This document shows positions 1 to 64,000 of a stretch of DNA of 64,000 nucleotides, one piece after another. Both the position numbers and the translations under genes were made by a program. Source of the stretch: Malania oleifera (Eukaryota > Streptophyta > Magnoliopsida > Santalales > Ximeniaceae); assembly GCF_029873635.1 (NCBI RefSeq), contig NC_080422.1, positions 4,444,001 through 4,508,000 on the forward strand. The letters run 5' to 3'. Under the pieces are notes generated by a model, which searched no databases, was not told the origin of the DNA, and saw only the letters and a list, made by a program, of their open reading frames with translations. Within the stretch, counting starts at the first letter, position 1; each line of letters starts with the position of its first letter.

Positions 1-301
1 CTCCATTTTTGGAAACGGACGATGATCGGCGAATCTAAACAACTAAAATGGATATTTATAGGGCCTTTGACCAAGTCCAACTTGTCAGCGAGGCGGCGTC
101 TTCATTGACGAATCCACCACACAGCTCGTTGACAAGGCCATCCCTTCGTCGCCGAGTTCAAGTTCCAGATATTTCTCTGATCCGCTCAGTATTTGCTCAT
201 CGACGAGGCTCTGAATTTTGTCAACGAGGATCTGAAGGACTTCATCGACGAACGTGACCCTTCATCGACGAACCCAGCTTATACAGGTTTGGGTCTCTAC
301 A
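1..301 (-). mobile_element. Gypsy-type LTR fragment, cut by window edge
   Basis: Read on the minus strand this begins TGTAGAGACCC at 301, matching the TGTA..GACCC starts of the other long LTRs in the window. It then runs through several TCGTCGACGA-like palindromes, the U3 signature of these families, and off the left edge. Only the first ~300 bp of an LTR is visible, so whether it is solo or part of a full element cannot be told. It is a fossil with no coding part in view. Confidence 0.65.
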
Positions 302-439
302 ATTTTACTTCTTAATTGTTATTGAATATACTGTTTTTTCATGATTAATCTGGAACTCCAACTGCATGGCTAATACAGTATTGTGAAATGCATGCTGGTA
401 GTTGATTAGTAGTGCGTGCTGAATGAACTAAATGCCACC
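302..439. other. Short spacer between two LTRs
   Basis: AT-rich single-copy-looking DNA with no gene or repeat recognised. Its last five bases (CCACC, 435-439) are the left target duplication of the following solo LTR, so this spacer continues at 2,982. Confidence 0.6.
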
Positions 440-687
440 CGTAAAGACCCGAAAATTTAAAAGGATTAAAATAATTTGAAAAAATAATAATAAATAAATA
501 AATAAAATAACAGATAAATAAATAAAAGGAATGGTGTGGGAAAAAGAAAAAAAAATAAAAATTAAAGAAATTAAATTAAATTAAGATGAACTAAATAATT
601 AAATAATTAATTATTAAATTAAATATTTTTACATTGGATTTAAAAAAAAAAACTAATTAGAATTATATATATAAATAAGTTATTATA

Positions 688-720
<33 letters not shown>

Positions 721-2976
721 AAGTAAAGTAAAAGAAAGAAAAAGAAGAAAGAAGAAAGAAGAAGGAGGAGAAGATGTCAGGCGGCCACAACCCCCCCAGA
801 ATGCGCGCGCCAGCCACCTCCGCCTCCGTCTCTCTCTCTCTCTCAATTTCTTGATGAGTTTGCGACGGATCGGGAACCGGAAGGTGCCGTTAGAATTCTG
901 GTTCCACTACCGACATTTCTACTAGAGCAAATTTTTCATGGGAACGGTTTAGGCACTGCTCTTAGGGAAATGTAATTTTTCCCTATTTTCTCAATTTTGT
1001 TATTAATATGTGGTTAAATCGACGAACGGACACCACCATGGGGTCCTAGTAGTCGTCATCGTCATTTTGACGTAGGTAATTTTTCAATAGGGATTTTCTA
1101 AACCCTACTCCAAAGCGAGAGTGGGATTTGAGAATTTGGCTAAATTTAATGATATTGTTATTTATTTAGGAATTATGGCCCTAGAAAATATTTAAATAAT
1201 ATTTTATTCAATAATAATTTATTGGAACTAATCTAATTTTAGGGTCTGGGTGAGCGCCGCAGGTATTTTTCGGAGTTCTTGTTGGCGTAGTTCAAGAAAC
1301 CAGGTAAGGGGAAAAATATATATTAAATCAGAATTTTTATGAATTTAATGAAAAAATAAATTGTGTTATATGTACGTGTATATGTTTCAGTATGGGTAAA
1401 ATGCCAACTATTTAAATTATATATATATATATTTTTTTTTTGTTTAGAGCTGTTTATTAGATATGTATATGCGAAAATGAACTGATGAAAGTGAGAAATA
1501 TTTTCAGGATAATTAAATAAGAAATGAAAAGTATTTTCAGTATATAAACATTAAATGTTGGTTGGCTTATTTTACAGGCAGTGTATAAATTTTATTGCTA
1601 AATTGTGTAGCATGAGATTCTGTATAAATATATGTTAAATGTATGAGATGTAGGCTAAGTAAGTAAAGCAATGAAAATAAAATATGATATGGATAATGTT
1701 GCCTGTGTATGTTAAATGCAACCATGTAAATGTAAGACAGCTGAAAGACAGTCATGTTAGCAGATCTAGCACACTTCTATGTAGACTAACTGATGACAGC
1801 TAAAAGGAGCTGTGTTAGCAGATCTAGCACGTTTCTACGTATACTAACTGATGATGGCTAAAAACCAACTGTAGTACGAAGTAATGAAATGAAATGTTAT
1901 GCAATGAAATGACGATGAAATGACAATGAAATGAAATGACAAAGGTAAATGATGTAAATGGGAAAAAGTCACTTAAAGTGAAACGAAATGCAAAGTTAAG
2001 TTATGAACAGGAATGAATGTGCATGAATGTATAATGACAGAAAAGAATGATGTATTATGATATTAGAAGTATGTATGTACGTAGAACATGTTACGATTGG
2101 GCGAGGCGTACCTTTCGCCTGAGGGCTTGCTGAGTAAGGCGAGTGCACTAGTAGCTACAGATGTGGCAGTAGCCACATAACGTACTATAGCAGAGGGAAC
2201 CTACTTGTATGGGCGGGTAGATTTCCCTATCCTTAGTGTCTTTGCCGATAAACTTTTGTATGAACTGTGTGAGTACGAGATCAATTTATCACTTGAGAGA
2301 TTACTGAGTAAGGTGAGTGCCTTGGTATGCTTTAGTTGCGACCTTTGGGTTGCCTAAATATCATAGCAGAGGGGTGCTACTTGTATGGGTGGGTAATCAC
2401 CCCTATCCTCGGGTAATCTCGTGGGTTAAACATTTGTATGTGTTTGATAGGATCAGGGAATGATTTCGGAAATTATGTTAAGGATTTTCAAATGTTAAAT
2501 ATTATGTTATATATAAACTCATATTGGCCACACACTGTTTTAATATATGGTTTCTTCCCTTACTGAGATGTGTCTCACCCGAATATGAATTTATCTTTTT
2601 TCAGGATTTCCTCGAGATCGAGCTTTGAGAGCTCGAAGTTTTTATAGCATTACTGGGAAATAGAAAAAGAAAATGGTACATTTTTATGTTAATTTTGGGG
2701 AATGTAAATATTTAAGTTTTATGCCTTTGTGTTTTAAGGCTATTGAGTAAGGAATGATTGTGAAATTACTGAATTGTTTTGGGAGTTATGTAGATTTATG
2801 GAATGCAGGTGATGAATGATTTAATATGGATTATAGTTAGAATTAGTAAACTTTGGTATGATGTTATATGGAGATTATGATTATGTTTTCCGCTGCGTAT
2901 GTTATGGAATATGATTTATGAGGATATGATCAGGTATAACGCGTCGGGCCCGAGTTTAAGGGTTCAGGGCGTTTCA
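440..2976 (+). mobile_element. Solo Gypsy LTR with CCACC target duplication
   Basis: The sequence runs from CGTAAAGACCC (start slightly decayed from TG) to ..GGCGTTTCA and is flanked by the perfect 5-bp duplication CCACC (435-439 and 2,977-2,981). No internal region is present, so it is a solo LTR of about 2.5 kb. It is homologous, in opposite orientation, to the LTR at 5,556-7,918. Visible parts are a TA-rich stretch near 690-720, a two-copy ~58-bp repeat at 1,757-1,862, a two-copy ~180-bp repeat at 2,100-2,420, and the ACTGAGATGTGTCTCACC block near 2,560. Substantial divergence from its relative suggests an old insertion. Confidence 0.85.
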
Positions 2977-2981
2977 CCACC

Positions 2982-4459
2982 TGCATGGCTGTTACGTGGA
3001 CATGTGAATTGGATGCTGTAGAAACTCCTAGGATATGTGGTTCATGGTTTGTGATATGCAGAAGGGAAAATGTTCTATTTATAAACAATATGCTACCAAA
3101 TTTTTTATAAAATTTTTCCAACAAAAAATAATCAAAGTGTATAAATCATGTGCTGAATGATCAACAAATACTGCATGTTGGACTTTATTTTAAAGGATTA
3201 CTACATAATTAATGGAGTCGTGATTATAGTTGATTAGCTTACCATGAATGAAAAGAGTTGTTATGTCATGCGTATGTATTTATAGGTTTTTTCTATTTCC
3301 TAAGGGTTGATTTAAATGGCAGGAAGCTCAAGCAGTGTTTCGGTGATGGTGTTGTTGTATATAGGAGAGAAATTATCATTGGAGTAGAAGGTGTTAATTA
3401 TAGTACTAAGCAAGTTCGACCAATTCGAATTGGCCATAGGTGTCAAATAAATAATTTGTATTCGAAGATATGCAAATATTTGCATATTGATCCATATCAA
3501 TATGCATTGTCGGTGACCAAGAGGAAATAGATAAATATTTCCCCTTGCATTTGCAATTGTCCAAGAGGAAAGCCTAGACACATGAAATTGGTTTCTGTGT
3601 TGTCTTTGTTCCATTACCGATAGGGACAACATTTGCCTTATATCAGATCGGCATCCAAGAAATCTCGGTGCAGTGCAATGCAATCCTGATTGGCAACCAC
3701 CATGTGCCTACCACCGATTTTGCTTTCGACACGTGGTCAGCAACTTTAATACGAAAGTAAATAGTGTCAATCTTAAACGAATGACTGAGCGAGCGAGAAG
3801 GGAGTATCAAGTAAGAAAATTTGATAAGTGGATGGAGAGGATATTCGATGAGGGTGGAGAACCAACAAGGTCATTTTTCGATCAGATCCCTCTTTATATG
3901 TGGACTTAGTGCCACGACAGTGGAAGAAAGTATAGGAACATAACCACTAACCTTGTGGAATGTTTCAATGACGTCGTGAAAGGCACTCATAGCCTCCCAA
4001 TAATGACCCTTATGCAACTAACATTTTATTGCGTTACATATTATTTCAATATCCAACGGGAGGTTGCTCGTAACACAATATTCAGAGGAAATGCATTCAC
4101 TCTGCATATCTTGCTAGCGATGGAAGGAAGGAAGCTGAAGGCGATCGAACATCGAGTCATGACGTTCAACCGGTATAGGGGTAGTTTTAACATCACAATC
4201 ATGCAATTGGAGCCACATAAAAGAAACAACGTCCAAACTTTAAGCATTCAAGGTGGACGCGAATGCTCATGTGGGAAGTGACAAACTTTACACTTTCCCT
4301 ACTCCCACATTTTCGCTGTATGTACAGAGACACAACTGAATGTTGTCCAGTATGTTAAGTCATGTTAGAGCACTTTCGAGCATTATGCGATATATGTCGC
4401 GGATTTTCATTCGATTATGCATGAAGCGTATTGGTCAGCATCCTCGTTGTCGACTTTAC
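2982..4459 (+). pseudogene. Decayed MULE (Mutator-like) transposase remnant
   Basis: Three blocks of a plant MuDR-type transposase lie on the plus strand. 3,340-3,530 encodes the N-terminal part (VVVYRREIIIGVEGVNYS..). 3,630-3,909 encodes the SDRHP / AYHRFCFRHVVSNFN block. 3,950-4,440 encodes the ECFNDVVKGTHSLPI..LTFY segment and a SWIM-type zinc finger start (CSCGK). Most of the catalytic first half of the DDE domain between the first two blocks is missing. In-frame stops interrupt the rest, for example after the IPLYMWT and CSCGK motifs. No terminal inverted repeats were recognised. The right end is cut by the LTR element that begins at 4,460. This is a dead DNA transposon; 2,982-3,257 holds nothing recognisable. 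Confidence 0.8.
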
Positions 4460-7400
4460 TGTAATGCCTTGAACCCCTAAACCCTGGTCCGGTGCGTTAT
4501 ACCTGATATTATCCTATTAAATAAAAAATCATTAACATACATACGCAGCGGAAAACATAAACAAAATCTTCATACAACATAGAACAAAATCTCCTTAAGA
4601 CCTTTCTCAAATTTCCTAGCCTTCCTTGCTTCATTTGGGACCAGAATTGGAGCGAAGCGCGACAATTCTATAAATTTAGCCGCATACTCCGCAACTGTCA
4701 TGTCTCCTTGGGTCAGATTAGTGAACTCTTCTATCTTTTCCTCTCTGACAAATGAAGGAAAGTACCTGTCAAAGAATAGATCCTTGAACTTTTCCTAGGT
4801 AAGAGCTATCTTTACGACCATCTGATCCTCCAGCAGCTTCGCAAAAAGCCACCAGCGCTTCGCCTCTCCTGTCATCTTGAATGCAGCATAACGGACCTTC
4901 TGCTCATCCATGTAGTCGAGTACAGCCATAGTCTCCTCTATCTCCTGTACCCAGTTCTCTACTGCCATTAGATCAGGTCCTCCTGTAAAGGCTGGAGGGT
5001 TCATCCTCATAAATTCTTTAATACTGTAGCCCTGTCCTGCAGGTGGACAGTTATGTTCCTTGAGTTCCTTCTTCATTTCTGATTTTACTTGACAGACGAT
5101 ACCTCGCAACACCTTAGGGGTATCTGTTTCCTCCTCACTAGTGGTCACTGAATCCTCCCTTCTTTTAGCCTCTATATTCTCATCTCCAGAATCCATCCTG
5201 AAAAATAGGACAAAAAAGAGATAAGATTTCCATATTAAAACTCCAAATAACATAGTCATTAAATAAAATCCAAAATCTCCATATAAGGACCAGCCTCACA
5301 ATTCAGAAACAAAAACATCTAAGGTTTACCATGGCTTTTCTAAGGCCGTCAACTACTTCAGAAAAATCACAGGAAATCGTCGACGTAATTTTGCCTTTAA
5401 ATCACAAAACATCATCCTATACTTCCCTACACCAAACCTATTTCTCAATACCTAACCTATTCATCTAGTATCCTCATCCTAACTATTTCCTATACTCTAG
5501 TATAAATCATTTCCTAAATCCTCAACATCCCAAAATCATTGCTTTGATACCAAAATGTAATGCCCCGAACCCCTAAACCCAGGTCCGGTGCGTTATACCT
5601 GATATTATCCTGTTAAATCATAAATCATTAACATACATACGTAGCGGAAAACATAAACAAAATCTCCATACAACATAGACCATAATACCAACAATCCATA
5701 ATACCGCAATATACCAGATTTTACTATATCCTAACTAGAAATCCATAAAAAAAAAAAAACCAACCATCATAATCTCTATATATTCATACATCTCTAAAAC
5801 ATTCAGTATGTTCACAACCATTTCGTTCTCAATAAACCTAAAAACGTAATAACATAAAACATAAACATTTCCATTCCCAAAATATTATCAACATATACCC
5901 TGTTTCTATAGTCCTAAAAAACGCTAATAATACCCTCGAGCTCCTTAAGCCCGATCTCGAGAATGTCCTGAAAAGAAACATTCATATTTGGGTGAGACAC
6001 ATCTTAGTAAGGGAAGAAATATATATATTAAAACAGCGTGTGACTAACATGAGATATATAGATATCATTTTAATAACTTTTGCAAATCATTAACATAACT
6101 TTGAAATCGTTTTCTGAACCTAAACAATCACGTGCAAAGTTTTAACCCATGAGATTACTTAAGAATAGGGGTGATTACCCGCCCATACAAGTAGCACCCC
6201 TCTGCTTTGATACTTAGGCAACTCTGAGGTCACAACTAAAGCATACCAAGGCACTTACCTTACTCAGTAAGCCCTCAAGTGTTAGATTAATCTCGTACTA
6301 ACGCATTCAACAATAGTTTACCGGCAATGGCCCTAAGGATAAGGAAATCTATCCGCCCATACAAATAGGTTACCTCTGCCCTAGTACGTTATGCAACTAC
6401 TGCCACATCTGAAGCTACTAGTGCACTCGTCTTTCTCAGCAAACCCTCAGGCGAAGAGTTCACCTTACCCAATCGTAACATGTTCTACATACATACATAC
6501 TTCTAATATCGTAATACATTCTTTTCTGTCTTTATACATTCATACACATTCATTTCTGTTCATAACTTAACTTTACATTTCGTTTCACTTTAAGTGACTC
6601 TTTCCCATTCGTATCATTCACGTTTCACATTTCTTTTCATTGCATTGTCATTTCATTGCATAACATTTTCATTTCATTCATTCGTAGTACAACTGGTCTT
6701 TAGCCATCATCAGTTAGTTTCCACATAAATATGCCCTAGAATCTGCTACAGTTAGTTTTTACATAGAAATGCGCTAGAATATGCTAACATGGCCGTCTTT
6801 CAGCTATCTTACATTTACATGGTTGCGTTTAACATACACAAGCAGCATTGTCCATATCATATTTTATTCATAAGCTTTACTTACTTAACCTTCATCTCAT
6901 ATATCTAACATATATTTGCACAGAATCTCATGCCACACAGTTTTAGCAGTAAAATTTCATATACATTACTTACAAAATAAGTCAACCCATAATTAACATT
7001 GATATACTGAAAATACACTTCATTCCTTACTTACTTCCTTAGAAAAATACCTTTTCACTTTCATTCATTTAGTTTCACATATATATAACTATATAAACAT
7101 TCCTAGGCTCAGAAAACATCATTTCATGGCTAGCATTTTAAATCTACATATAAACATATGTACAAAAATAACGCATAATTCATTTTAATTCATGAAAACC
7201 TGATTTAATATATAAGTTTCCACCATACCTGACTTTCAAACTGCGCTGGCAGGATCCCCGAACCGATACCCGCAACGTTCACTTGGACCCTGAATCCAAA
7301 AATCTTAATTTAAATACAATAAATTCCAATTAACTTAAATCTTAAGGAAAATACTTATTTACTATTTCCTAAGCTCCAAATAACAACATTCCTTAAGAAA

Positions 7401-7918
7401 ATCTCAAAATAATTCACTTACCCTGATTTTGGGATGTTTCCCAAACCCCTCAAACCAACGATTAGCTCCTACAGCCTTGCAGAGAATGATCCTACGAACA
7501 TTGTGGCGGTTCCAGATTGTCAAACCGGGTCAGAACCGGCTCGAAATCGAGGAGAGAAGGGTGGGGGAGCCGTCCTAGAGAGAGAAAGGAAAGAGGGTTC
7601 CCGAGTTTTCTCGTTGAAAATGAAAGAATTTCAACTTATAGTCGGGGCTTCGTCGACGAGACACGTTGATTTGTTGACGAGGCGCTATAGAGACTTCGTC
7701 GACGAGAAGATACCTTCGTCGACGAAATTCAGGGTTTCCAAATTTCTCTCGGGATTTCTTCGTCGACGAGCTTAGAAGAACACTCGTCGAGGAATACAGG
7801 ACATTCGTCGACGAGGCCTGCTTTCCTTCTAATTTCGTTCCTTTATCCCTTATTACCCATTAATCCATTTTATTCATCATATTTTCTACTTATTTAAATT
7901 CCCAGGTCATTACTTACA
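4460..7918 (-). mobile_element. Truncated Gypsy element (5' LTR, primer site, part of gag, 3' LTR stub)
   Basis: Read on the minus strand: a complete LTR (7,918 down to 5,556), then a primer-binding site matching initiator-Met tRNA (TTGGTATCAAAGC, 5,541-5,553), then part of gag, then only ~126 bp of LTR 3' end (4,460-4,585). The gag part (about 4,590-5,200) has the Retrotrans_gag signature MNPPAFTGGPD..W and EAKRWW. The stub closely matches 5,556-5,685. All of pol is absent, so a large internal deletion joined gag to the distal LTR. No clear 5-bp target duplication was seen; the left flank ends TTTAC and the right begins GACAA. It sits in the MULE remnant. It is a broken fossil. Confidence 0.85.
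5556..7918 (-). repeat. 5' LTR of the truncated Gypsy element
   Basis: A ~2.36-kb LTR starting TGTAAGTAATGACC on the minus strand and ending ..GGGGCATTACA. Its U3 (7,649-7,822) carries seven TCGTCGACGA-type palindromes. The two ~180-bp GC-richer tandem units lie at about 6,160-6,480, and the GTGAGACACATCTTAGTAAG block (plus-strand reading) at 5,992-6,011. It is a relative of the solo LTR at 440-2,976, in inverted orientation. Confidence 0.8.
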
Positions 7919-8459
7919 GACAAATCCTATATATGTACACTAGTGCTTGTTGCTAAACCTTCTACCACTACTGTCATATCTCATAATCAACACCTCTGAA
8001 GAAAATTATGATTTTGGACTTCTTAATTATGATGATAAAAAAAATAAAAGATGGAGGAGATCGAGCCAAACCCATAACCACTACATCACAGCATCTAATG
8101 ATGACATAGTGATGAAATTAGGATTAAATAGTTTCCAAGGTGTATAGTCTAAAGATAGGTTGGAGCTTTCAGTTTTTCTAAACAATTAGGAGAAGAGAAG
8201 CATATATATAAGTGCTAAAAACGACAAATAAAACAAAATCAAAGTTGAATGTAATTACTTGAACAAGACGGATCAAGCACCCAAAAAATGCTTTGATCAA
8301 AGCCACTGCTGATGATCTCCACTAGTATAATTTAGCCATTAATTAATTATATCTTCAGAAGAAAGAAGAAGAAGAAGAAGGGAAACGATAGTTTGGAAAG
8401 AAGAAATTAAGGCTGCAAGGATGGTACTGTCACACGTCTTTCTAAATTTTTGGCACTCA
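7919..8459. other. Spacer without recognised gene
   Basis: AT-rich non-coding DNA between two LTR elements. A 66-codon frame at 7,947-8,147 has no recognisable similarity or context. Bases 8,455-8,459 (ACTCA) are the left target duplication of the next element. Confidence 0.55.
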
Positions 8460-10785
8460 TGTGATGACCCAAAAAAGATATATACGATTAAAGCATAATA
8501 ATAATAAAATAATAAAAATGGTCATTAAGTTAATATCAATACAGAAGTGTTTTTCTGTAGGATCCTTGATTCTATGTTTGATGTCTAAGAAAGACCTTGT
8601 CATAGCGAGTGCTCAGAGATCATTGCGGCTCAGCCGCTCCCTAGAGGTTGGCCTGGTTAAAATGGAATTTCATAGGATAAACAAGATAGATACTGTTTAT
8701 ATACGTAAATAAGTATATAAAATAATATTTTGACTGACATAATTTGTAGAAATAGATGATAAAATAATAAAAATATAAGTATCCTATGCGGGGCCCACAT
8801 GAGTCCCGAAGACCTGTAAAGGTTTACACGAGTCTCTTAACTGTGTAGGACTCATAAAATCGTATGAAAATTATTGGAGTTACACAGGATCTATTTGGGT
8901 CTCGAAGTTATGTGGGGCCCACAAGACCATGTGGTGCTCACATGAGTTTTCAAAATTAAAATTTAATTTTTGTTCAAAAATAAATAATAAAATAAATAAA
9001 TATTAAAAATAGTTTAAAAGTAATAGCAATGATAATAATAATGATAATAATGATTAAGAAAAATAATAAAATAATTAATAAACTAATTAATTAATTAATT
9101 AGGTAAGTAATTAATTAAAAATTTATTTAATGGGAATGGTGACAAGCACTCTCACATGGCCTCCATCCCCATCCCATACTCAACCCATACCTTGCCTATC
9201 ACTTGCCCATTCTTTAATTTAAAAAAATTATAATTTCACCAATCTCCCCACACTTTTATAAATTTTATTTCTTCTCCAAAATTTTCCTATAAATAGGAAA
9301 CTCTCAACCTTCATTTTTCACAACAATTTTTCCAAGGAAAAGAATGATTAGTGAGTGAAAGAATTTGTGGTGGAGAGAATTTTTGAGTAAGTTCTCACTC
9401 ACCCACTCTTTCCGATCTCATTTCTTAGAGATAGTTATTGTGTTCGTAGTACAAGGTAAATGAATAAGGTAAGTAAATTTGATTATGTTAATTTTTTTTT
9501 ATTTAAAATTCATACCCGAGTTTATTTTGTAAGTAAATTTCAATTATGTTACTTACTTCCATAAAATTTTCATGAGTTTATTTTTACGTATATTTAATTA
9601 TACCAGTTCTATCTTTAATATACTTGCATTTATTTTTGGGTTAAGAAATGTTCTAATTCTCTCGGGTAAATTTTCAGCATTTCTTTTTATTAAAAAAAAT
9701 TATTATATATATTTTTAACACAAAAATTGTGTGGCATAAGTTTATTTCTACGTTACATTATTCATGAAAATATGAGTAAAGATGAGATTTTCACAAGATT
9801 ATTTTAAATTGCATAAATTATAATAAGATGGTTTTAAAACCCCTTATGGCAAAGTAAGTTCAAAGTTACAGATGTTCGGTACCGTAACTTAAAGTTTAAA
9901 TGGATTAGAGTGCACTCACACTATATACATAGTGGTTATTTATGTTAGTGGATTTTTCTTGAGTGCACACCTGGTTCCGGACCAAGACTTAATAAGGAAA
10001 ATTTCACTTAATGTTTATGTACGCTGATTTAGTTTGGTCGACTAGCCAGCTAAGTTCAGTCTTCGGACCGCACAACCCAGTCATAGGGGTAAACATGACT
10101 TACGACTAATAGGCCTAATGGTGGTTTTTTACAGTATATGTTTATACATATTTAATTACGTGTACAGAGTTATTAATGAGTTGAAGGAAAAGTATAAGTT
10201 TATATAAAAAGGGTCATTCTTGTGCCTAAATGACGATTTAAAGGAAACGTATAAGGAAAAGTATATATATGTATATAGTTAAATATTTTTATAGTTTTAA
10301 AGTTAAAAGTTTAATTTAACGGTTACAATATATGGTTATTAAATTTTACTGTTATAGTTGATGGTAAAAGTTTTATGCGGAATTTTTTTTTTAAAATTTA
10401 TATTTATTCTAGAAGCAATTTTGAAGTTATAGTATTAAATATTATTTTACGAAATTTTTAAAAGCTCATTTTGGCCACACACTAATAATAATCTTATTTA
10501 CTTATTGAGCGTTGTCTCACTCCAATCATATTTTTATTTCAGATAACTCTGAAGGGCATGTCGGAAATCAAGCTTAGCAAGCATGCGAGTGGGGATAGAA
10601 AAATAAAGATTGATTAGAAATATTAGTATGATGTCAGATATTTATGCTTGTGTAATTTTTCTTCTTTTAAAATAAATGATTGTAATATGCATAATTAATG
10701 CTCTGGTTTAATAATAATTGAGTTTATTTGCTTCAACTGTAAATCAATAGTAAAAAGTAAATATCCTAAGGATTGAGGTATTACA
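8460..10785 (+). repeat. 5' LTR of the homeobox-carrying element
   Basis: It starts TGTGATGACCC and ends ..GAGGTATTACA. A promoter-like CTATAAATA lies near 9,290. The shared ..TGAGCGTTGTCTCACTCC block is near 10,505, and a CGCACAACCCAGTCATAGGG motif is near 10,068. It lacks the TCGTCGACGA palindrome cluster of the other long LTRs. Confidence 0.9.
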
Positions 10786-11892
10786 TTTGGTATCAGAGCA
10801 ATAGGTTATAGGTTCTGTAGACTTTAAGAAATAATTTTACCAGAGCATAGGATATAGGTTCTGCATACTCTAATATATAAATTTTACCAGAATTTAGGTA
10901 TAAAACATGATTTGGGTAGGATTGGATAGTTTAGAATATTTATTTTAGTTTGTTATATTATTATACGTGAATAATAGATTTATGATTTTAAAATAATATT
11001 TTATCATTGTTTAAGAATGGATCTTAAAGATAGTAGTATTGGAGGAAATGAGATTAATGTAAAGGCTCCCAAGGACAGGTAATAATCATAAATTCTCTAA
11101 GAAAAATTATAGTATTATTAAAGACACGTTAATTAATTTAAATATGTTATATATGTTTGTATAAATACGTACCCATATTGATGATTCATAATTAGTTGTC
11201 AGATGCATTAATAATTTAAAATTTATATATATAAATAAAATAATATAATAATATTTGAGATTTATTTATTTTCATTGTTATTATTTTCACTAAATATATA
11301 AGAAATAACACATTAGACCCTACTGAGTTTAGAAGTACTACACATACAAATAGATATGAACAAACGGTCTATTATGAAATCTGAATTTATCCAAAATTTC
11401 TTTGCATGTATAAGTTGGATACGAATATGTATTTTTACATTACATATTCAGTTATCAACAAAACATTCAAACTTAATTTAGGAATATATATTTTGATAAA
11501 ATCTTTAATTTTAATTTTGTATTAGTTTATAAGGAATTAAATATAATTTTAATATTACTTATTATAGCTAAATTCAAATATATATATATATATATATATA
11601 TTCCTTTAGCATGTGCAAGTTAAATATGTATATCTGTTTTTTTTCCCATTGCATATTTAGTTTCCATCAAGTATTCAAGTTTGATTTAGGAGTACAAATT
11701 TTGATGAAATCTTTAATTTTGTATAAATTTATAAAAGTTAATACAACTTAAATTTTTCTATATTAAAAAAAAAAAGTTTATATAGTAAAAATTTCATTAA
11801 TGAAAGTAATATAAAAATTAACTAATTTCTTTCAAATAACTAACCAATGTCAAATCATCAATTGGCTAAACATGCCCAACATATATTTGATC

Positions 11893-11942
<50 letters not shown>
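11893..11942. repeat. (TAA)n microsatellite
   Basis: About 16 uninterrupted ATA/TAA trinucleotides inside the element interior. A second, (TA)n, tract lies at 11,577-11,602. Confidence 0.9.
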
Positions 11943-11977
11943 GAATATATATATATAAAAGGGGTACTCTTATAGTT

Positions 11978-12143
11978 AAAAAAAAAAAAAAAAAAACCTC
12001 ATGGGTGGAAATTATCGACTATGGCTCACTTACCTCCGAAGCAAGGCTAGGGCATGAGACCACTTGAGCATAGTGGGGACTCGAACTCACGATCACATGG
12101 ATGCATGACTGGTTCCTTACCATTAGGCCACCCACCCAAGTGG
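11978..12143 (-). mobile_element. tRNA-derived SINE-like insertion
   Basis: On the minus strand the head reads GGGTGGCCTAATGGTAAGG (box A-like) followed by GTGAGTTCGAGTCCCC (box B-like). An unrelated body follows, then a T-rich tail of ~18 (the A run at 11,978-11,997 on the plus strand). This arrangement is that of a Pol III-derived plant SINE. Family not assigned; no target duplication checked out by eye. Confidence 0.6.
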
Positions 12144-12229
12144 TGACCTAAGGATGAAATTAATTATAGTTAAAACATTAATAAAGATGTAGAAACATAA
12201 AAAGAACCTTGAGTCCGCAAATTTTGCAA

Positions 12230-12690
12230 TACGTGTCGTTCGTTCGATTTTCGCGACACATATCGTTCTCCCTCGATTTTTGAAAAAAATGCGTCACTCG
12301 AGGCACACGTTGCTCTCTCTCGATTTTTGCGACACACATCGTTCTCCCTCGATTTTTTGCAAAACGCATTGCTCGATATCTGTGACATGCGTCGTTCTCT
12401 CCCGATTTTCGCGACACACATTGTTCTCCCTTGATTTGTGCAAAATGTGTGCTCGATATCCATGACACGCGTCGCTCTCTCTTGATTCTCGTGGCACATG
12501 TCACTCTCCCTCGAATTGTGTAAAATGCGTGCTCGATATTCATGACACACGTCGTTCTCTCTCGATTCTCGCAACGCACGTCGTTCTCCCTCAATTTGTG
12601 CAAAACGCGTTGCTTGATATCTGTGACATGCGTTGCTCTCCCTCGATTCTCGCAGCACATGTCGCTCTTTCTCTTGATTTCCACAACACG
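12230..12690. repeat. 80-bp tandem array upstream of the homeobox ORF
   Basis: The motif GCTCGATATC(T/C) recurs at about 12,373, 12,453, 12,533 and 12,614, a period of 80-81 bp, with about 5-6 units in all. Each unit is itself built of ~27-bp subunits sharing TCG(T/C)TCTCCCTCGATT followed by a variable CGACACA or GTGCAAAA arm. The array is much richer in GC and CpG than its surroundings and ends about 12 bp before a TATA box. It contains no stops in several frames simply because of its periodicity; I see no protein here. Confidence 0.85.
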
Positions 12691-12702
12691 TGGTCATTCC
12701 CT

Positions 12703-12710
12703 TATAAAAA
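12703..12710 (+). promoter_or_regulatory. TATA box of the homeobox ORF
   Basis: TATAAAAA stands 119 bp ahead of the ATG at 12,829, between the tandem array and the ORF. A start near 12,735-12,745 would give a ~90-base leader. The leader holds no upstream ATG that I can see. Position and sequence are what a plant Pol II core promoter would show; activity is not demonstrated. Confidence 0.5.
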
Positions 12711-12828
12711 GGGTCTGCCCTTCTCGAACTCTAAGCATCACAGCTTTCTATTATCTTGAACAATCACATTTCGGTTTGTAGTGATTAGCTCTTCCCAACT
12801 TGTCTCTTAGTTGTCTCATTACTCGAAA

Positions 12829-13380
12829 ATGTTGTCAAATCACCCAACTTCCCAAGTTGTCGAGAGTAGCACTAGATCATCGATCCAAAGATGGAAACCC
12901 AGTAAGGCACAATTGGAGATTTTAGAGGAGGCCTTCCACAGTAGTCAAGGGGAACTCCTTTTTGTGGAGCGTACTATCTTGTTTGCAGCACAACTCCGAC
13001 GGTATGGTCTAATCGAGCTAAGAAATATACGCTTTTGGTTTGAGAACCGTAGTCATAGGCGGGGATCAGTTGGAGAAGCCACTATCTCAACTACTACCCC
13101 ATCAATTCTCCATCTTACCTCCTCCACCACTATCGCCCCAAGCAGTGCCCCTGCCATTCTTCCAACCCTCATCCCTATCGAGAATATTACGTCTATGAAA
13201 CTTACAACTAATATCACACCAATGAGTCATACCCCTTACAATGACAATATCACAGTCAACACACTAAGGGTTTTGGATAATGCTAGCCTACTCCACCATT
13301 GCAAGGAGGTCCAATGCGCGTTGAAAATCATATACGGGCCACCAATGACTCGTTATGATCATCCCCACCAAATGCCATAA
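12829..13380 (+). CDS. WUSCHEL-related (WOX-like) homeodomain protein, captured in an LTR element
   Basis: This is an intronless ORF of 183 codons. Residues 18-79 align with a WOX-type homeodomain. Helix 1 lies around RWKPSKAQLEILEEAF (21-36), the extended WOX loop and helix 2 end in AAQLRRYG (53-60), and recognition helix 3 is NIRFWFENRSHRR (66-78). The usual WFQN reads WFEN, so recognition-helix residue 50 is Glu rather than Gln. The rest is Ser/Thr/Pro-rich. The same frame beyond the ORF (13,381-13,551) encodes a WUS-box-like VLSLFST and ends in an EAR-like DVDLRL just before a TAA, so the parent gene was probably a longer repressor-type WOX. WOX proteins are nuclear factors of stem-cell and embryo patterning. 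The ATG at 12,829 is the first in frame after the TATA box. It lies in sense with its host LTR element. Clade within WOX is not assignable by eye; function of this copy is unknown. Confidence 0.75.
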   Translation: MLSNHPTSQVVESSTRSSIQRWKPSKAQLEILEEAFHSSQGELLFVERTILFAAQLRRYGLIELRNIRFWFENRSHRRGSVGEATISTTTPSILHLTSSTTIAPSSAPAILPTLIPIENITSMKLTTNITPMSHTPYNDNITVNTLRVLDNASLLHHCKEVQCALKIIYGPPMTRYDHPHQMP

Positions 13381-13613
13381 AGGGAAGAGGGCAGCTCTTC
13401 CTCCCTCAACGAACAAACGGGCGTTCTCTCCCTTTTTTCGACCCAAGCCGGCGACATTATAAGAGGTCAACTCTGTCAAGAAAGAACGCAGGCGGTTAGC
13501 AGTGACATCGCTAGCACTTCAATAGATGTTGACGTTGATCTAAGGCTCTAAAGGCTAGATTTCATTTCATTTTTATACATATATTTTTAATTTATATGAC
13601 ATGTATAATATAA

Positions 13614-13616
<3 letters not shown>

Positions 13617-13675
<59 letters not shown>
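13617..13675. repeat. (TA)n microsatellite
   Basis: A long nearly pure TA tract between the homeobox ORF and the polypurine tract of the same element. Confidence 0.9.
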
Positions 13676-13683
<8 letters not shown>

Positions 13684-13909
13684 CCTTTTCCACATCTTCT
13701 GAATTTCTTTTCCATTTCAACCCTTATTAGACCGACGATTCACACTTCAATTCCCAAAAGAAAATATTTCACCAAATTGACCCTCAATCTATTTTAAGAT
13801 TTAGTCAAATCATTAATAAATTTACTCTTTCAAATAGCGCAACCAATTATACAGTACTCATTTTAAATTAACAAATTTCGAGGACGAAATTTTTATAAGG
13901 ATGAGAGAA

Positions 13910-16245
13910 TGTGATGACCCAAAAAAAGATATATACGATTAAAGCACAATAATAATAAAATAATAAAATTGGTCATTAAGTTAATATCAATACAGAAGTG
14001 TTTTTCTGTAAGATCCTTGATTCCATGTTTGATGCCTAAGAAAGACCTTGTTTTAGCGAGTGCTCAGAGACCATTGCAGCTCAGTCGCTCCTTAAGGGTC
14101 GGCCTGATCAAAATGGAATTTCATAGGATAAATAGGGTAGACACTGTTTATATACGTAAATAAGTACATAAAATAATGTTTTCACTGACATAATTTGTAG
14201 AAATATATAATAAAATAATAAAAATATAAGTATCCTATGCGGGGCCCACAAGACTGTGTGGGGTCCACATAAGTCCCAAAGTCGTGTGGAGGTTTACACG
14301 AGTCTCGAAACTGTATAGGGCTCATAAAATCGTATGAGAATTATTGGAGTTACGTAAGATCCATTTGAGTTTCAAAGTTGTGTGGAGCCAACAAGACCAT
14401 GTAGGACTCACATGAGTTTTTAAAATTTAAATTTAATTTTTGTTCAAAAATAAATAATAAAATAAATAAATACTAAAAATAGTTTAAAAGTAATAGCAAT
14501 GATAATAATGATTAAGAAAAATAATAAAATAATTAATTACCTAATTGATTAATTAATTAGGTAAGTAATTAATTAAAAATTTATTTAATGAGAATGGTGG
14601 CAAGCACTCCCACATGGCCTTCATCCCCATCCCATACTCAACCCATACCTTGCCCATTCTTTAATTTTAAAAAATTATAATTTCACCAATCTCCCCACAC
14701 TTTTATAAATTTCATTTCTTCCCCAAAATTTTCCTATAAATAGGAAAGTCTTAACCTTCATTTTTCATAACAATTTTTTCAAGGAAGAGAAGGATTAATG
14801 AGTGAAAGAATTTGTGGTGGAGAGAGAATTTTTGAGTAAGTTCTCACTCACCCACTCTTTCCGATCTCATTTCTTAGAGATAGTTATTGTATTCGTAGCA
14901 CAAGATAAAAGAAGAAGGTAAGTAAATATGATTATTTTAATTTTTTTTTATTTAAAATTCATACTCGAGTTTATTTTGTAAGTAAATTTCAATTATGTTA
15001 CTTAGTTCCATAAAATTTCCATGAATTTATTTTTTCGTATATTTAATTATACTTATTCTATCTTTAATATACTTGCATTTATTTTTGGGTTAAGAAATGT
15101 TCTAATTCTCTCGGGTGAATTTTTAGCATTTCTTTTTATTAAAAAAAAATTATTATATATATTTTTAATACAAAAATTGTGTGACATGAGTTTATTTTTA
15201 CGTTGCATTATTCATGAAAATATGAGTAAAGATGAGATTTTCACGAGATTATTTTAAATTGCATAAATTATAATAAGATGATTTTAAAATCTCTTATGGT
15301 AAAGTAAGTTCAAAGTTACAGATGCTCGGTACCACAATTTAAAGTGTAAATGGATTAGAGTGCACCCACACTATTTACAGAGTGGTTATTTATGTTTGTG
15401 GATTTTTCCTGAGTGCACACCTGGTTCCAGACCAAGACTTAATAAGGAAAATTTCACTTAATATTTACGTACGTTGATTTAGTTTAGTCGGTCAGCCAGT
15501 TAAGTCCAGTTTTCGGACCGCACAACCCAGTCATAGGGGTAAACATGACTTACGATTAACAGGCCTAATGGTGGTTTTTTACAATATATGTTTATACATA
15601 TTTAATTACGTGTACAGAGTTATTAATGAGTTAAAGGAAAATTATAAGTTTATATAAAAAGGGTCATTCTTGTGCCTAAATGACGATTTAAAGGAAACGT
15701 ACGTATAAGGAAAAGTATATGTATGTATATAGTTAAATATTTTTATAATTTTAAAGTTAAAAGTTTAATTTAACGGTCACAGTATATGGTTATTAAATTT
15801 TACTGTTATAGTTGATGGTAAAAGTTTTATGCAGAATTTTTTTTAAAAATTTATATTTATTCTAGAAGCAGTTTTGAAGCTATAGTATTAAATATTATTT
15901 TACGAAATTTTTAAAAGCTCATTTTGGCCACACACTAATAATAATCTTATTTACTTACTGAGCGTCGTCTCACTCCAATCATATTTTTATTTCAGATAAC
16001 TTTGAAGGGCATGTCAGAAATCAGGTTTAATAAGCATGCTGGTGGGAATAGAAAAATAAAGATTGATTAGAAATATTAGTATGATGTCAGATATTTATGC
16101 TTGTATAATTTTTTTTCTTTTAAAATAAATGATTGTAATATGGATAATTAGCGCTTTGATTTAATAATAATTAAGTTATTTGTTTATACTGTAAATCAAT
16201 AGTAAAAAGTAAATATCCTAGATCCTTTAGGGTTGGGGTATTACA
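13910..16245 (+). repeat. 3' LTR of the homeobox-carrying element
   Basis: Same start (TGTGATGACCC) and end (..GGGGTATTACA) as the 5' copy and nearly the same length. Differences between the two copies are mostly transitions, as expected from methylated plant repeats. Confidence 0.9.
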
Positions 16246-18441
16246 ACTCAAGCTGAGACAGTGAGTTTAGAGCCTTTTCTTGTAATAAGCATGTAATGAC
16301 TACTACGTGACTCATTCCTATTGAAGGTTGGTCATTGTACTTGAATAAGGATCAACCAAAGTAAAATATATTAAAGCAAAAGAATCCATCCATCTATTGC
16401 CTCCTACTGTTACAAACTCACATTTTTGAAATTTCATTAAGGCATTATTTGACAAATAAATAGCGCTTGAAATTCATAGTGGTGACGCCAAATAAGTACC
16501 AAGAATTCTGCATGCACAAATTGTATGATCTACTACAGTCAAGAAAAATAAATAAGTGACTTGAAATTCCTTTTATGTCTTACAAAGAACCTTGACATAT
16601 TATACAAATACTTTTTTGAGATTCAGTGTTGAGTGCGTTTAATTTAATTATAAGAGATAAGGATTTCCTAACTGTAGATTTATTTTTCCCTCTATCAACT
16701 ACCCCAACTCCTCATTCGAAAATTTCTTTCAAGCTCAAGAGTATTATATACTAAAATTTCAAATATCTTCTTCAATCTGAATGCAACTCTTTAGATAACA
16801 TAAACTAAAGAATTGTTTGGAATGCTTATGTAGAAGTGTTGAATTTAATAAGTGTTGATAATAAGTATTGAATTGGAGAAACCCTAAAAATTATAAATGG
16901 CATTTGATTGTATTTAAATAAGTGTTATTATTAGTTTTAAATATAATTTAAATTAGAATTATTAATATTTTTAGTTAACAATTTCAATAATAATTATTTT
17001 TAATTAATATTTAAATATTTTCTACTACATAAAATAATATAAGATTTCCCTTTTTAATTAAAAATAATCTTGTTATTAGTGTATATTTATAATGTATGAC
17101 TGTTATATTAATTTATAATAAAAATAATATTTTTAATTAAATTAAAAAAATTAATCTATTCTACATGAAAATTTAAATTAATAATGATTCTTTGCTCCAA
17201 AAATTTAATTTTTTATTATTATTATTATAATAAATAAATATATAAGGAGAACACAAAAAATTGAAACGGTTCATGTTACAAATTGCAGTTAAAAAGATTT
17301 TTGAAAAAAGGAATACTTAGGATTATTAATAAAAAAAATTTGAATGCACAATAAATCTCGCTGCTTAGTCCAACGAGATTTAAATGTTAGGCCAATCGAG
17401 TGTTAATGCGTGACAGCGAGATTTGCTCGGAAAAAAAGCTGAACCTGACACGTGGCAAATCTCATTATTTAGTGTAACGAGATTTGTTGAATTTTACTGG
17501 ACCAAGAAGCGAGATTACATGAACATTGTTCTGAAAATAATTTTCATAAACAAAATATTATTTAGTATATTATTATAAATTAATAATAAACTGAGAAAAA
17601 ACTTGAATAAAACAGGTGCAAATATTGTCCTTTTTTCCCCCCTCTTCAATGCGAGCAGCTGAGTTGGCAAGCCCCAACCCCAGTTCAACCCGGGTTTGGC
17701 CGAGTCTCACAGGTCAATCCCGATTTAAGGCATTTCCAGTTATTGGTGGCTGACTGGACCAGCCCGAATACCGGTTCGGTCAAATCCAGTTAGATTGGTC
17801 TGTCTAGTTCGGATTTAGGCGCCCAGTGAGAAGAGCAAAACAAAAGAAAATGACAAAAAGAAAGAGCAAATGTGACAAATCAAGCCACCTGATGGCTGAA
17901 TCCCATCGGAAAAATGAAATTTGTACAATTCATAATTAAAAGAGGCTTTGAATTTAGATCTGTATAAATTTTGTCTAAAAATTTATTTCCGTAATTGTGT
18001 TGCAGAGAACTCAGCTTGGATCATTTAAGACCTAACAAATTTTGAAGCTCGGTGTTGAATAATGGCAAGCATCAAAGTTGCCATTCCGTCATTACAAAAT
18101 TGTAGAACAAAATAAAAACGCAGCATACAAACACACCATCATCCTCAATTTCTCACCCAAAATAATCTACATAAACCTTTCATATTTTACTTAATACATT
18201 GGCACCAAGCATTTCAGCCGGTTACTTGTAATGGCACATACCCGCCAGAAAACATTTGGATTTTCTTGATATATTAAGAGTACAACAGAAGACTCAACTT
18301 TTTTAACCGCAACTTCTTTTGATGATGCATACCATATCAAACCCATTGCCTCCAGCTGCTAATCATCGCCCTTCAACAGGGGCTATCAGCCTTGAATGGT
18401 AAGGTTGAGTTATAGCCTGGCAGACAACTTCCAAAACTTCG
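16246..18441. other. Intergenic spacer with two small hairpin repeats
   Basis: No gene was recognised. At 17,350-17,510 the arms AAATCTCG..CGAGATTT and AAATCTCA..CGAGATTT each enclose a 13-base loop, and further CGAGATT words lie nearby. A GC-richer patch (17,650-17,830) rich in CCGGTT/CAGTT words may be a degraded repeat. The right end (about 18,050-18,441) is the likely 3' untranslated region of the minus-strand gene that ends at 18,442. Confidence 0.5.
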
Positions 18442-21400
18442 TTACCTCTTGAATCCCCTTGGCCCTTTCTGTTTCTTGCTGCAAGGATATGTGTAAGTCA
18501 CATGTTTATGAACAAATAAGTCATCTGTCAACAATCTTACTTCAACCCAATATTTCTTGATTGCTAGGTCAGCAAGAACTCTTGAATCCCAAGATTCTAC
18601 CAATTAGCACCACACAGCATTGCAGTTAAGACAGCAAAAGAGTCGAATGAAATAAGGAAATAAAAAATTTACCGTGACTGAGCCTCATCATTACTCAGGG
18701 CAGAAGGTTCACTCTCCCCCCTTCCGAAGGCAACCTCATCCATGCTTTGCCCACGGCGTCTGTACCGACCACCTGAGGCCATAAATCCAGGACATGGCCT
18801 GTAAGCCTTTATTGGCCACCAACCAAAGCCTGGAACTGTTGCAATCCCACCTTGAATCCTTCCCTCACCATTACAGCCCTTCTCTATTTCCTCACTCCCA
18901 CAAGCCTTACAGCCCCTGCATAAGAGTTTCATGTACAGCCTTACAAATGAGCATTTTTTTCCCTCTCATAGAACCATATGAGCAATTCCATTGCAAAAAG
19001 GAAGCAAAATATATAAGCAATTCAAGAGCAAACGGAAATGTTATAATATTAATCCATTTTACAGAACTCCAGGGATATTTGCTTGCAAATGAGAACGTCA
19101 TTTCCTTAGAATTTAGTTGAAAGGGTTCCAATGTCCATCAACATTCAAAGATCAGATAACGCATCGCTGGTTCAGCAGAATAAATAATTATGGAGAAGGA
19201 TAGTGACCCAAATGTATCTAAGTAATTGCTCAGTGCACCTCGAGTTCATAATAATTTGTCTCTTCCGTTGCCTGTAAATATAGGATTCTCAAACCATATA
19301 AATCTCTGAGTTTTCTATTTTGCTTTAGGTTCTTTCTCTTATCAACTTCATAAGTTGCATTTGGTTTTGCCCAACCTACATGCTTGATCTGGTTTTGTTT
19401 CTAAAAGCAATAATAAACAAAAAAACAAAGAACAGCAAAGCATAACTATAATCAAGATAATTGTTCATAATACCAAATAGCCACTTTAATTGGCCACAAA
19501 CTAGGACTTTGCCAACAGAACTTGACTAATTACCAAGTAATATCAAACTCATTGTTCAAATTATATTAGCAAATACAATAGCACTACCAAACTTTGCAAT
19601 GTCATCGATCTTCTAATGATTTCCTAAACATCAGTTTCACAACCTCAATTTTGTCAACAAGTAATAAGGCACACATGAAACAACAATTAAAGTTCAGGAA
19701 ACTGAAAAGTGCCTCCACAGCAATCATCAAAAATCAAGCTTTTAATTCTAAGCTTTTAAAGGCCTTGTCTTCCAAAATGTGCAAGGCTCCAAATCTTTTG
19801 TCAGAACTTTCAGTCTTTCACCAATGTTATTTCAGATTTCTTGGCCCTCTTTACAGTCCTCAGCTTGCAGAATTCATTTGCTGTGGTAAATCTTCGTCCA
19901 TGCTACACTAACGGTGTGTTTGGAAGCATGGAGTTCAAGCCTTCAACTTGGCACCGTGTGGAGTTCAACAAAATTAAACATGATTTTTGTGTTGCATTTT
20001 GTTCACATTCACACATCCAAATCTGGGAGTCAAAAATCCATGCTCCGAAGTGCAACATAATATTATTTACAATGCTTTTCCTCTCTTAAATAAATGCTAA
20101 CAGTGAGGCATACACACCCAAACTTACTGTATTTTAGAAGATAATAGGAGAGTTATGGAGAGATTTTAAAATATTTAAAATTAAAATTATTTTACTGAAT
20201 CATAACTAACAGGATTGAGGGTTTCTTAAGAATAATGAGGGGGGAAATTTTGATGAAAAATGTTTATTAAAAATTAACGCCTCTTCTTTAATTAATAGGA
20301 GAGATACAATGCTCCTGTCAATTATATCCAAAGAAATACCATATCAATAATTCTTCCAAGTTACTGAAATGTTCATTTGATTATAATTGTTGCATTGAAA
20401 ACCAATGTTTTAAAAGGCTTAGTCAAGGTTCACCTTAAGATTCGCCTTAAGGCAAGGCATGCCTAAAACGCCTTGAGGCTCAATCTAAATACCAAATCCC
20501 AAAAAGGCTAATGCATTACGCGCTGACGCTTACGCATTTGTACAAAAGGCTCGCCTTTTACGCCTTTTTACTTGAGACTTGCGCATTTTGGGTGTGTGAT
20601 TCTCAAGTAAGATTTGGCTAGAAAATATTGATTCCATGTTTATATAAAAGGAATTTCATAATATCAGCTGATTTCCAAAATTCTTAAACCTCAACCTTTT
20701 CAAGAAAATTAAGTTGTATCTTAGATCTTGAAAAATAATTTGAACTTTGTAATAGTTAGCAATTTTTTTGAATGGCCAACAAGTAGTTTGCAAATTATAT
20801 ATGATTTTTTTTTAAAATTATATTTGTGATTTTATTAATTTTTTCTTTATTTGTCAAAGTTGAAGAAGGACTCTTTTCAATATCAAATATTTAACATCCC
20901 AATGACCTTTAAGTGTTGTAAAATACGTAGAGATGGTCATGGAGCCTAGGGTCAGAGTAGCAATGTCACGCTTCAACTTGAAAATTCTAGGATTGTTGCT
21001 TTAAGAGAAACAATCCTCAAGATCCAGCCATATATCACGGGGGCATTTATGATAGATTAGACTGTGAACAATGAATTTATCAATGGAGTTGAGGATCCAT
21101 AATAAGATCATATCATTGCAATGTTCCCACAATTGAGTTTCTGCTGAAGAGGACGTCGGTTTGGGGAAGGTACCATTAACAAAACCAAACTTATTTTTGG
21201 CATTAAAGGCCATTTTCATGGCCCTCTTCCAGGTAGGATAATTGTCACCATTGAGAATGGTGGAGACTAGGATGACACTTAGGTGATCAGCAAAATGAAG
21301 AAAATATGGAGAAGATACATCTAGAATTGATGGGGATGTTGGATTGGAGGAGGAGACCTCCGGAGATGTGATGTTGGACATGATTGCAGAAAAAAAAAAA

Positions 21401-24400
21401 ATTCATACGGTGTTGAAAAAAAAGTATACGCAGAGAACCTGCTTTGATACCATGTCAAAGTTGAAGAATGACTCTTTTCTATATCAAATATTCAACGTTA
21501 CAGTTTGTATATAATACATGAGAAAGGGAACAAGATCCCAAGAATAATTCCAAGAATAATGCCTAAATATCTGCTCTAATAACTATGCAAGAATCTATAG
21601 ATGGAAGGAGAAAATATTTCTCTAATATTATTCTTAAAAATATATAACTTATTTACATATTTTTATCTAAAAATAAAATCTCAAAAGGCTTACGCCCCAA
21701 CGCCTTAAGGCTTACGCCTCACCTCTTAAGGGTTAGAGTGCCCCGCCTTACGCTTTCGCCTTTTAAAAATTGTTAAAAATTAAATAAAATTAATCAATAA
21801 AATTAAAATTCCATCAAAGACATCACACAAATGTAGGGAACCAAATTGTATAATAACAGGCAAATTAAACAGAAGGAAACTAAAATCAGAAAACCCAAAA
21901 ACAACACCATGATCAATGTTCTCTAGAACAAAAAATGTTCTGACCTGTAATCCAAAAAAAACATGTTCTGACTTGTAGAACAAAAACAGGATCTGCTCAT
22001 GTCCTAAAATACAAAAAATTAAGATCACATTTCGTTCACATATGCCTATTCCTAATAACAAAATGGTCATAATATATTATTTTGATAATTTAAAAAATAA
22101 GATGCATTAGCTTTATAAAGAAAACGACAATGCAAATATTTCTATGAAAGTATGAATCTATAACATGGAAACACAACCTTTTACACATTGATTTTTTCCT
22201 AAATTATTAGATCTTGATACAGTTTTTGTTACATTCACATCTTATTTCATTTTACCCATAGAATGGACATTCTATAAACCAAATGTAATGCAAGCACATG
22301 TTTGGTACCTAAGAATGGAACTAAATCAAATCTGTCACATTATTTTTGCATGTTCTTCAATTCTTATGCTATTCCATTTTACTCCCACCCCTTTCTATAT
22401 ATTCCATAAACCAAACTTGCCATAAGGGTTTACAAATACTATATAGATATATTCAAAATTGTGCTATTGAACTTGTATCTTTAAGAGAGGATGTTGAAGT
22501 TTTTCCAAATCTAAAAGAGAATTCATTTAAAGATGTATATTAATAAAGACAGAAATAAAATTATAATACAATCTACTTCTAATTTTCTACTAATAAAAAG
22601 GTAGCTCATATATGAAAATTATTGAATTAAAACTTTACATAGCTAACTTGCACATTTTCTGGTAATTATGACCATGACTCTGCTTCAATTCCAAGACAAC
22701 AACTGAATATAGAAGTAATTCACAGCTACAAACCAACAAGGGCCATGGAAGTATGGAACCCAATCTGTGAAGATCACTTATCCAAGAAGTTTAAATTTTA
22801 ATTTGTGTTCAAAACACTAGCTTTAATCCAAATCCAGACAAATGGAATTAATAAACAAGTACCAGGGTACGAAATTAGGTTCGAACAAAGAAATGCAATA
22901 ACTTGGAGGAACACTAATGTTGTCAATGGTGGATGGTTCAGCGGGATGGAGGACCGCGACGGGATCTTCTGTACCAGAAGTTGAAGGAGAGGAAAGAGCT
23001 TCTTCTTCTTTTTCTTCTTCCAGAACAGGCGGAGGGGAAGGAGAACAGAGAGGGAAGAGCTTAGGAGAAGATGGGTATTTTACTTTTAGAGTGGGGGAGG
23101 CTGGTGGTGATGGGACTTGTGCCCGCATTCAGTGCCAACACCAAAGAGGCGGCGACAGCAGCCATGGGAGGTGGGAGAGTGGTGGGCAAAAGGCGAAAGT
23201 GAGGAGAGAAGGGTACTACTAGGCCATTGCACAGATGCATGGGACCGAGGTATGTGTGCCCATTATGAAAAATTAAAAAGATAAATAAATACCAAAAGAA
23301 GGAGACAAAAAGGTTCCACCGAGATTTGAACTCGGGTTACTGGATTCAGAGTCCAATGTCCTGACCACTAGACCATGGAACCTGTTGATGCTTGCTTGAA
23401 CTTGTCTTTAAAATATAAACTTCAAACAGGAGTCTTGATTTTTGGCTTGCAAAATGGAACGAGTTAAAAAGGAAATAAAATGAAAATTTGAAAGGAAATA
23501 ATGAAAAAATTAAGTGACAAATTCAATTCCATTCTGTTTCAGCCAATTATATTAGAAACAACTCTAGTGCTACCAAACTTTGCAATGTCATCAATCTTCT
23601 AATGATTTCCTAGATATCAGTTTGACAGCCTCAATTTTGCATACAACTAATTACACACACATGACAACAATTTAAGTTCAGGAAACTGAAAAGTGCCTCC
23701 ACAGCAATCATCAGGAATCCAGTTTTGTAATGCCAAGCTATCAAAGGCCTTGTCTTAACATGCAAAGCTTCAAGTCTCTTCTCAGGACTTCCACTCTTTT
23801 TCCAATGTTATTTCAGATTTCATGGCCCTCTTTACAGTCAGCTCGCAGAATTCATTTGCTATGGTACATTTTGTTAATGCTACACTAAGACTGTGAGCAT
23901 GGAGTTCAAGGCTTCAACTTGGTACTGTGTGGAGTTCAACAAAATTAAACACGATTTTGTATTGCATTGTATTCAAATTCACACATCGAAATCTGGGAGT
24001 CACAAATCCATTCTCCCAAGTGCAATATAATAGTATTTACAATGCTTTTCCTCTCTTAAATAAATGCTAGATGTGAGGTACACACACCCAAACTTATGTT
24101 AAAAAATTAGCTCTCCTAGGAGGACCACGCCATCCAGCCTTCCCATCTAATAAAAACACTCCAAACAGTGAGCTCCATCAGATTATACGTGGGCCTATCA
24201 TGTGAGATCCACTATTTGGACTGTTTTCATTGGATGATAGGGCCTAATGGAAGGACCACGTAGGTCCTCATGGAGGATCTAATTTTTTCCCCCAAATGTA
24301 CTGTGTTTTAGAAGATAATGAGCGAGTCATGGAGAGATTTTAGAAATTTAAAATTAAAAATATTTTGTTAAATTACATATCCAAATGTTGCAATTAAATT

Positions 24401-25161
24401 GTACCTTGTAGGATTGAGGTTTCTTAGGAATAACGAGGAAAAGTCTTGAGGAAAAATGTGGGTTGAAAAGTAACTCCTCTTCCTTATTAATAAAAAAGGA
24501 CCTCACCTCATACATGAAAAACATTGAATTTAAACTTTACATAGTTAGATTTGCACATTTTCTGGTAACTATAACCATGATTCTGCTTCAATTCCAACAA
24601 AACCACTGAATACAGAAGTAATTCAAAGCTACAAACTAAAAAGGGCCATGGAACCTAATTCGTGAAAATCACTTATCCACGAACTTTAAATTCTCTGTAA
24701 ATTTGGATAAAAATGAACACGAAAACACCAACTTCAATCCAAATCCAGAGATGATATCGAAAGAAAAATGGAATTAATAAACAAGAACCGGGAAATGAAA
24801 TTAGGTCGGACAAAGAAAGGCGATACCTCGGAGGAACGCTGACGTTGTCAACGGCGGATGGTTCGGAGGGACGGACGACGGCAACGGCATCTTCTGTAGC
24901 AGAAGTTGAAGGAGAGGAAAGATCTTCTACTTCTTTGTCTTCTTCGAGAGCAGGGAGAGGGGAAGGAGAACAGAGAGGGAGAAGGTCAGACAGCAATGGG
25001 TATTTTACAGTCAGTGTGGGGGCGGGTGGTGGTGCTGGGCCTTGTGCCAATTTGGTGCCGGCGCAGAAGAGGCGGCGGCCGTGGAAGGAGGGAGACTGGT
25101 GGGCGGCAGGCGGAAGTGAGGAGAGAAGGGTACTACAGCAGCTGCCGCTACTGCATGTCAT
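18442..25161 (-). CDS. Small conserved plant protein, probable plastid targeting (3 exons)
   Basis: Exon 1 is 25,161-24,827 (ATG start, donor AG|GTATCG). Exon 2 is 18,915-18,673 (acceptor TTATGCAG|G, donor ACG|GTAAAT). Exon 3 is 18,478-18,442 (acceptor CCTTGCAG|C, stop TAA). Phases match at both joins, giving 204 residues. The N-terminus is Ser/Pro-rich with few acidic residues, like a chloroplast transit peptide. An acidic stretch (EEDKEVEDL) follows. The conserved C-terminal domain (about 112-165) holds CKACG, GCNGEGRIQGG, VPGFGWWPIKAYRPCPGF and YRRRGQSMDEVAFGRG, and the tail is basic (KKQKGPRGFKR). I recognise the domain as one conserved in land-plant proteins but know no function. The CxxC plus two further Cys could bind metal (inference). 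Intron 1 is 5.9 kb and contains a dead copy of exon 1. A tRNA-Gln gene lies 127 bp upstream on the same strand. Confidence 0.82.
20405..21770. mobile_element. Degraded TIR-type DNA element with AAGGCG-rich ends
   Basis: The left end reads CCAATGTTTTAAAAGGC and the right end, reverse-complemented, AACAATTTTTAAAAGGC, so they form an imperfect inverted repeat. Both ends are followed by clusters of GCCTTAAGGC-like words. The interior is largely occupied by a Copia remnant. No transposase is visible; superfamily not assigned. Confidence 0.45.
20855..21657 (-). mobile_element. Copia LTR element remnant (LTR, primer site, gag start, LTR stub)
   Basis: Minus-strand order is: a short LTR (about 21,657-21,455) ending TTCAACTTTGACA, a primer-binding site TGGTATCAAAGC (about 21,443-21,454), then a Copia-type gag N-terminus (about 21,000-21,381; YFLHFADHLSVILVS, LNGDNYPTWKRAMKMAF, WLDLEDCFS). 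A ~40-bp stub of the LTR 3' end (20,855-20,895) follows. Everything downstream of gag is missing. It is a broken fossil nested in the TIR element above. Confidence 0.8.
22902..23190 (-). pseudogene. Duplicated, donor-less copy of exon 1
   Basis: This stretch matches exon 1 of the minus-strand gene at 24,827-25,161. The shared text includes VKYP..LCSPSP, LEE..SSPSTS.TED.VAV and DN.SVPP. The splice donor AG|GT of the real exon is AG|TT here (22,900-22,903), and the transit-peptide region has drifted so that the first in-frame ATG is much later. It lies inside intron 1 of the intact gene, downstream of its own tRNA-Gln copy. It is most simply read as a dead alternative first exon; use of a cryptic donor cannot be excluded. 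Confidence 0.75.
23311..23382 (-). tRNA. tRNA-Gln (CUG)
   Basis: The cloverleaf folds fully by eye. The acceptor stem is GGTTCCA / TGGAACC, the D arm GTCTAGTGGTCAGGAC, the anticodon arm TTGGA-CTCTGAA-TCCAG with anticodon CTG, and the T arm CCGAG-TTCAAAT-CTCGG. Length is 72 with the discriminator base and there is no intron. A TTTTT Pol III stop follows at once on the minus strand. Upstream are a TATA-like stretch and a CAACA start-like motif, typical of plant tRNA genes. Confidence 0.95.
24101..24288. mobile_element. MITE with AAAAAATTAG inverted repeats
   Basis: The left end is AAAAAATTAGCTCTCCTAGG and the right end, reverse-complemented, AAAAAATTAGATCCTCCATG. The duplicated unit 1 (around 20,120) is an empty site: its sequence runs straight through where this 188-bp block sits in unit 2. 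This shows insertion after the duplication. It is non-autonomous and encodes no protein. Confidence 0.8.
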
Positions 25162-25287
25162 CGCTCTCTCTCCTCTCTGGCGTTGGATTGTGAGGCTGAG
25201 AAAAGAAAGGGCTTCTGATGCTAGGCCAGACTCCAGAGCAGAGAGAATTTTAAAGAACCAAATAAATGCCGAAAGCAGGAACGAAAA

Positions 25288-25359
25288 AGGTTCTACCGAG
25301 ATTTGAACTCGGGTTACTGGATTCAGAGTCCAATGTCCTGACCACTAGACCATAGAACC
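25288..25359 (-). tRNA. tRNA-Gln (CUG), second copy
   Basis: Identical to the gene at 23,311-23,382 except for the acceptor stem. The pair C:G there is T:A here (GGTTCTA / TAGAACC), a compensated double change that keeps pairing. Anticodon CTG, no intron, and a TTTTT stop follows. It lies 127 bp upstream of, and on the same strand as, the ATG of the small plastid-type protein gene. It is probably functional. Confidence 0.95.
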
Positions 25360-25459
25360 TGTTGAAGTATTTGAACTTGTCTTTAGTATAAATACAAAAA
25401 TCATACGAAATGAGTTAAAATGAAATTTAATTCAATTCCATTTCATTTCAATCTACCAA

Positions 25460-25830
25460 ATGAGTTAATGCTTTGAAGTTAGTGATGACTCATAATTTTA
25501 TAAGAGGAATGGTGCGATTAGATATTCTAAAAATACATTTTATTTATTATTTGATGAGCTATTTAACTTATTATTTTTGGCCGAGGACACAATCTTTATA
25601 TCATAAATTTTAATCTAAAATTTTGTTTACTAAAAATATTAATTTGATTTTAGATAATAATTTGTCTTAAATATATACATAGGATTAACTTTTTTTACAC
25701 TTGCATTTAGTAATTTCTCATCTTCAACATTTTTGCACACACTTCATCCTAATAAATTTGTGATTCAACATCTGCATTAGAAGCAAAAAAACAAAAAACA
25801 AAAACAAACACAGCTGTATCTCAAAATTAA

Positions 25831-25886
<56 letters not shown>

Positions 25887-26875
25887 TAACCCAAAATAAA
25901 AGTAAATATATTCACCAAATGAAACATACTCATAAATAAGAAATTATATAAAAATGTAAACATCAAAATATAAAGTAATCAATGTCCGATCCAATTTCTA
26001 AACCCAACCTATGAGTATGGGAAATAAAGCAAATATTTTATTAAATTTATTTTTAATTTTTCATGTGTTGTGTTATGGTACATTTTCAAAAGATTAGTTG
26101 AAGTATCAAGACTTGAGAAAAGAAGAGGTTAAATGTGAATTGGGTTGGTAAAATTTAGAGGGAAATTTTGGTTAAGAGAGTAGAAGAAAAGATTGTAAGC
26201 ATCACTAATAGGATGAAAAAATTGTGTTGGTAAATGTGAATTCTTACCTTATAACTTGAAAGACAATTTGCTCCTTGCAGCTTAGAAAAAATGGCATGCA
26301 ATTGATCATTAAAACCATTAAACTTAAGATTTTCAATAAGATGTAAAATGATTTTGAAACGAGCACTAGAAATCCAATCTTAGATTTTTTTTTTTTCAGT
26401 GTTTGGTAACATGTATTTTAGAATATGAATTTAATAAATTTATATAAATTTTTTTTAAAAAAAATTCAATACAAATTTATATTGTTCTTTGTTCAAATTC
26501 ACACAATTTTACTTCTTTTTTTTTCCCCTTCTCCAACCAAAATACTTGATCAAAATGGACAACTCTAGATTCATAGCAATCATAAAAAAATGGTTCAAAA
26601 CCTCAAAAACTAATTTATCTTCAAAAAAAGATTACAAGAATGGCAATATCCATAATTTGTTTCTTATTAAAGATGACAACGATAGGACCCAAAAATTAAA
26701 AAAAAAATGAAAACTGTTTCAAACACGCTCACAACATTCCTGGGAACGGCCATTGCTGGACCATCAATGCATCATTGATTAAGGATTTACGCCACATGAT
26801 GACACTTGAACTTTGATATACTTAGATCTGTCCAGGAATGACGATTTTGACCTCTTTACTACATTCTTGGATATA

Positions 26876-26915
<40 letters not shown>

Positions 26916-27102
26916 GAAAGAGGGGAGGCTTCACCACAAAAAAAAGCCAAAACTGAGGTCACAAAAATTACAATGATCTTCCAAAGAAATTAAAGAAACA
27001 TTTTTGGAGCCTAAGCACTCCAAAGAACAAAGTAACGCTATATCTTTTGGTGAGAATTATCATCACCGATGTTGTAACTTCCTTTCTTCTCCTCCTACCC
27101 TT
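25460..27102. other. Intergenic spacer with microsatellites
   Basis: AT-rich DNA without a recognised gene. It holds a (TA)n tract at 25,835-25,883 and a (GA)n tract at 26,879-26,912. The right part is probably the 3' untranslated and termination region of the minus-strand SKIP8 gene. Confidence 0.7.
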
Positions 27103-30100
27103 TTAACCATGCATGATATGCTGCCCCACCTCGGCGACCATAAGAGAGCTGTGGTGATGTACCATGTACCACCGCCCGTTATGGAACTCGAAGACATTAG
27201 TCATGTTAAATGGGCCAGTCTCCATGTCTACGTACGCTTTCATTGTAACCCAAGCCATGTCCGTTAGCACCCGAGCCCGAATGTCACGAACCTGGAAGTC
27301 AACAACCCCTTGATCCCAGTTGAATGCCATCTGCCAGCTCTCCATTACTGGACTAAACCTGTTGATGATGAGGGGTTTAAAATGGATTAGCTTCAGTTTA
27401 ATACCATAATTAGAGAGAAGTGAACAGAAGAAAACAAATTTAGATGAGAGATGGAATGGGAAACTAGTTTCTCTCCACATTGTTTGGTTAAATATGAGAG
27501 GAAGTAGAGAATCATAGAAAAAGAAAGCAAAAAACCAATTGCATGTTACAAGAAGAGAAAAATCCATGGCACAAGAGGTTACTTTTTAAAATTGTCTTAG
27601 AAGGTGCTTCAGTCTGGTTGGTAGTTTGTTTCAATTTCCCTCCAATTTAGGACACAATAAATGACCACCTTTTTCCCTCTTTTTCCTTTCAACTTTTTTT
27701 CTACTCTGTTTAGTGTTTACCAAACCAGAGAAATGAAGGAAAAAAAAATCATTGCTTTCCTTTTCTTTCCTCTCCACGAAAAGGGTTGTAAATGTTCAAA
27801 CACAGTTACGAACTACAACTTATTTACCATAATCAAAAGTTCATAAAATAGAATACCAACCAGATACCAGGCATAGCACTGTTGAACATTTCAGAGCACA
27901 GCTATGACAAAAACACGTGAGCAGTTCAGAAATAAGTACCCAGATGGGCAATGATGAATGTGCAAGACAGAATTCTCTCTTGTGGGAAAAGACTTAAATC
28001 TAAATATAGAAAGAAATTGTAATTCTTTCTCAAAAAATTAAAGTACCATACCCTGTGAATAACTCTCCCGAGGCATGGACACACTTCACGTAATCTGCGT
28101 TAAGCCAAAGACGGCTCATTGCGCTAAGCGATCTATCTCTAATGACACTGAAGAATTCTGAATTGATATTCACAACAGCCCTTGTGGCAGCATAGTAAGC
28201 CTTCCATCCATTTACTGGTCTTATGCTATCCTGTTCCAATGTGAAATCCTAGAAGAAGAAGTAAAATATAAAAAAGAACCTTTAAATATACCCATTAAAA
28301 TCCAAATGCAAAAAATGCTGTCTTTGCAAGTCAAGTTCACATAGAGATAATCAAAGAAACAGAGAGATATAAAATTTGATACACACCCAACAAAGTAAAA
28401 ATCATTACTCTTCAGTTCTTCCAATCATTCAAAGTTATCTAATAAAAACACAACATTATGCATACACACACCATGATCCACCAGAATCAAAGAATCAGGA
28501 CTCTGTCTAGATCATATTCTAGTATGGCCACAAACATCAGAGAATTAAAAAGATTTAACATAGGGAGAGAACTCCCAACTACCATAGCAGCTATATTGCA
28601 ATAATCAAAATACATACACAAGGTAAAAGAAAAAAACTTCTTTGTGGCCATGCATAGAATATGATCTTCTGGCCCAGTTCTTATGGTTAGAAGATAACTA
28701 AATCTATTGTTATGGCACACAATTCACAAAGACTAGCTTTGTGCATTGCATAAGCATTGGAATAAACAAATACCTTATGGGTGAAGTAGCAAAAACATCA
28801 GCCACAAGCCTTTTCCTATTTCTTTTTGAGGATACAGCATCAGTTTTCCATATTAATTTCAAAAGTGAAAAAACGCCCACACAAGATCACCCACACGCCT
28901 TCTCCTATTTCTATTTGAGGATACACCATAAGTTTTCCATACTAATTTGAACGCAATGCCAGAAAAACATCACCAGCAATATGACGACAACAATCAAGCC
29001 CAAAGTCCCACATATTGGGTCAGCTACACAAATTCTCTCCTACCATTCAACATGATCTAAGACAAATATCCTTAGAAAGTCTAGGAGTGTTGAAAAACAC
29101 TTACTATACAAGTCTAAATTATTCTAGATGCCCCACCAGCACCTCTAACAGCATCTAATCTCTCATCTGCATTGGAACATTATTAGTCCAAGTTAAAGGC
29201 CAAACCATCATAACTGCCCGCCTTTATCCTGTGCTTACATTACCATGCATGTGTTCATTCCTTCTTTTATCTTTTAGAATTATACCACTCATCCATATTA
29301 GCATCCTCATCATTTTTGGACTTTTTATCCAGGAAGAATCATAATGAAAACCACTTTTCATTTTCATTTTTATAATTTCTCATCCACTATCCAGCGACTC
29401 TGGAAAATTTTGGTCAAATATTTAGAAATTTAGAAAATTTTATGCTTCTGATTTATTTAAAAAAAAAACTGGCTGATTTGGGACTTCTTTCAAACCTTTG
29501 AACTTGCAATTGACTCATTTTCTTCTTTTTCATTCTCTCAGCAAAATTGCAGCACGAGCAACCCACCTTAAATTTTCATCAAATTTAAACTTATCAAGCC
29601 TTCTTGAACCTTGTCTTGGGCCTTTCTTACTTGATTTATATGCTTACAAAGGCACTGTTTATTTGTATTTTTTTCCTCTTGCCAATCGTTGATGGAAATC
29701 TAAGGTTCCTTCTTCCAAGGTGAAGGCTTTTATGTGGATGGCCATACTTAATTGAGTTAGCTACAGACTAGAACTTAGAAGATCATATAAAAAGTTATGT
29801 CTTATCATGTGTGCATGCTGTGTTATGCTAGAGGTGAGATGCATGCTCATGTCTTTCTTCATTGTTCTGTGGCTTGGTCTCAATGGAACAAGCTCTGTGG
29901 TCCGTCTGGAGAATGTTGTGTATGCCCTAGTTCTTTGGAGGATTTTCGGTTGACTGCATTTAAAGAATTTGGATTAAGGATGCGAGGAAACTTTGGTGGC
30001 ATGCTGTATTTGCTATCTTGTGGGTGCTTAGCTGGAGAGATGCTCGCATTTCAATATCAGGTTTTGTCTACAGATTTGGTAATGAACTGAATTGTCCTTT

Positions 30101-33100
30101 CTCTTCATTGTGGACCTTTTCGTCCAGTTGCTTAGGGAGTGTGGGTTTCTCTGATATACAGCAAGATTGTTTGGCTCTGCTAGCTAGATATTGCTTTCTA
30201 TTTCTTGTTTGTATTTAATTCATTTATTGTTTTTGTTCTTCCTATTTTGTTTTAAAACGATTTCTTATCCTCCTTGCATATTAGTTTTTCTCTTGATAAA
30301 GCTTCTTTTCTATTAAAAAAAACCATAAATTGTCTCATATACATTTCCTTCAATTTATGTTTGTCATAAATCATGCCCAATCATACACTTAACAATCAAC
30401 AAAGTTGCACTAGAAATTTCCATTATCTACCATATCTGTGTTGTTCCCTTAATATCGAAATCAAAATTTTCATCAAAATCAAATTTTGGTTGAAATTTCT
30501 GTAAGTTGAAACCCCTGATATTTCCATCAAAAAACCACACTCTTCTTCAATTTATCCGTCAACTAGAACTAAGAATTTATGGATCATCAAGTCCAATATT
30601 TTCTCCACTATTCTTCCTGGAATGACTAAACTTGGTTTTTAAGTACTCTATTTGATGTAGCATCAAAAAGGAAAAGAGAAGAGAGGCAGATGACCTCGAA
30701 GGAAAGCAAGCACATAGTTAACACTTCAATCCAAATTCAAAAACTGTTTCAGTACAAGTGCAACTGCATTCTCATTCAGAGCGAATACTAAAAACAAGAA
30801 AATTACAAACAAGCCCTCAAGACACCTATTTTACAAACATACACCCATAAACATAAGCCTACTACTTAATTAAAACCAACATTTTTGGGTTTAGGACCAA
30901 CAAGCCCTTGGCCTAATTTTTGGAATCAGCACTCAAATAGGATCAATTATATACATTGAATGGCTGACTTCCTGCCCTATCTCACTACTTATGTTGAAAT
31001 CTCCAGATTATAAAGCTTCAGTCCATAATTCTACCTTAGATTCTACTCAAGCTCTGGTTTCATCAATCAAAACAATATCATCTACAAATAATATACATCA
31101 CAGAACTTCATTTTGGATGTCTCTAGTAAGTTCATCATTAACATACATCATGGAACTTCATTGGATTCTACCCATATTATGATTAGAAATTCCTTAAACT
31201 CTACCACCCTAGTCCAAATAGTAGTCATTCTTCTATCATACATATCCTTAATGACATCTATATACCTACTACATACCAATATAGTTCAAGTTGAGGTTGT
31301 ACATTGAGTCATTGAGATGGTTTTTGTGATTAGATTTAAGACAGGATCATAGGATTATAAGTTTCCAAGAACTAGGAGAAAACATTTGCATCTAAAGAAA
31401 AGGAAGTCAATCTAGCATTTTAAGGACTTGAAATGATTGTCAAAGCATAAATTAGGATAAAAGTTAGGAAATAAAACTATAAAAGATCTTATTTAATTGC
31501 ACTGCTAAATTTTCACAAAATAAAATAATATTAAATGGTTCACATAACTAACCCCACACTGCAGGAGCTATGGCTTTGTTGCTGTTATTGCAGAAAAATA
31601 TATTATCAACAATGATGGTTGAGATAAAGTCTCCCTGATGCTTAACAGTTCATCTAAGTGAGAAAATGAAATAAATTTAAGTGAACTAGAGAAGCAAGAA
31701 TGGTTGAGACATAAGATAGCAGATGGAAGGAAGTGGGATTAAGATTTAAAAGAAGTAGAAGAGGAAAACAGAAAAATAAAATACATGCCAAGATTTTATT
31801 CAAGATGCAATGAAATTGATGATGACTGATAAAATTCATAAAATTGAGAAGATTTAGAGTGACCTTGATCAAGGTGAGGCCATGAGACGTCGCCTATAGT
31901 ACACCAATAAAAAAGTTTCTTTTCATCATGCTTTCAATGCTTAAAAGCACATATTTGGATTATATTTTCGTTGGGTCATGTTGGTGCATGGCTAAACAAG
32001 AGCTACTAAAACAATGCCGAAGGAGAATTTTTTTAAGAAATTCAATTGCTTTTTTCTCATCTTTTTTTTTTTGCTAACCCAATATTTTGCAACATGTAGG
32101 ATCGTCGCATCCCAAATATCACACGATCCTAAGAAGACTTACACTATGTCTGGTAAGAAGAATCATGGCCGGAATGAAATCAAAATTTGTTCCTAATTCC
32201 CATTCCCATGTTTCGTTTACTCAATTACATAAATGAAGGTGGAATTGCATAATGCTAATTCCCCATTCAATAGAATAGTGATTCCTCCTCTTTCAAATAA
32301 GATCCTTGACTCTTTTTTTCTAAAAGACAATTATAGCCCTCACTACATAATAGATTAAAAAAAACGAAAGTTGACTGTCTCTAAACTGTGCTATAACCAA
32401 TGAGAACAACAACAACAATAATAATAACAACTATAATTGTAATAGTAACAATAATAATAAAAATAAAATAATAACAACAGCAATAATAAGAATCAAGCAG
32501 CTGCAGCAGCAGCCGCAACAACAACAAAAATATCAATAATGCCAAAAACAACAACAACAATAATTGAACACTAATAACAATAACAACAACAACATCAAAA
32601 AAATAATAATGATATATTATTATTACTACAAGTACTGTCATTATTATTATCATTTAAAGCTTTCTCTTTGTGGAGTTTCTATTTTAGAGTCGTAGTTTTG
32701 ATGTATTATTAAAACTAAAACATTTCACCATTCTATGCATGCATATGTACTCTTTTAATTCAATAAAAGCATCAAATTTTAGAAATTTTGGAGAAAATTT
32801 TTCAGTGAGGATCTTCTTTTTGTTGAGTTTCATTTTTGGAGTCCTAGAATAATTTTTTTTTAAAAAAAATGGAGTCCATGGGCCGCAAGACTCCCTGCCT
32901 TGTGAGGGTAGGGGGAGGATCGTCACCAGCAACCTTACCCTAATTTTATGCGGTGACGCTGTTTCCATGAGCTCGAACCTATGACCATCTAGTCACAAAG
33001 GAGCAACTTTAATGTTGATCCAACGTCCGCCCTCGCGAGTCCAAGACTTAACGGTCTTATTAAAATTATAATTCTTTCACTATTCCATGCATATCTACGT

Positions 33101-34770
33101 AAGCTTTGACTTCAATGAAACCAACAAGTTATAGAGAAAATTTCAGCTACTATGTCGTACAAGGATTAGATAATGCAAGCTAACCCTGGTTACAAGGCCT
33201 AAGGAACTCTTAAGTGTGATTTATATTTTCTTCATTATCTTCTCTATATTAAAAATGCATAAATCTAGAGTCTACTCTTTGTTTCTCTTTCATCTTTAGA
33301 TTCCCACTAAGTGCTAAAGGGTTGATATGTATCATCTTGACTTAGTTTTGCTTCCTCTATTTTTTTATTTTAAGAATACCGAGTCGGGTTCTTCTCGTAC
33401 TGATATCGAATAGAACACGCTGAGCCAAATCTTCTTCACGTAAAACCTGCTTGATTTAGATTAGGAAAATCATATGGTTTTGTCATAGAATGTATACCTC
33501 AATTGTATAATTGGATTTGTTATTGTTATATTGTCATTTATATTATTCCTATAAATTGATTATTTATTTTACAAGTAGACAAGTTTACAAGTAGATAGGT
33601 GGAAGGATATCTTCTAACCAAAAAGTCGAATTCATTACATACTCTTTGATTTCAATGAAACCAACAAGTTATAGAGCAAATTTCAGCTACTATGTTGTAC
33701 AAGGGTTAGATGATGCAATCTAACCCTGGTCACAAGTCCTAAGGAACTCTAAGTGTGATTTATATTTTCATTATCTTCTCTATATTAAAAATGCATAAAT
33801 CTAGAGTCTACTCTTTGTTTCTCTTTCATCTTCAGATTCCTGTCTAGTGATCCAAAAACATGAAAAATAAGCTGAAGGGTTTACTGCTTCTCATTCTCTT
33901 TGCTCATACAATTTTTTGTTTCTTTTTAACTCCTAGGAATTCGTTTTCCCCTATACCAAGAGTCTAAGAAATTAACATTAGGCTCCTACATGCAATCACA
34001 AACCATAAAATGCTATTTTTATGTACAAATCAAAAGTCTATTCTTCCTTTCTCTCTTTGCCTTCAGATTCCCGTCTATTTATCCTGAATGCAATGTTGCA
34101 AAACAGGATATGAAGAATTAAATAAAGGATTTTATTTCATTTTCCTAGCTCTTAGCTTTTTTTTTTGAATTCTTTGGACTTTGCTCTACCTATATCGAGA
34201 GTAATAAATGAACATCAGTCTCGTACCTGCAACCACAAGCCACCAAATTCAAAGAACAATTCACACTCAACACACAAATAAAACTTCAAAGTTCAAACTC
34301 AGACAAAGGGAGCAATTTAAAGCACACCAAACCTTGTGATAGAGCGCCTTCCAAGCGTTATCATCGTTTGCAGCCTTGCGCATCAAAGAATTGGTCATCG
34401 AGAGTCGGCACAGGCTCGGATAATCCAAGTAACTTAGCGCGTGCGTCGTGATTTCCGGTACCAACTGTTCCATCATCGAAGCGCCCGTCTGCCTCTCTGG
34501 AACCACCGGCTTCCTCTCCACCATATCTCCCGCAGTAGTGCCGTTCAAGTGTGGGGCAGCAGCCGGCGCCAAATTCAAATTTACGCCGCCGCCGGTGCAG
34601 GAACAGCTGCAGCCACAAGCACCACAGCCGTCTGATTTAATTGAACTAGACTTGCGCGGGGACAATCGAATGGCGAGAAGGGCGAAAAGACAACAAATAC
34701 CGGTGATGGCTGCGGCAACTAAAATAGAAGGAGATGAGAGATCTCCAGGGAAGATAGAGGCAGTGTCCAT
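27103..34770 (-). CDS. SKIP8: F-box protein SKIP8 (3 exons)
   Basis: Exon 1 is 34,770-34,333 (donor AAG|GTTTGG). Exon 2 is 28,248-28,052 (acceptor TTCTAG|GAT, donor AGG|GTATGG). Exon 3 is 27,358-27,103 (acceptor CAACAG|G, stop TAA). Phases agree, giving 296 residues. An N-terminal hydrophobic segment (15-34) suggests a membrane anchor. A Cys/Gly-rich linker follows. The F-box (about 99-146) reads LVPEITTHALSYLDYPSLCR. A SnoaL/NTF2-like domain (about 147-290) includes VNGWKAYYAATRAVVNIN, FNWDQG, DMAWVTMKAYVDM and FHNGRWYMVHHHSS. This matches Arabidopsis SKP1-interacting partner 8, a substrate-receptor candidate for SCF E3 ligases; its targets are not known to me. Intron 1 is 6.1 kb and full of transposon fragments. 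The first ATG in frame was taken as the start. Confidence 0.92.
29640..30330 (+). mobile_element. LINE (L1-type) 3' fragment in SKIP8 intron 1
   Basis: The plus strand encodes the C-terminal part of a plant L1 reverse transcriptase ORF. KVKAFMWMAILN near 29,715 is followed, after frame changes, by the zinc-knuckle-like CMLCYARGEMHAHVFLHCSVAW at 29,810-29,877. It ends in an A run near 30,315-30,324. It is 5'-truncated and antisense to the SKIP8 gene. It is dead: at least one frameshift and an in-frame stop lie between the two blocks. Confidence 0.75.
30960..31310 (-). mobile_element. LINE (RTE-type) reverse transcriptase fragment
   Basis: On the minus strand successive blocks read VIKDMYDRRMTT (near 31,260), ELTRDIQNEV (near 31,120) and FVDDIVLIDETR (near 31,060). 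These are motifs of the plant RTE-class reverse transcriptase; the FxDD is the catalytic YxDD-like box. Stops and frameshifts interrupt it, for example between the last two blocks. It is a short dead fragment in SKIP8 intron 1. Confidence 0.7.
32402..32650. repeat. Low-complexity AAC/AAT trinucleotide tract
   Basis: A degenerate run of AAC, AAT and CAG triplets. The hydrophobic Ile/Val/Leu reading frame on the opposite strand is a by-product of composition. Confidence 0.85.
32862..33034 (-). mobile_element. Au SINE
   Basis: The minus strand carries the Au-SINE hallmarks in order: GTTGCTCCTTTGTGACTAGA with box A/B spacing, GGTCATAGGTTCGAGC, then ATGGAAACAGCGTC and AGGGTAAGGTTGC, ending in a T run (plus 32,862-32,869). 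It lies in SKIP8 intron 1, in sense with the gene. It is diverged from consensus, so probably old. Confidence 0.8.
33105..33842. repeat. Direct repeat pair in SKIP8 intron 1
   Basis: A ~195-bp block at about 33,108-33,305 recurs at 33,651-33,842. Both begin CTTCAATGAAACCAACAAG or close to it and end CTTTCATCTT(T/C)AGATTCC. A weaker echo of the end lies near 34,030-34,075. No coding potential was seen. Confidence 0.85.
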
Positions 34771-35040
34771 TTGCAAGACATGAAAGCTTCGAATAACATG
34801 AAACCCTAATAACAGAGTCCGAGGAATCCCTCAGTAATAATGAGCTCCCGTCGGTACAGAACTAGGGTTCTGCTGTAGCCATCGTCTTCTCCGTCCCCGT
34901 CTCCTCTATCTGTCCTCTCTGCCCTGCTGATTTCAGCAAACCCTAACACTTCCTTAAGAAAGACACAGAGGGAGGAGAGAGAAAGAGATGAGTAACTCGT
35001 AACTGAATGGGTGGGAGCCAGCCGGAATCCAAATATTTAT
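34771..35040 (-). promoter_or_regulatory. SKIP8 5' leader and proximal promoter
   Basis: Upstream of the ATG the minus strand is GA-rich (GAGAGAAAGAGATGAG near 34,985), as is common for plant 5' leaders and core promoters. A (TA)n tract follows at 35,048-35,083. No single TATA box can be chosen with confidence. Confidence 0.45.
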
Positions 35041-35042
35041 TA

Positions 35043-35085
<43 letters not shown>

Positions 35086-36929
35086 ATTTTTAAAAAAATT
35101 AATTCAAGATATTTTCCGTCATCAAATCTTTATAATCGGCGAAAATTAAGAGAGTATACATGATAAAAAAGTTTCTTAATTAAGCATAATTTTATTTTAG
35201 ACATTTTTCATTCACAATCCTCTAACATTGGTCGATGTATTTGTAAATATGTATTTTTTTCCTTTTTACTATGAGTGTGATCGGTGGATAATTAGACGTG
35301 CACGTGCACTCATGTATTTTACATATGTTAAGATGCAGATTAAGAGTATTTGAATTTTTAATATTTGAAGATATATATATGACTTGTATTTTACGTATAT
35401 GCAAATAGATGCATTTGTATATGTAAAAGCATGTATATTCGAGCATGTGCACATGCACGGTATGTATATACGTATATGCATGTGCATGTGCATATTCTCG
35501 TGATTTATAAATATAAAAAATTAATTATTTTCCTTTTTTAAGGAAATAACCCTAAAAATGTGTTCGGGGTGTGTAAAGTAAATGCGGGAATAAATATAGA
35601 TATCTTCAAAATAACGAAGATTGTGTATTTCAATGGGTGTTAATAGTATTATTTAGCTTACTAACTCGGGGGTTATTTTTCGAAGCATAGATTATGCGTT
35701 TCCGAATAGATTTCAAACATTTAATGTGTATTTGTGTAAATTTAGACAAAAGTTTGTGATCGTAGTTTCATGTTGTGTTTATGTAAATTGACATAAATTT
35801 GAATTTTAATATTCAAAGAGAAGCTCTTAATTAATCTCCCAAATACAAAATAGGGTATCTTTTAACTTTCGTAGAATGCAATGAATTTGAAAACCTTAAG
35901 AAGCTGTTGCTTAATTTAATCATTTTCTATGTGAATATAATTTCGACAAAAACCCGATTTAATGAAAATTTAACTAGTTATATAAAGATGAATTCAAAAT
36001 ATAAAATTCAAACCGAGTTATCCTTGGATTAGGCTATGTTAAGGTGAGTGCTTAACAAATTTTTCCCATGTCTACTGCAGCCCACCCAATTTTGAATAAA
36101 GAAAAGGGGAAAATTACGTAGAATTCATCTATTCTTTGACTCAAAATAAAGGTATCTTCTGATTTCATGAATGATATCAAACCATCGTGTGCTTCGAACT
36201 AGCAAATCCTACTAGTGAAGCACCATGATAAACCATTTTCATTATTTCAGTAAACAAGTATATGCACTGTTTTATTTACTTAAAACATATATGATCTTAA
36301 CTTTGTTATTCATTCTAAATAACAAGAGGTAATGAAAAGATCGAAGCATCTGGAAAACAATCAATCAAGCTAATATTAATTGCTTGAATTCATACACATA
36401 CAAACTTGAAGGCTCTTAACCATTGATCACATCGAACACATTCTAATCACTCCAAAGCATAGCACTAATCAACTAGTAGGTATTTTACCACCTCATCCAC
36501 TAGTAGATAATGTCATTGTCAATGATGAGGATATGCTAAAAAATGAGCAAGGATTTTGCAATAGTAATGAGGTTTCATCCTAACAAAACTAAGGTTTTGT
36601 TGTAGTTATTATCTTCTTTATCAGTGCCTTATCCTTTATCCTCTTTGTTCTGCTAATTTTTGTAAACTGTAACGCATCCTTGTGAATATTCACAGAGAGA
36701 GAGAGAGGTGAGCAACTCTAAAGGAAATAGTGGGAGCTTGTCTATTGGAGTCCAAGTAATTATAAACATGTTGTGTTCGTAAGGTACAATTCTAATTCAA
36801 GAAATTTCCTGGCATCCTATTACACGTTAAAACTTCATAATCAGCGAAGATGAAGAAAGTATGTATGATTGAGTCCAATTTGTTCACACTCCTCATAAAT
36901 CACTTAGTATATAAACAAGATGTTTTTCC

Positions 36930-37410
36930 CGACTTTTATGCGCGTGTATAATTATGTATATGCACATGTAGATGCACATGTATGTCTGTATGTATCCATG
37001 TGTTTGTGCATGTGTGTGTTAATGGGTATATATGTATGTATGTATGCACGTAGGATGTATGTATGTTTGTAGGGGAATGTGTGTGCATACATATGCAAGT
37101 ATGTGGAGGTCCATGAGTAGGTGTATGCGTGTATATGTCACTTATATTTGTTTGTGCATCTACAAGTGTATACAAGTTTGTAATTATCAGGGATGCATCG
37201 ATGTGCGGGTGACTTTCACCTGCCTCCTCGGGTTTGGTGCTGCACCATAGTATCCAATGTGGCGCAATAGTGGCTAGAAGCCGTGGGTTATAAAAAAAAA
37301 AAAAAAAGAAAGTGTATACAAGTATGTGGAGGTCCATGTACATGCGCAAAGATACATCTATATATGTACAAGCACAGTACAGACGTGATATGCAAGCACA
37401 TACATGCATG
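36930..37410. repeat. Alternating TATG/TGCA low-complexity tract
   Basis: A degenerate purine-pyrimidine alternating region (GTATG, TGCATG, ACATG words) that resembles the shorter one at 35,280-35,500. The two occupy equivalent places in the duplicated blocks. Short open frames here are compositional. Confidence 0.75.
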
Positions 37411-38517
37411 TGCCAAATTAAGTGTTTTCCTTTTAAAAAACCTTTAAAAAAATAGTTTAGGAGTTGCGAAGTTAAGGTAGACAAACATGGGAATAAATAC
37501 AGTTAGGAATTTTCAAAACAAAAAAGATTTTATATTTTAATAAATGTTAATAACTACTAATAACACAATGTTTAGAAAGGTATACTTTGAGCTACATTTG
37601 GGAGCATTGATTTTAAGTACTAAATTTGCGTTCGGGTTTTCTCAATTGAAACATAACATATTTTAGATGTTTTTCATTTGCTTTCCACAGGATTACTTGA
37701 TGTATGTGTGTACTTTTTCTTTCTTTTTAATGTATGTATGAATGAGCAAGTGTGTAGGATAGTTCATATGTGCATGTGCATGTGTATACTTTCGTGTATT
37801 TAAAACATATATAAAAATTAATTATTTTCCTTTAAAAAAAATTTGAAATGTGCAAAGTTATGTTTTTGAAAAATATGAGAATAAATATACAGGTATTTTA
37901 AAAATCGCAAAGACTGTATGTTTCAATTGATGTTAACGTTATTATTATCCAACTGCTAGCATAACCCTATGTTTAGAAACATGGATTTTGAGCTACCTTT
38001 GCATGGATTTCAATCATTAAATCTATATTTGTGTAAATAAATTTAAGAACAATATCTAAACATAAGCTCTCATGCTGCCAAATGCAAAATAGGATATTTT
38101 CCAGTGCATATAGATTCATAGAATGTAATGTCGTATTTAGAAATTAACTTTACAAAGGTGTTGATTTAACTTTTTTTCAACTATAAACATAATTTTAATA
38201 AAAACGTAATTTAATTGAAAATTTATTAATTTTCACAAGATGATTTCAAAATTCATAATTGAGTAATGTTTGGAGAACAGTTTCTGTCTGTGCCTGCTGA
38301 AACCCAACCAATTTCAAATAAAAAGAAAAAATGACACAAATTTCCACTATGGTTTGACTCGCAAGATTTCATGAATAATGTTAAAACACACCTTGCCTCC
38401 CAAAACTTTGCTAATGAAGCTCTACAACAAAGCATCTACATTGTAGATCAACCACCAAACCTTGCTAGCTAGTGAAGCTCTATGACAAAGCAATTCCATT
38501 TTAAAGTCAAGTACATT

Positions 38518-38518
<1 letters not shown>

Positions 38519-38576
<58 letters not shown>
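38519..38576. repeat. Compound (CT)n(CA)n microsatellite
   Basis: About 16 CT units run directly into about 12 CA units. Confidence 0.95.
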
Positions 38577-38870
38577 AAATTAGGGTTTTGCACATAAATA
38601 ACAATTAAAAGCGATTTTAATTGTATATGCATTTAAGATATAATTTTAACCCCTAATATTCTTTGTTGAGAAGAGGTGCCAAAAGACCATAATATCTATA
38701 AAACAATCAATAAGTTAAAAGATTAATTGATTCAATTTATACCCATACAAAATTGAATGCTCTTAACCCTTGTTTAGTCCGAGCACATCTTCATGACCCA
38801 AATTAGGTCATACTTTTCCCACCACTAATCCATTCGTATTTTTTTCCTTTACCAATTTTCCTTTCATGGA

Positions 38871-39477
38871 CACACCACGATTGATAATGTCATCCTCAAT
38901 GAGCTGGCAAGTGAATATGAAGAACATGGTTGTGTGCTAGCTACTAGTGTTGAGGGAGTAGGCTTTGAACTTTGCGCCAAATCAATTACTATCCTAGTTT
39001 GATTAACTAAATATATGGATAAAGTAATGACTAGCATTATGAATATATAGACGTTCAATAAAATTTCCATTCATAGTAGAAATATTCAAAATGAGGTTCC
39101 ATGATTTATATTGTTCGCAAATAACATTGTTTTTATCAAAAAAATAGTATTTGAAATAGAAATGAAGTTAGAATTATAGTAAGAAGCTCCAAATTTTAGG
39201 TTTTTAGAGAAATAGACATAAGATAGAATGCATGAAATGTAATTTTAGTTATTCAAAAAGAATGTTGGAGAAAATATTAAATTTGATGGTCAAAAAATAT
39301 CCGCACCAATAGATTTCATTTCATATATATTATGCAAATTGAATGAGAAATTGAAGAAAATCCAATAGCTAAAAGTGTAAAACAAAGACGTGCTTCAAGC
39401 ATGTTGCATGATCGCATAATGCCATGAAAATAATGGTTTCTTGCAATTCATGGGATCCATTTTTGCAAGAATAACAT
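38871..39477. other. Spacer without recognised gene
   Basis: AT-rich DNA with no convincing coding signal or repeat. Confidence 0.5.
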
Positions 39478-40500
39478 TGTAGAGACTTGGAAAATAATAG
39501 CAACTAAATAATAGAGAGAAAGGGAGGTAATGGGAGGAAAAGGAAAATCCAAAAAAAAAAGACAAAGCAAGGTTCGTCAACGAATGCCCTGGTTTCGTTG
39601 ACGAACGACCTTATATAGTTTGTGGACAAGTTTCAGTGTCTTGTAGACGAAAAAATACCGAAAGAGGATATTTTAGACTTTGGTTCATTGACGAATTCAT
39701 TGCCTTTGTCGACGAACTCCCTTCTTTGGTTCGTCGACGAGGCCATGTGTCTCGTCGATGAAGCCACGTGGCCAACCACCTATAAATACACAAAAAACAA
39801 ATTTTTGGCAAGAAAACCTTCCTTCCTCCATTTTCTCTCTCTAGAATTCAGATCCTTTGCCTTCTCTCTACGATTTTGGTTCCATTTCTCCCCGTTTTGA
39901 CGATCAGAAGTTACCACGTTGATTTTAGGGAGATTCTCTACAACTTAACCAAAGTAGAATTTTGGTTTGAAAAGTTTAGGCACCATCCAAAAATCAAGGT
40001 AAGTGGGTTATTTTAGGGTATATATAGTTAGTAGGCGTTTCTGAACTTCGATCTTGTGTTAGATGAAAATATATTGAAGTAGAGTCGATTAAACTGGGGT
40101 GTTGAGATTACAGGGTTTGAGTTTTCAAACACCACAGGCATGGGTTAAAGATCCTAGCTGGTGTTTTCTCAGGAACCCAAGTAAAGAAAATAAATAATTT
40201 ACAGTTTAGGAAAGTAAGAATATGCGTGTTCGGGAAAAATGTGAGTATGATAATTATTTTGGATATTCAGTTGATTGTCAGGGAGATATATATGTATAAT
40301 TTCAGGGATTTGAGCTTCGAACGCCGCAGGGGCGTAGATTTAGAGCTTTAGTAGGCTTTATAGGAATCAGGTAAGGGAAATATGTTATGCCAGTTAAATT
40401 AGAAATTTTACCAGTAAATTATAGTATTTGATTATAAATTTCATAGTGTGATTTTTAAACAAATCATAGCATAAAGATTATACGGTTTTACAAGAAGGCA
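39478..40500 (+). mobile_element. Partial Gypsy LTR
   Basis: It starts TGTAGAGACTTGG. It carries 7-8 degenerate TCGTCGACGA palindromes (39,570-39,765) and a CCTATAAATAC promoter-like box (39,779). It then follows the same order of landmarks as the LTR at 41,797: a GATC..AGAAGT(T/C)ACCACG block and an ATCAAGGTAAG block, then a CAGGTAAGGG block near 40,369. The far end fades near 40,500 without the usual ..CA terminus, so it is a truncated fossil LTR. Confidence 0.65.
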
Positions 40501-41796
40501 TGGACCTAAGAAGATTAATCGCGAAACAGCTTGTATAGTTCTTTCTGTGATTGGATAATAGATAAAGCTTGTGCATGTTTTCACCAAACGAGTCCCACAG
40601 AGAATTTCTTGCTACCTCCCTGACTGTCGTTTCCCAGTCAAAGCGGTATTGTCTCCATTTCTCTCCTCAATACTAGGTCATTTAGCAGTAATTTAGTTGT
40701 ACTGATATGGAATTTGACTTAGGTTTTATTACTGTAGAAATTACACATATTTATACTCCTTTTAGGTCAAATCTACGTCAATTTTATGGTTATAAATCAT
40801 AAATTCAAGACATAAATAGAAATCATAAATTCAATACGTTTATAAACATTAATCTTGATAAAAAATTTGAATTATTTTTAAACATTAAAGAGGTTAATTA
40901 TTACAGTTGACAAGCTCTTATGCATGATTGTCATGCCTAATGCTTCTTCTCCTTCGTTGTCTAAATATTAGGTGACTTCTGCCTCATATGATTAGGTAAC
41001 ATCTATCACTCAATAACTAGGTGACCTCTATCACCTGATGACTAGGTGATTTCTATTGCTCAAATGGTCACTTGTAATTCCTTAGGGCGATAGAGAAAAA
41101 CTTGCAAGGGCGATCTCTCCATGTAAGATTTGGACCATGTAATTACAATATGCCACATTAGTATTTGGACACATATAAGTAAGAAGTATTGCTTGGTGCA
41201 AATCCCAATGATATTGGTCCTGCATCACTTTAGTGGATCTAGACATTAATATAATATCTTGTAATTGGAAGGTTTCAAATCTTACTTGAAGGAACTACCA
41301 CTTAACTATCTTTCTTAAGATAAGTGATTCACCTTGTATAGGCATACACTTATATATAATGTGATTAGGTGATAAGTGAATCACATTGCATGTACGAGCC
41401 TCTCTTTTAATCCCTAGCAAGACTGAGCAATAAGTGATTTGCTTTATATCGATATTGTCTTGTGCCCTGAGCAAGACCTAACCCACCTTACTCGGGCAAC
41501 CGTATTCACCTAAGACCATGATCAAGTCTTCAATTAGTGACTTTGAAAATGCCAGGACACCTTCTCATTTCACACTTTACATATGTGCACAAACACTACT
41601 ATAAAACAATGACAATGCAAAAAGGTTTATGAATCTATAACATGAACTAGACAAAAAATGAGTATTACCAAATTTGACCATGTAAATGTTTAGGCTTTAT
41701 TTAGTTATGAAAACCAATTTTAATTTTTTTTTTTTTTTTTCAGTTTTTCAAGCAATTACAAAAAATGCATCTTACTTTTTCATTTTTTACATTATT
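40501..41796. other. Spacer with degenerate AGGTGA-word repeats
   Basis: No gene was recognised. Around 40,965-41,060 words such as TAGGTGACCTCTATCAC recur about every 25 bases in degenerate form. The last bases before 41,797 (TTATT) are the probable left target duplication of the large Gypsy element. Confidence 0.5.
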
Positions 41797-42664
41797 TGTA
41801 ACGACCCGAATTTAAAATAGAATTTAAATAATAAAGAAACAGAAATGGAAACAGCAACAGAAGGGAAGCTACTAAGCTTCGTCGACGAACACAGGGTTTC
41901 GTTGACGAAGGCTTTAAAGATTTCCTCGACAAACACAGGGCTTCGTCGACGAGAAAATACCGAGAGGGATTTTTGAGTCAACTGAATTTCGTTGACGAGG
42001 AGTGGATTTCATTGACGAAATTTGTGAAGGACTCGTCGATAAAGGACGGGCTCATTGACGAATTCCGCTGTCCTATAAATATGAAAAATCCGGATTTAAC
42101 TTCTTAATTAAGTTATTCTTCTTCTCTTTCTCTCCCCTTCGGTCATCTCTCTTTCTTCCGTCGATTTCGGGCCAGATTTTCGCTAGATCGACAATCCGAA
42201 GTCACCACGACGCTCCTGGGGAAGTTCTCTCCAAATCTGCCGAAGCAGATCGTTTGTGAAAGTTAAGTGGAAACCATCCCAAATCCAGGGTAAGGCTTTT
42301 TACTCAAATTTTGGATTTGTGACAGTTGAGAAAAGTGTTATACGCGTTAAAATATTAAAGTTTAATACGGAGAGTTTTTGTTTCCAGGGGTGTTGGTTGG
42401 GAACATTGGGAATCATCCCTAAGTCGAGATAAGGTTTTTTAAACCAAATTTGACTTTGTGGCTGTTATAGAAAATGTTATACGCTTAGAAATACTAAAGT
42501 TTAATTCTGAGATCTTTCATTTTCAGGGTGTTGAGTTAGGAACCCTGCAGGTGCGGGGCAGTTTCATTAGGGGCTTTCCAGGAATTAGGCAAGGGGATAA
42601 ACTAAGCTAGTCTGCTTTGAGAAAATGTATGTATATATACTTAGCATCTTATTTGCGGAAAATG

Positions 42665-42703
<39 letters not shown>

Positions 42704-43067
42704 ATATATTTATATATATGTTTTATATTTGCAAAATACTGTCAAAATGATCATATGATTGAATATGTGAAAATCCGTTTATGTGGCATGAGTATAAAAT
42801 GTTGTGAAATACTATTTTCTGGGAATGTGGATGATATGGGTTTTTATTATGGGAAAACCGGCGTACGGGCTGAGATATTTTTACATATATATGATTTGCC
42901 GCGCGTACGGGCCGTGCTATGTGGATATGGTTGCCGGCGTATGGGTCGTGCTATGTGGATGAGATTTGCCAACGTACGGGCTGTGCTATGTGATTTGCCG
43001 GCGTACGGGCCGAGCTATGATAAAATGTTTAATACCGGCGTACAGGCCGATGATTTTCATGATACAC

Positions 43068-43118
<51 letters not shown>

Positions 43119-44116
43119 AATGATATGATTAATGTGAAAATGAATGATATGAGATATCTATGTATCACGATTTTAGTATATGTATAAGATATCAGAACCT
43201 GGTTGGCTTGATTTAGGCTAGCACTTGCACAGTATCGTTGCTATGTGTCCATGGTCTTCGTGATCATGATATTTGTGTTAAAGCCGCTGTACAGAGTTGT
43301 GTGAGATTGGATGATCGATGTGGTTATTTTCAAGTAGTGTGCTGTTATCGCCCCTGGTGTACGGACTAGTTCGGGTAGACCCATCGGACCTACATACTAG
43401 ACTATTGACTTGGTAATGGTCGGCCAACCATTGTGAGATCCTGCCTTCGAGCCACACAACCCAGTCATGTGGGGGTAATACATGACAACAGCCAACTAAC
43501 TTACCAAGATTGTTTTTATGTTATTATTATTATGATATGAGATGAGATATACTTATGAAATGCAGTATGTTCTGCCATGTTTTGATATACATATGTTTTT
43601 TTCCCAGATTTGATAAATAGTACTGAATATGATATGTATGGTATATGTAGAACACGGTATACTCATGTTGCCACATACTGGTATTAGTTTATTTCCCTTA
43701 CTGAGAGGTGTCTCACCCCTAAATCTTATAAATTTTTCAGGAGCACCTGATAGGAGAGCGGGAAAAGCCCCGCTGATCTAAAGTTTTTTATCTGCCCTCT
43801 ACGAAGGGTAGGTTTTTGTAGAGACAGTTAGGTTTTTGTGGGGATTGTCCCTAGAAGTGATTTTTGGGATGTATATATGAGATACAGTGATTATAGTAAC
43901 TCTGGTATTGTAATGCATGTTGTGATAAGCTGTATATGGTTATATGTTTTCTGCTGCTTAGGCTTCTGCTATATATATAAATACTCTGATATATCCCTGG
44001 TACCCACGGGTCTAAGTGGATTGTGACCTTCTGAGCTGGAATGTGTGATTTGTGGTATTGATTGATGTTGATAATATTATATAAAAAAAATGTGGAAAAA
44101 TGAGCAGGTTGTGACA
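41797..44116 (+). repeat. 5' LTR of the large Gypsy element
   Basis: It runs from TGTAACGACCCG to ..GGTTGTGACA (2,320 bp). U3 holds eight TCGTCGACGA-like palindromes (41,877-42,065), followed by a CCTATAAATATG box. Next come (TA)n tracts (42,663-42,720 and 43,066-43,117) around a short ~29-bp minisatellite (42,855-43,055). After these come an ACACAACCCAGTCATG motif and the ACTGAGAGGTGTCTCACC block (43,699). Confidence 0.9.
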
Positions 44117-44401
44117 ATTTGGTATTAGAGCCAAGTTTGTTAGGTTTTGTAGACTTTAGAATGTAGCAGAAACAATACCAGAGTTTAGGAAAAGATTTGA
44201 GGATTTGTTCTACAGTCCAGAAGCAGGACTTCACTAGTAGTTTATGTGTTTTTCCTAGGGTGGCGATTTCAGGAAAACCATAGTAAGTTATTGTCGGGTT
44301 GTGTTCCTAGAATGTAGGACTGGGGATTAGAAATGAGTTGGAAATGTTGAGATAAGTGGTGAGGATAGGTGGGTAAAATATAAGGGTAGGATTTTTGAGT
44401 T

Positions 44402-45859
44402 GTGTCTATTGTTTTCAGGATGGATCCGGAAGGAAATAGTGCCCATGCCAGTGGCAGTGATGGAGTAGGACCATTAGGTGCAGCTGGGACCGACTCTGAC
44501 GCGGTATTACGTAGTGTGGCTCAGCTAGTTATGGCTAAGATCGCTAGGAGCTCGAGGGAGCAAAGTGGTCCATCTGCAGGCCATGGGTGCACCATAGAGA
44601 AGTTCACGAAGATGAATCCTCCAGCGTTCTTAGGCGGAGTTGATCCTGTAGCCGTTGAGAACTAGATGCAGGAGATTGAGAAGATCTTGGTTGTACTATA
44701 GTGTACTGAGGAACAGAGGGTCCTCTTTGCCACCTATAGACTGACAGGAGAGGCTGAGAGGTGGTGGACTGCGGTGAGATTGCTGGAGCAGCAGAGGGTG
44801 ACTCAGATAACCATGACATGGGACCAATTTAAGGAGCTGTTTTTCGATAGATATTTTCCAGCTACTGTCAGGGAGGCTAAGGTAGAAGAGTTCCTGAGTC
44901 TGAAGCAGGGATAGTTATCCGTCCAGCAGTATGCAGCACGTTTTATCGAGCTCTCTCTTTTCGCCTCGTATATTGTTCCTGATGAGGTGAGGAAGGTGAG
45001 ACAGTTTGAGAGAGGCTTGAAACGGAGCATATTCAAGCAAGTGGTGGTGCTTCAAGTCCAGGACTTTGCTGAGTTGGTCGATAGGGTGGCCTTGGTAGAG
45101 GTCGGTGAGCGTCTTGATGCAGAGGAGCAGGGACAGAGGAAGAGATCTACATCTACGGGCTACCAGCAGGGTAATAGATCGGGCTAGTGGAGGAGAGGAA
45201 ATCATGGCAGAGGACGGAGGCAGGAGACGGGAGGACACGAGGCGTAGTCAGGGCAGGGTCCTCCAGCCTGTCAGACTTGTGGTAGGAGGAACTGGGCGGA
45301 GTGTCAAGCTGGTGGTATGGTGTGCTATCTTTGTGGTAGATCGGGGCACATGGTGCGAGACTGTCCTATCCCACCAGATGCAGTTCCGGTGTGCTATCGC
45401 TGCGGTAAACCGGGGCATATGGTACGAGATTGCCTAACCCCACCAGATATAGTTCCAACTCTCAGACCATACCGGCGAGGTTATCAGACACCACGTGGGG
45501 GCCAGCAGAGGAATACAACTCCAACCAGGGTGTTTACTCTGACGCCGGATGAGGCTGAGACTTCAGGTGATGTGGTGACAGGTATGGTGATTATGCTTTC
45601 TTTTAAAGTTATAGCATTATTTGATTCAGGAGCTACACACTCGTTCGTGTCTTCGGGGTGTGTTAAAATATGTGGGGCTGAAACACAGTCATTAGATGTT
45701 GAATTGTTGGTATCTACACCGACTGGGTCGGTAGTGAGATGTAGTAGGGTACTCCGAGGTTGTTTAATTGATATTTAAGCAAAGACTTTGTCTGCTGATT
45801 TGATAGTGCTAGACATGCACGGGTTTGATGTTATATTTGGTATGGACTGGCTAACGGCT
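44402..45859 (+). mobile_element. gag, zinc knuckles and protease start of the large Gypsy element
   Basis: The Retrotrans_gag region (about 44,420-45,130) has the motifs KMNPPAFLGGVD and AERWW. Two CCHC knuckles follow (CYLCGRSGHMVRDC at 45,323 and CYRCGKPGHMVRDC at 45,389). The retropepsin-like region (from about 45,590) has the ALFDSGATHSFVS active-site motif. The reading is broken in several places, and the region is cut by the nested element at 45,860. Fossil. Confidence 0.85.
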
Positions 45860-47344
45860 TGTCACGCCCCGAACCCGAAAACGGGACTCGAAGGTGAATT
45901 TAGGAACCTAACTTGTTTTTGTATCAATCAAAACATACATGATACAACATACAATGAGGGTCCGACCCTGTGGGGTACACGGTTGCCCTATATACATACA
46001 TACAATCATCCATACTATCCAAAATACGTAGCGAAATACGGTCTTTTATACAATAACAGTATCATGCCAGAGTCTATACAACTAGGACATACATTCCCAT
46101 AATACAAAACATACCCCAAGTGTCTACAACTATCCCAATAACCTGGATACCAAAACTCGTACCTAGAAGGTACTAGCAGTAGCTACGACACCCTTACTTC
46201 CACCCGCTAGGATGCTACTTAACGCTACCTGAAGGCCCTGAAAAATATTGTATGTACGTTCTGGGTGAGACACCTCTCAGTAAGGAAGAAACAGTTTATA
46301 TCAGTGTGTGGCATACCAATGTTATTTTATATACGTCATAACACTATATATACGATACAGTTTGAAACAATTCATACAGTTTCATACTTTTCCATACAGT
46401 TCCAGTATTTTCATAAAAATCATTCCAGTGCATACGATACCCAACATACATACATATATACATACATACGGTCAGTGTCGTCACACTAGTTCGCAACTAC
46501 ACCAAGTCACCTCGTCTCACAGCGATTACATTGCTACATACGCAACTACACTGCGACGATCAAGGCCCAATGGTGAATCCATTGCATCATACGCAACAAC
46601 ACAAGGTTACCTAGTCTTACAACGATTACGTTTCTACACATGCAACTACGAAGATCTACGACTCAGGCCCAATGGTGAATCCATTGCTACATACGCAACT
46701 ACACAAGGTCGCCCAGTCTCACCCCGATTACATTGCCATGTGATAACTACGCTGCGACGACCCAAGCTCACTGTGAATCCAATGCTACAAACGGTGTAGA
46801 TCACACCTTCGGTGACCAGCCGAACCATACTGGTGATATTTCACACCCTAGATATAGAGTCAGCCACTCTCGGCGTACGGTAATTAGCCGCCACTAGCCA
46901 ATTTCACAAAACCTGGAATCATTTTGGGAACTCACGTCCCTATACATTTCAGCACAGTAATAAACCGCCACATAGTTGTTTCACAAATATCTGGAACAAC
47001 ATACATACGATTGTAGCATACAAACTTACCGATCCTGATTTCAAAAATGGACTGATATAAACAGAATCCCCTTACCTTAACCCGAAATCCACTACGAACT
47101 CTATGGTCCTCAAAACTACGAACCGAGACTCCAAAATCTACAAACCACAATACTAAACATACTTACAATTCGTACTACTATACATATACCAAATCATAAA
47201 TGAAAACTGAGTCTTACCTCGATTTTGGCTTGAAACCCGAAAACGCTCGAATCGAGATTCCGATCCAATAGAAACGTAGAGAATCCTTCGCTGATCCTCG
47301 CTATCACTTTGGATTTGTAAATCTGGCGACAAACGGTGAAGGAA

Positions 47345-47403
<59 letters not shown>

Positions 47404-47752
47404 CAAAATCTAGAGAGAGAGGGAGAGAATATCCATAGCTTAGCCAAGAAGAAACCCAAATATCTCTTTTATAGACCTTTGACCCGAGGGATTTCATCGA
47501 CGAATTGGTCTTCTCATCGACGAAGTCTTCACAAAATTCATCGACGAACCGGTGGCCTCGTCCACGAACCCTAATATTTCCAATTTTTACCACCTCTCGG
47601 CTTTTTCTCGTCGATGAGGCTCTGAATTTCATTGACGAGAAATCCACTACCTTCGTTAACGAATTATGGCCTCGTCAACGAAGTTTGCAGAATTCCTATT
47701 TTACCCCTCTTTTACATACTTAACCTGTACAATACAAATTCGGGTTCTTACA
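45860..47752 (-). repeat. 3' LTR of the nested Gypsy element
   Basis: Minus-strand start TGTAAGAACCCG, end ..GGGGCGTGACA (1,893 bp). It contains TCGTCGACGA-like palindromes (47,494-47,690), a (GA)n tract (47,350-47,401), three ~113-bp tandem units (about 46,480-46,795) and the GTGAGACACCTCTCAGTAAG block (46,264, plus reading). Confidence 0.9.
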
Positions 47753-48239
47753 ATCTCCCCTCCTTACAAAAATTTCGTCCTCGAAATTTGCAATCTCTCT
47801 TTACAAATACGTTCATACTACTCATACGTACATTCTCTGAGATGAAACGGTGACTATCTATATACAGTCCCTCTACGATACATACATACTCACTCTAGAG
47901 GATACGGCGGCCATTTATACGCTGCCCTGTCACCATACATACCTACATTCACACTCTAGAGAATACGGATGCCATTTATATGCAGCCACGTCACAATACA
48001 TACATACACTCTCTAGAGCATACAATGGCCATTTATACGCAGCCCCGTTACAATACATACATACATGCCCTCACCTATGGTGGAGGAATACCATGGTTAT
48101 ATACATACATAATCTCAGGAGCTCACAATACTACAGGACTCTCCCTGAGACTAACCACTAAATACAACACGATAACAGATGATTACACACATACATACAT
48201 ACTCATATCAACCTGTTATCCAAATACTACTTGAACAAC

Positions 48240-51200
48240 TATGGATACTTCCGGCGTATTTCCGCCTCTAGTTCCCAAGAAGCTTCCTCGACCTCGTGGT
48301 TCCGCCACAATACCTTCACTAACGGTATCTTTTTGGTATGAAACTTCTGAACTTTATGGTCCAGAACCTGAATAGGTATCTCCTCATACGCTAAAGTATC
48401 CTTAAGTCCCAAAGACTCGTAATTGATAACATGCGACGGATCCAACATGGATACGCGAAATACATCGTGGACCCTCGAGAGTGCTGGGGGTAATGCAACT
48501 CTGTAGGCTACCGGACCCACTTACTCAAGTACCTCGAATGGTCCGACATACCTCGGGCTCAACTTGCCCTTCCTTCCGAATCTCATCACTCCCTTCATCG
48601 GAGCAACTCTAAGGAATACCTTACCACCCACCTCGAACTCCAACTCACGGCGGTGAACATCCGCGACACTCTTCTGCCGACTCTGAGCCGATCTAATCCT
48701 CTCCCAGATCAAACCCACCTTCTCAGACGCCTGCTACACAAGTTCAGGTCCTAAGACCTGACGTTCACCAACCTCATCCCAATACAAAGGAGATCGACAC
48801 CTCCGACTATACAAAGCCTTGAACGGTGCCATCCCTATACTAGCGTGGAAGCTATTGTTATAGGCAAACTCCACTAGTGGCAGAAACTGAATCCAACTAC
48901 CACCGAAGTCCAATAGACAAGCCCATAACATATCTTCCAAGATTTGTATCGTCCTCTCCGACTGTCCATCTGTCTGGGGATGGAACGTTGTACTAAAAGT
49001 AAGCTTTGTCCCCAATGCTTCCTGAAAGCTCTTCCAAAATCGAGAAGTAAACCTCGGATCCCGATCTGAAACAATGGACACTGGCACCCCGTGCATTCTT
49101 ACAATCTCATGCACATACATAACAGCTAACTTACTCAAAGGATAGCTAACCTTCATCGGTACAAAGTGAGCAGATTTCGTCAGCTTGTCCACAATTACCC
49201 AAATAGCATTCTGCCCGTGAAGTGCTGGTGGCAAACCGGTAACAAAGTCCATGGAAATATGTTCCCATTTTCTTACCGAAATAGGCAAAGGCTGCAACGG
49301 CCCTGCCGGCCTCTGATGTTCAGCTTTCACCTGCTGACATGTCAGACACTGCTCCACAAACCGGACAATATCCCTCTTCATACTAGACCACCAGAAGGAC
49401 TCGCGCAAATCTCGATACATCTTTGTACTACCCGGATGTACCGTATACAAAGAATGATGCGCTTCTTCCAGAATTGTCCTTCTGATCTCATCGTCATTTG
49501 GAATACACAGCCTGGTCCCAAACCTCAAAACACCTTTATCCGAGATGTTAAAATATGCAGCCGAACCCTGCTGCACTTTTTCCACAATCTCTGCTAACTC
49601 TGCATCACTAGCCTGCGCAACTTTAATTCGCTCAAACAAGGTCGGTTGGATTACCAAGCTGGCAATGAAAGCCTGATGATCACCAGACACCAACTCTATG
49701 CCAAGGCTTTTCAAATCTCGTCTAACATGATGCTAAGCTACAACCGCAGATACTGTTGCATGTTCTGACTTCTGACTCAAAGCATCTGCTACCACGTTAG
49801 CCTTTCCCGAATGATAACTGATTGTGCAATCATAGTCTTTAATCAACTCTAGCCACCGCCTCTACCTCATGTTCAACTCCTTCTGCGTGAAAAAGTACTT
49901 GAGACTTTTGTGGTCAGTGAAAATCTCACACTGAACACCGTATAGGTAGTGTCGCCAAATCTTTAAGGCATAAACAATAGCAGCCAATTCTAGATCATGT
50001 GTGGGGTCATTCTTCTCATACTCCTTAATTTGCCTAGAAGCATAAGCTACCACCTTACCCTGTTGCATAAGCACACATCCCAAACCCTTCAGAGATGTGT
50101 CGCAATAAATCACAAAGTCCCCATCCCCCGAGGGAATGGTCAATACTGGAGCAGTAACCAGTCAGTGCTTCGACTCAAGAAAGCACTGCTCACAATCACC
50201 AGTCCAGTTAAACTTCACCCCTTTCTTATTAAATCGTGTCAGAGGTCTAGATAATTTAGAGAAACCCTCTACGAACCGACGATAGTAACCCGCTAGTCCC
50301 AGAAAACTCCGAACCTCTTGCACACTCTTCGGTCTAGCCCAGTTGACCACAGCTTCAATCTTACTAGGATCAACGGAAATACCGCCCTCAGACACCACAT
50401 GGCCTAAGAACGCGACCTGGTTCAACTAGAACTCACACTTCTTCAGCTTAGCATACAACTTCTTCTTTCGTAGAATCTGTAATACTAACCTCAAATGTTC
50501 CACATACTCTTCCATACTCCTCGAGTATACCAGAATATCGTCAATGAATACCACTACAAATAGATCTAGGTACTCATGGAAAACCCTGTTCATCAAATCT
50601 ATGAACACCGCAGGAGCATTGGTTAACCCAAACGGCATGACCAAAAACTCACAGTGGCCATACCTGGTTCGGAAAGCCGTCTTCGATACATCCTCTGCTC
50701 TAACCCTCACCTAATGATATCCTGAATGCAAGTCAATCTTCGAAAAGACTAGTGTTCCCTGCAACTGGTAAAAAAAATCATCTATACGAGCCAAAGGGTA
50801 ACGGTTCTTCACCATCACTTTGTTGATCTCACAGTAATCAATGCACATACGCATCAACCTGTCCTTCTTCTTCACAAATAATACTGCAGCTCCCCAGGGT
50901 GAAACACTAGGTCGAATGAATCCCCTGTCCAGTAGTTCCTGCAACTGCTCCTTCAACTCTCGAAGTTCTACTGGAGCCATCTGGTATAGAGCTTTAGAGA
51001 TCGGTGCCTTACCAGGCAGCAACTCAATCGTAAACTCCACCTCACGATCCAGAGGTAAACCGGGTAAGTCGTCTGGAAACACATCCTGAAACTCGTTGAC
51101 CACTCGAATGTCCTCGAGTCTCAACTCATCCCGTGGCGGTTCCTTCACATAAGCTAGGTACCCCTGACAACCATCCAAGAGTAACCTCCTTGCTTGTAAA

Positions 51201-52600
51201 GCTGATAGAATTTGTGGCGTAGAACGCATACACGATCTAGCGAACTCAAACTTTTGCTTCCCAGGAGATCTGAACACTACTACCTTCCTATGACAATCAA
51301 TTACCAAATAGCTGGAGAACAACCAATCCATTCCCAGTATGACATCAAAACCTGACATGTCGTATACTACAAGATTCGCCGGTAACAGTCTCTCATGAAT
51401 CACAACTGGGCAATTTCCTAACATCTTACTACAAATCGTTATACTCCCAGTCGGCATAGTTACAGACAACATCTTATTCATCACATCAGTTTTAATCCCA
51501 CACAATTTCACAAATCTAGTAGATATGAATGAATTGGTTGCCCCCCAATCAAATGACACAACAGCTTTATTCGAAAGCAATAACATGGTACCTATCACCA
51601 CGTTTCCAACGTGTTCCGCATCTGCTATAGTAAGTGAATATACTCTCACCGGAGCCGTGGTTGCTTGATAATTCACCCGAGGCACCTGGTTACTTCCACT
51701 GCTCTAACTTGGTGCAGGCATAATCCTCCTCGGTTCCTGATAGTTCTTCGCCATGTGGCCCGACTCACCACAATTGTAGCAAACACCCCAAAAAGGCCGA
51801 CACTTGCCCTCGTGCCATTTATGGCACTTAGAACATGGTACGGAGGATGGACCCCCCTGAGAACTCAATCGATCGGTGTTCTGCCGATAACCAGAACTGT
51901 AGCCCTTCTTCTTCTTCCAATGTCCCTACCGAGGACCATTCTAAGGACCAGAAGATACTGGCCTCTTCCCTTGAACCTGTACTACCTTATCTCCCCGAAG
52001 GTCGGTCTCAACTATGGTGGCTTTATCCACCAAGACATAGAACTCACGGATCTGCAGCATCTCCACAAGACGGCGGATGTCTTTCCTCAGACCCCTCTCG
52101 AACCTCCGAGCCTTCTCGTGCTCATTCGAAACCAAGTACGGTGCGAATCGAGACAACTCGATAAATCTGGCAGCATACTTATGCACCGTCAAAGTACCCT
52201 GTACCAGGCCTGAAAACTCATCAGCCTTTGCATCTTGAGTGGAGACCGAAAAGTATCTCTGGAAAAATACCTCCTTGAAACGGCCCCACGTCATGCTAGA
52301 TGGACCAGCTCTCTGTCTCTCCAGCAGGCTCACTTCCGTCCACCATCGCCCTGCCTCCCCAGTCAACTGGAAGGTAGCATACAAGACCTTCTGCTTCTCA
52401 GTGCAGTGGAGGACTTCCGAAATCCTCTCGGTCTTCTCAACCCAATCCTCCGCCACTATCGGATCAGGTCCTCCCGTAAATGTCGGAGGTTGCATGCATG
52501 TGAACCTCTCGAAGGTACACCCCGCATCAGTAGGAGAACTCTTGCGTCTCCTAACACTCGGCCCAATCTCTCGGATCACCTATCTCGCCAAACCGCAAGA
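48240..52600 (-). mobile_element. gag-pol domains of the nested Gypsy element
   Basis: In minus-strand order, gag lies at about 52,580-51,900 (MQPPTFTGGPDP, GEAGRWW) and a zinc knuckle at about 51,740-51,790. The protease is at about 51,600-51,330, and reverse transcriptase at about 51,000-50,430 ([13 protein letters not shown] carries the catalytic [10 protein letters not shown] upstream). RNase H is at about 50,140-49,830 ([32 protein letters not shown]). Integrase is at about 49,480-48,740 (HH..CLTC zinc finger, then [29 protein letters not shown]). The chromodomain-like tail is at about 48,520-48,240 (VKVLWRNHEVEEASWE). This order, with integrase after reverse transcriptase and a terminal chromodomain-like segment, is that of Gypsy chromoviruses. 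Broken; not a working gene. Confidence 0.9.
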
Positions 52601-52995
52601 CACAAAAGGAGACTCATCGCTAGCCGTCTCCTCGGAACCACTCTCCAAGTTGTTATCCTTGGGCTCTATACTGAAAACAGAATAGGAATCGGTTAGAATT
52701 CCTATATCGCACACAATTAACACAATCATAGACCTAATTATGTCAACTACTCCTTTTACAGATCTAAGCCTGTCCCGTCACACTGACACAAAAGTTGTCA
52801 ATGGTCTGTCCTGCCTTTACTGGAATCATCATCCTAGGAAAAACATGGAATACCGCCGACAAATCCCAATCTAGCAATAGAACAACCCTCGACCAACACT
52901 ACCCATTCCATACATCCTACATTCTTGTATGTACTCATCAATACTCCTAACCAAGTCTACAAGACCTAACAACCTAGTTAGCTCTGATACCAAGC

Positions 52996-54243
52996 TGCCA
53001 CGCCCCGAACCCAAAAACGAGACCCGGAGGTGTAGGAACCTAGCCTATCTCTGTATCAATCAAAACATACATGATACAACATACAATGAGGGTCCGACCC
53101 AGTGGGGTACACAGTTGCCCTATATACATACATACAATCATCTATCCTATCCAGAATACACAACTAAATATGGTCTTTTATACAATAACAGTATCATGCT
53201 AGAGTCTATACAACTAGGACATACATTCCCATAATACAAAACATACCCCAGGTGTCTACAACTATCCCGATAACCTGGATACCAAAACTCGTACCTAGAA
53301 GGTACTAGCAATAGCTACGACACCCTTAATTCCACCCACTAGGATGCTACTTACCGCTACCTGAAGGCCATGAAGGTCACACTAGTTCGCAACTACACCA
53401 GGTCACCTTGTCTCACAGCGATTATATTGCTACATACGCAACTACACTGCGACAATCAAGGCCCAATGGTGAATCCATTGCATCATACGCAACTACACAA
53501 GGTTACCTAGTCTCATAGCGATTACGTTTCTACACATGCAACTACGAAGATCTACTACTCAGGCCCAATAGTGAATCCATTGCTACATACGCAACTACAC
53601 AAGATCACCCAGTCTCACCCCGATTACATTGCCATGTGACAACTACGCTGCGACGACCCAGGCCCACTGTGAATCCAATGCTACAAACGGTGTAGATCAC
53701 ACCTTCAGTGACCAGGCGAACCATACTGGTGATATTTCACACCCTGGATATAGAGCCAGCCACTCTCGGCGTACGGTAATTAGCCGCCCCTAGCCAATTT
53801 CACAAAACCTGGAATCATTTTGGGAACTCACGTCCCTATACATTTTAGCGTACAGTAATAAACCGCCACATAGATGTTTCACAAATATCTGGAAGAACAT
53901 ACATACGATTGTAGCCTACAAGCTTACCGATCCTGATTTCAAAAATGGACTGATATAAACAGAATCCCCTTACCTTAACTTGAAATCCACTACGAACTTT
54001 ACGGTCCTCAAAACTACAAACTGAGACTCTGAAATCTACAAACCACAATACTAAACATACTTACAATTCGTACTACTATACATATACCAAATCAGAAATG
54101 AAAATCGAGCCTTACCTTGATTTTAGCTCGAAATCCAAAAACGCTCGAATCGAGATTCCGATTCAGTAGAAACGTAGAGAATCCTTCGCTGATCCTCGCT
54201 ATCACTTTGGATTTGTAAATCTGGCGACAAACGGTGAAGGAAA

Positions 54244-54285
<42 letters not shown>

Positions 54286-54605
54286 CCATAGCTTAGCCAA
54301 GAAGAAACCCAAATATCTCTTTGATAGACCTTTGACCCAAGGGATTTCGTCGACGAATTGATTTTCTCGTCGACGAAGTCTTCACAAAATTCATCGACAA
54401 ACCGGTGGCCTCGTCGATGAACCCTGATATTTCCAATTTTTACCGCCTCTCAGCTTTTTCTCATCGGCGAGGCTCTGAATTTCGTTGAAGAGAAATTCAC
54501 TACCTTCGTTGACGAATTATGGCCTCGTCGACAAAGTTTGCAGAATTCCCATTTTACCCTTCTTTTACATACTTAACCTGTACAATACAAATTCGGGTTC
54601 TTACA
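52996..54605 (-). repeat. 5' LTR of the nested Gypsy element
   Basis: It begins TGTAAGAACCCG on the minus strand and ends ..GGGGCGTGGCA beside the primer site (1,610 bp). Shorter than the 3' LTR by a block near 53,375 that in the other copy holds the GTGAGACACCTCTCAG segment. It carries a (GA)n tract at 54,246-54,281. Confidence 0.9.
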
Positions 54606-57600
54606 CGGCCAATTTTGCTAGTATAGATTGTCGAGCACGAGAAGTGATATTCAGATCTCTGGGGGAAGCAGAATTCAAGTTCGTAGGGTCGCGAGTGCAA
54701 TCCCCGCCTCAGCTAATTTCAGCTATTCAGGCCAGGAGACTATTACTGAGTGGGTGTCAGGGGTTTGTGGCTGTGGTGAAGGAGATGTCAGAAAATGAAT
54801 TGAAACTTACTAGCACGCCTGTAGTAAGGGAGTTTACTGATGTTTTCCCAGATGAGTTACTAGGCTTGCCAGTTGATCGAGAGGTAGATTTTTCCATAGA
54901 TCTACTTCCTGGTACATCGCCTATTTCCAAAGTACCTTATCGAATGGCGCTAGTAGAATTGGCAGAATTGAAGAATCAGTTGTAAGATTTGCTTGATAAG
55001 AGCTTCATACGACCCAGTGTATCTCCGTGGGGAGCTCTTGTTCTATTTTTGAAGAAGAAATACAGGACTATAAGGATGTGTATAGACTACAGAGAGATTA
55101 ATAAAGTGACCATCAAGAACAAGTATCCTCTACCCTGTATTGACGATTTGTTTGACCAGCTCCAGGGTACACGGGTGTATTCGAAGATTGACCTTAGATC
55201 CGGCTACCATTAGATGAAAGTGAAAGCAGAAGACGTCTCGAAGACGGCCTTTAGGACCCGATTTGGGCATTACGAGTTTCTCGTTATGCCGTTTGGATTG
55301 ATGAATGCTCCTGCGGTATTTATAGATTTGATGAACAGAGTCTTTCATCGATACCTAGACCAGTTTTTTGTTGTGTTTATTGATGATGTACTGGTCTATT
55401 CGAGAAGCTATGAGGAGCATGAGACGCACTTGAGTAAAGTTTTGCAAACACTTCGGGACAAGGAGTTGTACGCTAAGTTCAGTAAATGTGAATTTTGGCT
55501 GGAGAAGGTTGTGTTTTTGGGGCATGTTGTATCTGGAAATGGTATTTCTATGGATCCTAGCAAGATTGAGGCGGTTGTGAATTGGGCTAGACCGAGGAAC
55601 GTCCAGAAAATTAGGAGTTTCTTAGGACTAGCTGGCTATTACCGTTGTTTCGTTGAGGGATTCTTAGTTTTGTCAGGACCTTTGACACAACTAAGGAGAA
55701 AGAATGTCAGGTTTGAGTGGGACAATAGCTGTGAGCAGAGTTTTCAAGAGCTGAAGTAGAGGTTAGTCACAGCACTAGTATTAGTCATCCCATCTGGGGG
55801 TGAGGGCTATACGATCTACAGTGATGCGTCCTTGAAGGGACTTGGCTGTGTATTGATGCAGCATGGCAGGGTAGTGGCATATGCGTCTATACAGTTGAAA
55901 GAATATGAGAAGAACTACCCTACCCACGATCTTGAATTAGCTGCAGTGGTACACGCATTGAAAATTTGGAGGCATTACTTGTACGGCGAACAGTGTGAGA
56001 TCTTCTCCGACCACAAGAGCTTGAAGTATTTCTTTACGCAGAAAGAACTAAATATGAGGCAGAGAAGGTGGTTGGAACTGATAAAGGATTTTGATTGTAC
56101 CATCAGTTATCACCCAGGGAAAGCAAACGTGGTAGCTGATGCGTTGAGCAGGAAATCCAAGGAGCCAGTGTTGGCGGCTATGGGGATCCAGCATCTGATC
56201 ATGATGTATCTGGAGAGACTCAGCATAGAGTTAGTAGAGAGTGATCTTCCAGTATGTATTGCTAGCCTAGTGGTATAGCCTACCTTGCAGGAAAGAATTA
56301 AAGCCGCTCAGAAGGAGGATCCAGAATTAGCAGAGGTGATAGACAGAGTACAGAATGGGCAGGGGGAGGATCCAGAATTGCGGTTCCGTTCTAGATTATG
56401 CGTTCCTGCCGATACTGAGATCAGGAAGACTATTTTAGAGGAAGCTTACAGATCTTTGTATACAGTTCATCCTGGTAGTACGAAGATGTACAGAGATCTA
56501 CGAGAGTCATACTGGTGGAGTGGTATGAAGAGAGAGATTGCCGAGTATGTGGCCCAGTGTTTGACATGCCAGCAGGTAAAGACTGAGCACCAGAGGCCAG
56601 CAGGGCAGTTGCATCCGTTATTTATCCCAGAGTGGAAGTGAGATCATATATCGATGGATTTTGTTTCAGGACTGCCGACGGCGTTATACAACCAGAATGC
56701 CATCTGGGTGATTGTTGACCATTTGACGAAGACCGCTCACTTTATTCCTATCAAGATCAGCTACTCCCTTAGCCGTTTAGTGGAGATTTACATTCAGGAG
56801 ATAGTTCGTTCTCATGGGGTGCCTGTATCTATTGTGTCAAATCGAGACCCGCGATTTACATCACGTTTTTGGAGGAGTTTGCAGGAGGCTCTGGGGTCTT
56901 AGTTATCGTTTAGTACGGCATTCCATCCTCAGTCAGATGGGCAAACTGAGAGGACGATACATATACTAGAGGATATGCTCCGAGCGTGTGTATTAGATTT
57001 TGGGGGTAGTTGGACTCAGTTCATGCCAATGGTAGAGTTTGCGTATAATAACAGTTACTAGTCCAGTATTGGCATGGTACCGTTTGAAGCTTTATATGGT
57101 AGAAGATGTCGCTCTCCTTTGTTTTGGGAAGAAGTGGGTGAGCGGCGAGTAGTGGGGCCAGAGCTTGTGCAGCAAGTGTGTGATAAGGTTCGGCTTATCA
57201 AGGACAGGATTAATGCAGCTCAAAGCCGATAGAAAAGTTATACCGACCATCGCCGCAGGAATTTAGAGTTTGACGTGGGTGACCATGTGTTTTTGAAAAT
57301 AGCCCTGATGAAAGGGGTTATGCGATTTGGGAGGAAGGGTAAACATAGTCTTAGGTTTATCGGTCCATTTGAGATTCTAGATAAAGTGGGACCGGTAGCC
57401 TACAGGCTAGCTTTGCCACCTGTGTTATCCAGGATCCACGACGTATTCCATGTTGCGATGTTAAGGAAATATGTTCCAGATCCTTCTCATATCATTAGCT
57501 ATGATGAGTTGGAGCTTAATGATTCATTGGGATATGAGGAGGTACCAGTTCAGATTCTGGATAGGAAAGTGCAAGAGCTACATAACAAGAAAATTCCTCA

Positions 57601-57700
57601 AGTGAAAGTTTTGTGGAGGAATCATGCGGTAGAAGAGGCTTCTTGGGAGTCTGAGGAGCAGATGAGACAGAAGTATCTGCATCTATTCCAAGAAGTATGA
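54606..57700 (+). mobile_element. pol domains of the large Gypsy element, right of the nested insertion
   Basis: The protease tail comes first. Reverse transcriptase follows (about 54,930-55,560; [25 protein letters not shown]) and then RNase H (about 55,800-56,160; [32 protein letters not shown]). Integrase (about 56,400-57,110) has the CLTCQQVK finger, [20 protein letters not shown] and HPQSDGQTER. The tail (57,280-57,700) has FEILDKVGPVAYRLALPP and VKVLWRNHAVEEASWE and is chromodomain-like. Sequence similarity to the nested element is high across all domains, so the two are sister lineages. Broken fossil. Confidence 0.88.
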
Positions 57701-57941
57701 TTGGGGAAAATGTAAGTAGTTAGGTGGTTTTATTTTGCAGGTACATGTAAAGGTTTAGTTAGTGTAGTATTTTAGTTTTGGGAGAAAATTTTCTTTTGTA
57801 TATGTAATCTTCCAAGACTTGGGATGTAACCACGGTATTCCTCCGCCATAAGTGAGGATAGGTAATAAAATGAGTAGACCCTTTTTCCTGGTTAAGGGAT
57901 GATGAGTTGCGGGAATAGTCAATTTCGAGGACGAAATTTTT

Positions 57942-57956
57942 ATAAGGAGGGGAGGA
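57942..57956 (+). other. Polypurine tract of the large Gypsy element
   Basis: The purine run AAGGAGGGGAGGA directly abuts the 3' LTR. It ends a ~35-bp module (TTTCGAGGACGAAATTTTTA followed by TAAGG) that recurs before the 3' LTR of all three full elements here (13,876-13,909; 47,753-47,790 minus; 57,921-57,956). Confidence 0.8.
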
Positions 57957-58419
57957 TGTAACGACCCGAATTTAAAATGGAATTTAAATAATAAAGAAAG
58001 GGAAATGGAAATAGGAACAGAAGGGAAGTTGCTAAGCTTCGTCGACAAATACAAGGTTTCGTTGACAAAGGCTTTAAAGATTTTGTCAACGAACACAGGG
58101 CTTCGTCGACGAAAAAATACCGAGAGGGGTTTTTGAGCCGATTGAATTTCGTCGACGAGGAGTGGATTTCGTTGGCGAAATTTGTTAAGGACTCGTCAAC
58201 GAAGGACGGGCTCGTCAACGAATTCCACTGTCCTATAAATATGAAAAATCCAAATTTAACTTCTTAATTAAGCTATTCTTCTTCTCTCTCTCTCTCTCTC
58301 TCCCCTTCGGTCATCTTTCTTTCTTCCATCAATTTCGGGCCAGATTTTCACCGGATCGACAATCCGAAGTCACCACGACGCTCCTAGGGAAGTTCTCTCC
58401 AAATCTGCCGGAGCGGATC

Positions 58420-60305
58420 TGTAACGACCTGCTCCTTTTTCACATATATATATTTTTTTATATAAATAAATTATCATCACATCATACATTCCAACTCAGC
58501 AGGTCACAATCCACCTGGGCCCGTGGGCACCAGGGATATAACAAAACATACAGCAGAAGCCTATGCAGCAGAAAGTATAAAATCATATACATCTTATCAT
58601 AATGTGCATAACACATACCAGAGTCACTACAATTACTATCTCACAGTATATACATCTCAAAAATGAAATCTAGGGACAATCCCCACAAAACCTAATTGTC
58701 CCTACCAAAAACTTACCCTTCTAAAGAGGGCAAACAACTGATCTAGATCAGTGAGGCTTTTCCCGCTCTCCTATTAGGGGCTCCTGAAAAATGTATAAGA
58801 TTTAGGGGTGAGACACCTCTCAGTAAGGGAAATAAACTAATACCAGTGTGTGGCAACATGAGTATTCTGTGTTCTACATATACCATACATAATATATTCA
58901 ATACTGTTTATCAAATATGGGAAAACATATGCCTATCAACACATAGCAGAATATACTACATTTTCATAAACATATCTCATCTCATACACTAATAATAACA
59001 TAAAACAATCCTGGTACGTTAGCTGGCTGTTGTCATGTATTACTCCCACATGACTGGGTTGTGTGGCCCGAAGGCGGGACCTGACAATGGTTGGCCGACC
59101 ACTGCCAAGTCAAACAGTAGTCTGTAGGTCCGATGGGTCCACCCAGACTGGTCCGTACACCAGGGGCGATAACAGCACACTTCTTGAAAATAACCACATC
59201 GACCATCCAATCTCACACCACTCCGTACAGCGGCGTTAACACAGATATCATGATCACGAGGACCATGGACACATAGTAACGGTACCGTGCAAGTGCTAGC
59301 CTAAACCAAGCCAACCAGGTTCTGATATCATATACATATACTAAAACAGTGATACATAAATATCTCATATCATTTATTTTCGCATCAATCATATCATTTC
59401 ACATATATACGTGTATCATGAAAATCATCGGCCCGTACGCCGGTATTACACATTTTAACATAGCACGACCCGTACGCCGGCAAATCACATAGCACAGCCC
59501 GTACGCTGGCAAATCACATAGCACGGCCCATACGCCGGCAAATCTCATCCACATAGCACGGCCCATACGCTGGCAAATCACATATACATATAAAAATATC
59601 TCGGCCCGTACGCCGATTTTCCATCATAGAAATCCATATCGTCCCCATTCAAAAAAAAAACAGTATTTCACAACATTTTTATACTCACGCCACACTAAAC
59701 AAATTTTCTACGTATTCAACATATCATCATTTAAACAGTATTTTCCAAATATAAATCATATATATAAATATATTTATTTTTCCTGAAACCAGATGCTATA
59801 TATATATACATACATTTTCTCAAAACAAAACTAGCTTAGTTTATCCCCTTACCTGATTCCTGAAAAACCCCTAAGAAAATCTTCCCCGTACCCACAAGGT
59901 TCTCAACTCAACACCCTGAAAATGAAAACTCGCAGAATTAAAGTTTAGTATTTTCGTACGTATAACATTTTCTATAACTACCACTAAGTCAAATTCGACT
60001 TAAAAAATCTTACCTCAACTTAGGGATGATTCCCAACGTTCCCAATCAACACCTTGGAACTGAAAATTTCCAGTATTAAAGTTCAGTATTTTTACGCTTA
60101 TATCACTTTTTTCAACTGCCAAAAATCCAAATATTGAATATAAAACCTTACCTTGGATTTGGGATGAAATCCAACTTCGTTTCCCTGACGATCCACTCCG
60201 ACAGACTTGTAGAGAACTTTGCCAGGAGCGTCGTGGTGACTTTGGTTTGTCGATCAAGCGTAAAACTAGCCCGGAATCGAAGAGAGAGAGAGTCGTAGGA
60301 GAGAG

Positions 60306-60358
<53 letters not shown>

Positions 60359-60385
60359 CTCAAAGCTTCTTAAAGAAGCTTGTGT

Positions 60386-60429
<44 letters not shown>

Positions 60430-60474
60430 GTAAACATTTATTAAAGTGTAGCTTCTTGAAGAAGCTTTTATACT

Positions 60475-60539
<65 letters not shown>

Positions 60540-60678
60540 CATGCTTTAATATTTATATATATATATATATATATTTGTTCCTTATCATACTCTTCATTTT
60601 ACTTGTTAATTTAATTAATTAATTTTATTTTATTATTTTATTATATATATATATATATATTTTTTCCCGGTTACTACA
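58420..60678 (-). mobile_element. Solo Gypsy LTR, antisense, with GGATC target duplication
   Basis: A 2,259-bp LTR (minus: TGTAGTAACCGGG .. GGTCGTTACA) flanked by the perfect duplication GGATC (58,415-58,419 and 60,679-60,683). It is a close relative of the LTR it sits in. It carries the same minisatellite in reverse (59,425-59,620), the ACACAACCCAGTC-type motif and the GTGAGACACCTCTCAGTAAG block (58,807). It also contains (GA)n (60,311-60,354) and several (TA)n/(CA)n tracts (60,390-60,660). Only an LTR is left, so the internal region was lost by LTR-LTR recombination. Confidence 0.9.
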
Positions 60679-61093
60679 GGATCGTTTGTGAAAGTTAGGT
60701 GGAAACCATCCCAGATCCAGGGTAAGGCTTTTTACTCAATTTTTGGATTTGTGGCAGTTGAGAAAAGTGTTATACGCGTTAAAATATTAGAGTTTAATAC
60801 GGGGAGTTTTCGTTTCCAGGGGTGTTGATTGGGAACGTTGGGAATCATCCCTAAGTTGAGGTATGACTTTTTAAACCAAATTTGACTTTGTGGCTGTTAT
60901 AGAAAATGTTATACGCTTAGAAATACTGAAGTTTAATTCCGGGATCTTTCATTTTCAAGATGTTGAGTTAGGAACCCTGCAAGTGCGGGGCAGTTTTATT
61001 AAGGGCTTTCCAAGAATCATATAAGGGGATAAACTAAGCTAGTTTGCTTTGACAAAATGTATGTATATATACTTAGCATCTTATATGCGGAAA

Positions 61094-61132
<39 letters not shown>

Positions 61133-61264
61133 TTATATTTGCAAAATACTGTGAAAATGATCGTATGATTGAATATGTGAAATCCATTTGTGTGGCATGA
61201 GTATAAAATGTTGTGAAATACTGTTTTCTAGGAATGTGGATGATATGAGTTTTTATAATGGGAA

Positions 61265-61605
61265 AACCGGCGTACGGGGTGAGATATTTTTACATATATA
61301 TGATTTTCCTCCGTACGAGTCGTGCTATGTGGATATGGTTGCCGGCGTACGGTCCGTGCTATGTGGATGAGATTTGTCAGCGTACAAGCTGTGCTATGTG
61401 ATTTGCCGGCGTACGGGCCGAGTTATGTGATTTGCCGGCGTACGGGCCGAGCTATGTGATTTGCCAGCGTACGGGCTGTGCTATATGATTTGTCGGCGTA
61501 CGAGCCGAGTTATGTGATTTGCCAGCGTACAAGTTGTGCTATGTGATTTGCCAGTGTACGGGCCGAGCTATGTGATTTGCCAGCGTACGGGCTGATGATT
61601 TTCGT
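61265..61605. repeat. 29-bp LTR minisatellite
   Basis: Units of the form GATTTGCCGGCGTACGGGCC + GAGCTATGT repeat about eight times head to tail from 61,370, preceded by three longer-spaced copies. The equivalent site in the 5' LTR (42,855-43,055) has about six looser copies, and the solo LTR has about six in antisense (59,425-59,620). Confidence 0.9.
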
Positions 61606-61612
61606 GATACAC

Positions 61613-61659
<47 letters not shown>

Positions 61660-62659
61660 AATGATATGATTGATGTGAAAATGAATGATATGAGATATCT
61701 ATGTATTACGATTTTAGTATATGTATATGATATCAAAACTTGGTTGGCTTGGTTTAGGCTAGCACTTACACAGTACCGTTGCTATGTGTCCATGGTCTTC
61801 GTGATTATGATATTTGTGTTAATGCCACTGTACGGAGTGGTGTGAGATTGGATGGTCGATGTGGTTATTTTCAAGTAGTGTGCTGTTATCGCCCCTGGTG
61901 TACGGACCAGTTCAGGTAGACCCATCGGACCTACATACTAGACTATTAACTTGGCAGTGGTCGACCAACCATTGTGAGGTCCCGCTTTCGGGCCACACAA
62001 CCTAGTCATGTAGGAGTAATACATGACAACAGCCAGCTAACCTACCAAAATTATTTTTATGTTTTTATTATTATGATATGAGATGAGATATACTTATGAA
62101 ATGCAGTATGTTCTACCATGTTTTGATATACATATGTTTTTTTCCCATATTTGATAAACAGTACTGAATATGATATGTATGGTATATGTAGAACACGGTA
62201 TACTTATGTTGCCACATACTGGTATTAGTTTATTTCCCTTACTGAAAGGTGTTTCACCCCTAAATCTTATAAATTTTTCAGGAGCCCCTGATAGGAGAGC
62301 GGGAAAAGCCCTGCTGATCTAAAGTTTTTTATTTGCCCTCTACGAAAGGTAAGTTTTTGTAGGGACAGTTAGGTTTTTGTGGGGATTGTCCCTAGAAGTG
62401 ATTTTTGGGATGTATATATGAGATACAGTGATTATAGTAACTCTGGTGTTATAATGCATGTTGTGATAAGCTATATATGGTTATATGTTTCTGCTGCTTA
62501 GGCTTCTGCTATATATATAAATACTCTTATATATCCCTAGTACCCACGGGTCCTGGTGGATTGTGACCTTCTGAGCTCGAATGTGTGATGTGTGGTATTG
62601 ATTAATGTTGATAATATTATATAAAAAAAAAAATGTGAAAAAATGAGCAGGTCGTGACA

Positions 62660-63112
62660 TTGTTATAATAAAAAATTGGAAAATAATAAATTTTTTTGCC
62701 ATTATTCACTTATATATGGAGAATAATTTAATATTTTATATTTAGTTTTTCAAATAATTACAAAAATACCACTTTGTTTTTTAATCTTCTAAATTTATAA
62801 AGAAAAGTTGGAAAACACTTTTTTGATTATTTTTTAGATTTATGATTTATTGTATAATTTTTTAAATTTAGAAAATAATGTGTGATTTTATAATTATTTG
62901 GAGATATAAGAACAAAAACAAAAATTAGTTTATGTAATGAAGTAAAATTTTATTTTCTAACATTTTAATACCAATCTTAAAAATTTGAAAAGTACGCCAG
63001 TATTTTTATAGTTCTTTAGAAAATTAAAAATAAAAAACAAAACTATTTTCCACAACTAAAGTGACGCTTATCAATTAATTCATATTCATTTCATGTTTTT
63101 GGATTGAATAAC
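62660..63112. other. AT-rich spacer
   Basis: No gene or element recognised between the large Gypsy element and the Copia element at the right edge. Confidence 0.6.
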
Positions 63113-64000
63113 TGTTGTGTAAATTAATGCATGTAGAATTGAATCATGCAACGCAACAACTAACGATGAATAATACGAAAACACAATCACAGAAATAATA
63201 AGAGCAATAAACACACGACACAAGAATTAATGTGGTTCGGCAGAGTGACTACGTCCACGGGGAGCAAGTAGTGGCTAAAATTCACTATCTGTCAAAAATA
63301 GGGTCACAACATTGTATTTATGCTAACCCTACACGCACATAGGGATTATAAAGTTCCCTAAATACCCCTGTATCAATCCCCGAAGGATTTGCCTATAAAT
63401 CCCCAACCTATTGATCTTCCTAATTTAAAATTCAAAAACAGCGTCGAACGAAACTGTTGACGGTTTCATCAAACTATAAACGGTTTCCTTCTAAATTAGC
63501 TTATGTATGAAACTGTCTATGTAACCTTCGATGGGCTATGTAAAACCGTCGATGGTTTCTTCTTGACTTGTCTTTTGCCTGAAACCGTCGACTCACTATG
63601 CAAACCTTTTACAGTTTTCTTCAGATCAGCTTCCTTGTTTTTCCTCAGCATGCTTTCTCTATGCATGTGTTTCACTCGATATTAGTCACATACAACAACA
63701 ATCTCCACCTTGGCGAATATACACCCCTTAGGAGAAAAACGAAAACATAACCCATAGCTCCACTTGGGACAATAAGTTAGGAAACCTTCATCTAGCATCT
63801 AGAGAAGTTAACCAAGTCCAAGCAATGCTTGAACTTGTTCGTGGTAACATGCTTAGTCAACATGTCTGCTACATTCTCAGAAGTGTGAACTTTCTTAAAT
63901 AGTAGTTCACTAGAAGAGACCAATTCCCTAATCGTGTGAAACCTCACATCTATGTGCTTGGTCCTCGCATGATATACCTGGTTCTTCACCAAATAGATGA
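63113..64000 (-). mobile_element. Copia element 3' end: RNase H tail and LTR
   Basis: On the minus strand the window opens inside the Copia RNase H domain (about 64,000-63,790; NQVYHARTKHIDVRFHTIRE, ENVADMLTK, FKHCLDLVN). A polypurine tract AAGGTGGAGA follows, then an LTR (63,700-63,113; TGTTGTTGTATG .. ACACAACA, 588 bp). The LTR contains AACCGTCGACGGTTT-like palindromes (63,455-63,605) and the Copia-typical TGTGGTTCGGC..CTACGTCCACGG segment (63,230). The rest of the element lies beyond the window, so whether it is whole cannot be judged. Confidence 0.88.

Follow-up and report, generated by a model that had tools for sequence, protein, structure and literature searches.

Among plant elements that carry host gene sequence, Bs1 of maize has a low copy number. 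In the accessible part of its description, it contains parts of three genes with metabolic or transport functions, all of them incomplete (PMC13317346). The accessible part of a survey that counted 672 LTR-captured genes in rice and 1343 in sorghum describes such capture as common, and the words homeobox, homeodomain, transcription factor and WUSCHEL are absent from its main text as far as accessible (PMC3726574). A review of the aORFs of plant LTR elements argues, in its accessible part, that antisense aORFs are not transduced genes; its main text as accessible contains no word starting with “homeo” and no “transcription factor” (PMC7264820). Known captures by LTR elements are mostly fragments without a role for the element. 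Literature titles and abstract openings, with few subscription journals covered, gave no report of an LTR retrotransposon that carries a WOX or other homeobox gene.

We analyzed a window of 64,000 nucleotides from Malania oleifera (C6:4444001-4508000 in genome-search coordinates), in which a WOX-like ORF lies inside an LTR element. Gene capture by an LTR element is of the ordinary kind; the cargo, its completeness and its constancy are unusual. We consider it probable that the element belongs to a high-copy, non-autonomous LTR family which has a retro-captured WOX gene as its sole recognisable protein gene, is mobilised in trans, and whose protein is selected as a repressor in active lineages. 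The basis of this reading is sequence analysis. The copy in the window is itself an old, disabled member of the family.

The full element spans 8460-16245 and is an LTR retrotransposon by its two LTRs, target-site duplication, primer binding site (PBS) and polypurine tract (PPT). It is flanked by a perfect 5-bp duplication, ACTCA, at 8455-8459 on the left and 16246-16250 on the right. The 5′ LTR (TGTGATGACCC ... GGTATTACA, 8460-10785, plus strand) aligns with the 3′ LTR (13910-16245, plus strand) with 93.3% identity over 2301 aligned bases (K2P 0.071), and the internal region between them measures 3124 bp. The PBS-like sequence TGGTATCAGAGC (10788-10799, plus strand), which we take to be of the initiator Met tRNA type, has an exact match at the same position in 8 of 20 fetched copies. 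It lies at the start of an A+T-rich leader with 20% GC and without a recognisable protein (10786-11978, plus strand), followed by a SINE-like piece on the minus strand with a poly-T end (11979-12146). tRNA-type A and B boxes were recognised by eye in this piece; ARAGORN found no tRNA in it. Tandem repeats of about 80 bp (12211-12700, plus strand; 47% GC, CpG o/e 1.73) precede the TATA box TATAAA (12703-12708, plus strand) located 5′ of the ORF. Downstream of the coding frame the 3′ internal region (13553-13909, plus strand) ends with the PPT AAGGATGAGAGAA. The GC content is 38-47% in the ORF, its 5′ flank and the tandem repeats, and 20-28% in the leader, the 3′ internal part and the LTRs.

Neither gag nor pol is found among the ATG-start ORFs of at least 120 aa that overlap the element in the window; these are the WOX-like ORF and two minus-strand ORFs over the tandem repeat. 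The element is thus non-autonomous (LARD-type), with no gag-pol between its LTRs. The LTRs, the target-site duplication and the ORF list agree with the initial annotation, which had described an LTR element lacking pol genes that holds the ORF in sense between PBS and PPT. Its proposal that the ORF has its own TATA box is likewise borne out, as 23 of the 24 copies examined have TATAAA at position -126 or -125 relative to the ATG. The minus-strand ORFs at 12211-12700 (160-175 aa) look like repeat artefacts, and the repeats themselves, situated just 5′ of the TATA box, form a possible promoter or enhancer array.

The ORF in the window comprises 183 codons on the plus strand (12829-13380) and ends with a TAA at 13378-13380. 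Past this TAA the frame resumes (13381-13552, plus strand) and encodes the WUS-box-like motif VLSLFSTQ and a terminal DVDLRL before the next stop at 13550-13552, so that the full frame has 240 codons. The 183-codon ORF, with a TAA at codon 184 and an in-frame continuation, represents this frame in truncated form. The ORF first annotated is present as described, but it is not the whole gene, since the complete frame also encodes the WUS-box-like and EAR-like motifs; the end given for it, 13551, falls within the in-frame continuation. The window copy can at most make the homeodomain part. The frame is uninterrupted in 5 of the 20 fetched copies, with 240 or 243 residues, and complete frames in other lineages have 229-239 residues. 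Complete copies contain a homeodomain, a WUS-box-like motif and a terminal EAR-like DLRL in the order seen in WUS and WOX5.

In a protein-level search of the genome, the best 150 of 1024 candidates were 84-100% identical, and 121 were without and 29 with stops; these counts were made by eye on the best-scoring matches and do not stand for the share of intact frames in the family at large. Blocks of equal score among these 150 matches (eight rows at 478 bits and 94%, four at 453 and four at 433.9) suggest very recent copies, although what they share is scores and not shown DNA identity. One transposon copy has already been annotated as a gene, LOC131144967.

The homeodomain occupies residues 20-78 of the ORF. 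Pfam PF00046 matches the window ORF with E=1.5e-4; its score of 22.0 bits narrowly misses the curated cut-off of 22.9. A phmmer search of the PDB retrieved STENOFOLIA (1.8e-6) and WUSCHEL (2.1e-6). The profile search, on whose failure the initial annotation would have been given up, thus returned a homeodomain, and the WUSCHEL-related assignment holds. Helices are predicted at residues 26-38, 45-59 and 64-81 (mean pLDDT 57.5), and Foldseek ranks 1-11 are all WUS and STENOFOLIA homeodomains, with a best E of 0.01 and none at or below 0.001; the structure model was built with an alignment that included WUS proteins. The domain is strongly diverged, with a mean identity of 36-43% to nine host WOX homeodomains (WOX1 43%, WOX13 42%, WUS about 39% and WOX5 37%). 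Helix 3 reads WFEN in the element versus WFQN in host WOX proteins, a Q/E exchange at what we take to be homeodomain position 50. From its WOX-type homeodomain, the predicted protein can be assigned to the WOX family.

A genome search for further copies, made with the 724-bp frame, scored 40 matches out of 689 candidates. Of these, 39 cover positions 1-724 and one covers 3-724, and their identity is 89-100%, the window copy being among them. Twenty were fetched with their flanks. In all 20, which come from many chromosomes, the 5′ flank, the ORF, the 3′ internal part and the start of the 3′ LTR are contiguous. The SINE-like piece is present in 19 of the 20, a leader match beginning at position 1 or 2 in 18 and a 5′ LTR match in 17. 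Being fixed in the family, the SINE-like piece must have been captured before the family spread. The distance from leader to ORF in the 18 leader-bearing copies is 1765-2157 bp, and is therefore too short for gag-pol. The parts follow one another in the same way in L043, an old copy with a broken frame and an ORF of 76% identity.

The presence of the whole ORF in the 40 scored matches and the shared layout of the 20 copies make the homeobox ORF a constant part of the family, and the multicopy spread that the initial annotation had considered is borne out. For the same reason the idea that a WOX retrocopy entered a single LTR element separately and later has practically no probability left: the ORF and its flanks are constant in 20/20 copies, the layout extends to the old copy L043, and members devoid of the ORF next to a locus-specific insertion, the pattern named beforehand as fatal to the capture claim, were not what the copies revealed.

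LTR divergence in nine elements, including that of the window, is K2P 0.068-0.112. Target-site duplications in other copies agree at 5/5 bases in L024, 4/5 in L010 and L018, 2/5 in L019 and 1/5 in L022; L019 is a tandem array, and exact-match ends were missed in 15 of 20 copies. Copies 5.4-5.8 kb apart resemble head-to-tail arrays of the type LTR-internal-LTR-internal, seen directly in L019, and array-like spacing occurs at C6:84607005-84624262, C7:96280977, C4:124242635 and C1:68242943. About 5.8 billion sequences were searched twice at the protein level (507 and 5878 candidates), and each search returned one relative, P0001 of Malania oleifera. A plasmid search yielded nothing similar, and a search of viral contigs gave five pattern matches, of which none was confirmed.

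Which proteins would move such an element? Over 50-52 bp comprising its PPT and LTR start, the element matches two other Ty3-type elements of the window at 88% and 84.6% identity, and one of these two carries a chromodomain. The gag-pol proteins of a related Ty3/gypsy element would most likely act in trans, which the sequences allow us to infer strongly. Among the 40 best leader matches of 1264 candidates, 20 lie no more than 5 kb upstream of a WOX place, among at least 45 such places (40 from the ORF genome search and five picked by eye), and no autonomous partner was identified among these 40 matches. At 41797-62659 the window contains two oppositely oriented Ty3/gypsy elements that have long repeats, and one of them lies within the span of the other.

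The origin of the cargo can be approached through its C-terminal half. An HMM of 118 WUS orthologs matches all five complete proteins tested, with E from 4e-17 to 4e-9 at a set size of five sequences, and the C-terminal part contributes weak scores only. A separate profile of the WUS C-terminus gave 2.2-12.8 bits on 12 tails; none of 3000 shuffles was as good for L049, and none of 3000 for L024, while four of the 12 tails scored under the best shuffle. A motif pattern, written after the motif had been seen, fits 10 of the 12 tails versus 0 of 6000 shuffles. The motif, VLSLFPTQ-like and 3′ of the homeodomain, has V, I or an F-changed first residue and not the T of TLXLFP. DVDLRL or a near variant forms the end of 13/13 complete frames examined, so that by its sequence the C-terminus is EAR-like, as in the WUS/WOX5 subgroup; the host WOX5 has PPLDLRLSFI. 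A poplar study, in its accessible part, gives the WUS-box to modern-clade members only and limits the EAR-like end to WUS and WOX5 (PMC4023605).

The host loci L029, L037, L038, L039, L040 and L042, whose introns were inferred without transcripts, have the homeodomain in one open segment and the WUS-box in another; by resemblance we named L029 WUS, L037 WOX1, L038 WOX2, L039 WOX3 and L040 WOX5. In the element both lie within one frame, and it is therefore probable that a modern-clade WOX gene was copied here in processed form. We thus strongly infer that the source was the spliced mRNA of a modern-clade (WUS/WOX5-like) gene, as far as sequence can tell, and that this mRNA would have been joined to the element RNA by template switching during reverse transcription. 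Capture of a host gene, as first proposed, is supported. A plain mRNA copy brings no TATAAA, and the TATA box must therefore have been gained later or have come with a genomic piece.

From the homeodomain alone one cannot say which of the modern-clade genes was the source. The protein search and tree envisaged for placing the ORF did give WUSCHEL-type matches, but the clade could not be fixed: the element sits on a long branch and none of four placements is rejected (p-AU 0.28-0.42). This result, together with a homeodomain identity to host WOX13 (42%) that is close to that of WOX1 (43%) and WUS (39%), would also suit a homeodomain from another clade such as WOX13, to which WUS-box-like and EAR-like motifs were added by later evolution. 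We judge this improbable, since both motifs occur in order, a combination that is rare among shuffles, and since the poplar distribution cited above ties them to the modern clade and to WUS and WOX5, respectively. L054, considered as a locus closer to WUS, was rejected because it is the host WOX13 gene. Additional, diverged copies of the homeodomain exon of host WUS occur at loci L030-L036 (C1:44.65-44.69 Mb, C13:48.3 Mb and C435), with stops listed in L031, L033, L035 and L036. The host gene L042 is WOX-like but unusual: it has WFQNRRSKKNKKNK and the WUS-box-like LLLFPLQ, and by eye falls outside the usual subgroups.

Is the protein maintained by selection, or are the frames intact merely because the copies are young? 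The latter reading, in which a captured WOX cDNA is copied along with the element as a neutral passenger, fits the window subfamily, where variation in 21 copies is about equal at the three codon positions and therefore no constraint is seen. It also fits the dN/dS values of 0.42-0.86 among five complete subfamily-I frames and three others (neutral median about 0.7). Six frames from other lineages were compared in 15 pairs, with L049, L050 and L051 taken from the equal-score blocks. Nine pairs are compatible with neutrality (P 0.055-0.787) and the pair L048-L049 gave P 0.010. The five pairs that include L051 have dN/dS values of 0.24, 0.26, 0.33, 0.32 and 0.42, where about 0.74 is neutral; none of 400 neutral simulations was as low for four of them and P was 0.020 for the fifth, but these pairs share one branch and hence are not independent. 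Of the private changes of L051, 17/34 are at third positions, an excess (P 0.033).

In a set of 13 frames, pN/pS is highest in the first 18 codons (0.84), followed by the linker (0.69); the tail has 0.56, whereas the homeodomain and the last 13 codons of the tail have 0.39 each. These values are descriptive and carry no significance test; that the linker exceeds both the homeodomain and the C-terminal end speaks against a passenger. So does the finding of complete frames in several diverged lineages, given that a neutral frame at such distances stayed open in 5-40% of simulations with frameshifts uncounted, although frames were sampled by similarity to an intact protein, which favours intact ones. 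Overall the picture is mixed: purifying selection appears to have acted in lineage L051, and we regard a purely neutral passenger as somewhat unlikely.

WUS is nuclear, binds DNA through its homeodomain and represses through its WUS-box and EAR-like end. By analogy, the complete protein of the element would enter the nucleus, bind DNA via the homeodomain and repress via its WUS-box-like motif and EAR-like end. With moderate confidence, we propose that in active lineages the protein would be made and selected as a DNA-binding repressor that helps the element. The many copies with an unbroken frame imply that the element may use a plant developmental regulator for its own ends. Such a protein might help the element in meristem or germ-line cells; alternatively, it might act on the chromatin or transcription of the element’s own copies. 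In 12 tests on the LTR and internal region, motifs that we took to be WUS-type binding sites, TAATTA included, showed no enrichment. Eleven of these tests gave P of at least 0.475; TAATTA occurs 20 times in the 3′ LTR versus 9.8 expected (P 0.040), which is not significant after 12 tests. A more specific and rather doubtful proposal is that the WUS-derived homeodomain protein, descended from a host stem-cell regulator and altered at a DNA-contact residue (Q to E, WFQN to WFEN), is selected in active lineages as a propagation factor in meristem or germ-line founder cells, so that insertions would be transmitted. This resembles animal retroviruses, some of which carry growth regulators.

Could the element instead act by RNA, its WOX sequence giving rise to antisense or small RNA by which the WOX genes of the host are silenced, as the initial annotation had suggested? 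The high copy number would suit such a role, but the sequence searches argue against it. When 14 element ORFs were compared with 16 host WOX loci of about 3 kb each, exact matches reached at most 15 nt, and no 21-mer of the window ORF lies within three mismatches in host L029, L037 or L040, which makes siRNA against host WOX unlikely; we consider action by RNA very improbable.

The Malania family can be set beside several known systems. In the order of WUSCHEL and WOX5, the element protein has a homeodomain followed by a WUS-box-like motif and a terminal EAR-like motif; unlike these two, the ORF is transposon-borne and without introns, has about 39% and 37% homeodomain identity to the two, respectively, and carries WFEN rather than WFQN. 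DUX4 of primates is likewise an intronless homeobox gene multiplied within a repeat, but the repeat is a tandem macrosatellite and not an LTR element, and the gene is an animal double homeobox. Transposon copies can inflate the number of homeobox genes counted in Malania, LOC131144967 being an example. A constant extra ORF within an element family also recalls the aORFs of plant LTR elements, as described in the accessible part of the review (PMC7264820). In common with Bs1, as far as its accessible description goes, the Malania family is a plant LTR element with intron-free host gene sequence in sense between its LTRs; it differs from Bs1 in carrying one developmental regulator, with its domains in order, as the sole recognisable gene in hundreds of candidate copies (PMC13317346). 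In this family, with its hundreds of candidate copies, a transcription factor of the master-regulator type is thus a constant component. If active, the family would offer a direct route to ask whether transposons manipulate plant stem-cell fate, and would be a plant counterpart of the retroviruses that carry host regulators.
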